Part shown: positions 1-64,000 of the stretch, piece after piece | Position numbering within the stretch: position 1 is the first letter of the stretch | Layout of the letters: each line of letters starts with the position of its first letter | Source of the DNA: Thermococcus bergensis | Lineage (GTDB): Archaea > Methanobacteriota_B > Thermococci > Thermococcales > Thermococcaceae | Direction of reading: 5' to 3' | Length of the DNA: 64,000 bases | Assembly: GCF_020386975.1 (NCBI RefSeq) | Contig: NZ_JABFNK010000005.1 | Span: forward strand, 434,001 to 498,000 | Notes under the pieces: generated by a model | What the model saw: only the letters and a program-made list of their open reading frames with translations | Databases searched by the model: none | Told to the model about the DNA's origin: nothing | Program-made: the position numbers and the translations under genes

Positions 1-288
1 AATTTCCCTGCAGAGTTCTCTAACTTTCTTTTTCCCTTCTTCCAATACTTCAATCCCCGCTTGGGTTATTTCGTAGAGCCTTACCCTTTTTCCATTCTGG
101 ACTTCCCATCTGCTCTTGAGAAGTCCCATTTTTTCCATTTTTTGAAGCAGAGGATAAAGCGTTCCCGGACTTACTTTGTAACCATGAGATTCGAGCTCTT
201 TCATCATGAAAGCTCCGGTTATGGGCTCTTTGCTCGCATGGTGGAGTATGTGTAACCCCATAAAGCCGAGGATAATGCGTCGCATCAT
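1..288 (-). CDS. PadR-family transcriptional regulator (3' end beyond window)
   Basis: Reading the minus strand from the ATG at 288 gives 96 codons open to the window edge. The protein has the PadR winged-helix signature: GFMGLHILHH, then TGAFMMKELE, then the wing YKVSPGTLYPLLQKMEKMGLL. It ends in the window inside the C-terminal helix (VLEEGKKKVRELCRE). An in-frame GTG lies at 297. No strong ribosome site is visible, and a TATA-like ATAAAAATTTTTT run lies just upstream, so a short leader is likely. PadR proteins are small repressors often next to the transporter or detoxification gene they control; that partner is not visible here. Family call is firm; the target is unknown. Confidence 0.8.
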   Translation of the reverse strand, partial: MMRRIILGFMGLHILHHASKEPITGAFMMKELESHGYKVSPGTLYPLLQKMEKMGLLKSRWEVQNGKRVRLYEITQAGIEVLEEGKKKVRELCREI

Positions 289-339
289 ATCGAGCACCGA
301 TATCGAATTTCGAGTTCAACTATAAAAATTTTTTGAAGG

Positions 340-726
340 TTATTCAAGAACGTGCTTTTCCAATACATAACAGTAGAATTTGCCCTCAAGGACTTTTTCT
401 CCCTTCTGATTGAAGACTTCAACAAATACAATCTTTTTCTTTCCTTGATCTTCCTCTACTTTTGCCTTGGCAAGGAGTTCATCTCCAACTTTTACCGGCT
501 TTGTGAACCTCACTTCTGCTTTTCCAAGCACCACAGTAGGCTCGTTAACGGCTAGCATTGCGGCATAATCGGCTAAACCAAATGTAAAGCCACCGTGAAC
601 TAGACCGTATTCATCGACCTTCATCTCTTCTCTTGTCTTGAGTTTTACCTCCGCATAGCCCTCTTCGATTTTTACAGGCTCTCCAACAAGCCCTTTGGAA
701 GTTAATAGGTGGGTTCTCTGTTCCAT
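340..726 (-). CDS. PaaI-type hotdog-fold thioesterase
   Basis: A 128-residue protein with the hotdog thioesterase pattern: GLVHGGFTFGLADYAAMLAVN in the first half (catalytic-helix region after HGG) and the strand region EVRFTKPVKVGDELLAKAKV later. PaaI/YbgC-like enzymes hydrolyse acyl-CoA thioesters in the cytoplasm. I chose the ATG at 726 because GGTGGTGAT precedes it; an in-frame upstream start at 738 would lie inside that ribosome site. It is transcribed away from the DUF2240 gene. Substrate cannot be told from sequence. Confidence 0.8.
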   Translation of the reverse strand: MEQRTHLLTSKGLVGEPVKIEEGYAEVKLKTREEMKVDEYGLVHGGFTFGLADYAAMLAVNEPTVVLGKAEVRFTKPVKVGDELLAKAKVEEDQGKKKIVFVEVFNQKGEKVLEGKFYCYVLEKHVLE

Positions 727-890
727 TATCACCACCAAAGTACGTATATCTTCACCGGAATATAAACTTTCACGTTATCTAAATTTGATGGTGCCATCTG
801 TTGAAAGATGCTCCTCCGGGGCAAATGAGCGAGCCTTAATCTGGCAAACGTTTTTATTTTTTGAGTTCCTATTTATCCTTGGTGAGATTT

Positions 891-1289
891 GTGGAGGCTT
901 TGAGGCATGCAATCCTCTATAAGGGTTCGAACGAATTTTCAAAGCCTGAGTTAATAGGAACCATTGTGCTTAAACTCCGTCTCATGGATTATAACGAAGC
1001 TAAAATCTTGATTGAAGAAGCCATAAAAAGAGGTATTATCGAGCAAAAAGAGGAGAAGCTAATAATTAGGGAGGACCTTCTTAAAGAAGAGGAAACGAGA
1101 GAAGATGTTTTTGGTGAGATGGTAGACTACATTGCCAAAAAACTCGGGTGGAGCCACCTGGAAGTCCTCGAAGACCTGGAAAAGTTTTCTGAAAGGTATG
1201 GGGATTTAGACAAGAAAATAATCGCCTACCTTTATGGTCTGGACAAAGGGATTGATATGTCAAAGTTTAAGGATAAACTAGAGGTGTGA
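891..1289 (+). CDS. DUF2240 family protein
   Basis: Conserved archaeal protein of about 132 residues with no known function, recognised by its N-terminus VEALRHAILYKGSNEFSK and the later GWSHLEVLEDLEKFSERYGDLD. It is predicted helical, resembling a tandem winged-helix protein. The GTG at 891 is preferred: GGTGAG lies 4-9 bases upstream, and a T-rich TATA-like box is at about 851-860. Its stop overlaps the ribosome site of the following nicotinamidase, so the two are cotranscribed. Confidence 0.7.
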   Translation: MEALRHAILYKGSNEFSKPELIGTIVLKLRLMDYNEAKILIEEAIKRGIIEQKEEKLIIREDLLKEEETREDVFGEMVDYIAKKLGWSHLEVLEDLEKFSERYGDLDKKIIAYLYGLDKGIDMSKFKDKLEV

Positions 1290-1291
1290 AA

Positions 1292-1837
1292 ATGGAGGCG
1301 TTGATAATAGTTGACATGCAGAGAGATTTCATGCCCGGCGGAGCCCTCCCAGTTCCGGAGGGAGACAAGATAATTCCGGCGATTGAAGAGCTTATTAAAA
1401 AGTTCAAGAAGAAAGGGGGCCTTATCATTGCAACAAGGGACTGGCATCCTCCGGATCACATAAGCTTTAAGGAACAGGGTGGGCCTTGGCCGAGGCATTG
1501 CGTTCAAAACACCGAGGGGGCTGAGATAGTCGTCAGCCTCCCTGAAGATGCAATAATTATCTCAAAAGCGGACAGGCCTGACAAGGAGGCCTATTCCGGT
1601 TTTGAAGGCACAGGGCTGGCAGAAATACTGAAGGAAAAGGGAGTCAAGAGAGTTTACATCTGTGGGGTTGCCACGGAATACTGCGTCAGGGCAACAGCTT
1701 TGGATGCCCTGGAGCATGGCTTTGAAGTTTACCTCATTAGAGATGCCGTCAAAGGAATAAACCCTGAAGATGAGGAAAAAGTCCTCAAAGAGTTAAAAGA
1801 AAGCGGGGCAAAGATAATCAGCTCTGCTGAGCTTTAA
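1292..1837 (+). CDS. pncA: Nicotinamidase
   Basis: An isochorismatase-fold amidase that converts nicotinamide to nicotinate in NAD salvage. Catalytic Asp is in IIVDMQRDF (D8). The metal ligands D50, H52 and H56 lie in ATRDWHPPDH, and the nucleophilic Cys is in GVATEYCVRA preceded by the cis-peptide GVA. Length (181 residues) matches Pyrococcus enzymes. ATG 1292 follows GAGGTGTGA; the GTG at 1286 is inside that site. The 3' end overlaps the convergent permease gene by 20 bases. Confidence 0.92.
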   Translation: MEALIIVDMQRDFMPGGALPVPEGDKIIPAIEELIKKFKKKGGLIIATRDWHPPDHISFKEQGGPWPRHCVQNTEGAEIVVSLPEDAIIISKADRPDKEAYSGFEGTGLAEILKEKGVKRVYICGVATEYCVRATALDALEHGFEVYLIRDAVKGINPEDEEKVLKELKESGAKIISSAEL

Positions 1838-2810
1838 TTCTTTTCCACTCTTTCAGCAGTGCGGATACAAGGTTGAGGACTATCGGGCCGATTATTAGGC
1901 CTTTAACTCCAAATGCCCATGCCCCACCGATCATTCCAACCAAGACCATTATCTCGTCTAGCTTGGCTTCTTTTGCGACTAATTTTGGCCTTATTGTAAA
2001 ATCTGGGAGCGGAGAGACCAGTGTAGCTCCGTAAATGGAGATTGCAACCGCTCTTAGCAAATCTCCCTGTCTTAATAGGTATATGGCTGCAGCAAGCCAT
2101 ATAATCCACCCTTCGAAGAGGGGAATAAAACTGAAGAGTATCGTTAAAAGCCCAGCGAGTAGAGCTGTTGGAAAGTCTGTGATGCCAAATCCCCATAAGC
2201 CCAAAGTCATTAAGATTCCCTTGGCAATGTTGAGAATGAGCCATGCTCTTATGAGGGCCTGCAACGTGATGTCTGCCCTCTTTAAGAGTTTTTCTCCCAA
2301 ATTTTCACGTCCGCCAGGGATCAGGCAGTGCATTAGCCTTTTTATCTCTTCTGAGTTTACGAGAATAGCGTAGAACATAGTTAAGAAAACCACCAGCTGA
2401 AGAAGGTATTTGGGTATTGAGAACGCATAGTTCTGTGCATATTCGGTCAATTTTGGGGTAAGCTGGGAGTAGAGCTTTTGGAGTACTTCGTGAGCACCAA
2501 AGGGCAGTTCAAGGGTTAAGCTCCATGAAATGAATGCCATAATATCTTCGTAAAACGAGACTACTAGGTTCTTTATTACAAGCACAAGCTCCACGGTAAT
2601 AACTGCTGAAAGTCCAATTAGCAGAGCTGTTAGGACTAATGCTGATTTTTTACTGTCGATTCTTTTTGATAGGCGGTTGTGGATTGGCAACACTGCATAT
2701 GCCAGAATAGCAGCAAAAAATATCGCCGAAAGAAGAGGAGCCACTGTTCTCCATGCAAGATAGAGAATTATTAACGCCACAACACCCCATACAACTTCTT
2801 CCGCCTTCAT
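1818..2810 (-). CDS. AI-2E family transporter (PerM-like permease)
   Basis: 330-residue polytopic membrane protein of the PF01594 family. Two hydrophobic segments open the protein (VVALIILYLAWRTVAPLLSAIFF, then AAILAYAVLP). A membrane-associated middle region precedes the C-terminal hydrophobic hairpins, and the family-typical motif GLLTILFSFIPLFEG is followed by a GAWAFGVKGLIIGPIVLNL tail. Members export autoinducers or act as Na+/H+ exchangers; substrate is unknown here. Confidence 0.82.
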   Translation of the reverse strand: MKAEEVVWGVVALIILYLAWRTVAPLLSAIFFAAILAYAVLPIHNRLSKRIDSKKSALVLTALLIGLSAVITVELVLVIKNLVVSFYEDIMAFISWSLTLELPFGAHEVLQKLYSQLTPKLTEYAQNYAFSIPKYLLQLVVFLTMFYAILVNSEEIKRLMHCLIPGGRENLGEKLLKRADITLQALIRAWLILNIAKGILMTLGLWGFGITDFPTALLAGLLTILFSFIPLFEGWIIWLAAAIYLLRQGDLLRAVAISIYGATLVSPLPDFTIRPKLVAKEAKLDEIMVLVGMIGGAWAFGVKGLIIGPIVLNLVSALLKEWKRIKAQQS

Positions 2811-2830
2811 GGTTTCCCCATCTTACTTGA

Positions 2831-3667
2831 TTAGGGCTGATTGGTATTAAGTTTTTCTATCAACCCAAGTTTTTCCAGAACTTCTTTTTCAAGTTCTTCG
2901 GGAATTTCTGGCTTGCCGACCTTCTTCAGGGCTTTCTCTTTGTTAATTATCCCATACCTCACCAGGGCCGCAATCCTTCTCGTCTCAAAGCTGTAGCCGT
3001 GTCTCTCGTAATACCTCTTGAGCGCCGGGCCCAGAATCAGGCAGTTCGTTGTATAGCCGGCAAGCTCTGGGAGTTTAAAGGGCAATTCTCTGAGAATCTC
3101 AAACCTCTCTTCCTCACTCATAAGGCTCAGCAGCCGGATTTGAACTATTCCTCCGCTCATAAGCCTGTAGGGGTGGTGGCCAAAGGGCAGTTCATGTCCG
3201 GTTATTATGTACTTGATTCCATTCCTTAGGGCGTACTTTCTAAGCTTCTCCATGGTTCTTGAAGAGCACTTTTTGCACGGGGATTTGCCTTTAAGGAGGG
3301 CTTCTTTAAAGATGTCGGAGTAGTCATAGCGGAGAATAGTCAAGGGGACATTGAGGTATTCTGCTATCCTCTTTGCATTTTCTACTGCTTCCTTCGCCAT
3401 AAAGCCGTGGTCGACCATTACAGCTTCAACATCGACGCCATACTTCTCCTTTGCGAGGTAAAGGGCAACTGTGCTGTCTTTTCCACCTGAAAATGCCACT
3501 ATGGCTTTGTCCACTTTTTTCATAAGCTCTTCAAGCTCCGCCCTTATCTTCTCTTTATCCGGCTTGTGAGCTAAGTAATTGAGGCACTCTTTGCATAACG
3601 GCCTTCCATCGACGATTTTTATCTTCGCTGTTCTTTCGTCATTTATACAGAGGGAACATTTGAGCAT
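2831..3667 (-). CDS. PP-loop ATPase with zinc-binding Cys pairs
   Basis: Adenine-nucleotide alpha-hydrolase fold. The N-terminus has a treble-clef-like CSLCINDERT...CKECL, then the PP-loop SGGKDSTVALYLA, then CKKCSSRTMEKLRKYA, as in the TtcA/TtuA/Ncs6 tRNA-thiolating group. The usual GHNLDD motif is replaced by GHELPFGHHPYRLM, so it is a divergent subgroup. ATG 3667 gives a start directly at the zinc motif; an in-frame ATG at 3682 adds five residues (MWWAK). It lies 18 bases downstream of a radical SAM gene on the same strand, so the two probably act on one substrate, plausibly a nucleic-acid or thio-modification. Function is not established. Confidence 0.7.
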   Translation of the reverse strand: MLKCSLCINDERTAKIKIVDGRPLCKECLNYLAHKPDKEKIRAELEELMKKVDKAIVAFSGGKDSTVALYLAKEKYGVDVEAVMVDHGFMAKEAVENAKRIAEYLNVPLTILRYDYSDIFKEALLKGKSPCKKCSSRTMEKLRKYALRNGIKYIITGHELPFGHHPYRLMSGGIVQIRLLSLMSEEERFEILRELPFKLPELAGYTTNCLILGPALKRYYERHGYSFETRRIAALVRYGIINKEKALKKVGKPEIPEELEKEVLEKLGLIEKLNTNQP

Positions 3668-3685
3668 TTTTGCCCACCACATTTC

Positions 3686-4600
3686 TTAAGGCTCTTCGAG
3701 CTGAAGCTTCTTTCTCTTTACTATCGGTGCCACGTCCCTTCCTATTCTTCTTGCGCTGAAGAGAGTTAGTGCGTCCATGGTTCTATAAATGGCAAGCTGG
3801 CAGCCGCTTATGCGGACGTCTATGTATTTTTTAGCCTTCATTGCCGCCTTTAGGTATTCCCTTATGCTCTCTGCCCTTTCAAAGTCCAAACCTGCCTTTC
3901 TAAGTCTCTCCTCGTTGAGTTCGTGTATGGTTAAGGGCTGGAGCATCATTTCATCAACTCCAAGAGAAGCAGCCAACTCTGCTATCTTTGGAATATCCTC
4001 ATCGTTTATCCCGGGCATAAAAATGGTTCTCACAACTGAGCGAACGGATTTATCTACCCCAACTATTCTGAGAGCGTTAACAACGTTGTCAAAGGTGTCT
4101 GCATTGGTTATCATTTTGTGTTTTTCTCTTGAGGCTGCATCAAGACTTATCATAACCAGATCAAAGTCAAGCTTTTGCCAGAGCTCCTCTGTTAAGAGGG
4201 AGCCGTTTGTTTGAAGGTCTAATCTGGCATTGGGGAAGCGCTCACGGAGCATCCTATTTACCTCAACTATTTTTGGACTCATGAGAGGCTCACCATACTG
4301 GGAGACGGTAATTGCGTAAGGATCCTCCCACCCGTAGTAGCCGGGTTTTGGAGCTTTTCCGAGCTTTACGGCTACATTGGAGTAGCAGAATATACAGTCG
4401 TGGTTGCAAGCGGGAGTGAGCTCGTAAGAGGGATGATGAACTGGATTCTCTATGCTCAAATCTAAACCCTGACAGCCTTGGCAGTGAGTTGGAACGATTA
4501 AATCATCAATGAACTTCTTTAAGAGTCTCGCCTCTTTGTTTTCCAAAATTTCTGGCTCTATACCCATTTTCCTCGCAAATTCTTCCCAGCTGTATTTCAT
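3686..4600 (-). CDS. Radical SAM protein
   Basis: 304 residues. The iron-sulfur site is CNHDCIFCYS (CxxxCxxC), followed by the radical SAM core with GEPLMSP and LQTNGSLL strands. Extra cysteines upstream (CQGCQG) and near the C-terminus (SGCQ) could bind another cluster or zinc. GGTGAG precedes the ATG. It forms a two-gene unit with the PP-loop ATPase downstream. This is a MoaA-like core without recognisable SPASM repeats; the substrate is unknown. Confidence 0.75.
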   Translation of the reverse strand: MKYSWEEFARKMGIEPEILENKEARLLKKFIDDLIVPTHCQGCQGLDLSIENPVHHPSYELTPACNHDCIFCYSNVAVKLGKAPKPGYYGWEDPYAITVSQYGEPLMSPKIVEVNRMLRERFPNARLDLQTNGSLLTEELWQKLDFDLVMISLDAASREKHKMITNADTFDNVVNALRIVGVDKSVRSVVRTIFMPGINDEDIPKIAELAASLGVDEMMLQPLTIHELNEERLRKAGLDFERAESIREYLKAAMKAKKYIDVRISGCQLAIYRTMDALTLFSARRIGRDVAPIVKRKKLQLEEP

Positions 4601-4667
4601 TTTCTCACCGAGAGAGGATGTGGGAAAGCATTAAAAAACTTGACGCTTTTGAGCTCCTGGTGGTTTC

Positions 4668-4829
4668 ATGCAGCTGACAGTAAAAAGGAAGGCTTTCCTT
4701 GAAGAGATTCCAAAGGTTGTAGAAGAGCTCATTAAAGAATACGGGAGCCTGTTGAAAACCATAGAAATCAAAGAAGACGAGAAGGGCTGTTATACCATTT
4801 GGGCTACCTACGAAAGGCCTACTTCTTGA
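4668..4829 (+). CDS. Small conserved-looking hypothetical protein (53 aa)
   Basis: ATG 4668 follows CTGGTGGTTTC, with a TATA-like TTAAAAAAC about 35 bases upstream. The product is charged and soluble: it starts MQLTVKRKAFLEEIPK, continues VVEELIKEYG and ends YTIWATYERPTS. Codon use looks like its neighbours. It lies alone on the plus strand between two minus-strand genes and overlaps the 3' end of the taw2-like gene by 11 bases. I do not recognise a family. Confidence 0.6.
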   Translation: MQLTVKRKAFLEEIPKVVEELIKEYGSLLKTIEIKEDEKGCYTIWATYERPTS

Positions 4830-5664
4830 AAACCCTTATGTCCAGAACAACGTGCCACACTCCGGGAGCATAGCGTTTGAGTATTCTGCTCTCCAAAAGC
4901 TCGCTCTCGTATCCGTGTTCCCGCGCTATTTTTTGGAAGGTCTCAAAGGGCTCCCTTGGCATCAGTCTCTCGGGAACGGTGTTGTGGTAGTGGATTATCG
5001 CTTCATCTTTTGCTATCTCCAGCGCTTTTGGAATGAATTCATGGGTTCTAACAACATAGCCCATCAAAATCCTATCCGCTATGTTCTCTCCTTTGAATTC
5101 TCTGTTGTCGATGTTGTAGGCTGTCATCCTGTCCTGGACTTTGTTGAGCTCTATATTCTCAACTAAGAATCTGAAAGTGTAAGGGCTCTTTTCGATTGCT
5201 ATCACCCTAGCACCGCAGTGCTTTGCTATGGGCAGGCTTAGATGTCCCACTCCGGCAAACATATCCACAACAAGCTCATCCGGCTTTGCAATGCTGGCCA
5301 TTCTGACCCTTTCCTTGACGTTTGCAGGGGAGAACATAACTTTAGAGGCATCAAACTTGTAGAGAATTCCATTTTCCTTGTGAACTGTTATCGGATCATT
5401 GCCGTAGATTATCTCGTAGTTGGTCTCTCGGAATTCTCCTCCAATCCTTCCTTTCCGCAGGACTGTTTTGACACCCAGAACTTCCGCGTAGACCTTTGCA
5501 ATCTCGTGTTTATACGGCAAAAGCTCATCCCTCAGGGGAAGTATTAGAACATCCCCCAGCTGAACCCAGTGCTTTGGGAGAAGGTCAACTAACTCGGGAG
5601 GGAGGATTTTGCTCAATATCTCCCTTATACGGGGCTTTATAAGCTGGGTTCTTCTCTTTTTCAT
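4819..5664 (-). CDS. taw2: tRNA wybutosine-synthesis/Trm5-family methyltransferase (Taw2-like)
   Basis: Class I methyltransferase of the Trm5/TYW2 family, which acts on G37 of tRNA-Phe in wyosine synthesis. The N-terminal block ILPPELVDLLPKHWVQLGDVL and the SAM motif VVDMFAGVGHLSLPIA, with IEKSPYTFRFLVENI, match the Pyrococcus Taw2 protein. Taw2 transfers aminocarboxypropyl from SAM; Trm5 transfers methyl. I prefer the ATG at 5664 (MKKRRTQLIKPRI). A GTG at 5799 adds 45 residues but has no ribosome site and lies in the shared promoter region, while a TTTTAAGG box lies just upstream of 5664. Confidence 0.75.
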   Translation of the reverse strand: MKKRRTQLIKPRIREILSKILPPELVDLLPKHWVQLGDVLILPLRDELLPYKHEIAKVYAEVLGVKTVLRKGRIGGEFRETNYEIIYGNDPITVHKENGILYKFDASKVMFSPANVKERVRMASIAKPDELVVDMFAGVGHLSLPIAKHCGARVIAIEKSPYTFRFLVENIELNKVQDRMTAYNIDNREFKGENIADRILMGYVVRTHEFIPKALEIAKDEAIIHYHNTVPERLMPREPFETFQKIAREHGYESELLESRILKRYAPGVWHVVLDIRVFKK

Positions 5665-5817
5665 ACTGAGGTAAGCTTCAAGAACTTCCTTAAAACTTTT
5701 TGGTTTGTGAAGGTTCTTTTTCTTGGATGGTAATTTCGGCAAAAAACGATGGAAAAAGCTTAAAAAGGTGTATTCCCTAGGATTATTTGAGAACCTCACC
5801 GGAGGTAGGGTTTGACA

Positions 5818-6165
5818 ATGGATGATGAATCCTCGAGTAGTAGTTTTTGGTTGAGCAAAATATTAAAATCCAGAAAGAAGGAAGGCATCATTGAGCAGAA
5901 AATAACGGAAGATGCCTACAGGGACTTGAAGGCTCTTCTAATGAGGGCCAAGCCGGATGTAGTCGGAGACAAGATAGTTCTCAAGCTACCAAACGGGACC
6001 GTGGAGCTTAGGAAAGATAAGCTCAAGGTAATTGCTGAGAACCGGGAACAAGCAGAGAAAATACTCAGAAATCTTCACCACTACTCGATGCCCCCCGGTT
6101 TGTGGCCTGCCTATGGTCTTAGCTATTCGATAAAGAGGGGTTCTCTTTTAAAAAGCAGAAGTTAA
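5818..6165 (+). CDS. Hypothetical protein, Thermococcales type
   Basis: 115 residues. It starts MDDESSSSSFWLSK and has a middle region resembling an alpha-beta domain (GDKIVLKLPNGTVELRKDKL), then AENREQAEKILRNLHHYSMPPGLWPAYGL. GGAGGT lies 12-17 bases before the ATG; an in-frame TTG at 5812 is the alternative. It is divergently transcribed from taw2. No function can be assigned. Confidence 0.55.
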   Translation: MDDESSSSSFWLSKILKSRKKEGIIEQKITEDAYRDLKALLMRAKPDVVGDKIVLKLPNGTVELRKDKLKVIAENREQAEKILRNLHHYSMPPGLWPAYGLSYSIKRGSLLKSRS

Positions 6166-6216
6166 TCTTTTCTTTTTACCTCAAATGTTTTAAACCTTCG
6201 AAAGTATTCTTAGTTA

Positions 6217-6273
6217 GCGGATGATGGGCCTTGCCCAGTCTGATTCAATGATGACGTCGGTATTAGCTGACGC
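6217..6273 (+). ncRNA. C/D-box guide sRNA
   Basis: An intergenic 57-base segment has all four boxes in order: C (ATGATGG, 6221-6227, last base off consensus), D' (CTGA, 6240-6243), a 4-base spacer, C' (ATGATGA, 6248-6254) and D (CTGA, 6267-6270). GCG/CGC closes the ends. The two guide stretches are each about 12 bases, the archaeal norm. Such RNAs direct fibrillarin to 2'-O-methylate rRNA or tRNA at the base paired five positions upstream of D or D'. Targets were not matched. Confidence 0.7.
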
Positions 6274-6299
6274 TTTAAACACCTTTTGGAGGAGCCAGG

Positions 6300-6920
6300 A
6301 TGAGCGAGCTGCTTGAGTTTTATGCAAGCGAGGCTATGACGTGCCCTCGAAGGGTTTACTTTCGTCTTAAGGGGTATAAGGAGAAGTGGCCCGAATTTGT
6401 GAGGGTAAGGCTTGAGCAAGGGGTCAACACCCATAATGTTCTTGGGGAGATACTTAAGAAAAGGTTCGGGTTCGAGCTTGAGAAGCACATAGTGTTAAAA
6501 TCTCCCCGTCTAGGGCTTGAAATCCACGGGAGGATAGATGCATTCAGACGGTTCCCAATAGAGATAAAGGGAAAAACCTCCCTTCCAAGACTCCCCTATG
6601 AGTACCATCTGGCCCAACTGAACGTTTATTTGCGGTGGGCGGAAAGTGAATACGGCTATTTGTATTACGTTAAGCTCCATGAAGAGCCAAAAAGAGTTTT
6701 GAAGGATGTGGACTTTTCAAGGTTTCCAGTAGTTAAGGGTAAGAACTTTAAGGCTTTTGAGGTACCCTATGACGAGAAGCTTTTCAAAGAGACCGTAAAG
6801 CAGTTCTACCTGATAAAAAAGCATTATGAAAAAGGCATCCCCCCAGAGGGGTGGAGGGACTACACATGTAAGTTCTGTCCATACTATTATCTCTGTTCTG
6901 GAAATGGCTCTAATCCTTAG
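6300..6920 (+). CDS. Cas4-like RecB-family nuclease (stand-alone)
   Basis: 206-residue PD-(D/E)XK exonuclease of the Cas4/RecB family. The N-terminal CPRRVYF has the first cluster Cys. The active site is GRIDAF and IEIKGKTS (D, E, K) followed by the Q-containing helix LAQLNVYL. The C-terminal CKFCPYYYLC supplies three more Cys for an Fe-S cluster. GGAGGAGCCAGG precedes the ATG. No CRISPR array or other cas gene is in the window, so it is a solo Cas4 homologue, possibly for DNA repair. Confidence 0.8.
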   Translation: MSELLEFYASEAMTCPRRVYFRLKGYKEKWPEFVRVRLEQGVNTHNVLGEILKKRFGFELEKHIVLKSPRLGLEIHGRIDAFRRFPIEIKGKTSLPRLPYEYHLAQLNVYLRWAESEYGYLYYVKLHEEPKRVLKDVDFSRFPVVKGKNFKAFEVPYDEKLFKETVKQFYLIKKHYEKGIPPEGWRDYTCKFCPYYYLCSGNGSNP

Positions 6921-7782
6921 CTTTCCACTTAAGGTCGTTTTCTATGACTGCCTCTATCAAGTCTCTGTTGTAGAGCTCCGCGATGATTGCCCTTACCGGG
7001 ACTTGGTTCAAAGCTAGTACTTGGGGAGTTATTTTTGCTTCAAACTCCTTTGCGAGCGCATAGCTGAGCTCACTTATACTCTTTGGCTCTTTTAACAGCT
7101 CTAGAACCTTTCTCTCCCCTTCTTCTACTCTTTGAATGTTGAGTTCAAGCAGTCTTAGGGCTTCTTCTCCCTTTACAGCCCTTCCGTGGGAGGGGATAAG
7201 GAGGATACCTTCTTCTGCATAGCCGATTAATTTTCTTATGGATTCCTTGAAAAGCTCCGGCTCAACCAGATACGGCAAGCCCACTGACTGAATAACCTTC
7301 TCACCAAAAAAGCCGTCTCCCGCATATAAAACGCCGTTTTCCTCATCCAGAAAGCCCGTCATCCCCGGCGAATGCCCTGAAAGCTCTATCGCTTTCAACC
7401 CAAAGAGCTCATCATCCCAGTCAAAAACCCCATGGGCTTTGACTTCTTCCGGAAACTGATAAACCAAAAACCCCTTTGGTGCCTTTGAGCCAAACGTCAA
7501 AAGCTCCCTGTTGAGGGGGCTTTCAGCTATTGAGAATTCGTATCTGTGGATGAATAGGGGTTTTTCGAGCTTTGGTGCTACAGCAATATGGTCTGCATGT
7601 CCATGGGTTGAGAGAATGTAATCAATCTCGAGGTTTATTTTTCTCAGCTCCCGTCTGAGCTCTTTATGTCTTTTGCTCCCGTTTCCGGGGTCAACAATAA
7701 CAACTTTTTCCCCGGCTTTTATCATTGTTGAAGGGCTCCCGGGGTAGAGATAGAGGTTTTCTCCAAGTTTCTCAAGAGCCAT
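6910..7782 (-). CDS. Metallo-beta-lactamase fold hydrolase
   Basis: 290 residues. The metal motif STHGHADHIA (HxHxDH) is near residue 60, with later ligands in LSGHSPGMTG, YAGDGFFG and IPSHGRAV. The C-terminal region (ELLKEPKSISELSYALAKE) is a helical winged-helix-like tail, as in the LACTB2 group. GAGGTGATTTT precedes the ATG. It lies four bases from the HD-domain gene on the same strand, so it is likely cotranscribed. Substrate is unknown. Confidence 0.75.
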   Translation of the reverse strand: MALEKLGENLYLYPGSPSTMIKAGEKVVIVDPGNGSKRHKELRRELRKINLEIDYILSTHGHADHIAVAPKLEKPLFIHRYEFSIAESPLNRELLTFGSKAPKGFLVYQFPEEVKAHGVFDWDDELFGLKAIELSGHSPGMTGFLDEENGVLYAGDGFFGEKVIQSVGLPYLVEPELFKESIRKLIGYAEEGILLIPSHGRAVKGEEALRLLELNIQRVEEGERKVLELLKEPKSISELSYALAKEFEAKITPQVLALNQVPVRAIIAELYNRDLIEAVIENDLKWKAKD

Positions 7783-7786
7783 AAAA

Positions 7787-8320
7787 TCACCTCAGCTTTT
7801 CCAGCTCATCAACAAGCTCCTTAAAATACGGGTAGAATTCACTCCTCTTCAAATACTTCAAAGCTCCCCAAAACTCATCCAGACCTTTTGACCCGGCTTT
7901 TTTGTATTCCCACGCCTGGAGAACCATTTCAAGCTTGTCTGCAAACTTGACGAGCCTTCCTTCCGGGCTTGTCTCCTCTTCGTACTCTTGGAAGAGCTTG
8001 AAGTACTCAACCCTTTCAACGCCGAGGATGTCCATCATGGCCTTTCTCTCGGCTTTCTTTTTGTCCACATATTTTTGTGCCTCAAGGGGCAGGTCGGTAA
8101 TCCTCGCCTCGGCAAGGTCGTGAAGAAGGGCTATCTTCAGTGCCTTCTCAACGTTTATTTCCACTCCTCTCTTCTTTAGCTCGTCCCCTAAAAAGAGGGT
8201 TATAAAAGCCACCCTGAAGGCATGCTCTGCAACGCTCTCTGGATTTTGAACTCCTCTGAGCAGCCACCCCATTCTTGGAAGCTTTTTTAGCTTCCCAGCC
8301 TCCACAAAGAGGTTTAGCAT
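7787..8320 (-). CDS. HD-domain 5'-nucleotidase-like protein (YfbR/HDDC2 type)
   Basis: 177-residue HD hydrolase. Metal ligands are in SVAEHAFRVAF (H), LLHDLAEARITD (HD) and VKFADKLEMVLQAWEY (D). This pattern matches the HDDC2/YfbR dNMP phosphatases. ATG 8320 is spaced correctly from GGAGGA; the in-frame ATG at 8326 touches the site. The upstream gene stops inside this same ribosome site, indicating translational coupling. Confidence 0.78.
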   Translation of the reverse strand: MLNLFVEAGKLKKLPRMGWLLRGVQNPESVAEHAFRVAFITLFLGDELKKRGVEINVEKALKIALLHDLAEARITDLPLEAQKYVDKKKAERKAMMDILGVERVEYFKLFQEYEEETSPEGRLVKFADKLEMVLQAWEYKKAGSKGLDEFWGALKYLKRSEFYPYFKELVDELEKLR

Positions 8321-8322
8321 TT

Positions 8323-8640
8323 TCATTCCTCCGTCACATAGAGGATTCTTTCTGTTTCAATGGCTTTAGCTATTATCCCATCTCCCAGGAACCTTCCATA
8401 AACTTTAACGGTCTCTCCCCTGCCTATGTTGGGAGTTCCGGAGAATTCTATTTTTAAGCCAGAAATGTGAAAAGTTGCCCTGTAGCTGGGCAGTTCCATA
8501 GGCAGGAACTCTATTTTTGGCTTGTCCTCTATAACCCCTTCTATTACTACATTTTTTCCTCTGAAGTTGCCGCTTTTGAGCTCGTCAATTGTGAGAACGT
8601 AATAGTAGTTGTGACCGAGCTTGATTTTCTTCACTCCCAT
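8323..8640 (-). CDS. Hypothetical protein, OB-fold-like
   Basis: 105 residues of alternating strands with no predicted transmembrane segment: KNVVIEGVIEDKPKIEF, then YRATFHISGLKIEFSG and GETVKVYGRFLGDGIIAKAIE. This spacing resembles a nucleic-acid-binding OB fold, but no specific family is recognised. It overlaps the HD gene by a few bases and begins the three-gene minus-strand unit 8640-6910. Confidence 0.5.
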   Translation of the reverse strand: MGVKKIKLGHNYYYVLTIDELKSGNFRGKNVVIEGVIEDKPKIEFLPMELPSYRATFHISGLKIEFSGTPNIGRGETVKVYGRFLGDGIIAKAIETERILYVTEE

Positions 8641-8684
8641 CACCCTTATAACCTCACTATCGTGAAAATATTTGGGTGTGTGAG

Positions 8685-9251
8685 ATGATAAAGGTTGCGA
8701 TTATCGGTGCTGAAAACGTTGGTAAATCCACGCTCATGAATGCCCTCTTGGGGAGAAAAATATCTGAAACACAGCCTATCCCGGGTACCACAAAAGGGGT
8801 CATCAAGAGGGCTTTTGGAACCGTTAAGATTCCCAAAACAATGAAGAACCCATTTGGGGGCGCTGACGAGCTGGTCTTAATTGATACTGCCGGACTGTAT
8901 GATCCGCAGCACGAGCTTAGGGGGAAGGTTTTGAGTGAGGAGAAATTCAAGGAGCTCTTTAATGAAATTCTCTCGGCAGATGTAGTTATTCACATGATCG
9001 ATGCTCAATATGGCCTCCACAGGGGGATGGAAAAACTCCACAATATCCTCAAATTCAGGTATGATAAGCCGATAATAGTGGTTATTAATAAAATAGACCT
9101 CGTGCCGAGGGAAAAAGCTGAAGAACTTAGAGAAATTATCAAGAAAAGACTTGAGCAAGAACCGGTACTGCTGTCACTGGTCACATATGAGGGGTTCAAC
9201 GAACTTTTGGAAAAACTGGCACATTATGCTCAGTATGCCAGGAAGTCTTGA
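8685..9251 (+). CDS. Era-like small GTPase
   Basis: 188 residues. The G motifs are all present: G1 IIGAENVGKST (residues 6-16), G2 threonine in PIPGTTKG, G3 LIDTAGLYD and G4 VVINKIDLV. It resembles the Era/Obg-type GTPase core but lacks a C-terminal KH or TGS domain, so RNA binding is not indicated. ATG 8685 is chosen because homologous proteins start at the first beta strand. The 3' end overlaps a convergent small gene. Confidence 0.75.
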   Translation: MIKVAIIGAENVGKSTLMNALLGRKISETQPIPGTTKGVIKRAFGTVKIPKTMKNPFGGADELVLIDTAGLYDPQHELRGKVLSEEKFKELFNEILSADVVIHMIDAQYGLHRGMEKLHNILKFRYDKPIIVVINKIDLVPREKAEELREIIKKRLEQEPVLLSLVTYEGFNELLEKLAHYAQYARKS

Positions 9252-9468
9252 TTGACTTTAAAATTTTCTCAAAACTCATTATCTCGTCCAAAATAGCATA
9301 TTCTTTTGCCAGCTCTTCTGCCAGCTCTTCGGGGAGGCCGTTCTTAACTAGTGCCTTCTTAAACTTTCTTCTTGCCCTCTTAACTGTCCGTTTCATTCCT
9401 GCAAAGTTCCACAGCACCTTTGGGATTATTATCAGCAACCGAAGAGATGAAAAAAAGAGCGAAAACAT
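9196..9468 (-). CDS. Small basic/hydrophobic hypothetical protein
   Basis: About 90 residues. It begins with a hydrophobic stretch (MFSLFFSSLRLLIIIPKVLW) likely to anchor it in the membrane, then a basic helical part TVKRARRKFKKALVKNG. Its ATG overlaps the stop of the upstream coiled-coil gene as TGATG and is preceded by GAGGAGGAG, so it is coupled to that gene. The 3' end overlaps the convergent GTPase gene by 56 bases. No family is known. Confidence 0.5.
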   Translation of the reverse strand: MFSLFFSSLRLLIIIPKVLWNFAGMKRTVKRARRKFKKALVKNGLPEELAEELAKEYAILDEIMSFEKILKSIKTSWHTEHNVPVFPKVR

Positions 9469-10061
9469 CAAAGCTCCTCCTCAAATTCCTCCTCTTCCTC
9501 AATTTCTATCTCCCTTCTTCTTTTCTTCTTTCCAAGGTTCTGAAGTTCTTTAAGACCTTCAAGGTTTCCTATCTTTTCCTTCATGAATGCACCGACGATG
9601 GTTTTGATTACGTTCATGCTTTCCATGTATTCCTTTGTGAGTTCAAATGCCTTATCTGGATCCATTCCTGCACTTACAAGCTCTTTGTAAAAGTTTGCCA
9701 CATTCTTTCCGAACTTCTCTGCTTTTTCCGGATCATAAACATCGTTTAAGAGTTCTTTTATTGGACCGAATATTGAGTCCATGATCTTTGGTAAGTGCTC
9801 CGAAACGGCTCCAAGAAGCTGTTGAACCTCTTCTACATCTTCTTTGTCTCCTCCCTTCTTTTTATATGCCTTAAGCATGTCTTCGAGCATTTCGATCTTT
9901 CTTTCGATAATCTCTATGTCCTCTTCGCTCTTAGCCTCCCGGAGCTCTTTTATGAGCTCTCTGATCGTTTCTTCTATGAAATTCTTTGCCTCTGTTTTGC
10001 TTTCAGTAGCTTCTTCAATTTTTTTCTTAATCTCTTCTCCAAATTTCTCATCAAATTCCAT
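9468..10061 (-). CDS. Acidic coiled-coil hypothetical protein
   Basis: 197 residues, highly charged and helical. An N-terminal coiled coil (FIEETIRELIKELREAKSEED) is followed by a central DKAFELTKEYMESMNVIKTIVG helix and an acidic tail EIEEEEEFEEEL after a basic KKKRRR patch. GAGGTGAT precedes ATG 10061. It lies between a winged-helix regulator and a small membrane protein, all same-strand, suggesting a three-gene operon. No function is known. Confidence 0.6.
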   Translation of the reverse strand: MEFDEKFGEEIKKKIEEATESKTEAKNFIEETIRELIKELREAKSEEDIEIIERKIEMLEDMLKAYKKKGGDKEDVEEVQQLLGAVSEHLPKIMDSIFGPIKELLNDVYDPEKAEKFGKNVANFYKELVSAGMDPDKAFELTKEYMESMNVIKTIVGAFMKEKIGNLEGLKELQNLGKKKRRREIEIEEEEEFEEEL

Positions 10062-10078
10062 ATCAATCACCTCAATAA

Positions 10079-10525
10079 TTATTCTGTCTGGTCAAACTTA
10101 ATTGGGATTCCGATCAAATCAAACCACTTATTGAGCACTTCCTTTTTGAGGGCATAGGCCTTTCCCTTCTCACCATCAACCTCTTCAACAACGTTGAGGT
10201 CAATTAACTGGTGAATCTTTTCTCTAACGGTATTCCTTGATGCTTTGCCCCTTCTCCGTTTTAATTCTTGGGTAATCTGGCTTATATTGGCCGTTTTTAA
10301 ATCAAAGAGAATTCGCACGATTTCTCTTGCTATGGAGTCATGTCTTATCTCCGGCACGACTACATCTATTCCTAAACCCCCGTATTGGGCATATATGTTC
10401 ATTAGTTTGAGATAGTTCTCTGCCAGCCTTGAAACTAACTCAAAACTGGTCATAAGTTCATTAAGAGTCTTTCTTAAAGTTTTGACTTCCTCTGAAAGCT
10501 TCTCGACATCTTGTTCTTCTGGCAT
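10079..10525 (-). CDS. Winged-helix transcriptional regulator with N-terminal coiled coil
   Basis: About 148 residues. An N-terminal heptad-like region (VEKLSEEVKTLRKTLNELM) precedes a winged helix: EIVRILFDLKTANISQIT, then RNTVREKIHQLIDLNVVEEV and a wing GEKGKAYALK. It probably dimerises through the coiled coil and binds DNA. A TATA-like AATATAGTATA lies immediately upstream, so the transcript has little or no leader. Start could be ATG 10531 or 10525. It heads the operon that continues to 9196. Confidence 0.65.
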   Translation of the reverse strand: MPEEQDVEKLSEEVKTLRKTLNELMTSFELVSRLAENYLKLMNIYAQYGGLGIDVVVPEIRHDSIAREIVRILFDLKTANISQITQELKRRRGKASRNTVREKIHQLIDLNVVEEVDGEKGKAYALKKEVLNKWFDLIGIPIKFDQTE

Positions 10526-10864
10526 CTTCATCCCACTATACTATATTATTGCTCAAATCATATAGGTTTTCTGATTAGAAATGACCACCACAATTACGAA
10601 ATATATTTCTAATGTTTGTTTGGAATTTAGGGGTAATAAACTTTATGGTTATCAGAGGATTCTTTTTTGGAATGTTGCTGCTTCACATCTTGCACATTCT
10701 TTTTTGATTTTGGGTGTAGTTTCCTTCTCCCAAAACCTTCTCAAACCTTCGAAACCAAACATTTCGCATCACCAATAATTAATAGAGTGCTCAAACTACA
10801 AGGGGATACCGGTCAAAAATGAGCGTCGGGACACTTTGACTTGTTTCTCAAAAAAGAGAAAGAT
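10526..10864. other. Intergenic gap 10526-10864
   Basis: Apart from the possible 36-aa gene, the gap contains the AT-rich promoter of the regulator (TATA near 10545) and an 8-base inverted repeat, TTAGAAAT/ATTTCTAA, at about 10576-10613. No RNA gene or element was recognised. Confidence 0.5.
10652..10762 (-). CDS. Possible small protein (36 aa) with CARC motif
   Basis: Minus-strand ATG 10762 follows GGTGATGCGAA, a good Thermococcales ribosome site. The 36-codon product starts MFGFEGLRRFWEKE and contains KIKKECARCEAATF. Composition is coding-like (charged, Cys pair CxxC). It lies in the 339-base gap between the regulator and YjbQ. Too short to be sure. Confidence 0.4.
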   Translation of the reverse strand: MFGFEGLRRFWEKETTPKIKKECARCEAATFQKRIL

Positions 10865-11266
10865 TCAGCACTCGCATATTTTCACAAAGAGTTTTCTCCT
10901 TCTCGGTCCGTCCAGCTCGGCAAAGATCACGCTCTGCCATGTTCCAAGCAGGAGTCTTCCGTCTTTTATTGGGATCGTAAGGCTTGGATTTAAGATAATA
11001 CTCCTCAGATGGGAATGGGCGTTGCTGTCTATTCTATCGTGTCTGTAACCCTTCCCCTTGGGAATAAAACTTTCAAAGAACTCTTTGACGTCTTCGAGCA
11101 GGCCGCTCTCGTTCTCGTTTATAAGTAGGGCTGTCGTTGTGTGCCTTGTAAAAATTACGGCTATTCCATCTTTTGTCCCTGACTCTCTTACCTTTTCCTC
11201 TATGATGGGCGTTACGTCAATAAGCTCAAACTCCTCCCTTGTTGGAATCTCAATCTCAAAGAGCAT
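10865..11266 (-). CDS. YjbQ/UPF0047 family protein
   Basis: 133-residue protein of the YjbQ family, identified by FTRHTTTALLINENE, the HDRIDSNAHSHLRS metal-site region and LLLGTWQSVIFAELDGPR. Members fold as trimers, bind metal through conserved His residues and have secondary thiamine-phosphate synthase activity in E. coli; the physiological role is open. ATG 11266 (MLFEIEI) matches relatives. Its start lies inside the end of the upstream methyltransferase gene, indicating coupling. Confidence 0.82.
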   Translation of the reverse strand: MLFEIEIPTREEFELIDVTPIIEEKVRESGTKDGIAVIFTRHTTTALLINENESGLLEDVKEFFESFIPKGKGYRHDRIDSNAHSHLRSIILNPSLTIPIKDGRLLLGTWQSVIFAELDGPRRRKLFVKICEC

Positions 11267-12056
11267 CTTCATCACCCAACTCCTCTGCTATCTTTCTTCT
11301 TGGTCCCTTTAGGTAGATGATATGGGAGACTCCATTTACGCCGTGCTCCGTTCTTGAGATTAAACGATGTTCTTTAAAGAACACGCTTCCAAGGGCGAGT
11401 TGAGAAGCCAAATCCCAAAGTCTGTGCTCCTGTTCACTAACTTTTTCAAAGCCGGGCAGTTTGTAGTATGTTCTTTTAAAGACGCCTCTAATTTGATCAT
11501 AACCTTCGTGGACTGAGAGAAGGGTGTACTCATCTGTTTTGGTCTCAATAAGCATATCCTTGTATCCCGTCTGGTAGAATACGCCATAAACTCTGTCCAG
11601 CTCTTCAAGGAGAAAGACTCCATCGTTGCTTAAGGTTAAAGCAACGTTTCTGAACAGTTTCACCGCATCAAAGGCATCAAAGTGGGGCATTGTTAAGCCC
11701 CAGAGGAGAGCCACATCATGCTCGCCAACGAGCTTTGCCACCTCTTTTGCGTCTCCAACGACTATCCTTGGCTTTAAGTCTAAATCTGCAATTTCGACCC
11801 ACTTTTCAACCTTTTTGAGGTCTTCTTCTCTCGCATCAAGAACGGTAAGTGCTTTTGCACCTGTTGCCTTTGCCATGGCAACTCCTGCTATACCCGTTCC
11901 CGCGCAAATATCGAGAATCCTTGGCTTATCGGGGATCAGTCCTTTGTTTTTGAGCTTTTCAAACACCTCCACGATTCGCCAAAATCTCAGCACCGCTCTT
12001 TCATCTTCGGGATCCATCCGCCAGTAGAGGTAGCGGTAAAGTTCTTCAAGGCTCAT
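11256..12056 (-). CDS. SAM-dependent methyltransferase
   Basis: 266 residues with a class I Rossmann core: motif I ILDICAGTGIAGVAMAKATG, motif II LTVLDAREEDL, GDAKEVAKL, and LLWGLTMPHFDAFDA in place of motif IV. The C-terminal half carries an HxLWDLASQLALG helix pattern. No specific substrate family is recognised. It overlaps YjbQ downstream by 11 bases and diverges from the Trm11-like gene. Confidence 0.68.
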   Translation of the reverse strand: MSLEELYRYLYWRMDPEDERAVLRFWRIVEVFEKLKNKGLIPDKPRILDICAGTGIAGVAMAKATGAKALTVLDAREEDLKKVEKWVEIADLDLKPRIVVGDAKEVAKLVGEHDVALLWGLTMPHFDAFDAVKLFRNVALTLSNDGVFLLEELDRVYGVFYQTGYKDMLIETKTDEYTLLSVHEGYDQIRGVFKRTYYKLPGFEKVSEQEHRLWDLASQLALGSVFFKEHRLISRTEHGVNGVSHIIYLKGPRRKIAEELGDEDAL

Positions 12057-12115
12057 AAAAGTCCACCGAAAGACAATAATCAGCGGGCCAATTTAAGGGT
12101 TTTGTCCTCTCGGCT

Positions 12116-12136
12116 CCAAACCTTTTTAAACCCCTC
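12116..12136 (+). promoter_or_regulatory. BRE/TATA promoter of the Trm11-like gene
   Basis: CAAACCTTTTTAAACCCC has the archaeal TATA core TTTTTAAA at the usual distance for a short or absent leader before the ATG at 12152. Confidence 0.5.
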
Positions 12137-12151
12137 AGCAAACCCCCCATC

Positions 12152-13246
12152 ATGTATGCGCTCATCTACGGAAAAAATCCAAAGCTCAGTGAGGCCGAAT
12201 TCTGGGCTTTTGTGAAGAGATTTGGGTTAAAAGTCAGTGTAGTTGAGAGCTCAAAAGACTGGGTAGTTTTTGAAAGTGATAAGAGTATAGAGCGGCTCTT
12301 CCACAAGCTTGGCGGTTCTTTGAAGCTGGTGAAAATTGTTGGAGAAGGAGAAGAAGCGATAAGAGACTTGGAGTATGCAAAGCTGTTCACTGTAAGCCTG
12401 TATGGAAAAGACGATTGGAAGCTCTGGAGGAAGCTTGGAAGTGCGATAAAGAAAAACTTCAAATCTCAAGGCCCGAGCAAATTTTTCAAGCCCGCGAAGG
12501 TCTATGCAATGCCTTCCGAGCTTATCTTGAAGGGATTTCCCGAGGTTAAGGATTTTGTCTTCATGTATGGGAAGAAGCTATACGTGGGAGAAACAGTGGC
12601 CATAACTGACCCATTTGAGCTCAAGAAACTTGATGTTGAGAGACCTGTGCAAAGAGCGATCTTCTCAATTCCCCCGCGTTTAGCGAGAATAATGGTGAAT
12701 CTAAGCGAGGTCAGGCAGGGCAATTTCCTTGACCCCTTCTGCGGGATAGGGACGGTAGTGCAGGAGTTTTTGCTTCAGGGATTAAACGCCTACGGAAGTG
12801 ACTCAAATCCAAAAGCCATTCATGGAGCTAAAGAAAACCTGAAATGGCTGAAGAAGGAGTTTAACGTAAAGAGAACGGCCCATCTTGAGGTCTGTGATGC
12901 GAGAAAGCTCAAGAGGTGCTTTAGAGTTAAGTTTGACGCTATTGTTACTGAGCCATACATGGGCAAGCCCTTAAAACACCACCCCACAAGAGGAGAAGCA
13001 ATAAAGCTTGCTAACGAGCTTGATAGATTTTATTACCAGGTCTTTGACAGCTTTAGAGATGTTTTGAAGAGAAATGCTAGAGTCGTGTTTGTTTTTCCAG
13101 CTTACAGGCTCAGCGATGGGAGGCTCTATCGCAAGGACAGGAAGTGGCTCGAAAAGCTCGGCTTTGAAGTTTTGGGGAAGTACACGGACTTTGAGGAGCG
13201 GCACCGGGTTGTGAGGGACATCCATGTTCTGAGGTTTAAGGGTTAA
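12152..13246 (+). CDS. Trm11/TrmG10-like RNA methyltransferase with TEPY motif
   Basis: 364 residues. The N-terminal half (LIYGKNPKLSEAEFWAF) is the ferredoxin-like/THUMP-like region of archaeal Trm11-type enzymes. The Rossmann core has FLDPFCGIGTVVQEFLLQG (motif I), GSDSNPKAIHGAKENL and, at motif IV, AIVTEPYMGKPLK. Trm-G10 enzymes that make m2G carry DPPY here, and Trm14 carries an NxPY-type motif, so this is a paralogue with an altered catalytic loop. Likely substrate is tRNA. Confidence 0.68.
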   Translation: MYALIYGKNPKLSEAEFWAFVKRFGLKVSVVESSKDWVVFESDKSIERLFHKLGGSLKLVKIVGEGEEAIRDLEYAKLFTVSLYGKDDWKLWRKLGSAIKKNFKSQGPSKFFKPAKVYAMPSELILKGFPEVKDFVFMYGKKLYVGETVAITDPFELKKLDVERPVQRAIFSIPPRLARIMVNLSEVRQGNFLDPFCGIGTVVQEFLLQGLNAYGSDSNPKAIHGAKENLKWLKKEFNVKRTAHLEVCDARKLKRCFRVKFDAIVTEPYMGKPLKHHPTRGEAIKLANELDRFYYQVFDSFRDVLKRNARVVFVFPAYRLSDGRLYRKDRKWLEKLGFEVLGKYTDFEERHRVVRDIHVLRFKG

Positions 13247-13407
13247 ATTGAGGTGTATCCGTTTTCCGCTTAACCTTTAGTTTGTTGTCATTCTGACTTA
13301 AGTTCCCAGCTAGTACCCAGAGTTCTCCCTCCAATAATTGGACTGAATTTCATCAATCCCAAAAATTTATAATCAGTATGATGAGCGGATATATGTACAA
13401 AAATATA
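13247..13407. promoter_or_regulatory. Stranded promoter region of threonine synthase 1
   Basis: TTTATAATC at about 13363-13373 is a TATA candidate. Before the IS982 insertion at 13408 it would have been about 60 bases from the thrC start codon; it is now about 1.87 kb away. Nothing else was recognised. Confidence 0.45.
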
Positions 13408-13410
13408 ACC

Positions 13411-14273
13411 CTAGTTCCCACCACCTGTGAAGTTGTATAATCTGTCCAGATTCACGGCCAGAATCGCCCCTAAAATCCTGACAGCTAACCCCCTCAAACT
13501 AACACTCCTGCTCGGCCTCAGAAGAAACTCAGAAAACTTCGAAAACAAAGTCTCAATCCTCCTGCGAAAGTCAGACAAGTACTTGTAAAACTTCTTCTCC
13601 TCCAGATTACTAATCTGATTCCCCCGCTTTACTGGCGTGTAAACAACGCCAAACCTCAAAAACTCCTCCTCGAGTTCCCTGCTAACATACCCCTTATCCA
13701 AAAACAGAAAACAGCCGGAAAACTCCTCAACAATCACCCAGAACTTTTCCCGGACAACACTCACATCATGCTTATTCGCCGGATCAACAGACAGTAAAGC
13801 CAGCAAATTTCCATCAGAGTAACAGGTCAGCTTGTACCCATAGTAAAACTTTTTTTAGAGGGAACAAACCCAACTGCGGGCTTTTCAGAGATGACTTCTG
13901 AAGAACCCTCCTTATCCTTCCTGTTTTTTCTGGCCAACTCCTTGGTCTGAATGGGCTTTGAGTCCAGTATTCTAACGTATTCTCTGGCGTGTTTTTTGAA
14001 TAATTCTTCCTGTGCTAGGAGTAGGAGTTTTTCGTGCCTGTTCAAGCGTTCTGTTAGTTTGTTGTACCTGATTTTGGGGAACAGTTTCATTTCTTCGATT
14101 AGGACTCTGTAAGCGTGCTTGTAAACTCCGTTAAAGTGCAAGTGTGCTAGTATTGCGAAGGTTATTAGGTCGTAGAGGCTGATTATTTCCCTGTGAGTGT
14201 TTTTCGGGTAGTGTTTGCTGATTATCGGATAGATTTCGGATTTTATGATCAGGATTTCCTGCTGAAAGTTCAT
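13411..14273 (-). CDS. IS982 transposase, two frames joined by -1 shift (copy A)
   Basis: A DDE transposase encoded as orfA (14273-13827, 148 codons from ATG) and orfB (continuing to 13411). OrfA runs out of frame just after an A7-G run. A -1 shift there reads SKKKFYYGYKLTCYSDG, the expected IS982 core motif, and continues into LLSVDPANKHD and FLFLDKGYVSRELEEE. All complete copies in the window have the same arrangement, so it is either a programmed shift or an inherited defect. Start ATG follows GGTGGTTGTT. Confidence 0.85.
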
Positions 14274-14292
14274 AACAACCACCAATCAACCA

Positions 14293-15161
14293 GGGCGTGT
14301 TTAGTTTCACCCCCTGTTATTTAAACAGTATTTGACTCTGAGGAGGATTTTCAGACCATAACACATTACCCCAAGCAGGATTCGGGTTACAGTAGTCTTT
14401 TTCAGAAAACAGGGGATCCTACTGCCAAACCACGTTGTAAACGCACCCCAGAACCCCTCATGAGGATTCCTACGCCTGTACTCTTCTTCAGAAAACACTC
14501 TGTCTCTCTTCTTACTACCAAAACCACCTGGAGCGTTCTTAGTTTTCTTAACAATCGGCCGATAACCCTTTTCCACCACAGTGTTCAGAACTTTCTTTGA
14601 ATCATAAGCCCCATCAGCATAAAAATTCCCAGAACCCCCCGGCAGGAGTTCAATCAGCTCGTTCTCAGAAGTTGTGATCTTCACAGCAACCGGATACAGT
14701 AAACCCGGCAGGATTCTCGTTATTGCCTGAACTTCTATCCTGCCCTTTTTTTATTTGTAATAATGGTTGAGTCTGCTTGAGTGCTGGCGTAGGGTAATTT
14801 CTGGAGTTTTTTCAGGAGGTGGTTTGTCAGTTCTTCGAGGTTCAGCTTTTTCTCCCAGTTGTGGAGGGTTGAGTAGTGAATGTTTGCTCCGAAGAATTTT
14901 CTGCCGTAGTGCTGGGCGTCTCTGAGGGGTAGGTTGTAGTATTGTTTAAAGAGGAGTATTGCCAGTATTGTTTTTACTGGAAATTTTTTGGATTTTGGCA
15001 GGTTCTTCAGCTTTCCTTCTGATTCGAAGTCTGCTAAAACGTCAAGAATTGCGAATGCCACGCTTTCAGGGTCTTTGAGTCTGTGATCCCATCTGGGGAT
15101 CACGACAACCACCCGAAAGAATTCAGCAAAAACCCTAATAAAGGTTACTATAAACACGCCC
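14293..15161 (-). mobile_element. Nested DDE insertion sequence (IS4/IS5 superfamily-like)
   Basis: 869 bp with terminal inverted repeats GGGCGTGTTTA/TAAACACGCCC and a 10-base target duplication CAATCAACCA at 14283-14292 and 15162-15171. It is inserted within IS982 copy A, so it is the younger insertion. The long target duplication fits IS4-type elements better than most IS5 groups; the family is not certain. Confidence 0.88.
14307..15103 (-). CDS. DDE transposase of nested IS, two frames
   Basis: Frame 1 runs from about GTG 15103 (GGTGGTTGTC upstream) to a stop at 14735: WDHRLKDPESVAFAILDVLADF, then QYYNLPLRDAQHYGRKFFG and ADSTIITNKKRAG. Frame 2 is open across that stop and continues KGRIEVQAITRILPGLLYPVAVKI (in part), FYADGAYDSKKVLN and a helical end to 14307. 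The frames overlap at A7-G (14746-14752 on the plus strand as T7). A -1 shift joins the first Asp (ADST) to the second (YADGAYDS), making a full DDE_Tnp_1-type protein. Confidence 0.78.
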
Positions 15162-15243
15162 CAATCAACCAAAAAACTTAAGTACTTATAACCCTAACGA
15201 TCTAATGGGAACTAGGGTAAATATAGGCGAGGGAGTGATTACG

Positions 15244-16413
15244 ATGTTTGAAACTGTGTTAAAATGTACACACTGTGGCAAAGAATACTCCTTGGCAAGC
15301 GGAATTTACAAATGTGAAAAATGCGGATCTCCTTTGGATGTGAAATACGATTACAGCGCAATAAGAGAAATTATAGAAGATAACGATGCATGGTTTAGGG
15401 AAGCGCCAAGACTGTGGAAGTACTGGATGTTCTACCCTGTTTCAAACCTCAGAAAGATTGTTAGCCTTAACGAGGGCGGTACGAGACTTTACAGAATGAA
15501 AAACCTTGAGGAGAAGCTGGGTTTTGGGAAGCTCTACGTCAAAAATGAAGGAGAAAACCCAACAGGAGCTTTCAAGGACAGGGGTTCGAGTGTGGAGATA
15601 ACAAAGGCCCTCGAATTCCACGCAAGAAAAGTTGTTGTGGCTTCAACAGGGAACATGGCAGCCAGTGTTTCCGCTTATGGTTCCAAGGCAGGCCTTGAAG
15701 TAACAATAGTGGTTCCAGAAGGAACTCCCGTTGGAAAGCTCGTCCAAGCGGTTGTTTACGGGGCGAAGATAAAAATCCATGGAAGCACGTATGATGAAGC
15801 TTTAGCAGAAAGTGAAAGAATGGCAAAGGAAGAAGATTATTACCTTACAGGGAACTACCACTATAGGGTAGAAGGTCAAAAGAGCACAGGCTTTGAAATC
15901 TTCGATCAGTTCAGGTTTGACGCTCCCGACTGGATTGTTGTGCCAATTGGTGCCGGGACTCACTTAAGGGCCATCTGGAAGGCTGCAAAGGAGTTCTACG
16001 AAGTTGGGCTTATTGAAAAGTTGCCAAAGATTGCCGGAGTTCAAATTGAGGGCTACGATGCAATAGTTAGGGCTTGGAAAGAGAAGAAGCCAATTGAGCC
16101 AATAAAGGCAAAACAGCCGACAGTTGCCTCTGCCATAGCAGTTAAAGCTCCGGTGGATGGAGAGAACGTTTTGAGGGCTATTGACGAGAGCGGAGGCTAC
16201 CTTGGCACGGTAACAAATGAGGAAGCTCTGAACGCAGGCTTAATGCTCGGAAAAGAGGGCCTCTTCGTGGAGCCTTCCTCAGCAACAGCCCTTGCCCTTG
16301 CCAAAAACATGAGAGAAGAGGGGATAATAGATAAAGACGAAAGTGTCGTTGTGGTTGCAACAGGGCATGGTTTGAAGGACATAAAAACATGGGAAAGCTT
16401 TATTAGCCTTTAA
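15244..16413 (+). CDS. thrC: Threonine synthase (copy 1, outside the Thr operon)
   Basis: PLP enzyme converting O-phosphohomoserine to threonine. The N-terminal zinc ribbon is CTHCGKEY...CEKCG. The PLP lysine is in NPTGAFKDRGSS, the phosphate-binding glycine loop is VVPIGAGTHLRAIWK, and ATGHGLKDIK closes the fold. 389 residues from ATG 15244, which follows GAGGGAGTGAT. A second thrC lies in the threonine operon at 50406. IS982 copy A ends 25 bases upstream of this start, separating the gene from its apparent promoter, so expression may now depend on the element. Confidence 0.9.
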   Translation: MFETVLKCTHCGKEYSLASGIYKCEKCGSPLDVKYDYSAIREIIEDNDAWFREAPRLWKYWMFYPVSNLRKIVSLNEGGTRLYRMKNLEEKLGFGKLYVKNEGENPTGAFKDRGSSVEITKALEFHARKVVVASTGNMAASVSAYGSKAGLEVTIVVPEGTPVGKLVQAVVYGAKIKIHGSTYDEALAESERMAKEEDYYLTGNYHYRVEGQKSTGFEIFDQFRFDAPDWIVVPIGAGTHLRAIWKAAKEFYEVGLIEKLPKIAGVQIEGYDAIVRAWKEKKPIEPIKAKQPTVASAIAVKAPVDGENVLRAIDESGGYLGTVTNEEALNAGLMLGKEGLFVEPSSATALALAKNMREEGIIDKDESVVVVATGHGLKDIKTWESFISL

Positions 16414-16436
16414 TCTTTTATTTATTTGGTGGGGCG

Positions 16437-16868
16437 ATGCTCTACGAAGAAAAGCGCTTCAGCAGGTTTGTCTTTTTTCTTACACTTCCAGCGTATATTG
16501 GTCTTTTAGCAGGACTTTGGGCTTCGTACTATGAAGGTGAAGGCTTTGAAATAATGATGATAGTCTTTGTTGCCGTGGTGTTGGTTTTGGTTGACGTGCT
16601 AACCTTTAGAATCGAGATAGATGAACGGGAAATACGACTTCGGGGAACCTTTGGGGTTATTCTTAGAAAGACAATAAAAATCGAGGACATTGAGAGCTTT
16701 GAAGTTAAAGAGGGCTGGATAAACTGCTGGGCCCCAATAAGGTTCAATTTTCCAGCTAAAGGCTGCGTAATCATACACAAAAAGGGGCTTGACGTCGCTT
16801 TCACAATCGACAATCCCGAAGAAATTGCCATGGTCTTAGCTACTCTTGGCGTTCCACGAGCAGCTTAG
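16437..16868 (+). CDS. Membrane protein with bacterial-PH-like domain
   Basis: 143 residues. Two N-terminal transmembrane segments (FVFFLTLPAYIGLLAGLWA and MMIVFVAVVLVLVDVLTF) precede a beta-rich cytoplasmic part (RIEIDEREIRLRGTFGVI, then IEDIESFEVKEGW). This is the layout of small PH-like membrane proteins. GGTGGGG precedes the ATG. The 3' end overlaps the convergent NfeD-like gene. Function is unknown. Confidence 0.6.
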   Translation: MLYEEKRFSRFVFFLTLPAYIGLLAGLWASYYEGEGFEIMMIVFVAVVLVLVDVLTFRIEIDEREIRLRGTFGVILRKTIKIEDIESFEVKEGWINCWAPIRFNFPAKGCVIIHKKGLDVAFTIDNPEEIAMVLATLGVPRAA

Positions 16869-17229
16869 TGCCCCTAACCTCCACGATTCTTACCTTTTCA
16901 CCCTTTTTTGCCTCCCCGTTTATGCATTCAGCTATCCACAGTTCGTTTCCCACTTTTACGACGCCTTTTGGGTTTAAATCTTCAACCACGATAGCTTCTT
17001 TTCCAATCAGTGCTTCTGGCCCAACTTCCACCCTTTTCTCAAAAACCTCCCAGAGGAACTTGACGGCAATGACGTCTTTGAAGATAAGAAAACCTATTAC
17101 AGCAAGAGCGGGCTTTAAAGGCACGTTTATGCCAGCTCTCGGCAAAATAAAGAAGAGAAATGCTCCAACAACTATCTCGTCTGCGAGTATGCTTATGATT
17201 TTGAGGATGTTTTTAACGTAGTCCTTCAT
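16840..17229 (-). CDS. Short NfeD-like membrane protein
   Basis: 129 residues. The N-terminal hydrophobic region has IVVGAFLFFILPRAGI and ALAVIGFLIFKDVI, followed by the C-terminal OB domain EALIGKEAIVVEDLNPKGVVKVG and KGEKVRIVEVRGTKLLVE, typical of NfeD (PF01957). NfeD proteins partner with stomatins or associated proteases; neither is adjacent. It starts four bases after the acyltransferase stop on the same strand. Confidence 0.72.
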   Translation of the reverse strand: MKDYVKNILKIISILADEIVVGAFLFFILPRAGINVPLKPALAVIGFLIFKDVIAVKFLWEVFEKRVEVGPEALIGKEAIVVEDLNPKGVVKVGNELWIAECINGEAKKGEKVRIVEVRGTKLLVERQE

Positions 17230-17232
17230 AAC

Positions 17233-17973
17233 TCACACCCCTAAGTTGGGCAAACCGCCGTAGAGGAGCATAAGAAGCCCTACAAAAACCGGCTGGTGGA
17301 TGAGATAGATCTTTAGGGTGTTCCTCCCCATGAAGCAGACGAACTCAAGGATGGGATTTTTTGGAGTATTTATCTTGAGCTTTCTTCTTCCATTGGGATA
17401 AATCAACGCGCCCACTGCCGTTCCCAAAAGGAAAACTCCAAACCACGGAAATATTGGGAAGTAATCCAGAGTAAAGAACTCGTGAGGAGTAATCCCTAGG
17501 GGAAGAAGGAGCAAAGTGTCGGCGTGAACGTTCTTTACAACCTGGCCTCCCAAAAGAAAGAGAACTGCGGGAAAGATGTTTTTCCATCCAAGAGAATAGA
17601 AGGGAATCACGAGCAAACTCGCTATGCCCAGGAAGTGTAGGACTCCAAAATAGATTGTCCCTTTCTCCAGCAGGAGATAGGTAGTAAGGGTTATGAGCAA
17701 GCCAAGGCCAAAGAGCTTTGCAAACCTCAACAAATACTTCTTGGGAGTTTTATTTCCTCTTGCATGGCTTATCCACAGTGAGAGCCCTGAAATCGAGACA
17801 AAGAGGGATGCGGTTGCATAAGCAAAGAGCTTCCAGAAGAGCCTGTGCTCTGAATAACCCAGAAAGAACTGCAGATCTGTGACAAAGTTGGATATTAACA
17901 TCATGATTAACGCTATTCCCCGGACAAAGTCAACCTCCCAAAAGCGCTTTGAATAAATTTCACTGCCGAACAT
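17233..17973 (-). CDS. Heparan-alpha-glucosaminide acetyltransferase-like membrane protein (DUF1624)
   Basis: 247 residues with about seven transmembrane helices. The DUF1624 signature opens it: RFWEVDFVRGIALIMMLISN, then GIGS-like GLSLWISHARG and a terminal GRNTLKIYLIHQPVFVGLL. These membrane acyltransferase-fold proteins are thought to modify cell-surface glycans or lipids. ATG 17973 (MFGSEIYSKRF) is the natural start. A TATA-like TTTATATCC lies directly upstream, so the message is probably leaderless. Divergent from the next gene. Confidence 0.72.
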   Translation of the reverse strand: MFGSEIYSKRFWEVDFVRGIALIMMLISNFVTDLQFFLGYSEHRLFWKLFAYATASLFVSISGLSLWISHARGNKTPKKYLLRFAKLFGLGLLITLTTYLLLEKGTIYFGVLHFLGIASLLVIPFYSLGWKNIFPAVLFLLGGQVVKNVHADTLLLLPLGITPHEFFTLDYFPIFPWFGVFLLGTAVGALIYPNGRRKLKINTPKNPILEFVCFMGRNTLKIYLIHQPVFVGLLMLLYGGLPNLGV

Positions 17974-18016
17974 CAAAGGATATAAACTTCGAGGCTTATT
18001 TAAGTTTGGTGTTTGC

Positions 18017-18580
18017 ATGGAGAGGGTTAAACTTAGGCTTCTGTTTTTCAGCTTGGCAGTTTTAATGATAACGCAGCCTGGAGCAATAGCCTTTGCCAAT
18101 TTTGATGCCCCTTATGGGTTTTACAAGGATTTGTCTGCATGGCTCTCCGCCTATCTCGGAGGTGCTTTGATTTTAATGGGGTACGGAATCTTAAAGCGGA
18201 AAGAACTTGGGACTAAATTCCTTTCTCTCTATGGGCTTCATTATGTGGTTTTATTTGCTTTTGCGTATTTTTTTGAGCTGAAGGTTATTGGCGATATTAA
18301 CCCCTCATTTTCTGTTGTAAATTTGCTCTCCTTAAGCATCCTTGGCTTTCTGCTTAGCCTGATGCTCTTTCTCCCGGCCATCTTTTCACCACCCTATTAC
18401 CCCTATGATGCACCCCTACTCCTAATCCAGTTTGCACTCTGGATTGCTTCCTTTTACATCTTTCTTAGGTTCAGAGAGCTTGAAAAAGAGAAAATATTGA
18501 CCGTCTACAGAATTTTCCTGGGTTTAATGCTGTTTTCAATTTTCTTTGGCTTTCTCAAAGTTGCCGAGGTGTTTGGATGA
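18017..18580 (+). CDS. Polytopic membrane protein, unknown
   Basis: 187 residues with about five transmembrane segments (LLFFSLAVLMITQPGAIAFA, YLGGALILMGYGIL, YVVLFAFAYFF, LLSLSILGFLLSLMLFLP, LLLIQFALWIASFYIFLRF) and a final C-terminal one. No family motif is recognised. Its end overlaps the start of the radical SAM gene as GGATGA, so the genes are coupled. Confidence 0.55.
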   Translation: MERVKLRLLFFSLAVLMITQPGAIAFANFDAPYGFYKDLSAWLSAYLGGALILMGYGILKRKELGTKFLSLYGLHYVVLFAFAYFFELKVIGDINPSFSVVNLLSLSILGFLLSLMLFLPAIFSPPYYPYDAPLLLIQFALWIASFYIFLRFRELEKEKILTVYRIFLGLMLFSIFFGFLKVAEVFG

Positions 18581-19374
18581 GGATTATTAAAACCAAAGCA
18601 AAAAGCATCTACACAAAAAGTGGAATTCCCGGGGTTGGTTGGGTTATAAACCAATACGTTGGCTGTCAGTTTGGGTGCAAATACTGCTACGCAAAGTTCA
18701 TCTGCAAGTGGAAGCCCTATGGCGAGTGGGGAACATGGGTGGAGGTAAAGACCAACGCCTCTGAGCTTGCGAGGAAGAGGGTTTACGGAGAGGTCTTCAT
18801 GTCGAGCATCTCCGATCCTTATCAGCCCGTAGAGAAGGAGCTCAAGCTAACGAGAAGAACCCTTGAGATGATGAACAAGAGAAACAAGCTCAGCATTCTA
18901 ACCAAATCACCGCTTGTGGTTAGAGACATCGACCTTTTCAAGCTCTTCAACGAAATCGAGGTTGGATTGACAATAAACAGCTTCGAGGGGAAGGAAAAGC
19001 AGCTCATAGAGCCCTTTACCCCTTCACAGAAGCTTAGGATAGACGCGCTAAAGACACTTAGAGAGGAGGGAGTGAAAAACTACGCCTTCATAAGCCCGAT
19101 TATCCCGGGCATCACTGACGTGGAGGAGATAATAAGGGAAACAAGGGGCTTCGCTGATTCTTACTTTTTCGAAGTGCTCAACCTGAAAGCTGCTGGTAGG
19201 GAGTTTCGGGAATTGCTAAGGGAAAATTTCCCCGAAAGCTACGAAGTTATGGTTGACGAGAATAAGTTCTGGCGCTTCGTTAAAGAGCTCATAGAGCTCA
19301 TAAAACGGCTTAACGTAAGAACAGAAGGAATTGAAGTCCACAGGAAAGGCTGGGAGTTCATAGAGGTGAAGTAA
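18577..19374 (+). CDS. Radical SAM protein, SPL/Rv2578c-like
   Basis: 265 residues. The cluster motif CQFGCKYCYAKF (CxxxCxxC), preceded by GVGWVINQYVG, and SSISDPYQPVEKELKLTRRTLEMM match the spore-photoproduct-lyase-like radical SAM group (COG1533). Members are of mostly unknown function; DNA repair is not shown. It is followed three bases later by the next plus-strand gene, forming a unit. Confidence 0.75.
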   Translation: MRIIKTKAKSIYTKSGIPGVGWVINQYVGCQFGCKYCYAKFICKWKPYGEWGTWVEVKTNASELARKRVYGEVFMSSISDPYQPVEKELKLTRRTLEMMNKRNKLSILTKSPLVVRDIDLFKLFNEIEVGLTINSFEGKEKQLIEPFTPSQKLRIDALKTLREEGVKNYAFISPIIPGITDVEEIIRETRGFADSYFFEVLNLKAAGREFRELLRENFPESYEVMVDENKFWRFVKELIELIKRLNVRTEGIEVHRKGWEFIEVK

Positions 19375-19376
19375 AA

Positions 19377-20165
19377 ATGAGAATAGCTCAAGTAGGTGAT
19401 TTCTGGATGGAAATTCCCGATGTTAGGTATTCCTTCTTTGACACTCCATACATAGGACACAGGCTTGGAAGAGCCGTTGATGTGTACTTTGAAGATAAAG
19501 CACTATTCCCCTTCGAAGAGGGAAAGCTGATTGAAGTGAAAAAGATAAGGACTCCCCGGTACATTCCGGTCGAACATGATTACCTTACCCTCTTTAAGGT
19601 GGGAGATTTCTGTCTGAAGGTTCTTCATGTTAAGCCAGAGCTTGAGGTTGGGGAGAGAGTTACTCTCGGTGATGAGATTGGGAGGCTTATCTATTCAGGA
19701 TTTTTCTCGCCATGGAGCGACAAACATGCTCATTTCGAGCTCAGAAGGTGCGAAGACCCTTACAGGGCAAGAGGGGGCTTAGTTATTTTCCCTAAGGTTA
19801 TGCCCCTTGTTCCTACCGCAAAGGGAATAGAATTTGAAGTTGTTGAAAAAACCTCCCGATATCTCTGGCTTAAACCCCTGAAGAGAGGAAAAGAAGGAAT
19901 GACTCCCTTTGGAAACATCGAAGGGGGTTTACCCCATTATCGCTACGGAGCGATTTTTAACGGAAGTGAAGCGAGGCTTTTTGGAAGGGTCGTGAAAGCT
20001 GAAGAAATTCTCGAAAACCGTGCTGGAATCTTTAAAGCTAACTTTGAAGTTCTTGCAAATGGAAAAAGGGTTAAGGGAGTCGGGATTTACTGCAACGAGG
20101 GGAGGGTTAAGCTTATCGGGGGAGAGTTTGAAGTGGGGGATGTTGTGGAGCTTGTAATAGTTTAA
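19377..20165 (+). CDS. Conserved hypothetical, degenerate M23-peptidase-like domain
   Basis: 262 residues. The first half resembles a lysostaphin-type barrel: GHRLGRAVDVYF, LFPFEEGKLIEV, LKVLHVKPELEVGERVTLGDEIG and DKHAHFELRR (HxHxE). In true M23 enzymes zinc is held by H, D and HxH; here the final motif is HAHFE. Catalysis is uncertain. The second half is beta-rich without a recognised domain. Cotranscribed with the radical SAM gene. Confidence 0.5.
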   Translation: MRIAQVGDFWMEIPDVRYSFFDTPYIGHRLGRAVDVYFEDKALFPFEEGKLIEVKKIRTPRYIPVEHDYLTLFKVGDFCLKVLHVKPELEVGERVTLGDEIGRLIYSGFFSPWSDKHAHFELRRCEDPYRARGGLVIFPKVMPLVPTAKGIEFEVVEKTSRYLWLKPLKRGKEGMTPFGNIEGGLPHYRYGAIFNGSEARLFGRVVKAEEILENRAGIFKANFEVLANGKRVKGVGIYCNEGRVKLIGGEFEVGDVVELVIV

Positions 20166-20192
20166 CTGTAAAAAAAGCAGAAAAGTAAAAAC

Positions 20193-21494
20193 TCAGTAAG
20201 GAAGGTCATAGTGCTTGACCACTATCTCGTCTATCCCTATTTTTTCTAAAGCACTCAACGGAACCTGCATTGACACTTGAACTATTCCCGGAAGCCTTCC
20301 AATCTCCACGGCACCGCTTATCGTTACTCTGTTTCTAACTTCTTCTACGCTCATTCCAAAGAGCTTTGCAGCTCTTTCAAAACCTCTCATTGCAGCTTCG
20401 TTTATAGTTGGTCCTGAACCAATAATCTGCACTGGAGCCACAGGCTCAGGCTCAATTCCAAACCTTCTTGCCAGATTCTGCACTTTCTCCCATTCGTCTT
20501 TTCTCCATGGCTTTGCGAGTGGAGGCAGGTCTTCCTCAGGAGGTAGCAATATTGGGCCATCCAGATTTACGTTTTTGACAACCGAAACTTCAAGAACACT
20601 CTCTGCAGTTACATCGGTTGTATGCCCCGCTACCTCTCCATCTCCCTGCATTGCATGAGCGTCTCCGGCGTAAATTCCTCCTCCTTTGACCTTTACAGGT
20701 GCTATCAGTATGCTTCCTTCCCTGACTGAATCAACGTCCAAATGCCCATCGGTTAGCTTTGTCTCGTAGTCCTCCTTGGTTATCCCGTATGGATGGGGGG
20801 CGTTGATTAGGAATGAGCCAAAATCCCCGGCATTGTGGGAGTCCGGGATGTCTACAGCTGGAACCGTTCCAAGCTGTCCCAAGAAAGGTCTCATCCTTGA
20901 GGGAACTCCAACTATATCTGCCTTGGCGAAGATTAGTATCGGCACCTGCTTTGAATTCTTGGGAAGAGCGTGCCACTCCCATGCATCTTTGGCTATCATC
21001 TCGGCGGTTTCCTTGTTTACGGTAACTCCAACTCCAAGGTTGTGATCAAAAACCATTGTATAGCCGTTGACCATCTTGAAGGGAGAAGCCGGCGAGCCGC
21101 AGTTCTTGCACCTCACTGCATCTTCCCCTATGCCAACAACCTCAAATTCGGGCCATGGCTCGTTACAGCTTGGACATTTCTTTGCAACGTATGGGTCTCC
21201 AACAAACGCTCCTTCTCTAGCGACATCAACGCCTGAAGAAGCTGCTTTTGAGAGAACCTTTATGCTCTTTATCTTAATCACTATGCCGTCCCCAATCTCT
21301 GCCCCTTCTACTGCAACCGGCATGTTGACCTCATGTCCTCCCCTAATTGTGGGAGTGATCATCGGGCCCCAGCATCCGGGGGCTGTGCGAAAGATTATTT
21401 TTCCTCCGTCTGCTACGGGGCCGAGCATCTTTGAGTGTGGCCCAATTATGCCGTTTGTTTGTATGTCGTTAAAAATCTCATCTTCAACTACCAT
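20193..21494 (-). CDS. Acetamidase/formamidase family amidase with zinc-ribbon insertion
   Basis: 433-residue member of PF03069, which hydrolyses formamide or short amides to ammonia and acid. Family motifs are GPMITPTIRGGHEVNMPV, GDAHAMQGDGEV and the C-terminal GSGPTINEAAMRGFERA. An extra zinc ribbon, CPSCNEPWPEF...CKNCGSPASPF, is inserted in the first third. GGTGGTTTCT precedes ATG 21494. IS982 copy B lies about 43 bases upstream, with its target duplication falling on this gene's TATA-like GTTTTTAT. Confidence 0.83.
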   Translation of the reverse strand: MVVEDEIFNDIQTNGIIGPHSKMLGPVADGGKIIFRTAPGCWGPMITPTIRGGHEVNMPVAVEGAEIGDGIVIKIKSIKVLSKAASSGVDVAREGAFVGDPYVAKKCPSCNEPWPEFEVVGIGEDAVRCKNCGSPASPFKMVNGYTMVFDHNLGVGVTVNKETAEMIAKDAWEWHALPKNSKQVPILIFAKADIVGVPSRMRPFLGQLGTVPAVDIPDSHNAGDFGSFLINAPHPYGITKEDYETKLTDGHLDVDSVREGSILIAPVKVKGGGIYAGDAHAMQGDGEVAGHTTDVTAESVLEVSVVKNVNLDGPILLPPEEDLPPLAKPWRKDEWEKVQNLARRFGIEPEPVAPVQIIGSGPTINEAAMRGFERAAKLFGMSVEEVRNRVTISGAVEIGRLPGIVQVSMQVPLSALEKIGIDEIVVKHYDLPY

Positions 21495-21536
21495 AGAAAC
21501 CACCAACTCTTATCTTCAAGGTGAAAAGATAAAAAC

Positions 21537-22468
21537 ACCCTAGTTCCCATTAGATCGTTAGAGTTATAAGCACTTAAGTCTTTTGGTTGATTGGTGGTTG
21601 TTATGAACTTTCAGCAGGAAATCCTGATCATAAAATCCGAAATCTATCCGATAATCAGCAAACACTACCCGAAAAACACTCACAGGGAAATAATCAGCCT
21701 CTACGACCTAATAACCTTCGCAATACTAGCACACTTGCACTTTAACGGAGTTTACAAGCACGCTTACAGAGTCCTAATCGAAGAAATGAAGCTGTTCCCC
21801 AAAATCAGGTACAACAAACTAACAGAACGCTTGAACAGGCACGAAAAACTCCTGCTCCTAGCGCAGGAAGAATTATTCAAAAAACACGCCAGAGAATACG
21901 TTAGAATACTGGACTCAAAGCCCATTCAGACCAAGGAGTTGGCCAGAAAAAACAGGAAGGATAAGGAGGGTTCTTCAGAAGTCATCTCTGAAAAGCCCGC
22001 AGTTGGGTTTGTTCCCTCTAAAAAAAGTTTTACTATGGGTACAAGCTGACCTGTTACTCTGATGGAAATTTGCTGGCTTTGCTGTCCGTTGATCCGGCGA
22101 ATAAGCATGATGTGAGTGTTGTCAGGGAAAAGTTCTGGGTGATTGTTGAGGAGTTTTCTGGCTGTTTTCTGTTTTTGGATAAGGGTTACGTTAGTAGAGA
22201 ACTTCAGGAGGAATTCCTGAAGTTTGGCGTTGTTTACACGCCGGTGAAGCGGGAGAATCAGGTTAGTAATCTGGAGGAGAAGAAGTTTTACAAGTACTTG
22301 TCTGACTTTCGCAGGAGGATTGAGACTTTGTTTTCGAAGTTTTCTGAGTTTCTTCTGAGGCCGAGCAGGAGTGTTAGTTTGAGGGGGTTAGCTGTCAGGA
22401 TTTTAGGGGCGATTCTGGCCGTGAATCTGGACAGATTATACAACTTCACAGGTGGTGGGAACTAGGGT
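21537..22468 (+). mobile_element. IS982-family element (copy B)
   Basis: Complete, 932 bp, ends ACCCTAGTTCCCA. The 8-base target duplication ATAAAAAC lies at 21529-21536 and 22469-22476. It is in the promoter region of the acetamidase gene and upstream of the CGP-CTERM gene. Same orientation as copies C and F. Confidence 0.93.
21603..22465 (+). CDS. IS982 transposase, two frames (copy B)
   Basis: OrfA from ATG 21603 stops at 22049; orfB is open from before 22070 to 22465. The A7-G run at 22020-22027 is the joining point for a -1 shift. This copy differs from A by a few residues (ELQEEFLKFG, KRENQVSNL). Confidence 0.85.
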
Positions 22469-22554
22469 ATAAAAACGTTTTGATTTTGACAAACTTAAAT
22501 CTATTTGGGTTATTTTTCAATGTCAGAACAGCTTCAAGTATTTCTGAACTTATC

Positions 22555-22572
22555 GATAGGGGTATATACTTT
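22555..22572 (+). promoter_or_regulatory. TATA box of the CGP-CTERM gene
   Basis: GATAGGGGTATATACTTT has a TATATA core about 35 bases before the ATG at 22600, followed by a GGTGAG ribosome site. Confidence 0.5.
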
Positions 22573-22599
22573 GAAGTCAAGTTCTATATTGGTGAGAAC

Positions 22600-23811
22600 A
22601 TGAAGAAAGAGTTCGTGCTCATTAGTTTGCTGATCTTTGTTCCATTGGCCAGTGCATGCTACAATCCAATGGATTCCTTAGCTGTGGAAGTTCATCTAAA
22701 CAAGCCTGGCATTTATTATGACTTCACTCCACTAAAAAATGCAGAAAACGTAATAATCGACGATGGAAGCATAATCTACCGATCCCACTACGATGAAAGA
22801 GTTGGGGTTATCTTGAGGGAGATTAACTCCTCTCTGTGGATTAGAATTCAAATACCTGCGAAGAGCTTTGAATCCGCTTATGCTTACGCTTCATTTGAAT
22901 CCCCCTTGCTGATTTCCAACGAAAGCTTTGAGCGGATTAAGGCTCTGGGCTGGGAAGTTAAGAACTACACCTTTAGAAAAGGGTCTCTCTACGTCCGGAT
23001 AAGCCCGAGAAACGGTGGCGAATGCAAGAGCGACTCGGACTGTGCCGTCGGCGGATGCTCCGGAGAGGTCTGCACAACAAGGGAGCTCGCAAAAGAGATA
23101 GTCACACCCTGTGTATATAAGGAGTGGTACGGGTGTTTGAGATTAACGAGCTGCGGCTGTTATAACGGCTTCTGCACATGGAAGCCTAATCCAGATTTTG
23201 AAAAATGCCTGAAAGAGCATGGCATTGATCCTTCCAAAATTATTAAGCTCCCCCTCGCTGAAGTCTACATAGCTGACTATGGAAAAGAAAAGCCGAATGA
23301 AGAAGACATTAGTGAGCTGAGAGAACTTTTTGAAGTGCTTGGCATCTCATGTGTCCTTGACAACCTCCAGTTTAAGACCGAAATCACCAACTCCCCAGAG
23401 GGAGTCATTGATCCCTATTCCTTCAACTTCAGCAAAGCCCTTAGAGTAGAGCTCGAATGGCTGAGGGAGAACGGAATAATAGCGGTAGGTGATGAAGACA
23501 TCTCGGCAATTGTAAATGTTGCGGAGAGAGGAAAAGCTGGCCAAAACTCCCACATAGGCTGGTATAGGAAAAACGGGGTCTACACGTGGATTCCCTACGA
23601 TGAGAGCGACAATCCTCTCTTGCTCAGGTGTGTTGGAGAGCCTTTCAACGTAACGTTACCAAGCGGGAAGGCTGTTATCGGGTCATCAGACACTTCATCC
23701 ACCCCTGGAAGCTCGAACACTACTTCACAGAGTACAGCTCAAAATGGAGTTTGCGGACCGGGAGCTTTTGTTGGACTTCTTCTCTTCCCCTTGCTCTTCA
23801 GGAGGAAGTGA
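22600..23811 (+). CDS. Cell-surface protein with cysteine cluster and CGP-CTERM anchor
   Basis: 403 residues. The signal peptide MKKEFVLISLLIFVPLASAC ends at a Cys that could be lipidated. A central cysteine cluster (CKSDSDCAVGGCSGEVC, then CVYKEWYGCLRLTSCGCYNGFC) matches the eight-cysteine-cluster domain. After a Ser/Thr-rich linker (SSDTSSTPGSSNTTSQ) the protein ends CGPGAFVGLLLFPLLFRRK, the CGP-CTERM sorting signal restricted to Thermococcales and relatives: Cys-Gly-Pro, a transmembrane helix and a basic tail. It is probably processed and membrane-anchored outside the cell. ATG 22600 follows GGTGAG. Confidence 0.88.
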   Translation: MKKEFVLISLLIFVPLASACYNPMDSLAVEVHLNKPGIYYDFTPLKNAENVIIDDGSIIYRSHYDERVGVILREINSSLWIRIQIPAKSFESAYAYASFESPLLISNESFERIKALGWEVKNYTFRKGSLYVRISPRNGGECKSDSDCAVGGCSGEVCTTRELAKEIVTPCVYKEWYGCLRLTSCGCYNGFCTWKPNPDFEKCLKEHGIDPSKIIKLPLAEVYIADYGKEKPNEEDISELRELFEVLGISCVLDNLQFKTEITNSPEGVIDPYSFNFSKALRVELEWLRENGIIAVGDEDISAIVNVAERGKAGQNSHIGWYRKNGVYTWIPYDESDNPLLLRCVGEPFNVTLPSGKAVIGSSDTSSTPGSSNTTSQSTAQNGVCGPGAFVGLLLFPLLFRRK

Positions 23812-23890
23812 GGTTTTTGGCTTTTATTTTTTCTATTGGGATCAAAACGTTTATTAGAACTTCAACCGAGAAAGTTTTGGTGAGTACACT

Positions 23891-24322
23891 ATGAGATATT
23901 GGCTCTGTATAACCAACCGCGATAATTGGGAGGTCGTGAGAGAGAAAAAAGTTTGGGGTGTACCAAAGAGGCACAAAAACACTATCTCCAAAGTTAAACC
24001 TGGAGACAGGCTTGTAATTTATGTAAAGCAAGAGAGAAAGGACAAAGAAATCTTGGAACCCAAAATTGTTGGTATTTTTGAAGTAGTGAGTGAGCCCTAT
24101 CAAGATTCAACCAAAATTTTCAAGTCACCACCACACCTTAACGAAACCTACCCCTTGAGGGTTAAAATTGAGCCCGTAAAGATTGGCGAAGTTGAGTTCA
24201 AGCCATTAATTCCAAAACTAAAGTTCATCACAAACAAGAAGAAGTGGAGCGGCCACCTGATGGGCAAGGCAATGAGGGAAATCCCGGAGGAAGACTATAA
24301 ACTCATTGAAAGCTTGCTGTGA
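23891..24322 (+). CDS. EVE-domain protein
   Basis: 143-residue single EVE (PUA-superfamily) domain: [23 protein letters not shown], then [27 protein letters not shown] and [25 protein letters not shown] at the end. EVE domains bind modified bases in nucleic acids and are often found beside restriction or defence genes, which fits its place at the edge of the island. GGTGAG lies seven bases before the ATG. Confidence 0.83.
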
Positions 24323-25367
24323 AGATTTTAGGTACAAAAAATCAAAAGAACTTCAGCTTTCCGGAATAAAGAGTATGCCTGCAACGATGTGTGTTTTAAC
24401 TCCTTTTGTCCCTAATTCTTCTCTCTTTTGCTCTATTTCCTTCTTTCTCTGAGGGATTTGATATTTCACTACTAAGGCTTCGCAGGCTTTGATTATTTTG
24501 TCCGTAGCAATGTTTGGGTTGATTTCCCTCATAGCCCTTGCGAAAAGGTCATGATGTGCATACCCCCACTTAACTAGATCTATAATAGTGCTCAAATATA
24601 TTCTTTCTGACTCATTTTTAGTTCTCTGCATTCTATTGTAGAGTTTGCTAAGAATCTTTTTTATGTTCCTTGGAACTTTGGGAGATTTTTTAAATGTCAG
24701 GCTACTGGCTTTTATAGTCCTAAGTTCATTAAACTCTTTTAGGGCTTTATCAGCGATTTCATAGTAAATATTCATTTCCCTGAACTCGTTGAATGGAGGA
24801 GTGTTAATATCAAGCCCTGTTATTTTCAAAAGCTCTTCAATAGGGGTATTCTGTCTAATCCAAGTATTGCCTTGTCTTCTGTATATAAAGTATTGTGAAA
24901 TTATTCCATCACTACACACGAAGAAAGCATAGTACTCTTTTCCTCTGTATTTGACAACACTTCTCATTGAATACCTTCTCTTTAACTCCTCAAAGCGCTC
25001 ATTGTTACGCTCCTTGAACTCCCTTACGAGTTTTTCGGCAAGCGTTGTTACGGAAAGGACATCCTTTTTTTCAAGCTCTTCAATTTTTCCGCCATAAATA
25101 ATCTCGATTGCCGATGGGTTCCATTCCTCACTCTCTTCAAGAATCTTACCGTCAGCACCTAATGCATTGTTAAATTCTGCTATTCTTCTTCTGACTTTCT
25201 CGAGTAACCCGAGATTCTCTTCTAATTTTTTCTCTGGGAAGAAATTGTAGACATGGATAACATCATGTTCCGTTCCAATTCTGTCAACTCTACCAATCCT
25301 TTGGATCAATTTTATTGGAGTCCAGTCTGACCTCCTCCCCGCCCTGAAGGGCGAGGGTTCCAACGAG

Positions 25368-26540
25368 TTAACCCCTCGCCATTGGCAGGGAGGTTTGAGG
25401 GGTTTCATTTAGACCCAAGTTAAAGCGGGTCTTCGACCCCTCGGGGAGGGTCTTCCCCCCGTTACCCCTCCTCTGAGCATAAAGGCCGCCCAGATTCGGG
25501 GTTATCTTTTCCACAGCCTTCTTTAAAATGTTGAAAGCACCAATCAAATCCGCGTTAAAGTCAAGCCCCGTCGCGGGACACTTAAACAAACCACGAACAA
25601 AGCGGGCCCCCTCGTGGGGCTTCCCGCAAACGGGGCAGGTTTTTGAGGTGAAAGCCTCATTAACAACCTGAACAACGATGCCATATTCCTCAGCCACTTC
25701 CTTGAGCCTTTGAATCACAGTATTGAACCGCCAGACGTGGGAGAGGAGGAAGTTCTGCCTCTTGCCTTTCTCAGAGTTTCTGGCAATCCCCTTCGGGTAA
25801 CCTACAACAATCCTCGAAACTCCGAGGTGGTAGAGCTTTTCAACGGTCTGTCTTACTGCCGTGTTGATGTAATGCTTTGCTTGAAGTTTAGCCTTCCCGT
25901 GCATTCTTTTGAGTTTTCTACTTCTCTTCGCTCCCGACCTGTTAAGTTTTGACTGATAATCCGCAATCCTCTTCCGCCAGTAAAAGGCTATTGATTTTAA
26001 TGGCCTGCCGTTCACGAGGAAGCTTTCACCGTTCTCAACGTAGACCGCCATTAGATTGTTCACTCCCAAATCAATTCCCGCTGAAAGGTCGCCCAATGGT
26101 TTCCTTGGAACTTCAATCCACTCGCCTCCAATTAGTTTCTCCTCGACGGTAATGCTGATGTGGGCATACCATTTCCGCTTAACGGTATCGTAGGTTATTT
26201 CCAGCCTTCCTTGTTTGCCTTTGAGGTGTATTTTCCCCTTAAACTGGACTTCGAGGCGTTTGAACTTGCCGAGGCCTTTGAGAATTAACCTGTTGCCCTC
26301 AATCTTGTATTGGTCGTTCCTGAGTACGATTAAAGGTTTTCTTTTCCCATCGTCTTTCAAGTAGTTCGGTGGCTTCGGCTTCAACCACTCGGGCAGTTCT
26401 CCGTTCCGCTTATTCCTTAAGAGTGAGAAGAAGCTCCTCCAGCTTTCAGCATTCTTCCTGCAAATTTGCTGGACTGTTGCGGAGCCGATTTCCTTTTTGA
26501 ATTCTTCATAGACGATTTTCTCCGTCCTGTTGAAGTCCAC
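25368..26540 (-). CDS. tnpB: TnpB (IS605 OrfB), start codon unclear
   Basis: RNA-guided RuvC-like nuclease of IS605. RuvC motifs: AGIDLGVNNLMAVY (first Asp) and TGLDFNADLIGAFNI (last Asp). The middle position reads IVVGYPKGIA, without the usual catalytic Glu of the xxEDL form. The zinc finger is CPVCGKPHEG...FKCPATG, with only three cysteines. From the first GTG (26540) it has 390 residues, but homologous sequence (RSVTLKLQPSKETERILFELA) continues in frame upstream to about 26688 without a standard start codon. Either a non-canonical start, coupling to tnpA or decay is possible. Confidence 0.82.
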   Translation of the reverse strand: MDFNRTEKIVYEEFKKEIGSATVQQICRKNAESWRSFFSLLRNKRNGELPEWLKPKPPNYLKDDGKRKPLIVLRNDQYKIEGNRLILKGLGKFKRLEVQFKGKIHLKGKQGRLEITYDTVKRKWYAHISITVEEKLIGGEWIEVPRKPLGDLSAGIDLGVNNLMAVYVENGESFLVNGRPLKSIAFYWRKRIADYQSKLNRSGAKRSRKLKRMHGKAKLQAKHYINTAVRQTVEKLYHLGVSRIVVGYPKGIARNSEKGKRQNFLLSHVWRFNTVIQRLKEVAEEYGIVVQVVNEAFTSKTCPVCGKPHEGARFVRGLFKCPATGLDFNADLIGAFNILKKAVEKITPNLGGLYAQRRGNGGKTLPEGSKTRFNLGLNETPQTSLPMARG

Positions 26541-26662
26541 TGGTTTACCCTCGAAGAATTCCTGCCTGCGAAGGTAGTTTATCTGGTTCCAAACTTTAGC
26601 CCCAATGTCAGCTAACTCGAAGAGAATTCTCTCGGTTTCTTTTGAGGGCTGGAGTTTGAGCG

Positions 26663-27097
26663 TTACGCTCCTCTTCGTTTCAACTCACGCTCCCATTGGG
26701 TTTCAACGTAGTGCTTCACAATCTCGTCCGTTATGTAGCCGACTGAGGCGACGAAATAGGAGCGAGACCATAACCTACCGTGTGTCGTCTTGCTCCTCAG
26801 TTCTGGAAACTCTTGGAGGAGTTTTCTGGCGGTTTTGCCTTTCAAGTGGTTCACTATTTGGGCTGGCGAGAGGTTGGGCTTTGCCTGAAGGAAGACGTGA
26901 ACGTGGTCGGGCATTACTTCGAGGGCAATAACCTCGCACCCGATTTCTTCCGAGTATTCTTTGAACATTTCTTTGAGTCTCTCGACGACTTTTCCGGTGA
27001 GAATGTCTCTCCGGTATTTTGGTATCCAGACGAAATGGTAGGTTATGAAGTGTTTTGCGTGTCTTGTTCTTTTGATTCTTGGTGATTCGGGTTTCAT
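26663..27097 (-). CDS. tnpA: TnpA, Y1 HUH transposase of IS605/IS200
   Basis: 144 residues. The HUH motif is in MPDHVHVFLQAKP, and the catalytic Tyr is in the helix around SRSYFVASVGYITDEIVKHYV. The family N-terminus HAKHFITYHFVWIPKYRRDIL is intact. It cuts and joins single-stranded ends carrying hairpins. Appears complete; stop at 26663 overlaps the upstream part of tnpB. Confidence 0.9.
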   Translation of the reverse strand: MKPESPRIKRTRHAKHFITYHFVWIPKYRRDILTGKVVERLKEMFKEYSEEIGCEVIALEVMPDHVHVFLQAKPNLSPAQIVNHLKGKTARKLLQEFPELRSKTTHGRLWSRSYFVASVGYITDEIVKHYVETQWERELKRRGA

Positions 27098-29594
27098 TGT
27101 GAACCCCTTAATGTATGGTCTGCATTATTGCTTAAATGCTTTTCGCTTTCCTGTTTGAGGGCTGTTGGGTAGTTTACTGCATCCCCGCCCTAAAGGGCGA
27201 GGCTTTCAGAAGAAAAAGTAAGTTAAGCCCTTCGCTGAGAATATCCGTTGAAATTAAAATGTCAATTTCGTTTTCTGTCTCATAATAATTTGATTTAGGA
27301 GCAAAACGTCTAATTTTGTCGAGTATTCCTTTTGTACTTGAACTTACAGCTTCAATTGAATATTCTTTACCGAAATACTCGTTTAGTCCCCTATATACCC
27401 ATTGAACGGTTTCTTCGAATTCACTGAAAATTAGAATCTTTCTCCTTTCCTTTTTCATCAGCTTTTCTATAAGTTCAATCAATTTTGAAAGCTTTGGGTC
27501 TTCTTCGGGGCTCTTTTCGAGACGTTCTTTGAGGGGTCTGAGCGCTTGCTCCATTGCTTCAAGTTTCTTTAGATCATATTCTAAATCCTCGATTAGTTTC
27601 TCAAGGTTAAACGCTCCTGCCTTGTATGTTGGTTCCTTTATTCTTGTGTATTCGCTGATGAACTTTTCTATTTCTTTATCACTTAGTAAGTGGGCTTTTT
27701 TGCCATTAATTTTACCCAGTATAATCTCGTTAAACTCCTCTCCTGCGGGTATAAAACCTTGTTTAACAAAATTCAAGAAGTTCCTAGTCTTGATGATGTC
27801 CCTCTGAAGAGTTTGATACATTGAGTACCATGAGCTTTCCAGACGTTTCAGGTAAAGGATTCTTTCTAATCCTCTCAAATTTTTTCCGGCAGCGGATAAG
27901 TCCGTGTATGGGTTTTTGTCTTTAAATTGTGGTTTAACATATTCATGGAGTGCGAACCTTGCATATCTCATCGAATTTATACCCGCTAGGAACAGGGTGT
28001 AAATGTCGATAGGTTCGATATTCGAATGTTCGGAAATTGTCTTAATTAATTCTTTTGGAATTTTTTCAAGAGGATAAACCTCTGAAATTCTGTATTCAAT
28101 AGTTTCCAGTTTTCTCTCTGGAAAGCAAAGCTTTTTGTTTCTGATTTTGATACACTTATCATTTTCCCCGTAAAGCTTCAGGATATCATGTCTAGTTCTT
28201 CTTACCATTATTTCCCTTAGAACATAGGAAGGGTGGACAGCTCCTTTCTCAATTGCATTAACTAACTCATCCCAAGTTTGAGGTGTTATTGGGAAAGGAT
28301 GCTTCTTTTCAGGTATAAACAATTTGATTTGATTTATTATATCCCGGTACTGTTTTCTATAGGGTGTTGCCGTTAGGAGTATTACTCTTTTTCCAAGGAG
28401 AAGCTCTTGGAGATTTTTGTAGGACTTCGTGGAGGGATTGGTATAGTGGTGAGATTCGTCCACAAGAACTGTGTTCACGGTTTTTATGTAGTCCTGCATC
28501 TCCTTATATTTTTCTGCTGAGAGCTCTTTTCTTGGAAGCAACCCTGCCGAGAACACCTTTCCTTCAATGTTGTACATTCTCAATAGCTCTTCCCAGTACT
28601 TGACGAGCTCCGGAGGCGCTATAACTGCAACTTTGTTGTTTCTCCCATTTAACAAATCGAAGAGTGAAAAGTGCTCCAAAAGTGCCAACCCGATATAACT
28701 CTTTCCTAATCCGACGACGTCGCTTATTAGAACTCCTCTGTATTTGTTGATTATTGAGATTGCTCTCCTTACAGCATCCATCTGGAACTCGTAGAGAACT
28801 TCGGAAAGACCTCTAATCAGAAATCCGGTGTCTTTCTCTGCAATGTCCTTATAGAGCTCATAAAGACCCCTTATTAATACCTCATAGGGGGATGGAAAAC
28901 TTCCAGGCTTTTGTCCCGCCCAGCTTCTTTTAATCACCTCAACTAGTTTTGGATTAAATGCTTCACTCTCTTCCCAAAGCCATTCGTACCACTCTCTCAA
29001 GCTCTCAAAATGAGTTGCAAATAGACCGGCATTCAGCTCTGTGTTCCCGTAAAACCCTGCGAGTGTGAAATTACTCGAGCCAACGAGACCTATCGGAGCA
29101 ATTGACTCACTTTTCGGATAGAAAAGGTATGCTTTGGCGTGCATGAACTCTTTAACATAAACCTTGATCTCAATGTTTCCAGCTTCCAGCCAAGAGACGA
29201 GTTTGCTTAAAAATTTCTCATTCTCTTCAGTCTGTTCCATGAAGTTCGTGTTTTTTTCAAGATCTTCAGCTTGTTCGTCAAAATCTGACTTGAGTTTTTG
29301 GTTTCTTTCCTTGAGCTTCCTTAATGCTTCGAGAGAGTGGTAGACCATGCTGAGCTGTTCATAAGTTTCTCTATCTGTTTGGTTCCCGATCACTATTCTC
29401 ATCTTTCCCCCTTGGGAGAAGAACTCATCAAGCTCCCTTTGGAGTTCTTTTAGCCCACTTATAAATAAGAATCCCACTGCAGCGTCTATCTGTTTGTAGT
29501 GTTGGGAGGTCAAGATTTCTTTTAAAACGTCGAGGAGCTTTACCCTTTGATTATCAACGAGACCGTATTTATTCAGGAGGCTAATTGCAAACAT

Positions 29595-30003
29595 CTAGGT
29601 CACCTCAATGATACTTCTCTAACTTTCTCGGGTCTATCTTATCATTATTATTCCTTTCAATTCTTAAACCCAACTCTTTTGGAATCCTCCTGTAGTTTCC
29701 AAAATAGCGAAAGTTCGAGAGTTCAGATGGGCTTCTTTTGCTTCTGATTATTCTGTTGGATAAGTTTTGTTCTGGTAATCTTATCGTTGATCACGGATAT
29801 TGTCGTGTAGTATTTGTGAGTTAATCTATTTAAAGCCAATGCCGTGAATAAAAACCAAAATACCAGTATCTTTGTTTTCCTAATTTCATTACTCAATGAA
29901 AGAACTCATAAATTATTAGGGGCTCTAAACAAGTTATATTTAGCTGTTATTCAAAACGGAACTTTTTTAAGCTTAGAGGCTAAACAAAAGATGGGGATAT
30001 TTT
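29595..30003. other. Divergent intergenic region in the defence island
   Basis: 409 bases between the helicase and the plus-strand cassette. It contains the possible gene remnant (29605-29790), AT-rich sequence and a TATA-like TTTTTTAAG near 29966-29974 that would serve the gene at 30004. No repeats or RNA gene were recognised. Confidence 0.45.
29605..29790 (-). pseudogene. Possible 3' remnant of a gene upstream of the helicase
   Basis: The minus strand is open for about 61 codons ending YH-stop at 29605. It includes SELSNFRYFGNYRRIPKELG and NNDKIDPRKLEKYH, with coding-like composition. The stop sits directly in the GAGGTGA ribosome site of the helicase, as in an operon. No start codon is present and a TGA bounds it upstream, so it looks like the end of a lost gene. 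Family is not recognised. Confidence 0.35.
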
Positions 30004-30594
30004 ATGGAGAACAATGAACTTATTAACATTCTCCAGTTGCTTGCAAAGGTTGAAGGTGAAAAACCAAAGCTCGATGATGAGTTAATCAACAAAGTCATCG
30101 AAAAAATCCTCGAATATAAACTAAAAGTTGCCGTTAGTGGAGATGGTCATCTTATGATATCCAATCCCGACAGCGAAGTGCTTCCAGTTCTTGAGGCGCT
30201 CGGTATTGGGGCAGAGGAGCAAGAACTCTATCTAGACGAGGCAATGCAGAGAATATTGAAGGCTTTGGGAAAGATGGTGTTCAGCGAAACGGAACCTGGG
30301 GATGATATAGAGAAGAAAATCTTCGAGAAATTCAACGTTCCCGAGCTTAGGGTAAAGGTCAAGCTCAAAAGGGTCTACACATTACCCATAGTTGACGTTA
30401 TTGAATTTCATCCCGCGAGAATGAATGTGGATGGGAGAGAGTTAAAGTACTACTTGTTAAGAATTGAACATCTGGAGGATAAGGGTAAAAAGCCCACTGT
30501 ACTTAACTTTGTTATGACGAGAAAAGATTTAGAGAAGCTTCACAGTGCCATAGAGGAGGTGCTCAGCAGTGGCGATGTCGATCAGGAGAGCTAA
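30004..30594 (+). CDS. Unknown protein, first gene of HEPN cassette
   Basis: 196 residues, acidic and soluble. The N-terminal helical part (LLAKVEGEKPKLDDELINKV) leads to a strand-rich C-terminal half (RVKVKLKRVYTLPIVDVIEF, then YYLLRIEHLEDKGKK and LNFVMTRKDLEKLHSAIEEVL). No known family is recognised. GGGGA precedes the ATG. It overlaps the next gene by 20 bases, and the three plus-strand genes 30004-31691 form one operon inside the island. Confidence 0.6.
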   Translation: MENNELINILQLLAKVEGEKPKLDDELINKVIEKILEYKLKVAVSGDGHLMISNPDSEVLPVLEALGIGAEEQELYLDEAMQRILKALGKMVFSETEPGDDIEKKIFEKFNVPELRVKVKLKRVYTLPIVDVIEFHPARMNVDGRELKYYLLRIEHLEDKGKKPTVLNFVMTRKDLEKLHSAIEEVLSSGDVDQES

Positions 30595-31111
30595 TCAGTA
30601 TCTTATAGGGACAGTTCAAGCCGGACAAAGAGTCTTCCACTATGAGAGTGGGCTAACGTTATCCTCAAAAGAGCCACAGGGGACTTCTGTTTTTGTATCG
30701 GAAGAAGTAATAAGCATGTTGGAGAACGCGCTTTTGGCGTCTTTATTAAACATAAGGAGAGCTATACAGACTCTTCACGAGATCCTCCCCCTTTTGCACC
30801 TTCAGGAAAACTGGAAAGAAAAGCTTAAAGTAGACTTTAAGTCACTCATTGAAACTCCTTTACCCTATAAGGGAGAGATAATAAGATACCTTCGGGAAAC
30901 TCTTCCGCAATGGTTGGAGCGGGAGGAAGTTAAAGAGATAAAAATAACTACTGGAACGCCGGAGGATGGTATCAACGCTCATATTGTAATAATAGTGAAG
31001 TTTGTGGACTCAGAGAAAGCTCTCGACGTGTCGGAGGAGCTTGAGTACCAGCTTCTCTCGGCAGACCCCAGAGTGTCCAACAGAATACTCGTGTATTCCC
31101 TGTTTGAATGA
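30575..31111 (+). CDS. Unknown protein, second gene of HEPN cassette
   Basis: 178 residues from ATG 30575, which follows GGAGGTGCTCAGCAGTGGCG; a GTG at 30569 is the alternative. An N-terminal beta part (YLIGTVQAGQRVFHYESGL) is followed by helices (LLNIRRAIQTLHEILPLL), and it ends in an alpha-beta fold (INAHIVIIVKFVDSEKALDV, then DPRVSNRILVYSLFE). No family is recognised; no nucleotidyltransferase GSxxG motif is visible. Translationally coupled to the first gene. Confidence 0.6.
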   Translation: MSIRRANQYLIGTVQAGQRVFHYESGLTLSSKEPQGTSVFVSEEVISMLENALLASLLNIRRAIQTLHEILPLLHLQENWKEKLKVDFKSLIETPLPYKGEIIRYLRETLPQWLEREEVKEIKITTGTPEDGINAHIVIIVKFVDSEKALDVSEELEYQLLSADPRVSNRILVYSLFE

Positions 31112-31124
31112 CGGTGAGGGCTTC

Positions 31125-31691
31125 ATGTCAGGCTTTGACCCTAAGGGGTTCAAGTTGGTGGGGGACTATCTTAGTTCATTAAACGAAGGCTCTGACGTGC
31201 CTTTCCGTGAAGCTATCAACAGGACTGCTGTTGGGAGGTATTACTACTCTGCTTTTCTGCAATTGAGGGAAGTCCTAAAAGGGGAGTTAGAGAAGTATCC
31301 TCCTAGTCTCCGAAACAGAGATTTAAACGATTTTGTTGGTGAGCTTGAGGGTAAAAATCCGCATGCTCTTATTGTAGCATTTCTTGAGGTTCTCAAGGAA
31401 AAAATTAACGACGTAAGAATCAGACGCGCCCACAACTCTATGGTATATCTGAGGGCATTAAGAAATGCGGCTGACTACGACCTCCGAGAGAAGCCCGAAA
31501 TCAAAACACCGAATGGTAAGGAGAATGTTAATTTTTCATCAAAGAACTGTGCTCTAGAAGCTAAGCGGAGATACTCTTTTGTGGAAAGCTTAATTAATGA
31601 TAACAGTGAGAGCAATCTGCGGCATATCCTTAGGGTGTATAAGGCTGAAGTTGTTCAGTGTATTGAAGCGGTATTAAAAAGGAGAGGGTAG
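31125..31691 (+). CDS. HEPN-like protein, third gene of cassette
   Basis: 188 residues, all helical. INRTAVGRYYYSAFLQLREVL resembles the first HEPN helix (RaxxRxYYAxF). Later, RRAHNSMVYLRALRNAADYDL resembles the closing HEPN helix with an R/H-rich motif and ADY. HEPN proteins include RNases acting as toxins or abortive-infection effectors, usually with an Rx4-6H motif; RRAHN is not a perfect match. ATG 31125 follows GGTGAGGG. Family assignment is by pattern only. Confidence 0.55.
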   Translation: MSGFDPKGFKLVGDYLSSLNEGSDVPFREAINRTAVGRYYYSAFLQLREVLKGELEKYPPSLRNRDLNDFVGELEGKNPHALIVAFLEVLKEKINDVRIRRAHNSMVYLRALRNAADYDLREKPEIKTPNGKENVNFSSKNCALEAKRRYSFVESLINDNSESNLRHILRVYKAEVVQCIEAVLKRRG

Positions 31692-31700
31692 AGGGAGAGA

Positions 31701-32436
31701 TTAACTAAAGCGGCATTCATTAAACTTCTGCCAGAATTCTTTGAACCCGTACTTGGCAGCTTTTTTGAAGCAACGTTTGTATTTTCTATCGATTCTAAGG
31801 GCATGGTTTATGATAACCAGGCCATGAGTGGTATTGAATTTCCCAAGTTGTTTGCCTAGCTCCTGACTGAACAGGTTTCTTTCCTTCCTGCTTTTCCTAA
31901 TTTCTTCTGAGATGAGAGGGAGGTAGTCAACAATAGCCTCAACATCTGGAGTTTCATTTTCAAACATGGCGGCTAGCCCGTCTAGCAGTAACTTCTGGGT
32001 CTCGTCCAAATCAAGGGCTTTGATAATCATGCGTTCGTGCTTCTTAACAAGCTTCATGAGTTCGTGCATGCTCTTTGCTAGCTCCTGGTAGTCTTCTTCA
32101 AGCTGTCTGACTATCTCCTGGGCTTTCTCTTTGGGTTCGAATGGTGGTACGACTGTCGAGTAAATGAAGAGTGCCCCCAAAGGCATAAGAAACATCGTCC
32201 GCAAGTTTCTCAAGGTCGTTGCGGGCTTTATCGAGCTTTTTCTGGAAAATAAGTGCGAGAGATCTTTTATGATTCTTTTTCTTTTCCTCTTTTTTCCTCC
32301 ACTTGATAAATTCACGAAGGATTCTGAACGCCTCGTACAGCTCAAGAGCCAGAGTAATATATGGGCGAAGATTGGCTGCAATAGTTGCTCCCGAGCCCGT
32401 AAAGACTCCAAATATCGCCTTATCGAGCTCGTTCAT
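31701..32436 (-). pseudogene. Helical protein gene with frameshift, downstream of OLD gene
   Basis: ATG 32436 follows AAGGTGA, 14 bases after the OLD stop. It reads MNELDKAIFGVFTGSG and LALELYEAFRILREFIKW down to ADDVSYAFGG. Then the frame is lost at a G5 run (about 32175-32179); with one G fewer it would continue ALFIYSTVVPPFEPKEKAQ and KLVKKHERMIIKALDLDETQK to the stop at 31701 (about 245 residues in all). Either a mutation, a sequencing slip or a genuine shift is possible. Family is unknown. Last gene of the methylase-MBL-OLD operon. Confidence 0.55.
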
Positions 32437-32449
32437 CTTTTTTCACCTT

Positions 32450-34174
32450 CTACGAGCCCACTTTAAATCTTTCTAAAATATCCTCTAATAGCCCTTTAAC
32501 ATCAGTAGGAACTTCACCCAGTTCAATCATTTTTTTGGCTATCTTTTTCCCGTGTTTTATTTTGTCATACATTTTTCGACAAAATTCATCATCTGATAAT
32601 TTAGAAGAATCGAAATAAGGATCTTTCATTGCTCTGATTTTTGCAAGTTCCCTCCCAAGAATGAAGGGCACATCATCATAGGGGCCGATTTCGGAGCTTA
32701 AGTTAATACCAGCGTTAACGAAGGCTTCATTTATAGCATTTAAAGTAAACAAGTTCTCTACTGTTCTAACAATCTTTCCATTTTTCTTCCAGAAATGTAC
32801 AGGGATGCCATAATTCTCAAATTTCTTTTTGAGTTCTTCCTTCTTAGGAGAGAGAGCAGAGCCCTCATTTTTCAAGTCTGAGTCTAAAATAACTGCTATG
32901 TTTGGATTTATCTTTGCTAAGATTTCGGGATCCTGATGCCCAATATTAGAGCCACCGATAGGGATAACGGCAATGTTATACTCATCCCAGTTGGGAAACA
33001 AGTTTTTTGCGAATATCTCCAATATTTCCCTATCTGAGGGGCCCTCTACAAAGATAATGCCATCAGTCAAAAACAGATCGCTGGGGGACATCCCAAGTTC
33101 TTCTAGGATTTCGCGATTTCCAGAGAACTTCCTTAACTTTGTCTCCCCGTTTTCTTTAACGAGTAAGTACGATTTAGAGAGATCGCCGGCATTAACAAAA
33201 ACACTTGAATGAGTTGAAATAATCACCTGCCCCTCCCTGGCAAAGTCTTTGAGAATATTACATAACTTCTTTTGAGCTCCAACATGGAGATAAATTTCGG
33301 GCTCTTCGAATAGAAGTACGTACCCTTTCCCAATTTTTTGTTCCCGATAAATTTCCAGAAGAGAAAGAATGAAGTATCTCTGCATTCCACTTCCGCGATA
33401 AGTTATTGGAATTTCTTTCTTTGTGTATCTGTCCCTAACCTTAATGATTGGGGTAAATGCTTTTTCTAGTTTCAATTCTGGAACTTCAATTGTAACATCA
33501 TCTATGTCGCTCCACATTTTTGAGAGTTCCCTTTTTAGATCCTTTCTAATGCTCCTAGTTTCTCTTTCTATTGCTTCAGTTAGGCGCTGTTTTAGATCCG
33601 CCACCGTCTCTGTTTTGGCTTTGTTTTGGCTTGTTTTTTCTATTATCGGAAACAGAAGCTTCGAGATTAACGTATCACGTCCAAATTTTAATTCATCTTC
33701 CACATTCTTGACTGCAGGGATTAGCAGAACCTTCGGGAAAATGCTTCTGATGTATTTAAGATTGTCTCCGCTGAGTTTTTTCGAGAAGTTTAGATAATAC
33801 TTTCCCCGCGAATCGAACTTTCCATTGCTCCATTCAAATTTCTTGGATATTGAAATGATATCCCCACCATTGTAATCTTTGGGAAATTTTTCCTTTAACT
33901 TCTCCTTGAGCTCATCAGGAACTTCAAAAAACAAGGTAATTTCACAGGTGACCCTTTGCCCCTTATGGATGTCGTCTGGGGCTATGCTTTTATCATCCAA
34001 AACAATTTCAATAGCCCTTAGCAAATTAGACTTGCCGACGTCATTTTTTCCGATAAATGTTGTGAACTGGCCAAGTTCCAGATAATCAGCCTCCTCAGGG
34101 AATTTTTTATATGAACGATAGTTATCAACTTTAATTCCAACTAGCTTCAACTTCAGGTCAGCTTTCTCTGACAT
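32450..34174 (-). CDS. OLD-family ATPase/TOPRIM nuclease
   Basis: 574 residues. The N-terminal ABC-type ATPase has Walker A IGKNDVGKSNLLRAI (residues 42-49), Walker B LLFEEPEIYLH and the H-loop VIISTHSSVFV. The C-terminal TOPRIM domain has the metal Glu in IIFVEGPSDREIL and acidic pair VILDSD. OLD proteins include the P2 Old exclusion nuclease and GajA of Gabija; here no UvrD-like GajB is adjacent. ATG 34174 follows GGAGG. It is the only undamaged gene of its operon. Confidence 0.87.
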   Translation of the reverse strand: MSEKADLKLKLVGIKVDNYRSYKKFPEEADYLELGQFTTFIGKNDVGKSNLLRAIEIVLDDKSIAPDDIHKGQRVTCEITLFFEVPDELKEKLKEKFPKDYNGGDIISISKKFEWSNGKFDSRGKYYLNFSKKLSGDNLKYIRSIFPKVLLIPAVKNVEDELKFGRDTLISKLLFPIIEKTSQNKAKTETVADLKQRLTEAIERETRSIRKDLKRELSKMWSDIDDVTIEVPELKLEKAFTPIIKVRDRYTKKEIPITYRGSGMQRYFILSLLEIYREQKIGKGYVLLFEEPEIYLHVGAQKKLCNILKDFAREGQVIISTHSSVFVNAGDLSKSYLLVKENGETKLRKFSGNREILEELGMSPSDLFLTDGIIFVEGPSDREILEIFAKNLFPNWDEYNIAVIPIGGSNIGHQDPEILAKINPNIAVILDSDLKNEGSALSPKKEELKKKFENYGIPVHFWKKNGKIVRTVENLFTLNAINEAFVNAGINLSSEIGPYDDVPFILGRELAKIRAMKDPYFDSSKLSDDEFCRKMYDKIKHGKKIAKKMIELGEVPTDVKGLLEDILERFKVGS

Positions 34175-34394
34175 AATTTTCTCCTCCTTATGGTTAAAAA
34201 ACACCCACGAGTCTAAGGGGAGTTGTTCTCTCATTGACCCACACCACATAGGGATAGTTCATACATCTTCTATAATACCAGCAACAGTTCCTATAAATGT
34301 CCCTGATTACCGTACAAGAGGGATGTCTGTATTTGTTCCGAACCCCTGCGGAGACTACCCAGAAAGCACTATTGATTAGATTACAAATTTTATT

Positions 34395-35326
34395 ACCCTA
34401 GTTCCCATTAGATCGTTAGAGTTATAAGCACTTAAGTCTTTTGATTGATTGGTGGTTGTATTGAGTTTTCAGAGGGAAATCCTGATCATAAAATCCGAAA
34501 TCTACCCGATAATCAGCAAACACTACCCGAAAAACACTCACAGGGAAATAATCAGCCTCTACGACCTAATAACCTTCGCAATACTAGCACACTTGCACTT
34601 TAACGGAGTTTACAAGCACGCTTACAGAGTCCTAATCGAAGAAATGAAGCTGTTCCCCAAAATCAGGTACAACAAACTAACAGAACGCTTGAACAGGCAC
34701 GAAAAACTCCTGCTCCTAGCGCAGGAAGAATTATTCAAAAAACACGCCAGAGAATACGTTAGAATACTGGACTCAAAGCCCATTCAGACCAAGGAGTTGG
34801 CCAGAAAAAACAGGAAGGATAAGGAGGGTTCTTCAGAAGTCATCTCTGAAAAGCCCGCAGTTGGGTTTGTTCCCTCTAAAAAAAGTTTTACTATGGGTAC
34901 AAGCTGACCTGTTACTCTGATGGAAATTTGCTGGCTTTACTGTCTGTTGATCCGGCGAATAAGCATGATGTGAGTGTTGTCCGGGAAAAGTTCTGGGTGA
35001 TTGTTGAGGAGTTTTCCGGCTGTTTTCTGTTTTTGGATAAGGGGTATGTTAGCAGGGGGCTCGAGGAGGAATTTCTGAGGTTTGGCGTTGTTTACACGCC
35101 AGTAAAGCGGGGGAATCAGATTAGTAATCTGGAGGAGAAGAAGTTTTACAAGTACTTGTCTGACTTTCGCAGGAGGATTGAGACTTTGTTTTCGAAGTTT
35201 TCTGAGTTTCTTCTGAGGCCGAGCAGGAGTGTTAGTTTGAGGGGGTTAGCTGTCAGGATTTTAGGGGCGATTCTGGCCGTGAATCTGGACAGATTATACA
35301 ACTTCACAGGTGGTGGGAACTAGGGT
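34395..35326 (+). mobile_element. IS982-family element (copy C)
   Basis: Complete 932 bp, inserted in the MBL gene. The flanking direct repeat is 13 bases (TACAAATTTTATT, 34382-34394 and 35327-35339), longer than the 7-8 bases of the other copies. Its transposase start region matches copy D. Confidence 0.93.
34461..35323 (+). CDS. IS982 transposase, two frames, TTG start (copy C)
   Basis: OrfA begins at TTG 34461 (LSFQREILII) where copies A, B, E and F have ATG (MNFQQEILII). It stops at 34907 and orfB runs to 35323, joined through A7-G at 34878-34885. The variant start is shared only with copy D. Confidence 0.83.
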
Positions 35327-35563
35327 TACAAATTTTATTGTTCCAGTTTTTGTGCGAACCGTGATGGGGAACTAACGTTGCCACAGTATTTTTAATGACA
35401 TTTCCAAGCCCAAAATGCTGAGAAATCTGGTCGAATTTGTAATTTAAGTCAACATCCCCCGTTAAGAACTGCACAAAATCAAATGATTTTACAAATCCTC
35501 GGGAATTTAGATATAATTCAAATTCACATGGCTCAAAATATGGTGCTAGTTGAGAATACCACC

Positions 35564-35665
35564 CGCCGTTCTGCCTACCAGTAAAGTGCGTGTAGGGTGT
35601 TAATTTCGTAACGGGTAGGCTTCCCTCCTCCCGTCTTCATCGGAGGGCTTTCGGGGGGAACGGGA
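35564..35665 (-). ncRNA. Candidate omega/re-RNA right-end structure of IS607
   Basis: Hairpin 1 pairs 35573-35579 with 35614-35620; hairpin 2 pairs 35623-35628 with 35642-35647, around the conserved loop TCTTCATC. The mini-element at 58069 has both helices at matching places with different bases (8 and 6 pairs), so pairing is kept while sequence changes. Overlap of the guide-RNA scaffold with the tnpB 3' end and element end is known for IS605/IS607 TnpB. The guide would begin in the MBL gene after AGAACGGC. Confidence 0.6.
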
Positions 35666-36756
35666 ACTCCCCACATCTTCAGGGCTTTCAAACGAATATT
35701 CCACGAGCCGACCACATCACGGTCAGCCTCAAAACCACAATTCGAGCACTTTAAAACCCTGTGCCCATTCGGGACTAGCTTCCCCCCACATATCGGACAC
35801 AGGGATGAAGAGTAAGCAGGATCAACAAAAACGACACTCACACCCTTTAACTTGGCTTTATACTCGATAATGGATTGAAGCTTTCTAAAACTCCACCTGT
35901 GCAAGCGACCATTCAACTCAGCAGAGTATCTGACTGAGTCTCTAATATTAGTCAAATCCTCAAGGGCAATACAACCATAATTCTCTGCCAGTTCAACAAT
36001 CTTGGTTGCTAACTTGTGATACAAGTCATTTAGTCTGTTCCTTTCTCTTTCGCCATACTTTTCCAAAAGCTCTTTTCTCTTTTTACCCGTTTTTAGCTTC
36101 TTCTGAATTCTCCTCCTCTTCAAGAAATAACCCGTTCTAATTTCCCTCTCGTGAGTAATGATCTGGATAAAGTTCCCATCTGGAAGGCTGAGGGTTACAT
36201 TATTCTCGTTCAAGTCCACACCAACGACGGCTTTTGACTCTCTGACTTCAACTTCCTTTGAGAACACCACGTGGAGAAAAACTCCTTTTGGATTTTTAAC
36301 CAGCCAGGCTTGTCCTATTTTCCACTCCCTAAACTTCTCGTGGTACTTTGCAGGGTAAAACTCCAGTTCCAGCCTTCTACTTGGAGTTGAGAGTTTAATA
36401 AATCCTCCTTCAATGTCGAGTTTGAAGAGGTGATCATCAAGCATTATCACTTTTTTCTTGAAAACAGGCTTTCCATTAGCTTTTCCTTTTCTCTTCCTCT
36501 TCCTGTAACTCTTGTAGATTGAGGTAGCCATTTGGCAGGCCGTGTAAATGTAGTGGCTTGGGAGTTCTGGGTACTGCTCCCGAAGGCTTTTGTACGTCTC
36601 TTTCTTCAACCGGTAGAAGCTCGTAATGTTGTTCTCAAAAACATAATCAAGGAGTAAATTTACAATATCAGAATAAAGGGAGAAGAGGTCTTCTAACCCT
36701 TCAGGTTCTGTTTTGAGTTTGAATTTTGCCGTGAGTTTAATCGTCTCTGAGGGCAT
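35575..36756 (-). CDS. tnpB: TnpB of IS607 element
   Basis: 393-residue RNA-guided nuclease. Complete catalytic set: VVGVDLNENNVTLSL (Asp), CIALEDLTNIRDS (Glu) and EADRDVVGSWNIRLKAL (Asp). Four-Cys zinc finger CPICGG...CSNCG. Its ATG lies inside the last codons of the recombinase gene (20-base overlap). The 3' coding end overlaps the structured right end discussed under 35564-35665. Confidence 0.9.
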   Translation of the reverse strand: MPSETIKLTAKFKLKTEPEGLEDLFSLYSDIVNLLLDYVFENNITSFYRLKKETYKSLREQYPELPSHYIYTACQMATSIYKSYRKRKRKGKANGKPVFKKKVIMLDDHLFKLDIEGGFIKLSTPSRRLELEFYPAKYHEKFREWKIGQAWLVKNPKGVFLHVVFSKEVEVRESKAVVGVDLNENNVTLSLPDGNFIQIITHEREIRTGYFLKRRRIQKKLKTGKKRKELLEKYGERERNRLNDLYHKLATKIVELAENYGCIALEDLTNIRDSVRYSAELNGRLHRWSFRKLQSIIEYKAKLKGVSVVFVDPAYSSSLCPICGGKLVPNGHRVLKCSNCGFEADRDVVGSWNIRLKALKMWGVPVPPESPPMKTGGGKPTRYEINTLHALYW

Positions 36757-37345
36757 TCTTTACCGCCTCGACAAGGCGTTTTTTCTTGTGAGAACGCATT
36801 CCATAAAGCTTTCCAGCAAAAGAGGTTACGATGGCTAACAAGTCCTCAACAAGTTCCTTTTCTGGCGTTTTCTCTTCATCATCAAAGATTACTTCAACCT
36901 CAACCCCGTGAGAGTTAAAGTATTGCTCAAGGTATTTGAATCCAAAGCGGGTGAGCCTGTCTTTGTACGTTATAACGACTTTTGTTATTTCCCCGCTTTC
37001 AATGAGTTTGAAGAGCTGTTTTAACCCCTTCCTGTTCTCGTTCAGTCCTGAGGAAATGTCTGTTATGATTTTTGCAACTTGGTAGCCTTTTGATGCGCAG
37101 TAGTTCTTGAGGTATTCGACCTGTCTTTCAAGGTCTTGTTTTTGGTCTCGGCTTGAGACTCTTGCGTAAATGACGACCTTGTCGGGGATTTTGCCTTCGA
37201 GGAGTCTTTTAATCTCGCTTTCCGGGATGCGGTATTCTTTTCCAACCCTGTATGCTTTAATCTCGCCGGCTTTGATTTTTCTGAGGAGTGTCGGCTTGCT
37301 AATGCCAAGGAGCTGTGCCGCTTTCCCTGTCCGATAAAGCTTCAT
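36737..37345 (-). CDS. IS607 serine recombinase (TnpA)
   Basis: About 202 residues. The N-terminal MerR-like helix-turn-helix YRTGKAAQLLGISKPTLLRKI is followed by the resolvase catalytic domain VVIYARVSSRDQKQDLERQ (Ser in ARVSS) and KDRLTRFGFKYLE. ATG 37345 is the normal family start; an in-frame upstream start at 37405 lies at the element edge. Complete. Confidence 0.9.
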   Translation of the reverse strand: MKLYRTGKAAQLLGISKPTLLRKIKAGEIKAYRVGKEYRIPESEIKRLLEGKIPDKVVIYARVSSRDQKQDLERQVEYLKNYCASKGYQVAKIITDISSGLNENRKGLKQLFKLIESGEITKVVITYKDRLTRFGFKYLEQYFNSHGVEVEVIFDDEEKTPEKELVEDLLAIVTSFAGKLYGMRSHKKKRLVEAVKNALRDD

Positions 37346-40300
37346 ACTGCACACCCCTATTACAAACAATGACACAAAATATATAAACTTTACGATTTTA
37401 ACCATTTAGAAAACAGCCCAGCGTGCTTTAAATGCAGGGAGATGCAGAACCATAAGTGAGGTGTTGTTGAAATTCCTCAACTCTTTGGACAGGCCCTTAT
37501 AGCATTTTTTTAAAGCTTCTCTCTGGGATTTATCCCTAATGACATCTTTGATGATTTCACTGATGTTATTATTTTTATCATTGTTGATGTTTTTTTCGCC
37601 ATAAGTTTTTTTTAAGAGTTTTTTAAGATATCTACCTACACACAGCTTAAACTGGCCTAAGGTCTGGGAACTTACCCTATAATTGAAAAGCCTAAACATC
37701 CATATTGGGAATCCATTTAGGGTCACTCTTAAGGTGCCTGCGTGGCTTCTAACTTCGACAGTTCTTTGATTAATTTGTTGTGATGAGTTTCCTTCTGAAT
37801 TAGTGATCTGCGACTGTGGGTTTTTATATGGCGACAAATTGTTCTCTATTTCAAACTTTCCTTCTCTTGGAGGTTCTGGAGGAAGTTCTGGAGGTTCTTC
37901 TTTGGAGAAGGGGCGCCACTCCCTCTCCGGCTCTTCTCCTCCAATTAAAATTACTTTTTTAACACCTCTTCCCAAAAGATACTCTACAGGATCTGCAAGG
38001 AATGAGTAGTACTCCTCTGATGCCTGTGGTGTCTCAAGTGCAACGATCAATCGTTCAATGGGTGTTAAATATGGAAGAATCACTGTACCAACCTTAGTTC
38101 TCTTCAGCAAGTGGGGAATACCGCTGGTATGATCTTTGTGTAAATGAGAGATTATCAAAAGATCAATGTAGTTGTTACCTCGAAAACATCGAAATTCTCG
38201 ATCAATTGCCTTCTTAACTAGGCTCTCTTTTTCAGACCCACAATCGTAAACAAAATTAAAAGAAGCATTTCCGTACTCCAGCTTTCCAGTATAAAACAGC
38301 CCCTGGCCTACATTGTGGAACTTAAACTCAGCCCTAAGCCCCCTCATAATTCCACCCCTCACCCCTTCCCCTTCTTCGAAAATGTTTTCGCTTTCACAAG
38401 CCTCGTCTTCACGAGCTCAACAACGGCCCTGTAAACCTCCAGCTGTTCCTCCTCAGTTAAGCCAAGCGCCTCAAAGATAACCCTGTCAAGTTCCCTCCTG
38501 TCCGGCATGACCTTGTCGAGGGATACATCATCAGGGTTGATGTTGCTCAAGTCCTTGTTGGGCTTCGGAAGGCCGAGCTCTTCGAAGATGCTTCTTACTT
38601 CCCGGTTTGCCGTTTGAGCAAAGATATCAATTAGCCATTGCTCAGTGATTGGGGAAAGCTTGTATGGATTAATAACCAAAGTAACTTGAATTTCAGGCCC
38701 ATAAACTGTTAACAAACCATCACCTAAGTTAGTTCTCCCAACAATTTCCGTGCTGAAGATATGGATAGTTGAGTTAAGTATTGCATCTAAAATCTTTTTC
38801 TTAGGTTTGTACTTCTGCTTGTAGATACCAACAAAAACAACATCCCCAGCATAAATCTGGGCGTCCTCAGGTAAAATTGGTGTCCAATTTCTCTGATCTC
38901 TAAATCTTAATATTACAAAATCTTGCTTCTCTTGTACTGGTAAAACCCACCAATATCTCCTTCCTTGCAAAGTACGACGGGAGGGATATCCCTTACTTTC
39001 ACCCCATCGTATGTAGGAAAGAATGTGTTTTTTACCTGAGTCTTCGAGTTCCTTTAATGATAAGGAGCAATAAAGCATTACTCTATTTGGAGCAACTGGA
39101 AGCACTACATAAGTTTGGATTTCCCGAGTAGATGTTATGGTTGGTTTCAAAAACTCCTCCTCGATGTATCCCTCCCATCCAGCTTTGTTTCTCACGGCAA
39201 CCAATCCCTCCTCCGGCTTGTGAACCCTTCCACAAATAGGACAAACGGGCCACTTTACTGGGTTCTTTATCGGCTCAAGGTAGAAGAACTCGTTTGCTCC
39301 TGTTGTGAATCCTCTCTTAACCTCAGCAATCTCACCCAGCCTCACAAGCTTTCCTTTTCCTTTATCAAGAATCACGTAGAATATCCTCGGCGCCCTGATT
39401 AATATTCCTCCCCACTTCATGCCCTCGTATTCTCCAGAAATGTTGTAAGTCCCCAGAAGGGGATTCCTCGTACCGATCTCAAAACCGCCCATCTTAGCTA
39501 ACTCAACACTTCTAATGCTCCTGATCCTGATATCATCGTCCTCATAGCTGTAAACTTTCCCGCCGAAGACCTCAACCTCCTTTACCTTTCCAACGTAGCA
39601 GTTGAGCATCTTTTCCACTGTTTCAAGGCTAAGTTCATCAAAGTTTTTCTTTAGAAGGACGAAGTTTACGCATTCATCTCCAACTGTGTTAAACAGCTCT
39701 TTGGGCTTTCTCGTCAGGACGGTAATTACGGTGTTGACATCAGCCTGTTCGAACGACCTCGTTGTGTAGTCTATTATCCTCTTTAAATACGTGAATCTCA
39801 GGAAGAACTCCTGCAACTGAGTTCCATAATCAACATCGAGCCACGAGTTGGATGTGATGAAAACCAGCGCTCCCTTTGGGTTGAGCAGGTTAACGCCCTG
39901 AATGAAGAAGTAAGCATAAAGGTCACTCCTTTTGTTCAAGCGCATCTCATGCTCAAACTTTTCCTTGATTATTGTCTCCATGTGTTTTATTATCTTCTCC
40001 TTGTACTCCTTCTTTAACTTCTCCTGCTCCTTCTTGGGAAGCATCTCGAACTCTGCCAAATCATAGTACTCTGGATAAATCTTCTCCTGCCTCACATACG
40101 GCGGGTTTGCTATCACAATATCGAAGCCCTTCTTGTGGAGCATCACATCAGGAAAGTCCAGCTCCCATATGAAAGGTGGTTTTTCAATTCTTCCTTCTTT
40201 GATAGCCGAGAGGAGGAGCTTAAACGCTTTCTTGTCCTTGGTTTCATCCGAATCTTTCAGCTCTTCCAGAACGTCCTCCGCAAAGGCTTCAAGAACGTGC

Positions 40301-40901
40301 CACTTGGTCTCTTCTAACTCCTTCCAGCTGACTGTACTGCCTTCGTAATACTTCTTTGCGAGCTCTTTATACTGAACTATCCAAAAAGCTGGCCCTCTTA
40401 TTGCGGCTTTTTGCCTTAAACTTTCACGCCACTTTGATAGGGGAATATCTAGAATGATTTTCTTTCCGTCTTCTCCCCTAATAATTATGTGCGGTGGTGC
40501 AAGAGAATCTCCAACAACTAGTTTAGCCTCTAAGTTGGGCAAAATGGGCTCGTTGGGAATTCTATCCTGCTTCTCGATTAAAGCCAACCACAGTCTGAGC
40601 TTGGCGACCCTTATCGCCCACTCCTTAATATCAACCCCGTAGATGTTTTCCCTGATTATCTCAAGCTTCTTTTCGTAGTCAACCGAAACGTTGGCTTTCT
40701 CGTGAAGTTCAGTCAGGAGGTGGTACATGCCAACCAAAAAAGCACCGCTTCCAGCGGCTGGATCTACTATTTTAACTTCCTCAAGCGCCTTAACTATTTC
40801 TCTGGGCAACGACCTCGGCTCCCATTCGTGAGCCGGCTTGAAGACGAACTCTCTCAATAGCCTATCATCGACTTTGGTATTCCTCCTTAAATACTCATAA
40901 A

Positions 40902-41833
40902 ACCCTAGTTCCCACCACCTGTGAAGTTGTATAATCTGTCCAGATTCACGGCCAGAATCGCCCCTAAAATCCTGACAGCTAACCCCCTCAAACTAACACT
41001 CCTGCTCGGCCTCAGAAGAAACTCAGAAAACTTCGAAAACAAAGTCTCAATCCTCCTGCGAAAGTCAGACAAGTACTTGTAAAACTTCTTCTCCTCCAGA
41101 TTGCTAATCTGATTCCCCCGCTTTACTGGCGTGTAAACAACGCCAAACCTCAGAAATTCCTCCTGAAGTTCTCTACTAACGTAACCCTTATCCAAAAACA
41201 GAAAACAGCCGGAAAACTCCTCAACAATCACCCAGAACTTTTCCCGGACAACACTCACATCATGCTTATTCGCCGGATCAACAGACAGTAAAGCCAGCAA
41301 ATTTCCATCAGAGTAACAGGTCAGCTTGTACCCATAGTAAAACTTTTTTTAGAGGGAACAAACCCAACTGCGGGCTTTTCAGAGATGACTTCTGAAGAAC
41401 CCTCCTTATCCTTCCTGTTTTTTCTGGCCAACTCCTTGGTCTGAATGGGCTTTGAGTCCAGTATTCTAACGTATTCTCTGGCGTGTTTTTTGAATAATTC
41501 TTCCTGCGCTAGGAGCAGGAGTTTTTCGTGCCTGTTCAAGCGTTCTGTTAGTTTGTTGTACCTGATTTTGGGGAACAGCTTCATTTCTTCGATTAGGACT
41601 CTGTAAGCGTGCTTGTAAACTCCGTTAAAGTGCAAGTGTGCTAGTATTGCGAAGGTTATTAGGTCGTAGAGGCTGATTATTTCCCTGTGAGTGTTTTTCG
41701 GGTAGTGTTTGCTGATTATCGGGTAGATTTCGGATTTTATGATCAGGATTTCCCTCTGAAAACTCAATACAACCACCAATCAATCAAAAGACTTAAGTGC
41801 TTATAACTCTAACGATCTAATGGGAACTAGGGT
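40902..41833 (-). mobile_element. IS982-family element (copy D)
   Basis: Complete 932 bp. Target duplication TCATAAA at 40895-40901 and 41834-41840, in the methylase coding sequence between motifs FYTPR and DPAAGSG. Inverted relative to copy C 5.6 kb away. Confidence 0.94.
40905..41767 (-). CDS. IS982 transposase, two frames, TTG start (copy D)
   Basis: OrfA from TTG 41767 to 41321, orfB to 40905, joined by the A7-G run (T7 at 41344-41350). Near-identical to copy C, including the LSFQREI start, so the two are close sisters. Confidence 0.83.
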
Positions 41834-43271
41834 TCATAAATTGCCATTCTACACATGAAATCTACTTCTGCCCTAGGAGTGTAAAAAATTCCGGAGACCC
41901 TTCTCTCTTCTTCCTCCAGAGCCTTTTCCTCTTCTGCAATTAAAGACTCGTAAATCTTTCCAAGCATTGCTGGATCAACTGCAACCTCAACTTCGTAGGG
42001 TGTTTCCTCTGTTATCGTGAAGTTGTACTCTTCAAAGAAGTCAAATATTATCTTCTTTACCAGCTCATCTGGAAGTGATGTTATTATTTTGTCTAGGTCA
42101 ACGCTCTCTACCCTGACATGGTTGAAAAGACCGCCGTTGAAGTACGGGACTCCATAGGTAAATATATCTCTAACAGTGGATGAAGGGATATTTCGGATTT
42201 CATCGATATCTCTTCGTTCGCTTCTTGGGGTGTTCATTGCGTAGAGGAATAGGACTCTAAGGTAGTCTTTGTAAAACTCACCACCATATTCCTCCTTCTC
42301 CCTATACATCCACTTAATGAAATTCTTTATGTTGGGTGAAATGATTTCCAGTAAATCTTTTCTTAATATGTCTTTTTTAGCTTCAACAATCCATCCCTTC
42401 TTTTGGAGGAAATAAACAAACATCAGCCTGTTAAAGAACGTGTGGGCAAAAGTCTTGGCGGCTCTCTCAACGAATATCTCTTTTGGTAATTCTCCTCTGT
42501 AGGCCTCCTCAAGCCTTTTTCCATAAAGCCTCTTTATTTCACCTTTGAGCTTATAGTAGTACTCCTTATACTCTTTGAAAAACTCCTCCGTGAGGGGCTT
42601 AACCTGCATGTATTCGTCTATAATGGCTTTTATCTGAGCAGCTGGAGGGTGTTTCTTTGATGTTTCGTAGAGGTTTTTAAGCTCCTGGGCAACAATGGCT
42701 AAGTTTCCCACAAGGGTTCTAAATTTCCCCTCTTCCGGGTCAATTACATAAATGTTGAGCTTGGCGTTTTCAAGTTCTCTTCTGTAGATTGGAACAACAA
42801 GCTTCCAATAATTGGAATAATCGAGAACAAGAAGAAAGTTTGCAAACTCCAAGTCCAGAGAATAAGTGAAATCGAGCAAGTCTTTAACAAGCCTCTGTCT
42901 GTACTTTACGGTATCGCTTCTGCTTTTGGCATAGACAATGTAGAAACTCTCCCCTTCTGGAGGGTTCGTTTTTGCAATAATCTTGATAATCTCGGTGTGC
43001 CTTCCTACGAATTCGTTCAGCTCATTTTTAGGAATGAGTTCATCAGCATAATTAAAACCCCATGTATCGGTGAATATATCCCTAAAAAGGCGTATTGCTT
43101 CTTCGGTTTCCATTTTGGGATTAAGGCCTCTAAGTTTCTCTTCGATTATCTTGACTAGCGGATCCATAAGAAAACCCCCTCATTAATATTGTCCTTTGTT
43201 ATTCTGTTTTTATGTTAGGGGGTATATATAATTTTCATGCATGCAATGAATATTGAAATTGAATATTCCAA

Positions 43272-43895
43272 TCAAAGCCTCTCCACAAGCTCCCTCAACT
43301 TCTCCTTTCCTTCGTTCAAGATCGGCTTCCCGTGGCTTGGGAGTAAATGCACAAAGTCAACGTCCAAAAGCCTCTTTATGGCTTCCCTATTCTTCATCGG
43401 GTCAAGGGAGTAGTGGTGCGGAATCTCCTCCAGCTTCCCGTTCTCTTCCCTAACCAAATCTCCCACAAAGAGGGCTTTTGTTTCCAGGTCGAGCAAACAA
43501 ATGCTTCCGGGAGTATGGCCGGGAGAATGAATAACTCTAAGCCCCTCGATCTCATCTCCGTCGTTCAGCTCTATTTCAACATCAACCGGCTCGATTTCCC
43601 TTCTGAATGTTTTCTCTCCCTTCAAATAAGGCACTTCATCCTTATGGGCCGCAACCACTGCACCGGTCGCATCTTTAAGGTCTTTTAAAGAGCCCACGTG
43701 GTCATAATGAGCGTGGGTCACTATTATTATCTCAACGTCCTCTGGAACGTAGCCAAGCTTTTCTACGTACCTCAAGACTTTCTCATACTCTCCTGGAAGG
43801 CCGGCATCTATAAGGAGGAGTTTTTCTCCCCTTTCTATTAGATAGACGTTTGCAAAAGTTTCATCAACAAGGTGAATGTTTCCAATGACTTTCAT
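43272..43895 (-). CDS. Metallo-beta-lactamase fold hydrolase (glyoxalase II-like)
   Basis: 207 residues. Motifs: VTHAHYDHVGSL (HxHxDH), RVIHSPGHTPGSICLLD, LFVGDLVREENG and LLPSHGKPI, all spaced as in small glyoxalase II/persulfide dioxygenase-like hydrolases. GGTGAATCTAT precedes the ATG. Divergent from phr. Substrate unknown. Confidence 0.78.
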   Translation of the reverse strand: MKVIGNIHLVDETFANVYLIERGEKLLLIDAGLPGEYEKVLRYVEKLGYVPEDVEIIIVTHAHYDHVGSLKDLKDATGAVVAAHKDEVPYLKGEKTFRREIEPVDVEIELNDGDEIEGLRVIHSPGHTPGSICLLDLETKALFVGDLVREENGKLEEIPHHYSLDPMKNREAIKRLLDVDFVHLLPSHGKPILNEGKEKLRELVERL

Positions 43896-44029
43896 ATAGA
43901 TTCACCAAGATAATATTCTGTCTTTCAACTTAAAGTAATTTTGGGTAGATAAAACCAAAAGATTTAAGTAGGTTTTTATTTACCTTAAGTTAGAGAACAC
44001 ATATCATGATCATTCGGGGGTGAGAGTGC

Positions 44030-44632
44030 ATGGAGGAGCACGGGAGACTGCTTGATGTCCTTGGAAACGAGACGAGAAGGAGAATATTACTGTTACTGAC
44101 CAAACGGCCATACTTCGTAAGCGAGCTCTCGAAGGAGCTGGGAGTGGGGCAAAAGGCCATCCTTGAGCACCTTAGAATCCTTGAAAACGCTGGTTTAATC
44201 GAGGGAAGGGTAGAGAAGATTCCAAGGGGCAGGCCCAGGAAGTATTATCAAATAAAGAGGGGCATTAGATTGGAGGTTCTCCTCACGCCGTATTCCTTTG
44301 GCACGGAGATGTACGAGCCCAAAATGCCCAGACAGACGAGGGAATACGAGGAGATAAGGCAGCTCATAAAGTCTCAAGCTCCAGTGGAAGAAAAGATCAA
44401 GGAGCTTTCTGACTTCCTAAGTGAGATAGAACAGAAAATAGAAGAGCACATGAGAATCAAGAGCGAGCTTGAGGAAGTCAGAATGCTTACCGAGACTTAC
44501 ATAAAGAACCTTATGCGCAGAATTGCCAGAGAAAGCGAGGAACAGTTTGATGAGCTTTTGGAGGAATTCGAGGGTATACTCCCAAAAGAAATCATCGAGG
44601 AACTAAAAAGGATAAAGAGAGAGCTGGTTTAG
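44030..44632 (+). CDS. phr: ArsR-type heat-shock regulator (Phr-like)
   Basis: 200 residues. The N-terminal winged helix [33 protein letters not shown] and [19 protein letters not shown] closely follow Pyrococcus Phr, which represses AAA ATPase and small heat-shock genes and its own gene. The C-terminal half is helical and charged ([18 protein letters not shown]), as in Phr. GGGGGTGAGAGTGC precedes the ATG. The 3' end overlaps the convergent S17e gene by four bases. Confidence 0.78.
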
Positions 44633-44832
44633 AGCATTTTTCCTTCTTCCTTAAGCCTTACAAGCCTTGTTATGTAGCCAGCTATTCTGTTTCTGAGAGT
44701 CTTGCTTGTGACGTTTGTTAGCTCCTCAACCTTCTTTTTGTTGTGTTCGAAGTCCCTTGTGAACTCGTTTGGGTATCTGTTGAAGAGCTCCCTCGCAGTT
44801 CTCTTAATGAAACCTTGCTTAATGTTTCCCAT
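44629..44832 (-). CDS. rps17e: 30S ribosomal protein S17e
   Basis: 67 residues. It reads [20 protein letters not shown] and [19 protein letters not shown], with GYITRLV near the end, the S17e signature shared by archaea and eukaryotes. GGAGGGATGATGG precedes the ATG. A promoter with TTTATAA is visible at about 44904-44916 (minus strand). The mini-element begins 105 bases upstream of the start. Confidence 0.93.
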
Positions 44833-44901
44833 CCATCATCCCTCCGATAATCTTAATTTCCACACCCAAATCAAGTGAGGCTGTTTTAAACTTTTCTCAG
44901 C

Positions 44902-44918
44902 CAGATTTATAAAGCTTC
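44902..44918 (-). promoter_or_regulatory. TATA region of rps17e
   Basis: On the minus strand GCTTTATAAATCTGG supplies a TATA core about 75 bases upstream of the start; a second TTATAAAGG lies at about 44920-44928. Confidence 0.45.
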
Positions 44919-44936
44919 CCTTTATAAGGTTTTTAC

Positions 44937-45344
44937 CACCTGAAAGCCTCGCCCCTTTAGGGCGGGGATGCAGAAATTCTGAGTTTGATCCTTTGAAATG
45001 TCGAAAGCCTTAAATACTTTTTCCTCTTAATAAGGCCTCGGGGAGGCCGTCTTAAAGGTGCCCTTTGAGAGGGCTTTCATTGTGTCCTCCCTTTAGGGAG
45101 GATGACGCTGTAAGGCGTCCTTTGAGAACCGCCCTCTTAGGTGGTAAAAGCTCATCGGCCTCTAAGGCGATAACCCCAATCCCGCTTGGGCGGGTAGGGG
45201 TAACGGGCCTAAGACCGGGCCTGTGGGTCAAACCGAAACTGGCGACGGGAGTAGGTGATGGGCCCACAAACCGATGAAGCTCCTGAAGGAGGGGATTCCT
45301 CTCGGGAGTCATAACCCCTCCTTCAGGGGCGGGGAGGAGGTCAG
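44937..45344 (+). mobile_element. IS605-derived non-autonomous mini-element (MITE)
   Basis: 408 bp with no transposase. Its left end CTGAAAGCCTCGCCC with hairpin and GGGGATGCAG, and its right end GGCGGGGAGGAGGTCAG, are those of the IS605 element at 25323-27217; TTAC abuts the left end. The interior is strikingly GC-rich for this genome. It contains ATAACCCCAATC...GGGGTAACGGG...AAGACC, resembling the 3' part of that element's tnpB, and a perfect 12-base inverted repeat CTGAAGGAGGGG/CCCCTCCTTCAG (45283-45294, 45315-45326). A structured RNA related to the TnpB guide scaffold is likely. It ends one base before the DUF371 start codon. Confidence 0.8.
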
Positions 45345-45761
45345 ATGATTAAGGAAACCATCATCTGCTACGGGCATGAAAACGTGAAAGCAACCCATCG
45401 CTCAACGCTGGAAATAACAAAAGAGGACTACCTGACCCCTAGAGGGGACTGCATAATATGCATAAAGGCCACCAAATCCCTTAAAGAGCTAAGTGATGAG
45501 TTAAAAGAAGCCCTGAAAAAAGGCAGAAAAATAAAAATAAGGATAATTGTTGATGAAATTGTTGATGAGCTTGAGGCACTTGGAGATGAGAGGCTGAGCT
45601 TTGAAAGTGAGGTTTCTATGGTGATAAGAAAGAGCGACTACGTTGATGGCAGAACCCTTGCGATAAGAGCGAACAAGGCAGCGAAGGACATTAAAAGGGA
45701 ACTCGTGGAGAAGCTGAAAAATCCGGGGCAGGAAGTGATTGTTGAGATAATTGTGGAATGA
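45345..45761 (+). CDS. DUF371 family protein
   Basis: 138-residue archaeal protein: IICYGHENVKATHRSTLEI, then LTPRGDCIICIKATKSLKEL and LAIRANKAAKDIKRELVEKL. Function is unknown. The ATG follows immediately after the mini-element, whose right end GGAGGAGGTCAG provides the ribosome site. Its original leader and promoter lie beyond the element or are lost. Confidence 0.8.
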   Translation: MIKETIICYGHENVKATHRSTLEITKEDYLTPRGDCIICIKATKSLKELSDELKEALKKGRKIKIRIIVDEIVDELEALGDERLSFESEVSMVIRKSDYVDGRTLAIRANKAAKDIKRELVEKLKNPGQEVIVEIIVE

Positions 45762-45798
45762 TGAGATTTGAGGTAAGGTTCTTATCGAAAGATTTTTA

Positions 45799-45846
45799 TT
45801 ACATAGAACGTAATTTACATAGGGTGTAAATTACATGGTATGTAAA
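45799..45846 (+). promoter_or_regulatory. Three tandem 16-bp palindromic operators
   Basis: Units TTACATAGAACGTAAT (45799-45814), TTACATAGGGTGTAAA (45815-45830) and TTACATGGTATGTAAA (45831-45846) abut exactly and fit TTACATNNNNTGTAA. A perfect 10-base inverted repeat GTAATTTACA/TGTAAATTAC spans units 1-2. They cover the expected transcription start, downstream of TTTTTATT, and the ATPase start codon, as an autorepressor site would. Confidence 0.65.
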
Positions 45847-46956
45847 AACTTTTTCAGCACTAGACCTATTATGGAGGAGGAGTGCCTTTGGGGAGGAGGG
45901 CATAGAAATACAGCTGAAAAACTTTTTCAAGCAGTTCTGAGAGGGAATATTTCTGTTCTCTTGGGCCCGAGGCGTGTAGGAAAGACGAGCGTTGTTAATG
46001 TGATCGCTGAAAAGTTCACAAAACGAAGAAACCATCACTACATCTACTTCAACTTTTCTCGCTTCATTGGTGCTAGGGCTATTTCGATATCCGACATAGA
46101 GCCAAAAAGAACATCTCTAAGACTTATAACCATGAGTAAGAGCTACGCCCTTTCCCTTCGCGGAATTTCTGTCGAAGTTAGGAAGACAAGCATAGAGGAG
46201 TTTACTTCTGACTTTTCTACTCTTGTAAGGGTGCTGTCTCAAAACTCGGCAAGAGGACTCCTTATTTTTGACGAAGCTCAGGTGCTTGCTAGATTGAAAA
46301 ATTTGGATTTTCGTGGTTTACTTCAGGAGATAACGGACAGTTATCCGAACATATCCCTGATTTTTACAGGCTCAATGCCCGGTCTACTTATGGAGTATTT
46401 GAATCCCGATGCCAGTAAGCCAAACTTTATGCGCTCGGCCGAGATATTTACACTCCCGCGCTGGAGCGTGATGGAGGGCGTAGAATTTTTGAGAAGAGGT
46501 TTTGAAACCTATGATCTTAATGTAAAAAATGAGCTCGAACTTGAAAGGGCTGTAAGGGAGCTTGGAGGCGTTCCAGGCTTTGTTTCTTATTATGGATTAA
46601 CTGTAACAAACCTTGTAAGGAGGGGAGTTGCTGTAGAAAAAGCTCTTCCAAGGGCACTGGAAGAGAGCAGAAAATATGCCCTTGATGAGTGGAAAAAGGA
46701 TTTGGAAGCTTTCTTGAACGTTTACAGTAGCCCCATTTATGTTGAGGTGCTTAGAGTCCTCGCTAATGCATATCCCAGCGCACTTAGGGGGGCGGAGGTT
46801 TATAGAGAGCTTGAGAAGGAAGAAAAGGCACCTAGGAGAATTCAGCACATCTACAAGTATCTAGACACTCTTGAAAAAGCAGGGTTCATACGTTCGGAAG
46901 GAGGAAGATATTGGATAGAAGATCCCCTTCTTAGGGTTCTTCTGATGTCTCCCTAA
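45835..46956 (+). CDS. Archaeal P-loop ATPase (PF01637 type)
   Basis: 373 residues. Walker A LLGPRRVGKTSVVN (about residues 43-52), Walker B GLLIFDEAQVL, sensor region SLIFTGSMPGLL and a C-terminal winged helix (RIQHIYKYLDTLEKAGFIRS). Genes of this family are multicopy in Thermococcales and have unknown roles. The N-terminus FFSTRP followed by EKLFQAVLRGN aligns with the family, so the ATG at 45835 inside the third palindrome is preferred over the ATG at 45871. The usual FxREEEL stretch is degenerate here. Confidence 0.75.
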   Translation: MVCKNFFSTRPIMEEECLWGGGHRNTAEKLFQAVLRGNISVLLGPRRVGKTSVVNVIAEKFTKRRNHHYIYFNFSRFIGARAISISDIEPKRTSLRLITMSKSYALSLRGISVEVRKTSIEEFTSDFSTLVRVLSQNSARGLLIFDEAQVLARLKNLDFRGLLQEITDSYPNISLIFTGSMPGLLMEYLNPDASKPNFMRSAEIFTLPRWSVMEGVEFLRRGFETYDLNVKNELELERAVRELGGVPGFVSYYGLTVTNLVRRGVAVEKALPRALEESRKYALDEWKKDLEAFLNVYSSPIYVEVLRVLANAYPSALRGAEVYRELEKEEKAPRRIQHIYKYLDTLEKAGFIRSEGGRYWIEDPLLRVLLMSP

Positions 46957-46998
46957 CCCTTATATCTTGCTCTGCTTTAATCCCCTACGGTGATTTAC

Positions 46999-48339
46999 AT
47001 GATGAATCGAGATGAACTTCTCTCTCATGGAGATGTGAAGGCCAAAGAAATTGCCCTTGCACTCATGGAGGAAGCCGTAAAAAGCGCAGACCCGTATGAA
47101 GCTGTCAAAAGAGCCCTAAAAGTTGATGACGGCAAGCTCATCGTTGAAGGAAAGGAGTTCCCGATAAGGGGAAAAATCTATGTTCTGGCATTTGGAAAGG
47201 CTGCATGCTCCATGGCAAAAGCTGTTGAAGAGCTCTTGGGAGAAAAAATTGCCGAGGGAGTTGCGGTTACCAAATACGGCTATTCACTGCCCCTGAAGAG
47301 GATTAAAGTTATTGAAGCCGGACATCCTGTCCCGGATGAGAAATCTGTAAGAGGAGCCCAACTTGGGGTGGAGCTTGCTAAAAAGGTTGGTGAAGAAGAC
47401 ATACTCCTCGTTCTCATCTCCGGCGGCGGGAGTGCCCTCTTCATGCTGCCTGAAGACGGGATAAGCTTTGAGGACAAGATGAAAACCAACGAGCTCCTTC
47501 TCAAGAGCGGGGCCAAGATCTACGAGATAAACACGGTCAGAAAGCACATCTCGAAGGTTAAAGGGGGTAAGCTGGCGAAACTCGTTAGAGGGACTTTGAT
47601 AAGCCTAATCCTCTCCGACGTCGTGGGCGACCCCCTAGAGGCAATAGCCTCTGGACCGACGGTTAAAGACCCGACGACGTTTCAGGACGCCTATAGAATA
47701 TTAAAGCTCTACGACCTATGGGACGAGCTTCCCGAAAGCGTGAGGAGACACATAGAACTCGGCCTTGAGGGAAAAGTTGAGGAAACCCTGAAAGAAGACC
47801 TCCCCAACGTCCACAACTTCCTCATAGCGAGCAATGCTCTGGCCTGTGAGGCAGCAGAGAGAAAAGCCAGAGAGCTCGGGCTTAATGCTCATATTCTCAC
47901 AACGACGCTTGAGGGGGAAGCAAGGGAAGTGGCGGTGGCTTTTGGTTCGATTATTGAGGAGATTTACCACCGGAGCAGGCCCTTTGAGAAGCCGTGTGTT
48001 CTAATAGCCGGTGGAGAAACAACGGTAACGATTGAGAGTGAAGCAGGCCTTGGGGGGCCGAACCAGGAGTTTGCCTTGAGCATAACGAGAAAAATAGCAA
48101 ACCTTAGAGGAGTTGCGGTTTTGGCTATGGATACAGATGGAACTGACGGCCCAACGGATGCCGCCGGTGGATTGGTGGACAGCTATACTCTGGAAGCCCT
48201 TAAAAAAGAGGGCATAGATGTCGAGGAATACTTAAAGGGGCACAACGCTTATGAGGCTTTAAAGAAAGCAAAAGCCCTACTTGTAACAGGCCCAACGAGG
48301 ACGAATGTTAATTCAATAGTTATTGCTGTTATTCTTTAA
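46999..48339 (+). CDS. Glycerate 2-kinase (MOFRL family)
   Basis: 446 residues. Phosphorylates glycerate at the 2-position using ATP. Family motifs: FGKAACSMAKAVEEL, GGGSALFMLPEDGI, SDVVGDPLEAIASGPT and the C-terminal MOFRL block GGETTVTIESEAGLGGPNQEF with ATDGTDGP-like MDTDGTDGPTDAAGG. GGTGATTT precedes two adjacent ATGs at 46999 and 47002. Confidence 0.9.
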   Translation: MMNRDELLSHGDVKAKEIALALMEEAVKSADPYEAVKRALKVDDGKLIVEGKEFPIRGKIYVLAFGKAACSMAKAVEELLGEKIAEGVAVTKYGYSLPLKRIKVIEAGHPVPDEKSVRGAQLGVELAKKVGEEDILLVLISGGGSALFMLPEDGISFEDKMKTNELLLKSGAKIYEINTVRKHISKVKGGKLAKLVRGTLISLILSDVVGDPLEAIASGPTVKDPTTFQDAYRILKLYDLWDELPESVRRHIELGLEGKVEETLKEDLPNVHNFLIASNALACEAAERKARELGLNAHILTTTLEGEAREVAVAFGSIIEEIYHRSRPFEKPCVLIAGGETTVTIESEAGLGGPNQEFALSITRKIANLRGVAVLAMDTDGTDGPTDAAGGLVDSYTLEALKKEGIDVEEYLKGHNAYEALKKAKALLVTGPTRTNVNSIVIAVIL

Positions 48340-48494
48340 TAATTTGGAATTCTGTTCTGTTTTTTGCTTGATTTTTTGAATTTTATGGAGCCCTAATAGG
48401 GGAACTGAATGTAATTTTGACAAAATGGCAACTTTTTCTTCGAAAAAACTATATAGGTAATCTAAACTTTCGAGAGTAAGGTGAGCTAAAATGG
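48340..48494 (+). promoter_or_regulatory. Promoter and leader of the threonine operon
   Basis: BRE/TATA CGAAAAAACTATATAGG at about 48438-48454, flanked by TCGAAA and TTTCGA half-sites that could bind a regulator. A ribosome site GGTGAG at 48480-48485 precedes an 11-codon ATG frame (48491) that overlaps the GTG start of aspartokinase out of frame. Confidence 0.55.
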
Positions 48495-49583
48495 GTGATT
48501 TACAAACTCTCCAGAATAGTGGTTAAATTTGGAGGAAGTTCGATTAGGAACTCTTTTGAAGATGCCTTAGAGCTTGTCCAGAAATTCTGGGAGGAAAAAA
48601 GTGAAGTTGTTGTCGTTTTGTCCGCACTTAAAGGAGTTACAGACCTTTTGTTGGAGCTTGCAGAAAGGAAAAGCCCGGAGCTTCTAGAGGAGTTTACGAA
48701 CATACACTTGGCTGCGGCTGAGAAATTTGGCGTCAATATAGACATCGAGGAGGAACTCAAGGAACTTAGGTTTGTGCTGAAAAATGAAAGAGCTTTCCCA
48801 AGTAAGAAGGCATACACAGATCATGTCTTCTCCTTCGGCGAAAGACTATCAGTTAAACTCTTTTCAAGCACACTAAACGACAGGGGTATAGAGAGTGTTC
48901 CAATTGATGCCTTCTATTTGGTAGAAACAAACGGAAACTTTGGGAATGCTGAAGTGGATCTGGAAAAAACAAAGAATAATCTTTGGATGCTCGAGGAGCT
49001 ATTAAAAGCGGGCAAGGTACCTGTTGTGACAGGATTTCTAGGGAAGTTCAATAGCCTTAGGACAACACTTGGGAGAGGAGGAAGTGATTACACAGCCTCA
49101 GTTTTGGGCCGTCTCTTGAATGTAAGAGTAGTTTTGATCATGAGTGACGTGAAAGGAATTTATACAGCCGATCCAAGAATAGTCAAAAATGTCAGGATTA
49201 TTCCGTTTATCTCATATGATGAAGCTTTAATTGCTTCAAAACTTGGGTTAAAAGCTTTACACGAACGAGCCATCGAGCCTGTAAAAAATAGGGTCCCATT
49301 GATCTTTGGAAGGACAAACAAATGGAGATTAGGCACGCTAGTTTCAAATTTTACCCTTAAAATACCGTTAATTACCTACAAGATTATTGGGGAAAAAGCA
49401 AAGATTGGAGTGATTGGAGCTTCTTGTAGTGTGCCCTACCCAGTTGTTGAACAAAAAGAAGAATACACGTGTTTTATGGTTGATAAGGCTGAGCTTGAGG
49501 ATGTTTTGAATGAAGTTCATGAGGTGATTTTTGGTGAAAGTTCTAGCTCCAGCAACAATAGCGAACTTTGGGCCGGGATTTGA
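48495..49583 (+). CDS. lysC: Aspartate kinase
   Basis: 362 residues. Makes aspartyl phosphate, first step to threonine and methionine. Motifs VVKFGGSSIRNSFEDA, ALKGVTDLLLELA and GRGGSDYTASVLGRLL. The C-terminal regulatory part is short (KIGVIGASCSVPYPVVE), so tandem ACT feedback domains are incomplete. The GTG 48495 is preferred; a nearby ATG (48491) is out of frame. It overlaps thrB by 50 bases. No homoserine dehydrogenase gene is in the window. Confidence 0.87.
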   Translation: MIYKLSRIVVKFGGSSIRNSFEDALELVQKFWEEKSEVVVVLSALKGVTDLLLELAERKSPELLEEFTNIHLAAAEKFGVNIDIEEELKELRFVLKNERAFPSKKAYTDHVFSFGERLSVKLFSSTLNDRGIESVPIDAFYLVETNGNFGNAEVDLEKTKNNLWMLEELLKAGKVPVVTGFLGKFNSLRTTLGRGGSDYTASVLGRLLNVRVVLIMSDVKGIYTADPRIVKNVRIIPFISYDEALIASKLGLKALHERAIEPVKNRVPLIFGRTNKWRLGTLVSNFTLKIPLITYKIIGEKAKIGVIGASCSVPYPVVEQKEEYTCFMVDKAELEDVLNEVHEVIFGESSSSSNNSELWAGI

Positions 49584-50421
49584 TGTCTTTGGTTTATGTC
49601 TTGCCAAGCCTGTGGATGTAATAATCTTCAAAGAAAGTGATGAGGTAACATTAGAGGTTGAAGGATTTGATGTGCCAAGTGATCCTGAGAAGAACGTTGC
49701 TTCAATATCTGCCTTTGCTCTCTTGAAGATGCTTAATATGGAAATGGGGTTTAACATGAAATTAAAAAAGGGGATAAGACCAAAAAGTGGACTTGGAAGC
49801 TCTGGGGCTTCAGCTATCGGCGGGGCACTGGCTGTGGCAAATGCCCTTGGGGTTCGAGATAAGAATCTCATAATAAAAGCTGCCCTTGAGGGAGAAAAAG
49901 CAGCATCTGGTAGTGTCCATGGGGATAACGTGGTTCCAGCTCTGTTTGGTGGCTTTACAATTTTAAAATCTCTACACTATCTTGAGGTGTTTAAGCTTGA
50001 TGTTGACTTTGAACTCGTCGTGGTTCTTCCAGAGGTTGAGGTTAGCACAAGGAAAGCAAGATCTGTTTTACCAAGAGATATTCCGCTAGGTGACGCTGTT
50101 AAGAACTTGGCCCTAGCAAGTGCTTTGATTTCAGCACTGAAGGAGGGAGATTTGGAGACAGTTGGAATGCTCCTGGATGACTATTTGGTTATTCCATACA
50201 GAAAGCCCCTCATACCTTGGTTTGATAAAGTCAGAAAAGCAGCTTTGGAGAGTGGAGCTTATGGGGTTTCTTTATCCGGTTCTGGACCGGCCATGTTTGC
50301 TTTGGGAGAAGATTTGCGCAACATTGGAAAGTCAATGGTTGAGGCCTTTGAGAGTGAAGGGATTAGGGCAGAGTATTTTATAACAAAAGTAGGAGGTGGG
50401 GCAAAATGCTCAGATGTATAG
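49534..50421 (+). CDS. thrB: Homoserine kinase
   Basis: 295 residues of the GHMP kinase family. N-terminal LAPATIANFGPGFDVFGLCL, the ATP loop PKSGLGSSGASAIGGALA and the C-terminal YGVSLSGSGPAMFALGE. GTG 49534 follows GAGGTGAT. Overlaps aspartokinase upstream and thrC downstream, consistent with coupled translation. Confidence 0.92.
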   Translation: MKVLAPATIANFGPGFDVFGLCLAKPVDVIIFKESDEVTLEVEGFDVPSDPEKNVASISAFALLKMLNMEMGFNMKLKKGIRPKSGLGSSGASAIGGALAVANALGVRDKNLIIKAALEGEKAASGSVHGDNVVPALFGGFTILKSLHYLEVFKLDVDFELVVVLPEVEVSTRKARSVLPRDIPLGDAVKNLALASALISALKEGDLETVGMLLDDYLVIPYRKPLIPWFDKVRKAALESGAYGVSLSGSGPAMFALGEDLRNIGKSMVEAFESEGIRAEYFITKVGGGAKCSDV

Positions 50422-51581
50422 AATGTGGAAAAGAGTATGGAGAAAATGAAGTTAGGTATAGATGTGACTGTGGAGGTCTGCTGGAGGTATTCATTGATTT
50501 GGGCAAAGTTGAAAACGTCTTTGATGGGAGGAACATAACATTGTGGAAGTATGAGAGCTTTATTCCTGTTGAAAGGAGAGTTTCTCTCAATGAAGGGGGA
50601 ACACCTCTGTATCGTCTGGAAAATCTTCAAAAAGAGCTGGGAATAGTAGAACTTTACGTCAAAAATGAAGGTGCAAATCCAACAGGCTCTTTTAAGGATA
50701 GGGGAATGACTGTTGGTGTTAGCAAAGCTTTGGAACTTGGCATGGATAAAGTCATTTGCGCCTCAACGGGCAACACTTCGGCTTCTTTAGCCGCTTATTC
50801 AGCAAAAGCAGGGATAAAAAGTTATGTCCTTGTTCCAAGTGGAAAAATTGCACTGGGAAAACTGGCCCAAGCGATAGTATATGGTGCAAAAGTTGTTCCG
50901 GTTAAAGGGAACTTTGATGATGCTTTGAGGGTTGTTGTTAAGGCCAGTAGAGAACTTGGAGTTTACATGCTTAACTCAATAAATCCCTTCCGGTTAGAAG
51001 GCCAAAAGACTATAGCTTTTGAGATTTTTGATCAGCTGGGGTTTGTTCCAGACAATATAATCCTACCCGTAGGAAACGCTGGTAACATTTCAGCCATCTG
51101 GAAAGGCTTTAAAGAATTATTCCAAGCAGGATTTATCGATGAATTGCCAAGGATGATTGGAATCCAAGCTGAAGGAGCATCACCCTTGGCAAAAGCTTGG
51201 AAAGAGAAAAAGGAATTTAAGCCCGAGGAAAAGCCAGATACAGTGGCTACAGCAATAAGGATTGGAAATCCTGCTAATTGGAGAAAGGCCTGGCTTGCTG
51301 CTGAAGAGTCAAAGGGGTTCTTTGAGAGTGTTAGTGATGAGGAGATTCTTAGGGCCCAAAAACTTCTCGCATCAAAAGAAGGAATTTTCGTTGAACCGGC
51401 ATCGGCATCTTCCTTGGCTGGTTTAGTTAAGTTGAAAGAGCTTGACCTGATTAATTCAGATGAAAGCTATGTTTTAATTACAACAGGACATGGACTGAAA
51501 GACCCAAACATAATAATTGAGAACTTTTCCCTGCCAGAGCCTATAGAACCAACGTTGAGTGCTTTTAAGGAGGTTCTTTAA
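50406..51581 (+). CDS. thrC: Threonine synthase (copy 2, in Thr operon)
   Basis: 391 residues. Zinc-ribbon start CIECGKEY...CDCGG, PLP Lys in NPTGSFKDRGMTVG, ASTGNTSASLAAYSAKAG, and ITTGHGLKDPN at the end. GGAGGTGGGGCAAA precedes the ATG, which overlaps thrB by 16 bases. Paralogue of the gene at 15244; this one has the operon context and is the probable biosynthetic enzyme. Confidence 0.93.
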   Translation: MLRCIECGKEYGENEVRYRCDCGGLLEVFIDLGKVENVFDGRNITLWKYESFIPVERRVSLNEGGTPLYRLENLQKELGIVELYVKNEGANPTGSFKDRGMTVGVSKALELGMDKVICASTGNTSASLAAYSAKAGIKSYVLVPSGKIALGKLAQAIVYGAKVVPVKGNFDDALRVVVKASRELGVYMLNSINPFRLEGQKTIAFEIFDQLGFVPDNIILPVGNAGNISAIWKGFKELFQAGFIDELPRMIGIQAEGASPLAKAWKEKKEFKPEEKPDTVATAIRIGNPANWRKAWLAAEESKGFFESVSDEEILRAQKLLASKEGIFVEPASASSLAGLVKLKELDLINSDESYVLITTGHGLKDPNIIIENFSLPEPIEPTLSAFKEVL

Positions 51582-52564
51582 TGGATGTTGCGATTTTGGG
51601 CGCTACAGGATTAGTTGGCCAGATGTTTGTGAGACTCTTAGAGAATCACCCTTGGTTTAAAATAGAGCGCTTAGTAGCTTCAGAAAGATCAAAAGGAAAG
51701 AAATACAGAGATATTGTAGAATGGCCTAGTGGTGATATTGGAGAGATGGAAGTGGAGGGGTTGGGAGATTTCTTAAAGGATCCAGATGTGGATTTGGTTT
51801 TTTCAGCCCTTCCATCTTCAATAGCGGGTGAAGTTGAAGAAAAGCTAGCTGAGAAGACCCCTGTGTTTAGCAACGCCTCATCCCATAGATATGAAGAGGA
51901 TGTACCTATTATAGTTCCAGAAGTCAATGGAGATCAGCTAAAGCTTATTGAAGTTCAACAAGAGCAAAGGGGCTGGGAGAGGTTTATAGTCACAAACCCC
52001 AATTGCTCAACTGCAATACTGGTGCTCTCGCTTAAGGTTCTTTCAGAATTTGGGCTCAAAAAAGTGAATGTGGTAACAATGCAAGCAATAAGTGGGGCAG
52101 GGTTTAAAGGTTTATCAGCTCTGCAGATCTTTGATAACGTAATTCCATACATTGAAAAAGAGGAGTGGAAAATTGAGAACGAATCAAGGAAAATCCTCGG
52201 TCTTGATTTTGAAATATCCACTATTACAACAAGGGTTCCAGTATCTCACGGTCATACAGAAGCGGTTTTTGTCGAGCTTGGCCAAGACACAACCGTTGAA
52301 GAGCTTAGAAGAGTTTTTGAATCTTTTGATCCATTAAAAAACCTTAAGCTTCCTTCATATGCAAAGCCGATTGTCTATAGGGAAATCCCTCAGCCAAAGC
52401 TTCATCGAGAGTTGGGTAAAGGAATGAGTGTTATAGTTGGAAGATTGGGGAAAGTTAATGAAAAAACGTTTAAGTACGTTACTTTAGGCCATAATCTTAT
52501 TAGAGGAGCCGCTGGAGGCTCGATCTTAAATGCTGAACTTGCTTATAATGAGAAAGTAATTTGA
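51581..52564 (+). CDS. asd: Aspartate-semialdehyde dehydrogenase
   Basis: 327 residues. NADP loop [17 protein letters not shown], catalytic Cys in [14 protein letters not shown], and substrate/active-site His in [15 protein letters not shown]. Reduces aspartyl phosphate to the semialdehyde. Starts as TAATG overlap with thrC. Completes lysC-thrB-thrC-asd. Confidence 0.94.
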
Positions 52565-52574
52565 GGGGATTGAG

Positions 52575-53021
52575 GTGGAGGTTAAAACCCACACGGCTTT
52601 ACATGTCCTCAAAGGGGCCGTTGTTAAAGTTTTGGGAGAAGAAGCTAAATGGACGGCAAGCGTCTACGTCAGTGGAAATCATGGAAGGCTAACTGTTAAG
52701 TTCAACAGAAAGCCAGCTGAGGAGGAAATTAAGGAAATAGAAAGGCGTGCAAATGAAAAAATCAAAGAAGATGTTCCCATATTTGTCTATGAACTTCCAA
52801 AGAAAGAAGCGGAGAAGAGGTTTGGCGAAGATATGTACGACCTCTTCCCAATTCCAGAGGAAGTTAGAACCCTTAGGGTTGTGGTTATTGAAGACTGGAA
52901 CGTTAACGCATGCAACAAGGAGCATACGAAGACAACTGGAGAAATTGGGGAGATAAAAATTAGGAAAGTCAGGTTTAGGAAGGCTAAGGAACTTTTGGAG
53001 ATAAGCTTTGATGTTGTTTAG
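52575..53021 (+). CDS. alaX: Alanyl-tRNA editing protein AlaX (short form)
   Basis: 148 residues. Stand-alone editing domain that deacylates Ser- or Gly-tRNA-Ala. The zinc site comprises [13 protein letters not shown] (HxxxH) and [15 protein letters not shown] (CxxxH). Length fits AlaX-S. GTG 52575 is the start; GAGG lies directly before. It lies ten bases after asd and may be part of the operon. Confidence 0.9.
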
Positions 53022-53038
53022 CATTTGGAGGGATTGAT

Positions 53039-53830
53039 ATGAAAATAGCTGTTATTGGGGCTGGTACTATTGGAAGCGCAGTTGCAAAGGCTCTCGCAAA
53101 GAATTATGAAGTGATAGCGACAAGAAGAAAGATAGAGAAAATAAAGTGGTTAGAGGAATATGGGATAGAAATAACCAGTGATAACAGGACTGCAGCAAAA
53201 GCTGCAGATGTTGTAATACTTGCTGTAAAACCAAATAAAATCAAGAAAGTTCTGGAAGAAATAAGAGAAGATATTGAAGGAAAGATCGTTATCTCTCTTG
53301 CCGCAGCGATTTCTTTAGAAGCCCTAAAGGGCTTAGCTAATGCCAAATTCGTGAGGGCTATGCCAAATATAGCAGTTCTTGTGGGAGAATCCTTCACAGC
53401 TTATGCTACAAGAGACTTAGATGAGAATGAAATAAAACTCGTAGAAGAGCTTTTCAAGACCTTTGGAATGTGTGCTAAGGTTGAAGAGGAGTACATGGAT
53501 GCAATAACAGGGTTGAGTGGCTCGGGGCCTGCTTATGTCTCTGTATTCTTGGAAGCTCTCATGTATGGGGGGCTAAGAGTGGGGTTGCCAAGGGACCTTG
53601 CAATATTGGCAAGTGCACAGACCCTTTTGGGAACGGCAAAACTTCTATTGGAGCTGAATCTACACCCTGCTCAGGTTAGAGACATGGTGATAACCCCCGG
53701 AGGGACAACAATAGACGGTATTTTTGAACTTGAAGACAGCAGGATAAGAAATGCGCTCATGAAGGCTGTGGATGCTGCAACAAAGAAATCAATGATCTTG
53801 CGTCTCGAACTAGAGAAAAAGATGAAATAA
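53039..53830 (+). CDS. proC: Pyrroline-5-carboxylate reductase
   Basis: 263 residues. NADP fold IAVIGAGTIGSAVAKALAK, VKPNKIKKVLEEI, KFVRAMPNIAVLVGES, and the ProC signature SGSGPAYVSVFLEAL with QVRDMVITPGGTTIDGI. Last step of proline synthesis. GGAGGGATTGAT precedes the ATG. Follows AlaX by 17 bases. Confidence 0.94.
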   Translation: MKIAVIGAGTIGSAVAKALAKNYEVIATRRKIEKIKWLEEYGIEITSDNRTAAKAADVVILAVKPNKIKKVLEEIREDIEGKIVISLAAAISLEALKGLANAKFVRAMPNIAVLVGESFTAYATRDLDENEIKLVEELFKTFGMCAKVEEEYMDAITGLSGSGPAYVSVFLEALMYGGLRVGLPRDLAILASAQTLLGTAKLLLELNLHPAQVRDMVITPGGTTIDGIFELEDSRIRNALMKAVDAATKKSMILRLELEKKMK

Positions 53831-53867
53831 CCGCACTAAAGGAGGCTTAAGATTGCTTCTCAGTATT

Positions 53868-54446
53868 TCAAGGTACTATGTGATGTCTCCTGCACCGGGC
53901 TTCGTAGGCCTCCATTCCACCCACCAGTATCCTGGGGGAGTCTCTTGGGGCGGGTTTTCCATTTATGAGCCTCTGCGTCCTTGTGGCTTCCCTTCCACAG
54001 ACGCTGCATATGGCGGTTAGGTAGACTATGTTGTCCGCTAGTGCTAATAATTCCTTGGTTACTTCAAAGGGTTCTCCCTTAAAATCTAAATTCAGACCGC
54101 TGGCTATGACGTAAACGCCTTCATCGGCGAGCTTGTTTAGGATTTCAACGATCGACATCGGGAAGAACTGAACTTCATCGATGCCTATAACCTCAAAATC
54201 CTCCTCCTTGGTTTTTTGGTATATAGTCCTTACACCTTCCTCTGTTGTAGGCACTACAAAGGCTTCATAGCTTAATCCGTTGTGAGCAACTACTTTATCT
54301 TCGCTGTAGCGGTTGTCTATTGATGGTTTGAAAAGAGCGGCTTTTCTTTTTGCAAAAATCTGCCTTTCTATCCTTTTTATCAGTTCACTTGTCTTTCCTG
54401 CGAACATTGGTCCGGTAATGACTTCCAAGAACCCCTCTGGATGCAT
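53868..54446 (-). CDS. tdk: Thymidine kinase (type II)
   Basis: 192 residues. P-loop ITGPMFAGKTSELIKRI, DEVQFF Walker-B-like catalytic Glu, lasso region NGKPAPRDSPRILVGGMEAYEARCRRHH, and zinc Cys pair CSVCGR. ATG 54446 follows GGTGATAAGC. Convergent with proC. Confidence 0.93.
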   Translation of the reverse strand: MHPEGFLEVITGPMFAGKTSELIKRIERQIFAKRKAALFKPSIDNRYSEDKVVAHNGLSYEAFVVPTTEEGVRTIYQKTKEEDFEVIGIDEVQFFPMSIVEILNKLADEGVYVIASGLNLDFKGEPFEVTKELLALADNIVYLTAICSVCGREATRTQRLINGKPAPRDSPRILVGGMEAYEARCRRHHIVP

Positions 54447-54670
54447 GCTTATCACCTTTTGTCTTTTGTTCTCTCATCTAAAAAGTTCTTTCCTTGGGAT
54501 TTTTGGATTTCAAACAATCACTCACACGGTTTTTGCTTTAAATAACATGGCATTTAAAAATAAGATGGAAAAAATTACAAGGTCTTGAGGTTGCTATTTT
54601 ACACTATATATTTGATAAACATAAATAAAATCAGCAACTGTGGGGATTCCTTTATTTTTAAACTGTAGAA
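54447..54670 (-). promoter_or_regulatory. tdk upstream region
   Basis: A TTATTTAAAGC box at about 54537-54548 on the minus strand is the likely TATA for tdk. The rest is AT-rich up to IS982 copy E, with no further gene seen. Confidence 0.4.
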
Positions 54671-55602
54671 ACCCTAGTTCCCACCATCTGTGAAGTTGTA
54701 TAATCTGTCCAGATTCACGGCCAGAATCGCCCCTAAAATCCTGACAACCAACCCCCTCAAACTAACACTCCTGCTCGGCTTCAGAAGAAACTCAGAAAAC
54801 TTCGAAAACAAAGTCTCAATCCTCCTGCGAAAGTCAGACAAGTACTTGTAAAACTTCTTCTCCTCCAGATTACTAACCTGATTCTCCCGCTTCACCGGCG
54901 TGTAAACAACGCCAAACTTCAGGAATTCCTCCTGAAGTTCTCTACTAACGTAACCCTTATCCAAAAACAGAAAACAGCCAGAAAACTCCTCAACAATCAC
55001 CCAGAACTTTTCCCTGACAACACTCACATCATGCTTGTTTGCCGGATCAACGGACAGCAAAGCCAACAGGTTCCCATCAGAGTAACAGGTCAGCTTGTAC
55101 CCATAGTAAAACTTTTTTTAGAGGGAACAAACCCAACTGCGGGCTTTTCAGAGATGATTTCTGAAGAACCCTTCTTCTCCTTCCTGTTTTTTCTGGCCAA
55201 CTCCTTGGTCTGAATGGGCTTTGAGTCCAGTATTCTAACGTATTCTCTGGCGTGTTTTTTGAATAATTCTTCCTGCGCTAGGAGCAGGAGTTTTTCGTGC
55301 CTGTTCAAGCGTTCTGTTAGTTTGTTGTACCTGATTTTTGGGAACAGCTTCATTTCTTCGATTAGGACTCTGTAAGCGTGCTTGTAAACTCCTCCGAAGT
55401 GCAGGTGGGCTAGTATTGCGAAGGTTATCAGGTCGTAGAGGCTGATTACTTCCCTGCGAGTGTTTTTCGGGTAGTGTTTGCTGATTATCGGATAGATTTC
55501 GGATTTTATGATCAGGATTTCCTGCTGAAAGTTCATAACAACCACCAATCAACCAAAAGACTTAAGTGCTTATAACTCTAACGATCTAATGGGAACTAGG
55601 GT
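54671..55602 (-). mobile_element. IS982-family element (copy E)
   Basis: Complete 932 bp; target duplication TGTAGAA at 54664-54670 and 55603-55609. Lies between tdk and the histone gene, about 115 bases upstream of the histone TATA box. Sequence variants are shared with copy F (NTRREVISL, LHFGGVYKH). Confidence 0.94.
54674..55536 (-). CDS. IS982 transposase, two frames (copy E)
   Basis: OrfA from ATG 55536 to 55090, orfB to 54674, joined at A7-G (T7 at 55113-55119). The most divergent complete copy (RKEKKGSSEII, MALLSVDPAN, FTDGGN end), yet the slippery run is unchanged. Confidence 0.84.
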
Positions 55603-55715
55603 TGTAGAAATTACGCCCCTTAGAATTTCATACTCTCGATAAGTGCCCTTGAGATGTCTGGCTTATGCCTTGTTATGAGACCACTCATCCCCTCTTGCTC
55701 TCAAAGGGGTTCTTT

Positions 55716-55736
55716 TCCGAAAGGTTTATATATAAC
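55716..55736 (+). promoter_or_regulatory. Strong BRE/TATA promoter of the histone gene
   Basis: CCGAAAGGTTTATATATAAC combines a purine-rich BRE (CGAAAGG) with a TTTATATA box about 65 bases before the histone ATG, a layout typical of highly expressed archaeal genes. Confidence 0.7.
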
Positions 55737-55793
55737 TTCTTTCATAAAATAAAATGCAAATACCAATTTAGACAACTTTAGGAGGTGTGGGAA

Positions 55794-55997
55794 ATGGCTG
55801 AGTTGCCAATTGCCCCAGTTGACAGATTGATTAGAAAGGCTGGTGCTCCAAGAGTTAGTGAGGAAGCAGCAAAGGTCCTCGCCGAGCACCTTGAGGAGAA
55901 GGCTATGGAGATCGCCAAGAAGGCAGTAGACCTTGCAAAGCACGCTGGAAGAAAGACCGTTAAGGCCGAAGACATTAAGCTTGCAATTAAGGCCTGA
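55794..55997 (+). CDS. Archaeal histone
   Basis: 67-residue histone-fold protein that wraps DNA as dimers and longer filaments. Helix 1 [20 protein letters not shown], helix 2 [21 protein letters not shown] and the terminal [15 protein letters not shown] are all as in Thermococcus HTkA/B or Pyrococcus HpyA. Strong ribosome site GGAGGTGTGGGAA. A T-rich tract after the stop (about 56003-56026) is the probable terminator. Confidence 0.96.
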
Positions 55998-56061
55998 TGG
56001 CCTTTCCCTTCTTTTGTTCTTTTTTGGTAAACATTTAAAAATCTACTTCTGACTTTATACC

Positions 56062-57333
56062 ATGCATGAGATAGCTGTTAGAATGACAAGGCGAAATCAC
56101 AACGCTTTTGTGCATCTTTTGGGCGCACTTGAGTCTCAAGGCTTTAATATCGGTGAGCTTTTAATAACAAAGGATTTTAGCGAGATTCTGAGGGCAAAGC
56201 CTAGAGTGGTTCTCTACTCCTTCTTCACCGAGGAGATCTGGGAAGTTGAGAAAGAAGTAAACATCCTAAAGGAAAAGACCAACGCCTTATTAGTGGCTGG
56301 GGGCTATCATGCAACCGCAATGCCGAGGCATACCTTAAGGATGGGGTTTGATATAGCCGCTGTAGGGGAAGGGGAAGAGGTTATATTCCAGCTTTTAACA
56401 GCCTTTAAAAAGAGCAACTTTAAAATAACAAGGGAACTCATGGAGATTAAGGGGCTTGCGTTTTACCTCAACGGTGAATTTGTCTTTACGGGTTTTGCGA
56501 AGGTTGAAGACTTTACTAAGTTTCCTCCTTTTGCGGAAAGCTCTTATCTGATAGCGCCCATAGAAATAAGCCGCGGCTGTCCTTTTGGCTGCTACTACTG
56601 CCAAACCCCCTATGCAAAGGGCTTTCGTATGAGGCACAGGCCGATAGATCAGATCGTGAAATATTCAAGAAGAATGAAGGACATGCGCTATATAACCCCA
56701 AACGCCTTCGCCTATGGCAGTCCAGGAGCAATATTAAGACTCGACAAGCTTGAAGCCCTTTTAAAAGCTCTTCAACCCCTAAGGGAAGAGGGGAGGAGGC
56801 TTTTCTACGGTACTTTTCCGAGTGAAGTACGGCCAGAGTTCGTTAAGCCTGAAACACTTGAGCTTCTCTTGAAGTATGCTGACAACAGAAGACTGGCGAT
56901 AGGCGCTCAAAGCGGCGATGATGAGATGCTTAAGGCCATGCACCGCCTACATACAACGGAGCATGTGCGGCAGGCGGTTGAGTATATGCTTGAATATGGG
57001 ATAGAGCCTGTTGTTGACTTCATAGTTGGCTTGCCAAACGAAAATGAAGAAAGCCAGAGAAAGAGTATAGAATTTATGAAGTGGATAATGCGCAAAGGCG
57101 GAAAGGTTAGGGCTCATTATTTTATGCCTTTACCGGGAACTCCGTGGGCAAGATGCAAGCCCTCCCCACTTAGCGATGAGATGAAGAAGTTTCTTGGCAG
57201 GATGGCGGCTAAGGGCTACATTGAGGGTTCCTGGGGAGTTCAGATAGAACTCTCAAAGAAGCTCCAGAGGCTTATAGAGGAATTCTACGAAGAAAGCCCA
57301 AGCTATTTTGGAAGGGTTAATGAAGTCTGCTGA
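56062..57333 (+). CDS. B12-binding/radical SAM protein (MJ_1487-type)
   Basis: 423 residues. The N-terminal half has the B12-domain-like LVAGGYHATAMPRHTL and VGEGEEVIFQLL. The radical SAM site is EISRGCPFGCYYCQTPYAKG (CxxxCxxC), then GAQSGDDEMLKAMHR and VVDFIVGLPNENEES. MJ_1487-family proteins may be methylthiotransferase- or methylase-like; the substrate is unknown. Start at ATG 56062 with a TTTAAAAATC box close upstream suggests a short leader. Confidence 0.78.
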   Translation: MHEIAVRMTRRNHNAFVHLLGALESQGFNIGELLITKDFSEILRAKPRVVLYSFFTEEIWEVEKEVNILKEKTNALLVAGGYHATAMPRHTLRMGFDIAAVGEGEEVIFQLLTAFKKSNFKITRELMEIKGLAFYLNGEFVFTGFAKVEDFTKFPPFAESSYLIAPIEISRGCPFGCYYCQTPYAKGFRMRHRPIDQIVKYSRRMKDMRYITPNAFAYGSPGAILRLDKLEALLKALQPLREEGRRLFYGTFPSEVRPEFVKPETLELLLKYADNRRLAIGAQSGDDEMLKAMHRLHTTEHVRQAVEYMLEYGIEPVVDFIVGLPNENEESQRKSIEFMKWIMRKGGKVRAHYFMPLPGTPWARCKPSPLSDEMKKFLGRMAAKGYIEGSWGVQIELSKKLQRLIEEFYEESPSYFGRVNEVC

Positions 57334-57368
57334 GAAAAGGATTTAATCTTTGATGTGTAATAGATAAC

Positions 57369-58064
57369 ATGCTGATAGCCCTCATAAGTGACATCCACTC
57401 AAACCTCGAAGCCTTAGAGGCTGTGTGGAAAAGGGTAAAGAAAGCCGATGTAATATTCTGCATGGGTGATTTAGTAGGCTATGGAGCAAATCCCAACGAG
57501 GTCGTAGAATTTTTTAGGGAGGAAATGGAAAAGAGGGAAATCCTCTGCGTGAGGGGCAACCACGATAATGCTGTTGCCTTTGGGATTACCTGGGGCTTTA
57601 ATCCCTATGCAAGGGAAGCAATAAGATGGCATGAAAGAGTGATGAGCGAAGAAAACATCGAATTCCTTCGAAGGCTTCCTGTGAGGCAACTTTTTAGAAC
57701 CGATGGGGAAGATTTTTTGATAATCCACGGCTCTCCGAGGGCACCTCTGGATGAGTACCTCTTTCCCTGGCTCCCCGATAGTGAATTTGTCGAGGTTTTG
57801 AAGTATTTCAGAGAAAAGAACCTTGTCGTGGGACATACACACATGCAGATGCTCAAGGAGATTGGAGGGAGGAGAATAATAAACCCAGGCGGAGTTGGTC
57901 AGCCCAGAGACGGAGACTGGAGGGCGGCTTATGCTTTCATAGATACGGATAGTGATGAGATAGTGTTTGAAAGGGTTGAATATGACGTTGATACGGCAGC
58001 GAGGAAGATAATAGAAGCCGGCCTGCCAAAGTTTTTGGCATATAGGCTTTATGAGGGGTATTGA
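57369..58064 (+). CDS. Metallophosphoesterase (YfcE/MJ0936-like)
   Basis: 231 residues. Calcineurin-type metal sites: ALISDIHSNLEALEAV (DxH), CMGDLVGYGANP (GD), VRGNHDNAVAF (GNHD), IIHGSPRAP and VVGHTHMQM (GHTH), all intact. Acts on phosphodiesters. Followed within five bases by an IS607-derived mini-element. Confidence 0.86.
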   Translation: MLIALISDIHSNLEALEAVWKRVKKADVIFCMGDLVGYGANPNEVVEFFREEMEKREILCVRGNHDNAVAFGITWGFNPYAREAIRWHERVMSEENIEFLRRLPVRQLFRTDGEDFLIIHGSPRAPLDEYLFPWLPDSEFVEVLKYFREKNLVVGHTHMQMLKEIGGRRIINPGGVGQPRDGDWRAAYAFIDTDSDEIVFERVEYDVDTAARKIIEAGLPKFLAYRLYEGY

Positions 58065-58068
58065 TGAA

Positions 58069-58326
58069 CCGTTCTGGTCAGCCGTAACTCGCATAAAGTT
58101 TGTAAACATCAGCACGGCTGACCTTCCCCACTCCAATCTTCATCGTGGGGCTTTCGGGGGGAACGGAGACTCCCCACATCTTCAGGCTCTCGACAGTCCC
58201 CATTCGGGCTTAAAACCCCACATATCGAGGACTGCCCATCACTACAAAACACTCCAAAAAATATTTAAAAATTTCGCCCTACAAACCCCAACAAACTTTA
58301 CGATTTTAACTATTTACAAAACAGCC
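58069..58326 (-). mobile_element. IS607-derived mini-element with conserved RNA-like end
   Basis: 258 bp, no recombinase. The ends CCGTTCTGG and CATTTA-like ATTTACAAAACAGCCC, with the adjacent ACTTTACGATTTTAAC, match those of the IS607 element at 35564-37417. The interior retains pieces of tnpB: GGCTTTCGGGGGGAACGG, CTCCCCACATCTTCAG and CCCATTCGGG. Two hairpins keep their pairing with changed bases (58076-58083 with 58116-58123; 58126-58131 with 58145-58150). Between the phosphoesterase stop and hypF. Confidence 0.8.
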
Positions 58327-58404
58327 CCTTTATTTCTCTTTCCAAAAACTCCCAGCTTCAAACCTTTGGTTGAAAACTCTTCATTAGTTTTTAACTTTTG
58401 GTTT

Positions 58405-58424
58405 TGGAAAGATATAAATTCCTT
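58405..58424 (+). promoter_or_regulatory. hypF promoter
   Basis: GGAAAGATATAAATTCC holds a purine BRE and a TATAAA-type core about 40 bases before the GTG start at 58453. Confidence 0.6.
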
Positions 58425-58452
58425 TTTTCCAATTCTGAAACAGGTGAAGGTA

Positions 58453-60765
58453 GTGAAAGCTTATCATATTCACGTTGAGGGAATTGTCCAGGGGGTCGGT
58501 TTTAGACCCTTCGTTTACAGAATTGCTCATGAGCACGATCTAAGGGGATACGTTAAAAATCTTGGCGATGCCGGAGTGGAGATAGTGGTTGAGGGGAAAG
58601 AAGAAAAAGTAAAGGCCTTCTTGAGAGACCTTAGAGAAAAAGCACCTCCCCTTGCTAGGGTTGAGAGGGTAAACGTGAAAGAAATCCCGTTTCAAGGGTT
58701 TGACAGGTTTTACATAGAAAAGAGCTCCAACGGTGGGGGAGGTGGGGATTCTATAATTCCTCCAGACGTGAGCATATGCGATGACTGTCTTAGGGAGCTT
58801 TTCGATCCCACGGATAAGAGGTACATGTACCCCTTCATCGTGTGCACAAACTGCGGCCCGAGGTTTACGATAATAGAAGACCTTCCTTATGACAGGGTAA
58901 ACACAACAATGAGAGAATTTGACATGTGCGATTATTGTGAGAGCGAGTACAGGGATCCTCTAAATAGAAGATATCACGCGGAACCGGTTTGCTGCCCTGT
59001 ATGTGGGCCGAGCTACAGGCTCTACACGAACGATGAAAAAGAAATAACGGGAGATCCGCTAAAGAAGGCTGCAGAGCTTATCGACAAGGGCTACATAGTG
59101 GCAATAAAAGGCATAGGTGGGATTCACATAGCCTGCGACGCTACCAATGAAGAAGTTGTGAAGGAGCTTAGGAGGAGAATTCTAAGACCCCAGCAGCCCT
59201 TTGCAATAATGGCTAAAGACCTAGAAACAGTAGAGAGCTTTGCAATAGTTAGTGATGTAGAGAGGGAAGAACTCACAAGCTACAGGAAGCCAATAGTGGC
59301 TTTAAGGAAGAAGGAGCCATTCCCGCTGCCAGAGGCTCTAGCCCCGGGCTTGCCCACTATAGGTGTTATGCTCCCCTATGCTGGAACCCACTACATACTC
59401 TTCCACTACTCAAAGAGCCCTGTTTACGTCATGACCTCTGCTAATTACCCGGGAATGCCAATGGTAATAGACAACGATAGAGCCTTTGAAGAGCTTAAGG
59501 ACTTAGCCGATTACTTCTTGCTGCACAATAGGAAAATTCTCAACAGAACGGATGACAGCGTTATCAGGTTCGTTGATGGAAAAAGAGCTGTAATAAGAAG
59601 GAGCAGAGGGTTTGTTCCATTGCCAATAGATATACCTTTTGAGTATTCGGGCTTGGCAGTTGGGGCAGAGCTCATGAATGCTTTTGGAATGGTAAAGGGT
59701 TCGAGGGTCTATCCGAGCCAGTACATAGGAAACACTTCAAAGGTTGAAGTTCTTGAGTTCATGAGGAGTGCCATAGCCCACTTCAAGAAAATACTGAGGG
59801 TTAAGGGGTTTGATCTTGTGGTTGCTGACCTTCACCCGCTTTACAACACCACAAAACTAGCAATGGAGATAGCGGAAGAGGAAAATGCAGAATTTATCCA
59901 AGTACAGCACCACTACGCTCACATTGCTTCTGTTATGGCTGAAAACAATCTTGACGAGATAGTAGGAATAGCGGTGGATGGAGTTGGCTATGGAAGCGAC
60001 GGAAACACATGGGGCGGTGAAGTTTTATACTTAAGCTACGAAGACGTTGAGAGGTTAGCCCATATAAGTTATTACCCTCTCCCAGGTGGAGATTTGGCGA
60101 GCTATTATCCTCTTAGGGCTTTAGTGGGGATTTTGAGCAAGCTATATGGGGTAGAGGAAGTAAAAGAGATAATCGAAAGGCACTGTCCAAAAGCCATTGA
60201 AAACCTCAGATACGGGAAGGTTGAGTTCAACGTAATACTTAACCAGCTCGCGAGGGAGATAAACGTTGGCTATGCTTCTTCAACAGGTAGGGTTCTTGAC
60301 GCGATGGCCGTTCTGCTCAACGTTGCATATAGGAGAACCTACGAAGGAGAACCCGCAATGAAGCTTGAGGGAATTGCCTTTAAGGGCAAAAACGATCTGG
60401 GCTTTAGCATTCCCATAGAGGGGGAAGAGCTGAAGGTTGAGGAGCTCTTTGAACAGGTTCTTGAAAGCAAGGTAAATCCGGCGGATATAGCGTATTCAGT
60501 TCACCTCGCTCTAGGGCGGGCTTTTGGGGAAGTTGCAGTTGAGAAGGCGAAGGAGTTTGGAGTTAAGAACATTGGCATAAGCGGAGGGGTTGCATACAAC
60601 GAACTCATAGTGAAAACGATAAGAAAAATCGTGGAAGGCAATGGTCTGAGGTTCTACTCAACGTACGAAGTACCAAGGGGGGACAATGGGACAAACGTCG
60701 GCCAGGCTTTCCTTGGGGGTCTCTATTTGGAGGGTTATCTGAGTAAAGAGGACTTGATACTTTGA
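58453..60765 (+). CDS. hypF: Carbamoyltransferase HypF
   Basis: 770 residues. Uses carbamoyl phosphate and ATP to place a carbamoyl group on HypE for the cyanide ligands of [NiFe]-hydrogenase. Order: acylphosphatase domain (VEGIVQGVGFRPFVYRIA), two zinc fingers (CDDCLREL, CTNCG, CDYCESEY, CCPVCG), YrdC domain (IKGIGGIHIACDA) and Kae1-like domain (VQHHYAHIASVMAEN, IAVDGVGYGSDG). GTG 58453 follows GGTGAAGG and matches the family length; an open frame continues upstream only through the mini-element. Confidence 0.94.
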   Translation: MKAYHIHVEGIVQGVGFRPFVYRIAHEHDLRGYVKNLGDAGVEIVVEGKEEKVKAFLRDLREKAPPLARVERVNVKEIPFQGFDRFYIEKSSNGGGGGDSIIPPDVSICDDCLRELFDPTDKRYMYPFIVCTNCGPRFTIIEDLPYDRVNTTMREFDMCDYCESEYRDPLNRRYHAEPVCCPVCGPSYRLYTNDEKEITGDPLKKAAELIDKGYIVAIKGIGGIHIACDATNEEVVKELRRRILRPQQPFAIMAKDLETVESFAIVSDVEREELTSYRKPIVALRKKEPFPLPEALAPGLPTIGVMLPYAGTHYILFHYSKSPVYVMTSANYPGMPMVIDNDRAFEELKDLADYFLLHNRKILNRTDDSVIRFVDGKRAVIRRSRGFVPLPIDIPFEYSGLAVGAELMNAFGMVKGSRVYPSQYIGNTSKVEVLEFMRSAIAHFKKILRVKGFDLVVADLHPLYNTTKLAMEIAEEENAEFIQVQHHYAHIASVMAENNLDEIVGIAVDGVGYGSDGNTWGGEVLYLSYEDVERLAHISYYPLPGGDLASYYPLRALVGILSKLYGVEEVKEIIERHCPKAIENLRYGKVEFNVILNQLAREINVGYASSTGRVLDAMAVLLNVAYRRTYEGEPAMKLEGIAFKGKNDLGFSIPIEGEELKVEELFEQVLESKVNPADIAYSVHLALGRAFGEVAVEKAKEFGVKNIGISGGVAYNELIVKTIRKIVEGNGLRFYSTYEVPRGDNGTNVGQAFLGGLYLEGYLSKEDLIL

Positions 60766-60834
60766 TTTCCTCTTTTTTGCCTCTTTAGTAACATTTTAAA
60801 GGGTTTCCTTAGAGAAAAAAAGCAGGTGGTGAAT

Positions 60835-61845
60835 ATGAGAATAAAGCTTGAACACGGAGCTGGTGGAGAGTTGATGGAGGAATTTATTAGAGATGTGATT
60901 CTCAAAAACCTTACATTGAAATCAGCCGGTGGGATAGGGCTAGATGCCTTAGACGATGCCGCAACAATTCCCTTTGGAGATAAGCACTTGGTTTTTACCA
61001 TAGATGGGCATACAGTTAAGCCGCTCTTCTTTCCCGGAGGGGATATAGGCCGCTTGGCTGTGAGCGGAACGGTGAATGATTTAGCCGTAATGGGGGCAGA
61101 GCCTTTAGCACTTGCAAACTCTATGATAATCCAAGAAGGGTTTAGCGGAGAGGACTTTGAGAGAATCCTAAAATCAATGGATGAAACTGCAAAGGAAGTT
61201 CCAGTTCCCATAGTCACCGGGGACACCAAAGTTGTCGAAGATAAGATAGGGATTTTCGTTATAACGGCTGGAATTGGAATTGCTGAAAGGCCGATAAGCG
61301 ATGCTGGGGCAAAGGTGGGAGATATTGTTTTGGTCAGCGGAACTGTTGGAGACCATGGGATAGCTTTGATGAGCCATAGAGAAGGGATAGCCTTTGAGAC
61401 GGAGCTTAAGAGTGACGTTTCTCCCGTATGGGAAGTAGTAAAAGCTGTCGCTGAAGCAATTGGGTGGGAGAACATTCACGCAATGAAAGACCCCACAAGG
61501 GGGGGATTAAGCAACGCCCTGAACGAGATAGCAAGAAAGAGCGACGTTGGAATTTTGGTGAGGGAGAGTGATATCCCAGTAAAGCCCGAGGTAAGGGCTG
61601 CTAGTGACATGCTCGGCATAAGCCCATATGAAGTTGCCAATGAAGGAAAGGTCGTGATGGTTGTAGCGAGAGAATACGCGGAGGAGGCTCTTCAAGCTAT
61701 GAGAAAAACTAAACTTGGCAGAGATGCTGCGATTATAGGCGAGGTAATAGATCAATACCGTGGCAAGGTGCTTCTTGAAACCGGCATAGGTGGAAAGAGA
61801 TTTATGGAGCCACCCGTTGGCGATCCCGTGCCGAGGGTTTGCTGA
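60835..61845 (+). CDS. hypE: Hydrogenase maturation protein HypE
   Basis: 336 residues, PurM-like. LEHGAGGELMEEFI, DDAATIPFGDKHLVFTIDGH, GGDIGRLAVSGTVNDLAVMGA, and the C-terminal GDPVPRVC whose final Cys is thiocyanated. HypE dehydrates the carbamoyl group supplied by HypF. ATG 60835 follows GGTGGTGAAT. hypF and hypE are 69 bases apart and probably coexpressed. Confidence 0.95.
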   Translation: MRIKLEHGAGGELMEEFIRDVILKNLTLKSAGGIGLDALDDAATIPFGDKHLVFTIDGHTVKPLFFPGGDIGRLAVSGTVNDLAVMGAEPLALANSMIIQEGFSGEDFERILKSMDETAKEVPVPIVTGDTKVVEDKIGIFVITAGIGIAERPISDAGAKVGDIVLVSGTVGDHGIALMSHREGIAFETELKSDVSPVWEVVKAVAEAIGWENIHAMKDPTRGGLSNALNEIARKSDVGILVRESDIPVKPEVRAASDMLGISPYEVANEGKVVMVVAREYAEEALQAMRKTKLGRDAAIIGEVIDQYRGKVLLETGIGGKRFMEPPVGDPVPRVC

Positions 61846-61860
61846 GCTTATTTAATTCCA

Positions 61861-62109
61861 CTATTTAATTCTTTCTGTGAGAATAAAAGTAGATATAGCT
61901 CGTACTCCTTTTAATGTTGAGATCTTGTCTATTATTCTTCCCAAATCTGCCCTAGTTGGAACGTTAACAAAAAGTACTAAATCATAATTGCCTAGAACTT
62001 CATATGCCCTTTTTACTTCTCTTATTGCAGAGACCTGTTCATTTATATTTATTAATTCGTTTTTATTTACGCTCAAAAAAATTAGAGCCTCTATTTTATG
62101 CTTTTCCAT
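61861..62109 (-). CDS. Stand-alone Lrp/AsnC ligand-binding (RAM) domain protein
   Basis: 82 residues with no DNA-binding domain: KIEALIFLSVNKNEL, REVKRAYEVLGNYDLVLFV and TRADLGRIIDKISTLKGVRA. This is the RAM ferredoxin-like fold that binds amino acids; free RAM proteins can form mixed oligomers with Lrp. ATG 62109 overlaps the 3' end of the Lrp gene by 19 bases. Confidence 0.8.
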   Translation of the reverse strand: MEKHKIEALIFLSVNKNELININEQVSAIREVKRAYEVLGNYDLVLFVNVPTRADLGRIIDKISTLKGVRAISTFILTERIK

Positions 62110-62564
62110 TGTTTATTCCTCCTATTGTCAATGTCAAACTCCTTAACTATTACAATAGTATATGTCTTAGTTATTCCTTCTATTCCTCCTAACTTAAAGG
62201 TCAAGAATTCTCTTAGTGAATGGATATCTTTTGTTACTATTTTTGCCATAACATCGTACTCACCGGTTATCTCATACAGTTCTATTATCTCGTCTAACTC
62301 TAAAATCTTTTCCATAATTTGCTTTCTCTTCGTGGGGTCAATGTTTATTCCTACAAACGCTATAATTCCATATCCCAACTTCTCGTAATCAATAATAGCG
62401 GAGTATTTCTTTATTATCCCATTTTGTTCAAGTTTCTGTATTCTGTACTTAATCGCTGGGACCGTGATTCCCAAGTCTTTAGCCATTTCTGTTAGGGACA
62501 TTCTGCAGTTTTTTCTTAACAGTGTCAAAAGGGTAAAGTCTACTTCGTCAATTTTGTTGGGCAA
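62091..62564 (-). CDS. Lrp/AsnC-family transcriptional regulator
   Basis: 157 residues. N-terminal helix-turn-helix DEVDFTLLTLLRKNCRMSLTEM and LGITVPAIKYRIQKLEQNGII, then a RAM domain (FVGINIDPTKRKQIMEKIL, LYEITGEYDVMAKIVTKD). TTG 62564 follows GGAGGGGATAAAC and overlaps the aminotransferase stop. Likely regulates amino-acid metabolism genes, perhaps its own operon. Confidence 0.86.
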   Translation of the reverse strand: MPNKIDEVDFTLLTLLRKNCRMSLTEMAKDLGITVPAIKYRIQKLEQNGIIKKYSAIIDYEKLGYGIIAFVGINIDPTKRKQIMEKILELDEIIELYEITGEYDVMAKIVTKDIHSLREFLTFKLGGIEGITKTYTIVIVKEFDIDNRRNKQWKSIK

Positions 62565-63603
62565 GTTTATCCCCTCCCTCCTTTAAAAATTCTACAATCC
62601 GTTTGGCACCTTCTAAGACTTCTTCATACGAAGAAGAATACGAGATTCTTACGTATCCTTCTCCATTTTTTCCGAATCCTATACCTGGAGTTACTGCTAC
62701 TCTTTTCGCTCGTATGAGATCCATTGCAAATTTGTATGAACTTGAATAGTACTCAGAAACATTTAAGAACAGGTAAAATCCCCCTTTTGGAGGTGCATAT
62801 GAAATTTTTGGAAGTTTGTGCAGTTTTTTGAGAAGTGCGTCTTTATTTTTCTTGAGCTTTTGTGTTACTTTTCTGGTAATTTTCTTGTAGTTTTCTAGTA
62901 AACTTACTGCAGCTTTTTGAATCATCGCAGGAGGACTTGCAATTATATTTTCTTGTATCTTACTTGTAATTTCTGAAAGCCCATCGGGAAGTATTATGAA
63001 TCCCAACCTCAATCCGGTTATGGCAACGGATTTCGAAAAGCTGTTCACTACTATTAGGTTATCCCTAATATCATCAAATTTTAACATGGTATGGTGCTTT
63101 TTTTCAAAAATTATGTTTTCATAGGTCTCATCTGATATTACAACTAAACTATTTTCCTTAGCTATCTCTGCAATTTCCTTGAGGACGTTTTTTGGATACA
63201 CAGCACCCGTTGGATTATTAGGAGTGTTGATTATGAGTGCTTTTGATTTTTTTGCTTGTGTTGCAATGTCTGAGATATTTGGATGAAAATTGCTATCAAG
63301 GGAGTAATATATGGGTTCAGCTCCAACTAAAATTGATTCTGAAGTATAGTTGGGATATCCCGGGTCAGGTAATAAGATCTTATCGCCAGCATCTAATATC
63401 AGTAATAAAGAGAGAAAAAGTCCTTCCATAGCGCCGATGGTAACCACGACATTTTCTGGCTCAATTTTTACACCGTGTCGCTCTTTATAATACTCGGCAA
63501 TTGCACTTCTCAACTCATATAATCCATTATTTTCAGTATAGTTCAAGTACCCATCTCTGACAGCTTTGGCTAGGAGAGAAGCAATAAACTCCTCATTATT
63601 ATA
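62548..63603 (-). pseudogene. Class I/II aminotransferase gene, 5' end cut by IS982
   Basis: PLP aminotransferase: NYTENNGLYELRSAIAEYY, IGAMEGLFLSLLLI, INTPNNPTGAVYPK, and the PLP Lys in VVNSFSKSVAITGLRLGF. The frame stays open upstream through EEFIASLLAKAVRDGYL to the IS982 boundary at 63603, so the first internal ATG (63546) is not the true start. The missing N-terminal part should lie beyond the element. Disruption also places the downstream Lrp genes behind an insertion. Confidence 0.83.
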
Positions 63604-64000
63604 ACCCTAGTTCCCATTAGATCGTTAGAGTTATAAGCACTTAAGTCTTTTGGTTGATTGGTGGTTGTTATGAACTTTCAGCAGGAAATCCTGATCATAA
63701 AATCCGAAATCTATCCGATAATCAGCAAACACTACCCGAAAAACACTCGCAGGGAAGTAATCAGCCTCTACGACCTGATAACCTTCGCAATACTAGCCCA
63801 CCTGCACTTCGGAGGAGTTTACAAGCACGCTTACAGAGTCCTAATCGAAGAAATGAAGCTGTTCCCAAAAATCAGGTACAACAAACTAACAGAACGCTTG
63901 AACAGGCACGAAAAACTCCTGCTCCTAGCGCAGGAAGAATTATTCAAAAAACACGCCAGAGAATACGTTAGAATACTGGACTCAAAGCCCATTCAGACCA
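63604..64000 (+). mobile_element. IS982-family element (copy F, cut by window edge)
   Basis: The left end ACCCTAGTTCCCATTAGATCG begins at 63604, after ATTATTATA. Sequence variants group it with copy E. The right end and duplication are outside the window. Confidence 0.9.
63670..64000 (+). CDS. IS982 transposase orfA (partial, copy F)
   Basis: ATG 63670, 66 bases from the element end as in the other copies, after GGTGGTTGTT. MNFQQEILIIKSEIYPIIS then NTRREVISLYDLI and LHFGGVYKHAYRV. Runs off the window before the slippery site. Confidence 0.88.
   Translation, partial: MNFQQEILIIKSEIYPIISKHYPKNTRREVISLYDLITFAILAHLHFGGVYKHAYRVLIEEMKLFPKIRYNKLTERLNRHEKLLLLAQEELFKKHAREYVRILDSKPIQT

Follow-up and report, generated by a model that had tools for sequence, protein, structure and literature searches.

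The window, meaning the whole stretch of 64,000 nt analysed here, covers positions 434001-498000 of C5, one of five contigs that make up a 2.08-Mb genome. It contains a mini-element of about 255 bases without a protein gene. On one side of the element lies the gene for a calcineurin-like phosphoesterase (57369-58064), and on the other hypF, which is listed at 58051-60765 but likely starts nearer 58447. In its own sense, which is that of the minus strand, the left end (GG followed by GCTGTTT) lies at 58327 and the right end (CAGAAC followed by GG) finishes at 58069. Each end has a GG core (58069-58070 and 58326-58327), and the right flank is the 3' end of the phosphoesterase gene. Its left end (LE, GGGCTGTTT) and right end (RE, CAGAACGG) are both also present on full IS607 copies. 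The preliminary description had placed the element at 58069-58326, which was the right location, but the end is one base further on, and the 5' stem at 58194-58234 and the promoter-like box had gone unmentioned. The features of the mini-element, and those of the full IS607 found elsewhere in the window, are as follows.

58069-58327, minus strand: IS607-derived mini-element, right-end GG to left-end GG, delimited by ends common to full IS607 copies
58312-58327, minus strand: left end GGGCTGTTTTGTAAAT, 81% mean identity among 28 mini-elements and the same in full copies
58262-58279, minus strand: BRE/TATA-like box GGGCGAAATTTTTAAATA, of the form AATTTTTAAATA, its TATA-like box at 58262-58273; 73% identity, as opposed to 59% and 48% for the spacers on either side
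58194-58234, minus strand: 5' stem-loop of the predicted omega RNA, CAGTCCTC ... GGGGACTG, from the fold and from covariation within the mini-elements
58151-58183, minus strand: pseudoknot block GAAGATGTGGGGAGTCTCCGTTCCCCCCGAAAG, 95% identity across mini-elements
58161-58166 with 58069-58074, minus strand: pseudoknot pairing of CCGTTC with GAACGG, paired in 98.9% of mini-element cells
58126-58150, minus strand: helix 2 and its loop, CCCCAC/GTGGGG, three pairs changed on both sides across mini-elements
58076-58123, minus strand: helix 1 (10-bp stem) and its variable loop, seven pairs changed on both sides across mini-elements
58069-58075, minus strand: right end AGAACGG, part of the scaffold, 100% identity among 28 mini-elements
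58049-58068, minus strand: predicted 20-nt guide TTCATCAATACCCCTCATAA, the right flank at the phosphoesterase 3' end, placed by position only, in analogy to the IS607 reRNA (PMC10711439)
35566-37420, minus strand: full IS607 (Pfam/NCBIfam), a possible source in trans of TnpA and TnpB
36737-37405, minus strand: TnpA serine recombinase of this IS607 (Pfam/NCBIfam)
35575-36756, minus strand: TnpB of this IS607 (Pfam/NCBIfam)
35566-35683: omega scaffold of this IS607

Judged by ends common to TnpA-encoding copies, whose TnpA scores 242.8 bits against NF033518 (cut-off 110), the mini-element is a non-autonomous member of the IS607 family. Its similarity to TnpB (57%) is confined to the last 37 residues, similarity to TnpA was not found, and comparison of LE with RE showed no inverted repeat in common, so that terminal inverted repeats are absent. 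A peptide product was considered and rejected, since the old tnpB frame is shifted by indels in several mini-elements (L084-L086, L107, L111 and L112) and the window element has only a 9-aa ATG frame ahead of the scaffold. Rfam gave nothing at gathering score in the window and nothing credible locally at a loose threshold, phage and plasmid records gave no match, and the mini-specific junction was not matched in viral contigs. This junction also occurs in L170 (JAPHEE010000044.1), from a MAG named Candidatus Alkanophaga volatiphilum, by transfer or contamination.

The scaffold is present in 59 of the 94 Thermococcaceae genomes and in none of the 21 other genomes of the phylum that were searched, and the genome under study (G000) has 21 copies, 13 with an intact tnpB and eight without. 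Elements with the same two ends fall into three classes, one of ~1.85 kb that encodes TnpA and TnpB, one of ~1.44 kb that has TnpB and a small additional open frame but no TnpA, and one of ~0.26 kb without a protein gene, which is found in several genera of the Thermococcaceae. The small frame of L061, L075, L078 and similar elements of the 1.44-kb class encodes 50-60 aa directly upstream of tnpB and shows a weak ribbon-helix-helix match (E 0.003). The TnpB encoded in the window carries the RuvC motifs GVDLN (179), IALEDLT (263) and ADRDVV (344) as well as both zinc-finger Cys pairs. By motif, the D-E-D residues of RuvC are likewise kept in the 13 open tnpB genes of the genome (392-472 aa), which could provide the nuclease for the mini-elements.

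Approximately 38 copies without tnpB were fetched from the Thermococcaceae, most of them 240-265 nt in length and built on one common plan, namely the left end, 50-odd nt, a AATTTTTAAATA-like box, 27-30 nt, the 5' stem-loop and a short variable linker, followed in the 3' part by the pseudoknot block, helix 2, helix 1, AGAACGG and the flank. None of 300 shuffles gave a box as good as that of the window element. The distance from the AATTTTTAAATA box to the 5' stem is 27-30 nt in most mini-elements and, with the general archaeal TATA-to-start distance used to place the start of transcription, this fixed spacing predicts initiation ~5 nt ahead of the stem. Identity among 28 mini-elements forms a mosaic of 0.73 in the box, 0.48-0.59 in the spacers, 0.77-0.88 in the 5' stem-loop, 0.32 in the linker, 0.95 in the pseudoknot block and 1.00 at the right end. 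The conservation of the mini-elements thus follows an RNA gene.

Read on the plus strand, GGTCAGCCGT (58076-58085) pairs with ACGGCTGACC (58114-58123) in helix 1 and CCCCAC (58126-58131) with GTGGGG (58145-58150) in helix 2, while TCTTCATC and CTTTCGGGGGGAACGG are common to the mini-element and the window IS607 (35566-37420). The preliminary description had given these hairpins, their constant loops and their positions correctly, along with pairing kept by bases other than those of the window IS607. The RNA-sense strand folds at -65.8 kcal/mol versus -53.4 kcal/mol in shuffles (z -3.2). An omega-type scaffold overlaps the 3' end of tnpB in the autonomous copies and covaries. Among the 11 scaffold types of the genome itself, 97.9% of cells are paired and eight pairs are changed on both sides, with a covariation score of 0.311 versus 0.101 in shuffled and at most 0.057 in slid controls. 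The corresponding scores are 0.314, 0.116 and at most 0.050 for 84 distinct Thermococcaceae copies. For 30 distinct mini-elements alone they are 0.286, 0.148 and at most 0.072, with 94.7% of cells paired over 32 pairs and 14 pairs changed on both sides. The further covariation among other copies that had been called for was therefore found in both sets. The CCGTTC/GAACGG pseudoknot is paired in 99.6% of cells across all copies and gains no covariation support because its sequence is nearly invariant.

L009, a TnpB-bearing copy in this genome, carries helices 1 and 2 with the bases found in the mini-element, and these changes were therefore inherited. A comparison of the mini-element with the window IS607 accordingly sets two IS607 scaffold lineages side by side rather than a functional RNA and a mini-element derived from it, and the claim of compensation by helices 1 and 2 within the mini-element was dropped. 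Among the scaffolds of the genome itself and the 84 family copies, pairing kept with changed bases lies far above the shuffled and slid controls.

The main rival explanation is that the mini-elements are plain MITE-like deletion derivatives in which only the ends required by TnpA are kept and the RNA-like parts, without guide function, are passive or refreshed by recombination. On the scaffold tree, mini-elements and full copies are intermixed, with 23 label changes versus 26.5 on shuffling, at least eight of them forced by well-supported branches. The scaffold of a mini-element is often similar to those of full copies in its own genome, and sometimes the two are identical (L015 = L020). Together, the intermixing and the resemblance indicate that scaffold exchange or repeated origin is common, and the covariation of helices 1 and 2 in the mini-elements may thus have been imported by recombination. 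Helix 2 is moreover broken in L011 and in L102, the ortholog of the window element in G077, and some complete genomes that lack this TnpB (G075, G004, G006, G008, G020 and G086) nevertheless contain mini-elements. Preservation of the mini-elements showed no significant gain with the presence of TnpB over all genera (p = 0.06) and none within genus g3 (p = 0.56).

The 5' stem argues against such passive descent. In full copies this stem is CCCTGTGCCC/GGGCACAGGG, lies within the zinc-finger codons of tnpB and is paired in 16 distinct copies. The mini-elements instead have CAGTC(C/T)C paired with G(G/A)GACTG, 120-165 nt from the right end, and at the column pair 15-50 show CG in 15 cases, UA in eight, UG in five and no mismatches. 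With bases other than those of the tnpB-bearing copies and with compensated variation, the stem appears to have been rewired in the mini-elements, and neither it nor its covariation can be supplied by recombination with full copies, though the replacement of C-G by U-A may have happened just once and then been passed on to several mini-elements. The box and the pseudoknot are also conserved where the adjoining spacers are not. Taken with these observations, a purely passive MITE-like origin is considered rather unlikely, although it is the strongest of the alternatives.

Much less probable still is that the hairpins work at the DNA level, serving the IS607 recombinase as cruciforms or recognition structures. 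The palindrome of helix 1 does lie at most 55 nt from the right end, but the ends used by IS607 serine recombinases are double-stranded and have a GG dinucleotide as their core (PMC10711439), the helices keep their pairing while their bases change, neither helix 2 nor the 5' stem is close to the ends, and the spacer and the TATA box would be left without a role.

Copies identical in their omega part occur at unrelated sites (L012 = L013 and L015 = L016 = L017), and the sites corresponding to L015 are empty in five relatives (G074, G075, G077, G080 and G085), which shows that the mini-elements are mobile. These empty sites hold sequence matching the L015 guide, exact over 19 nt in G077. L011 interrupts an asparaginase gene and L012 (G000:C5:184285-184548) a Cas4-like gene, whose right-hand part matches PF01930 (E 7e-12). 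No unoccupied counterpart of the L012 site turned up within the genus. Nearly all copies have GG at both junctions. The L015 empty sites read NNGG, which is 2 nt longer than a single GG predicts, and the reading frames at L011 and L012 call for the same two extra nucleotides, as if 2 bp were replaced or lost on insertion. In L022 (G000:C1:32740-34592) the left and right flanks come from different places in several relatives, suggesting recombination between IS607 copies.

The window mini-element has orthologous insertions at the same bases in G075 and G077. No empty site for it was found among relatives, because a similar intergenic region occurs only in these two, and both carry the insertion. 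The predicted guide TTCATCAATACCCCTCATAA is identical over 20 nt at the orthologous insertions L048 and L102, and guides differ at every other copy. In another species, the final codons of this phosphoesterase gene harbour a full IS607 (L108; G080:C1:1399018-1400870), oriented opposite to the window mini-element. The retention of one insertion and one guide in G000, G075 and G077 is what a domesticated regulator would predict, its RNA or antisense read-through into the phosphoesterase 3' end controlling the gene next to it either by itself or together with a TnpB-like protein, but these genomes are close (97-98% in the gene adjoining the element), the guide falls at the end of a gene and not in a promoter, other copies each have their own guide, and the breakage of helix 2 in L102 also counts against it, such that this explanation is highly improbable.

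Several known systems resemble the mini-elements in part. Omega RNAs that act in trans, with genes separate from that of the nuclease, have been reported for IscB and other families, and PATEs are non-autonomous elements with IS605 ends. Both are comparable in that the guide RNA stands apart from its nuclease gene or the element lacks protein genes, but they belong to other enzyme and element families. Like the MITEs of prokaryotic insertion sequences, the mini-elements are short, non-coding, mobile, present in several copies and equipped with the ends of a resident autonomous element, but they lack terminal inverted repeats and carry a conserved RNA gene. TldR-type domesticated guide systems differ in having a nuclease-dead TnpB-like protein beside the guide RNA, which the mini-elements do not, and the TnpBs of this genome keep their D-E-D motifs. 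The closest counterpart is the reRNA or omega RNA of ISXfa1, where the IS607 TnpB uses an RNA from the right end that includes a right-flank base in its scaffold, requires a pseudoknot by the guide, takes its guide from the flank and belongs to an element with a GG core (PMC10711439). The GG core, right-flank bases in the scaffold, a guide (here a predicted one) from the flank, stems with a pseudoknot by the guide and, in full copies, a scaffold over the 3' end of tnpB are all features common to ISXfa1 and the present family (PMC10711439). Unlike in ISXfa1, the mini-element RNA is encoded without tnpB, with its own promoter-like box and a different 5' stem, and lacks ~85 nt of tnpB coding sequence between the 5' stem and the scaffold. 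The sense-overlapping or omega RNAs of archaeal IS200/IS605 elements in Halobacterium and the Sulfolobales are likewise archaeal non-coding RNAs associated with TnpB, but they are linked to IS200/IS605 and overlap transposase genes, and neither IS607 nor Thermococcus is mentioned in that work (PMC12558985). No report of orphan omega RNA mini-elements of IS607 or the Thermococcales was found in the open-access literature. New here are a promoter-like box of the RNA's own, the rewiring of the 5' stem, the loss of a coding stretch and the spread throughout the family.

The hallmarks of an IS607 RNA, in a genome whose TnpBs keep the RuvC D-E-D residues, are most simply read as those of a non-autonomous element that provides the guide itself and relies on TnpB and TnpA from other copies. 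The window mini-element is thus probably a non-autonomous IS607 derivative that constitutes a mobile omega-RNA gene, takes its guide from the right flank and is retained through TnpB acting in trans. Transcription would start from the promoter-like box near the left end, just ahead of the 5' stem, pass through the scaffold and pseudoknot and leave the right end, making the first ~20 nt of the flank the guide. TnpB produced at other loci of the genome, by full IS607 copies or by those with TnpB only, would then take up the RNA, and TnpB is able to trim its own RNA (PMC10278001). The complex would cut chromosomes or incoming DNA with an unoccupied site, and repair from a filled copy would restore the mini-element, while TnpA of the full copies would move it. 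The preliminary description had already proposed an orphan TnpB guide RNA with its guide at the phosphoesterase end. That proposal fits the IS607 ends, the tnpB-overlapping scaffold of full copies, the pseudoknot by the guide, the promoter-like box and the intact TnpBs, though the support it had drawn from compensation by helices 1 and 2 in the mini-element itself fell away with the L009 match and the mixed tree. A broader proposal, put forward tentatively, is that the Thermococcaceae may harbour a long-lived lineage of transposons consisting of a promoter and guide RNA only, with their own streamlined and rewired 5' stem, which use resident IS607 TnpA and TnpB across the family and have their scaffold updated by recombination.

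If the guide-RNA reading is true, the selfish benefit of TnpB extends to elements without proteins and the nuclease becomes a common good among related transposons. The mini-elements would then be a natural set of ~165-nt guide-RNA genes from hyperthermophiles that shows which part of the tnpB-encoded RNA is dispensable, and retention in trans would be directly testable in genetically tractable Thermococcus.

The window also contains five copies of a DDE transposase-type element (13411-14285, 21591-22465, 34449-35323, 40905-41779 and 54674-55548). Each comprises two adjacent open frames (~152 and ~131 aa), perhaps joined by programmed frameshifting, and the second frame matched Pfam DDE_Tnp_1 in the two copies tested.
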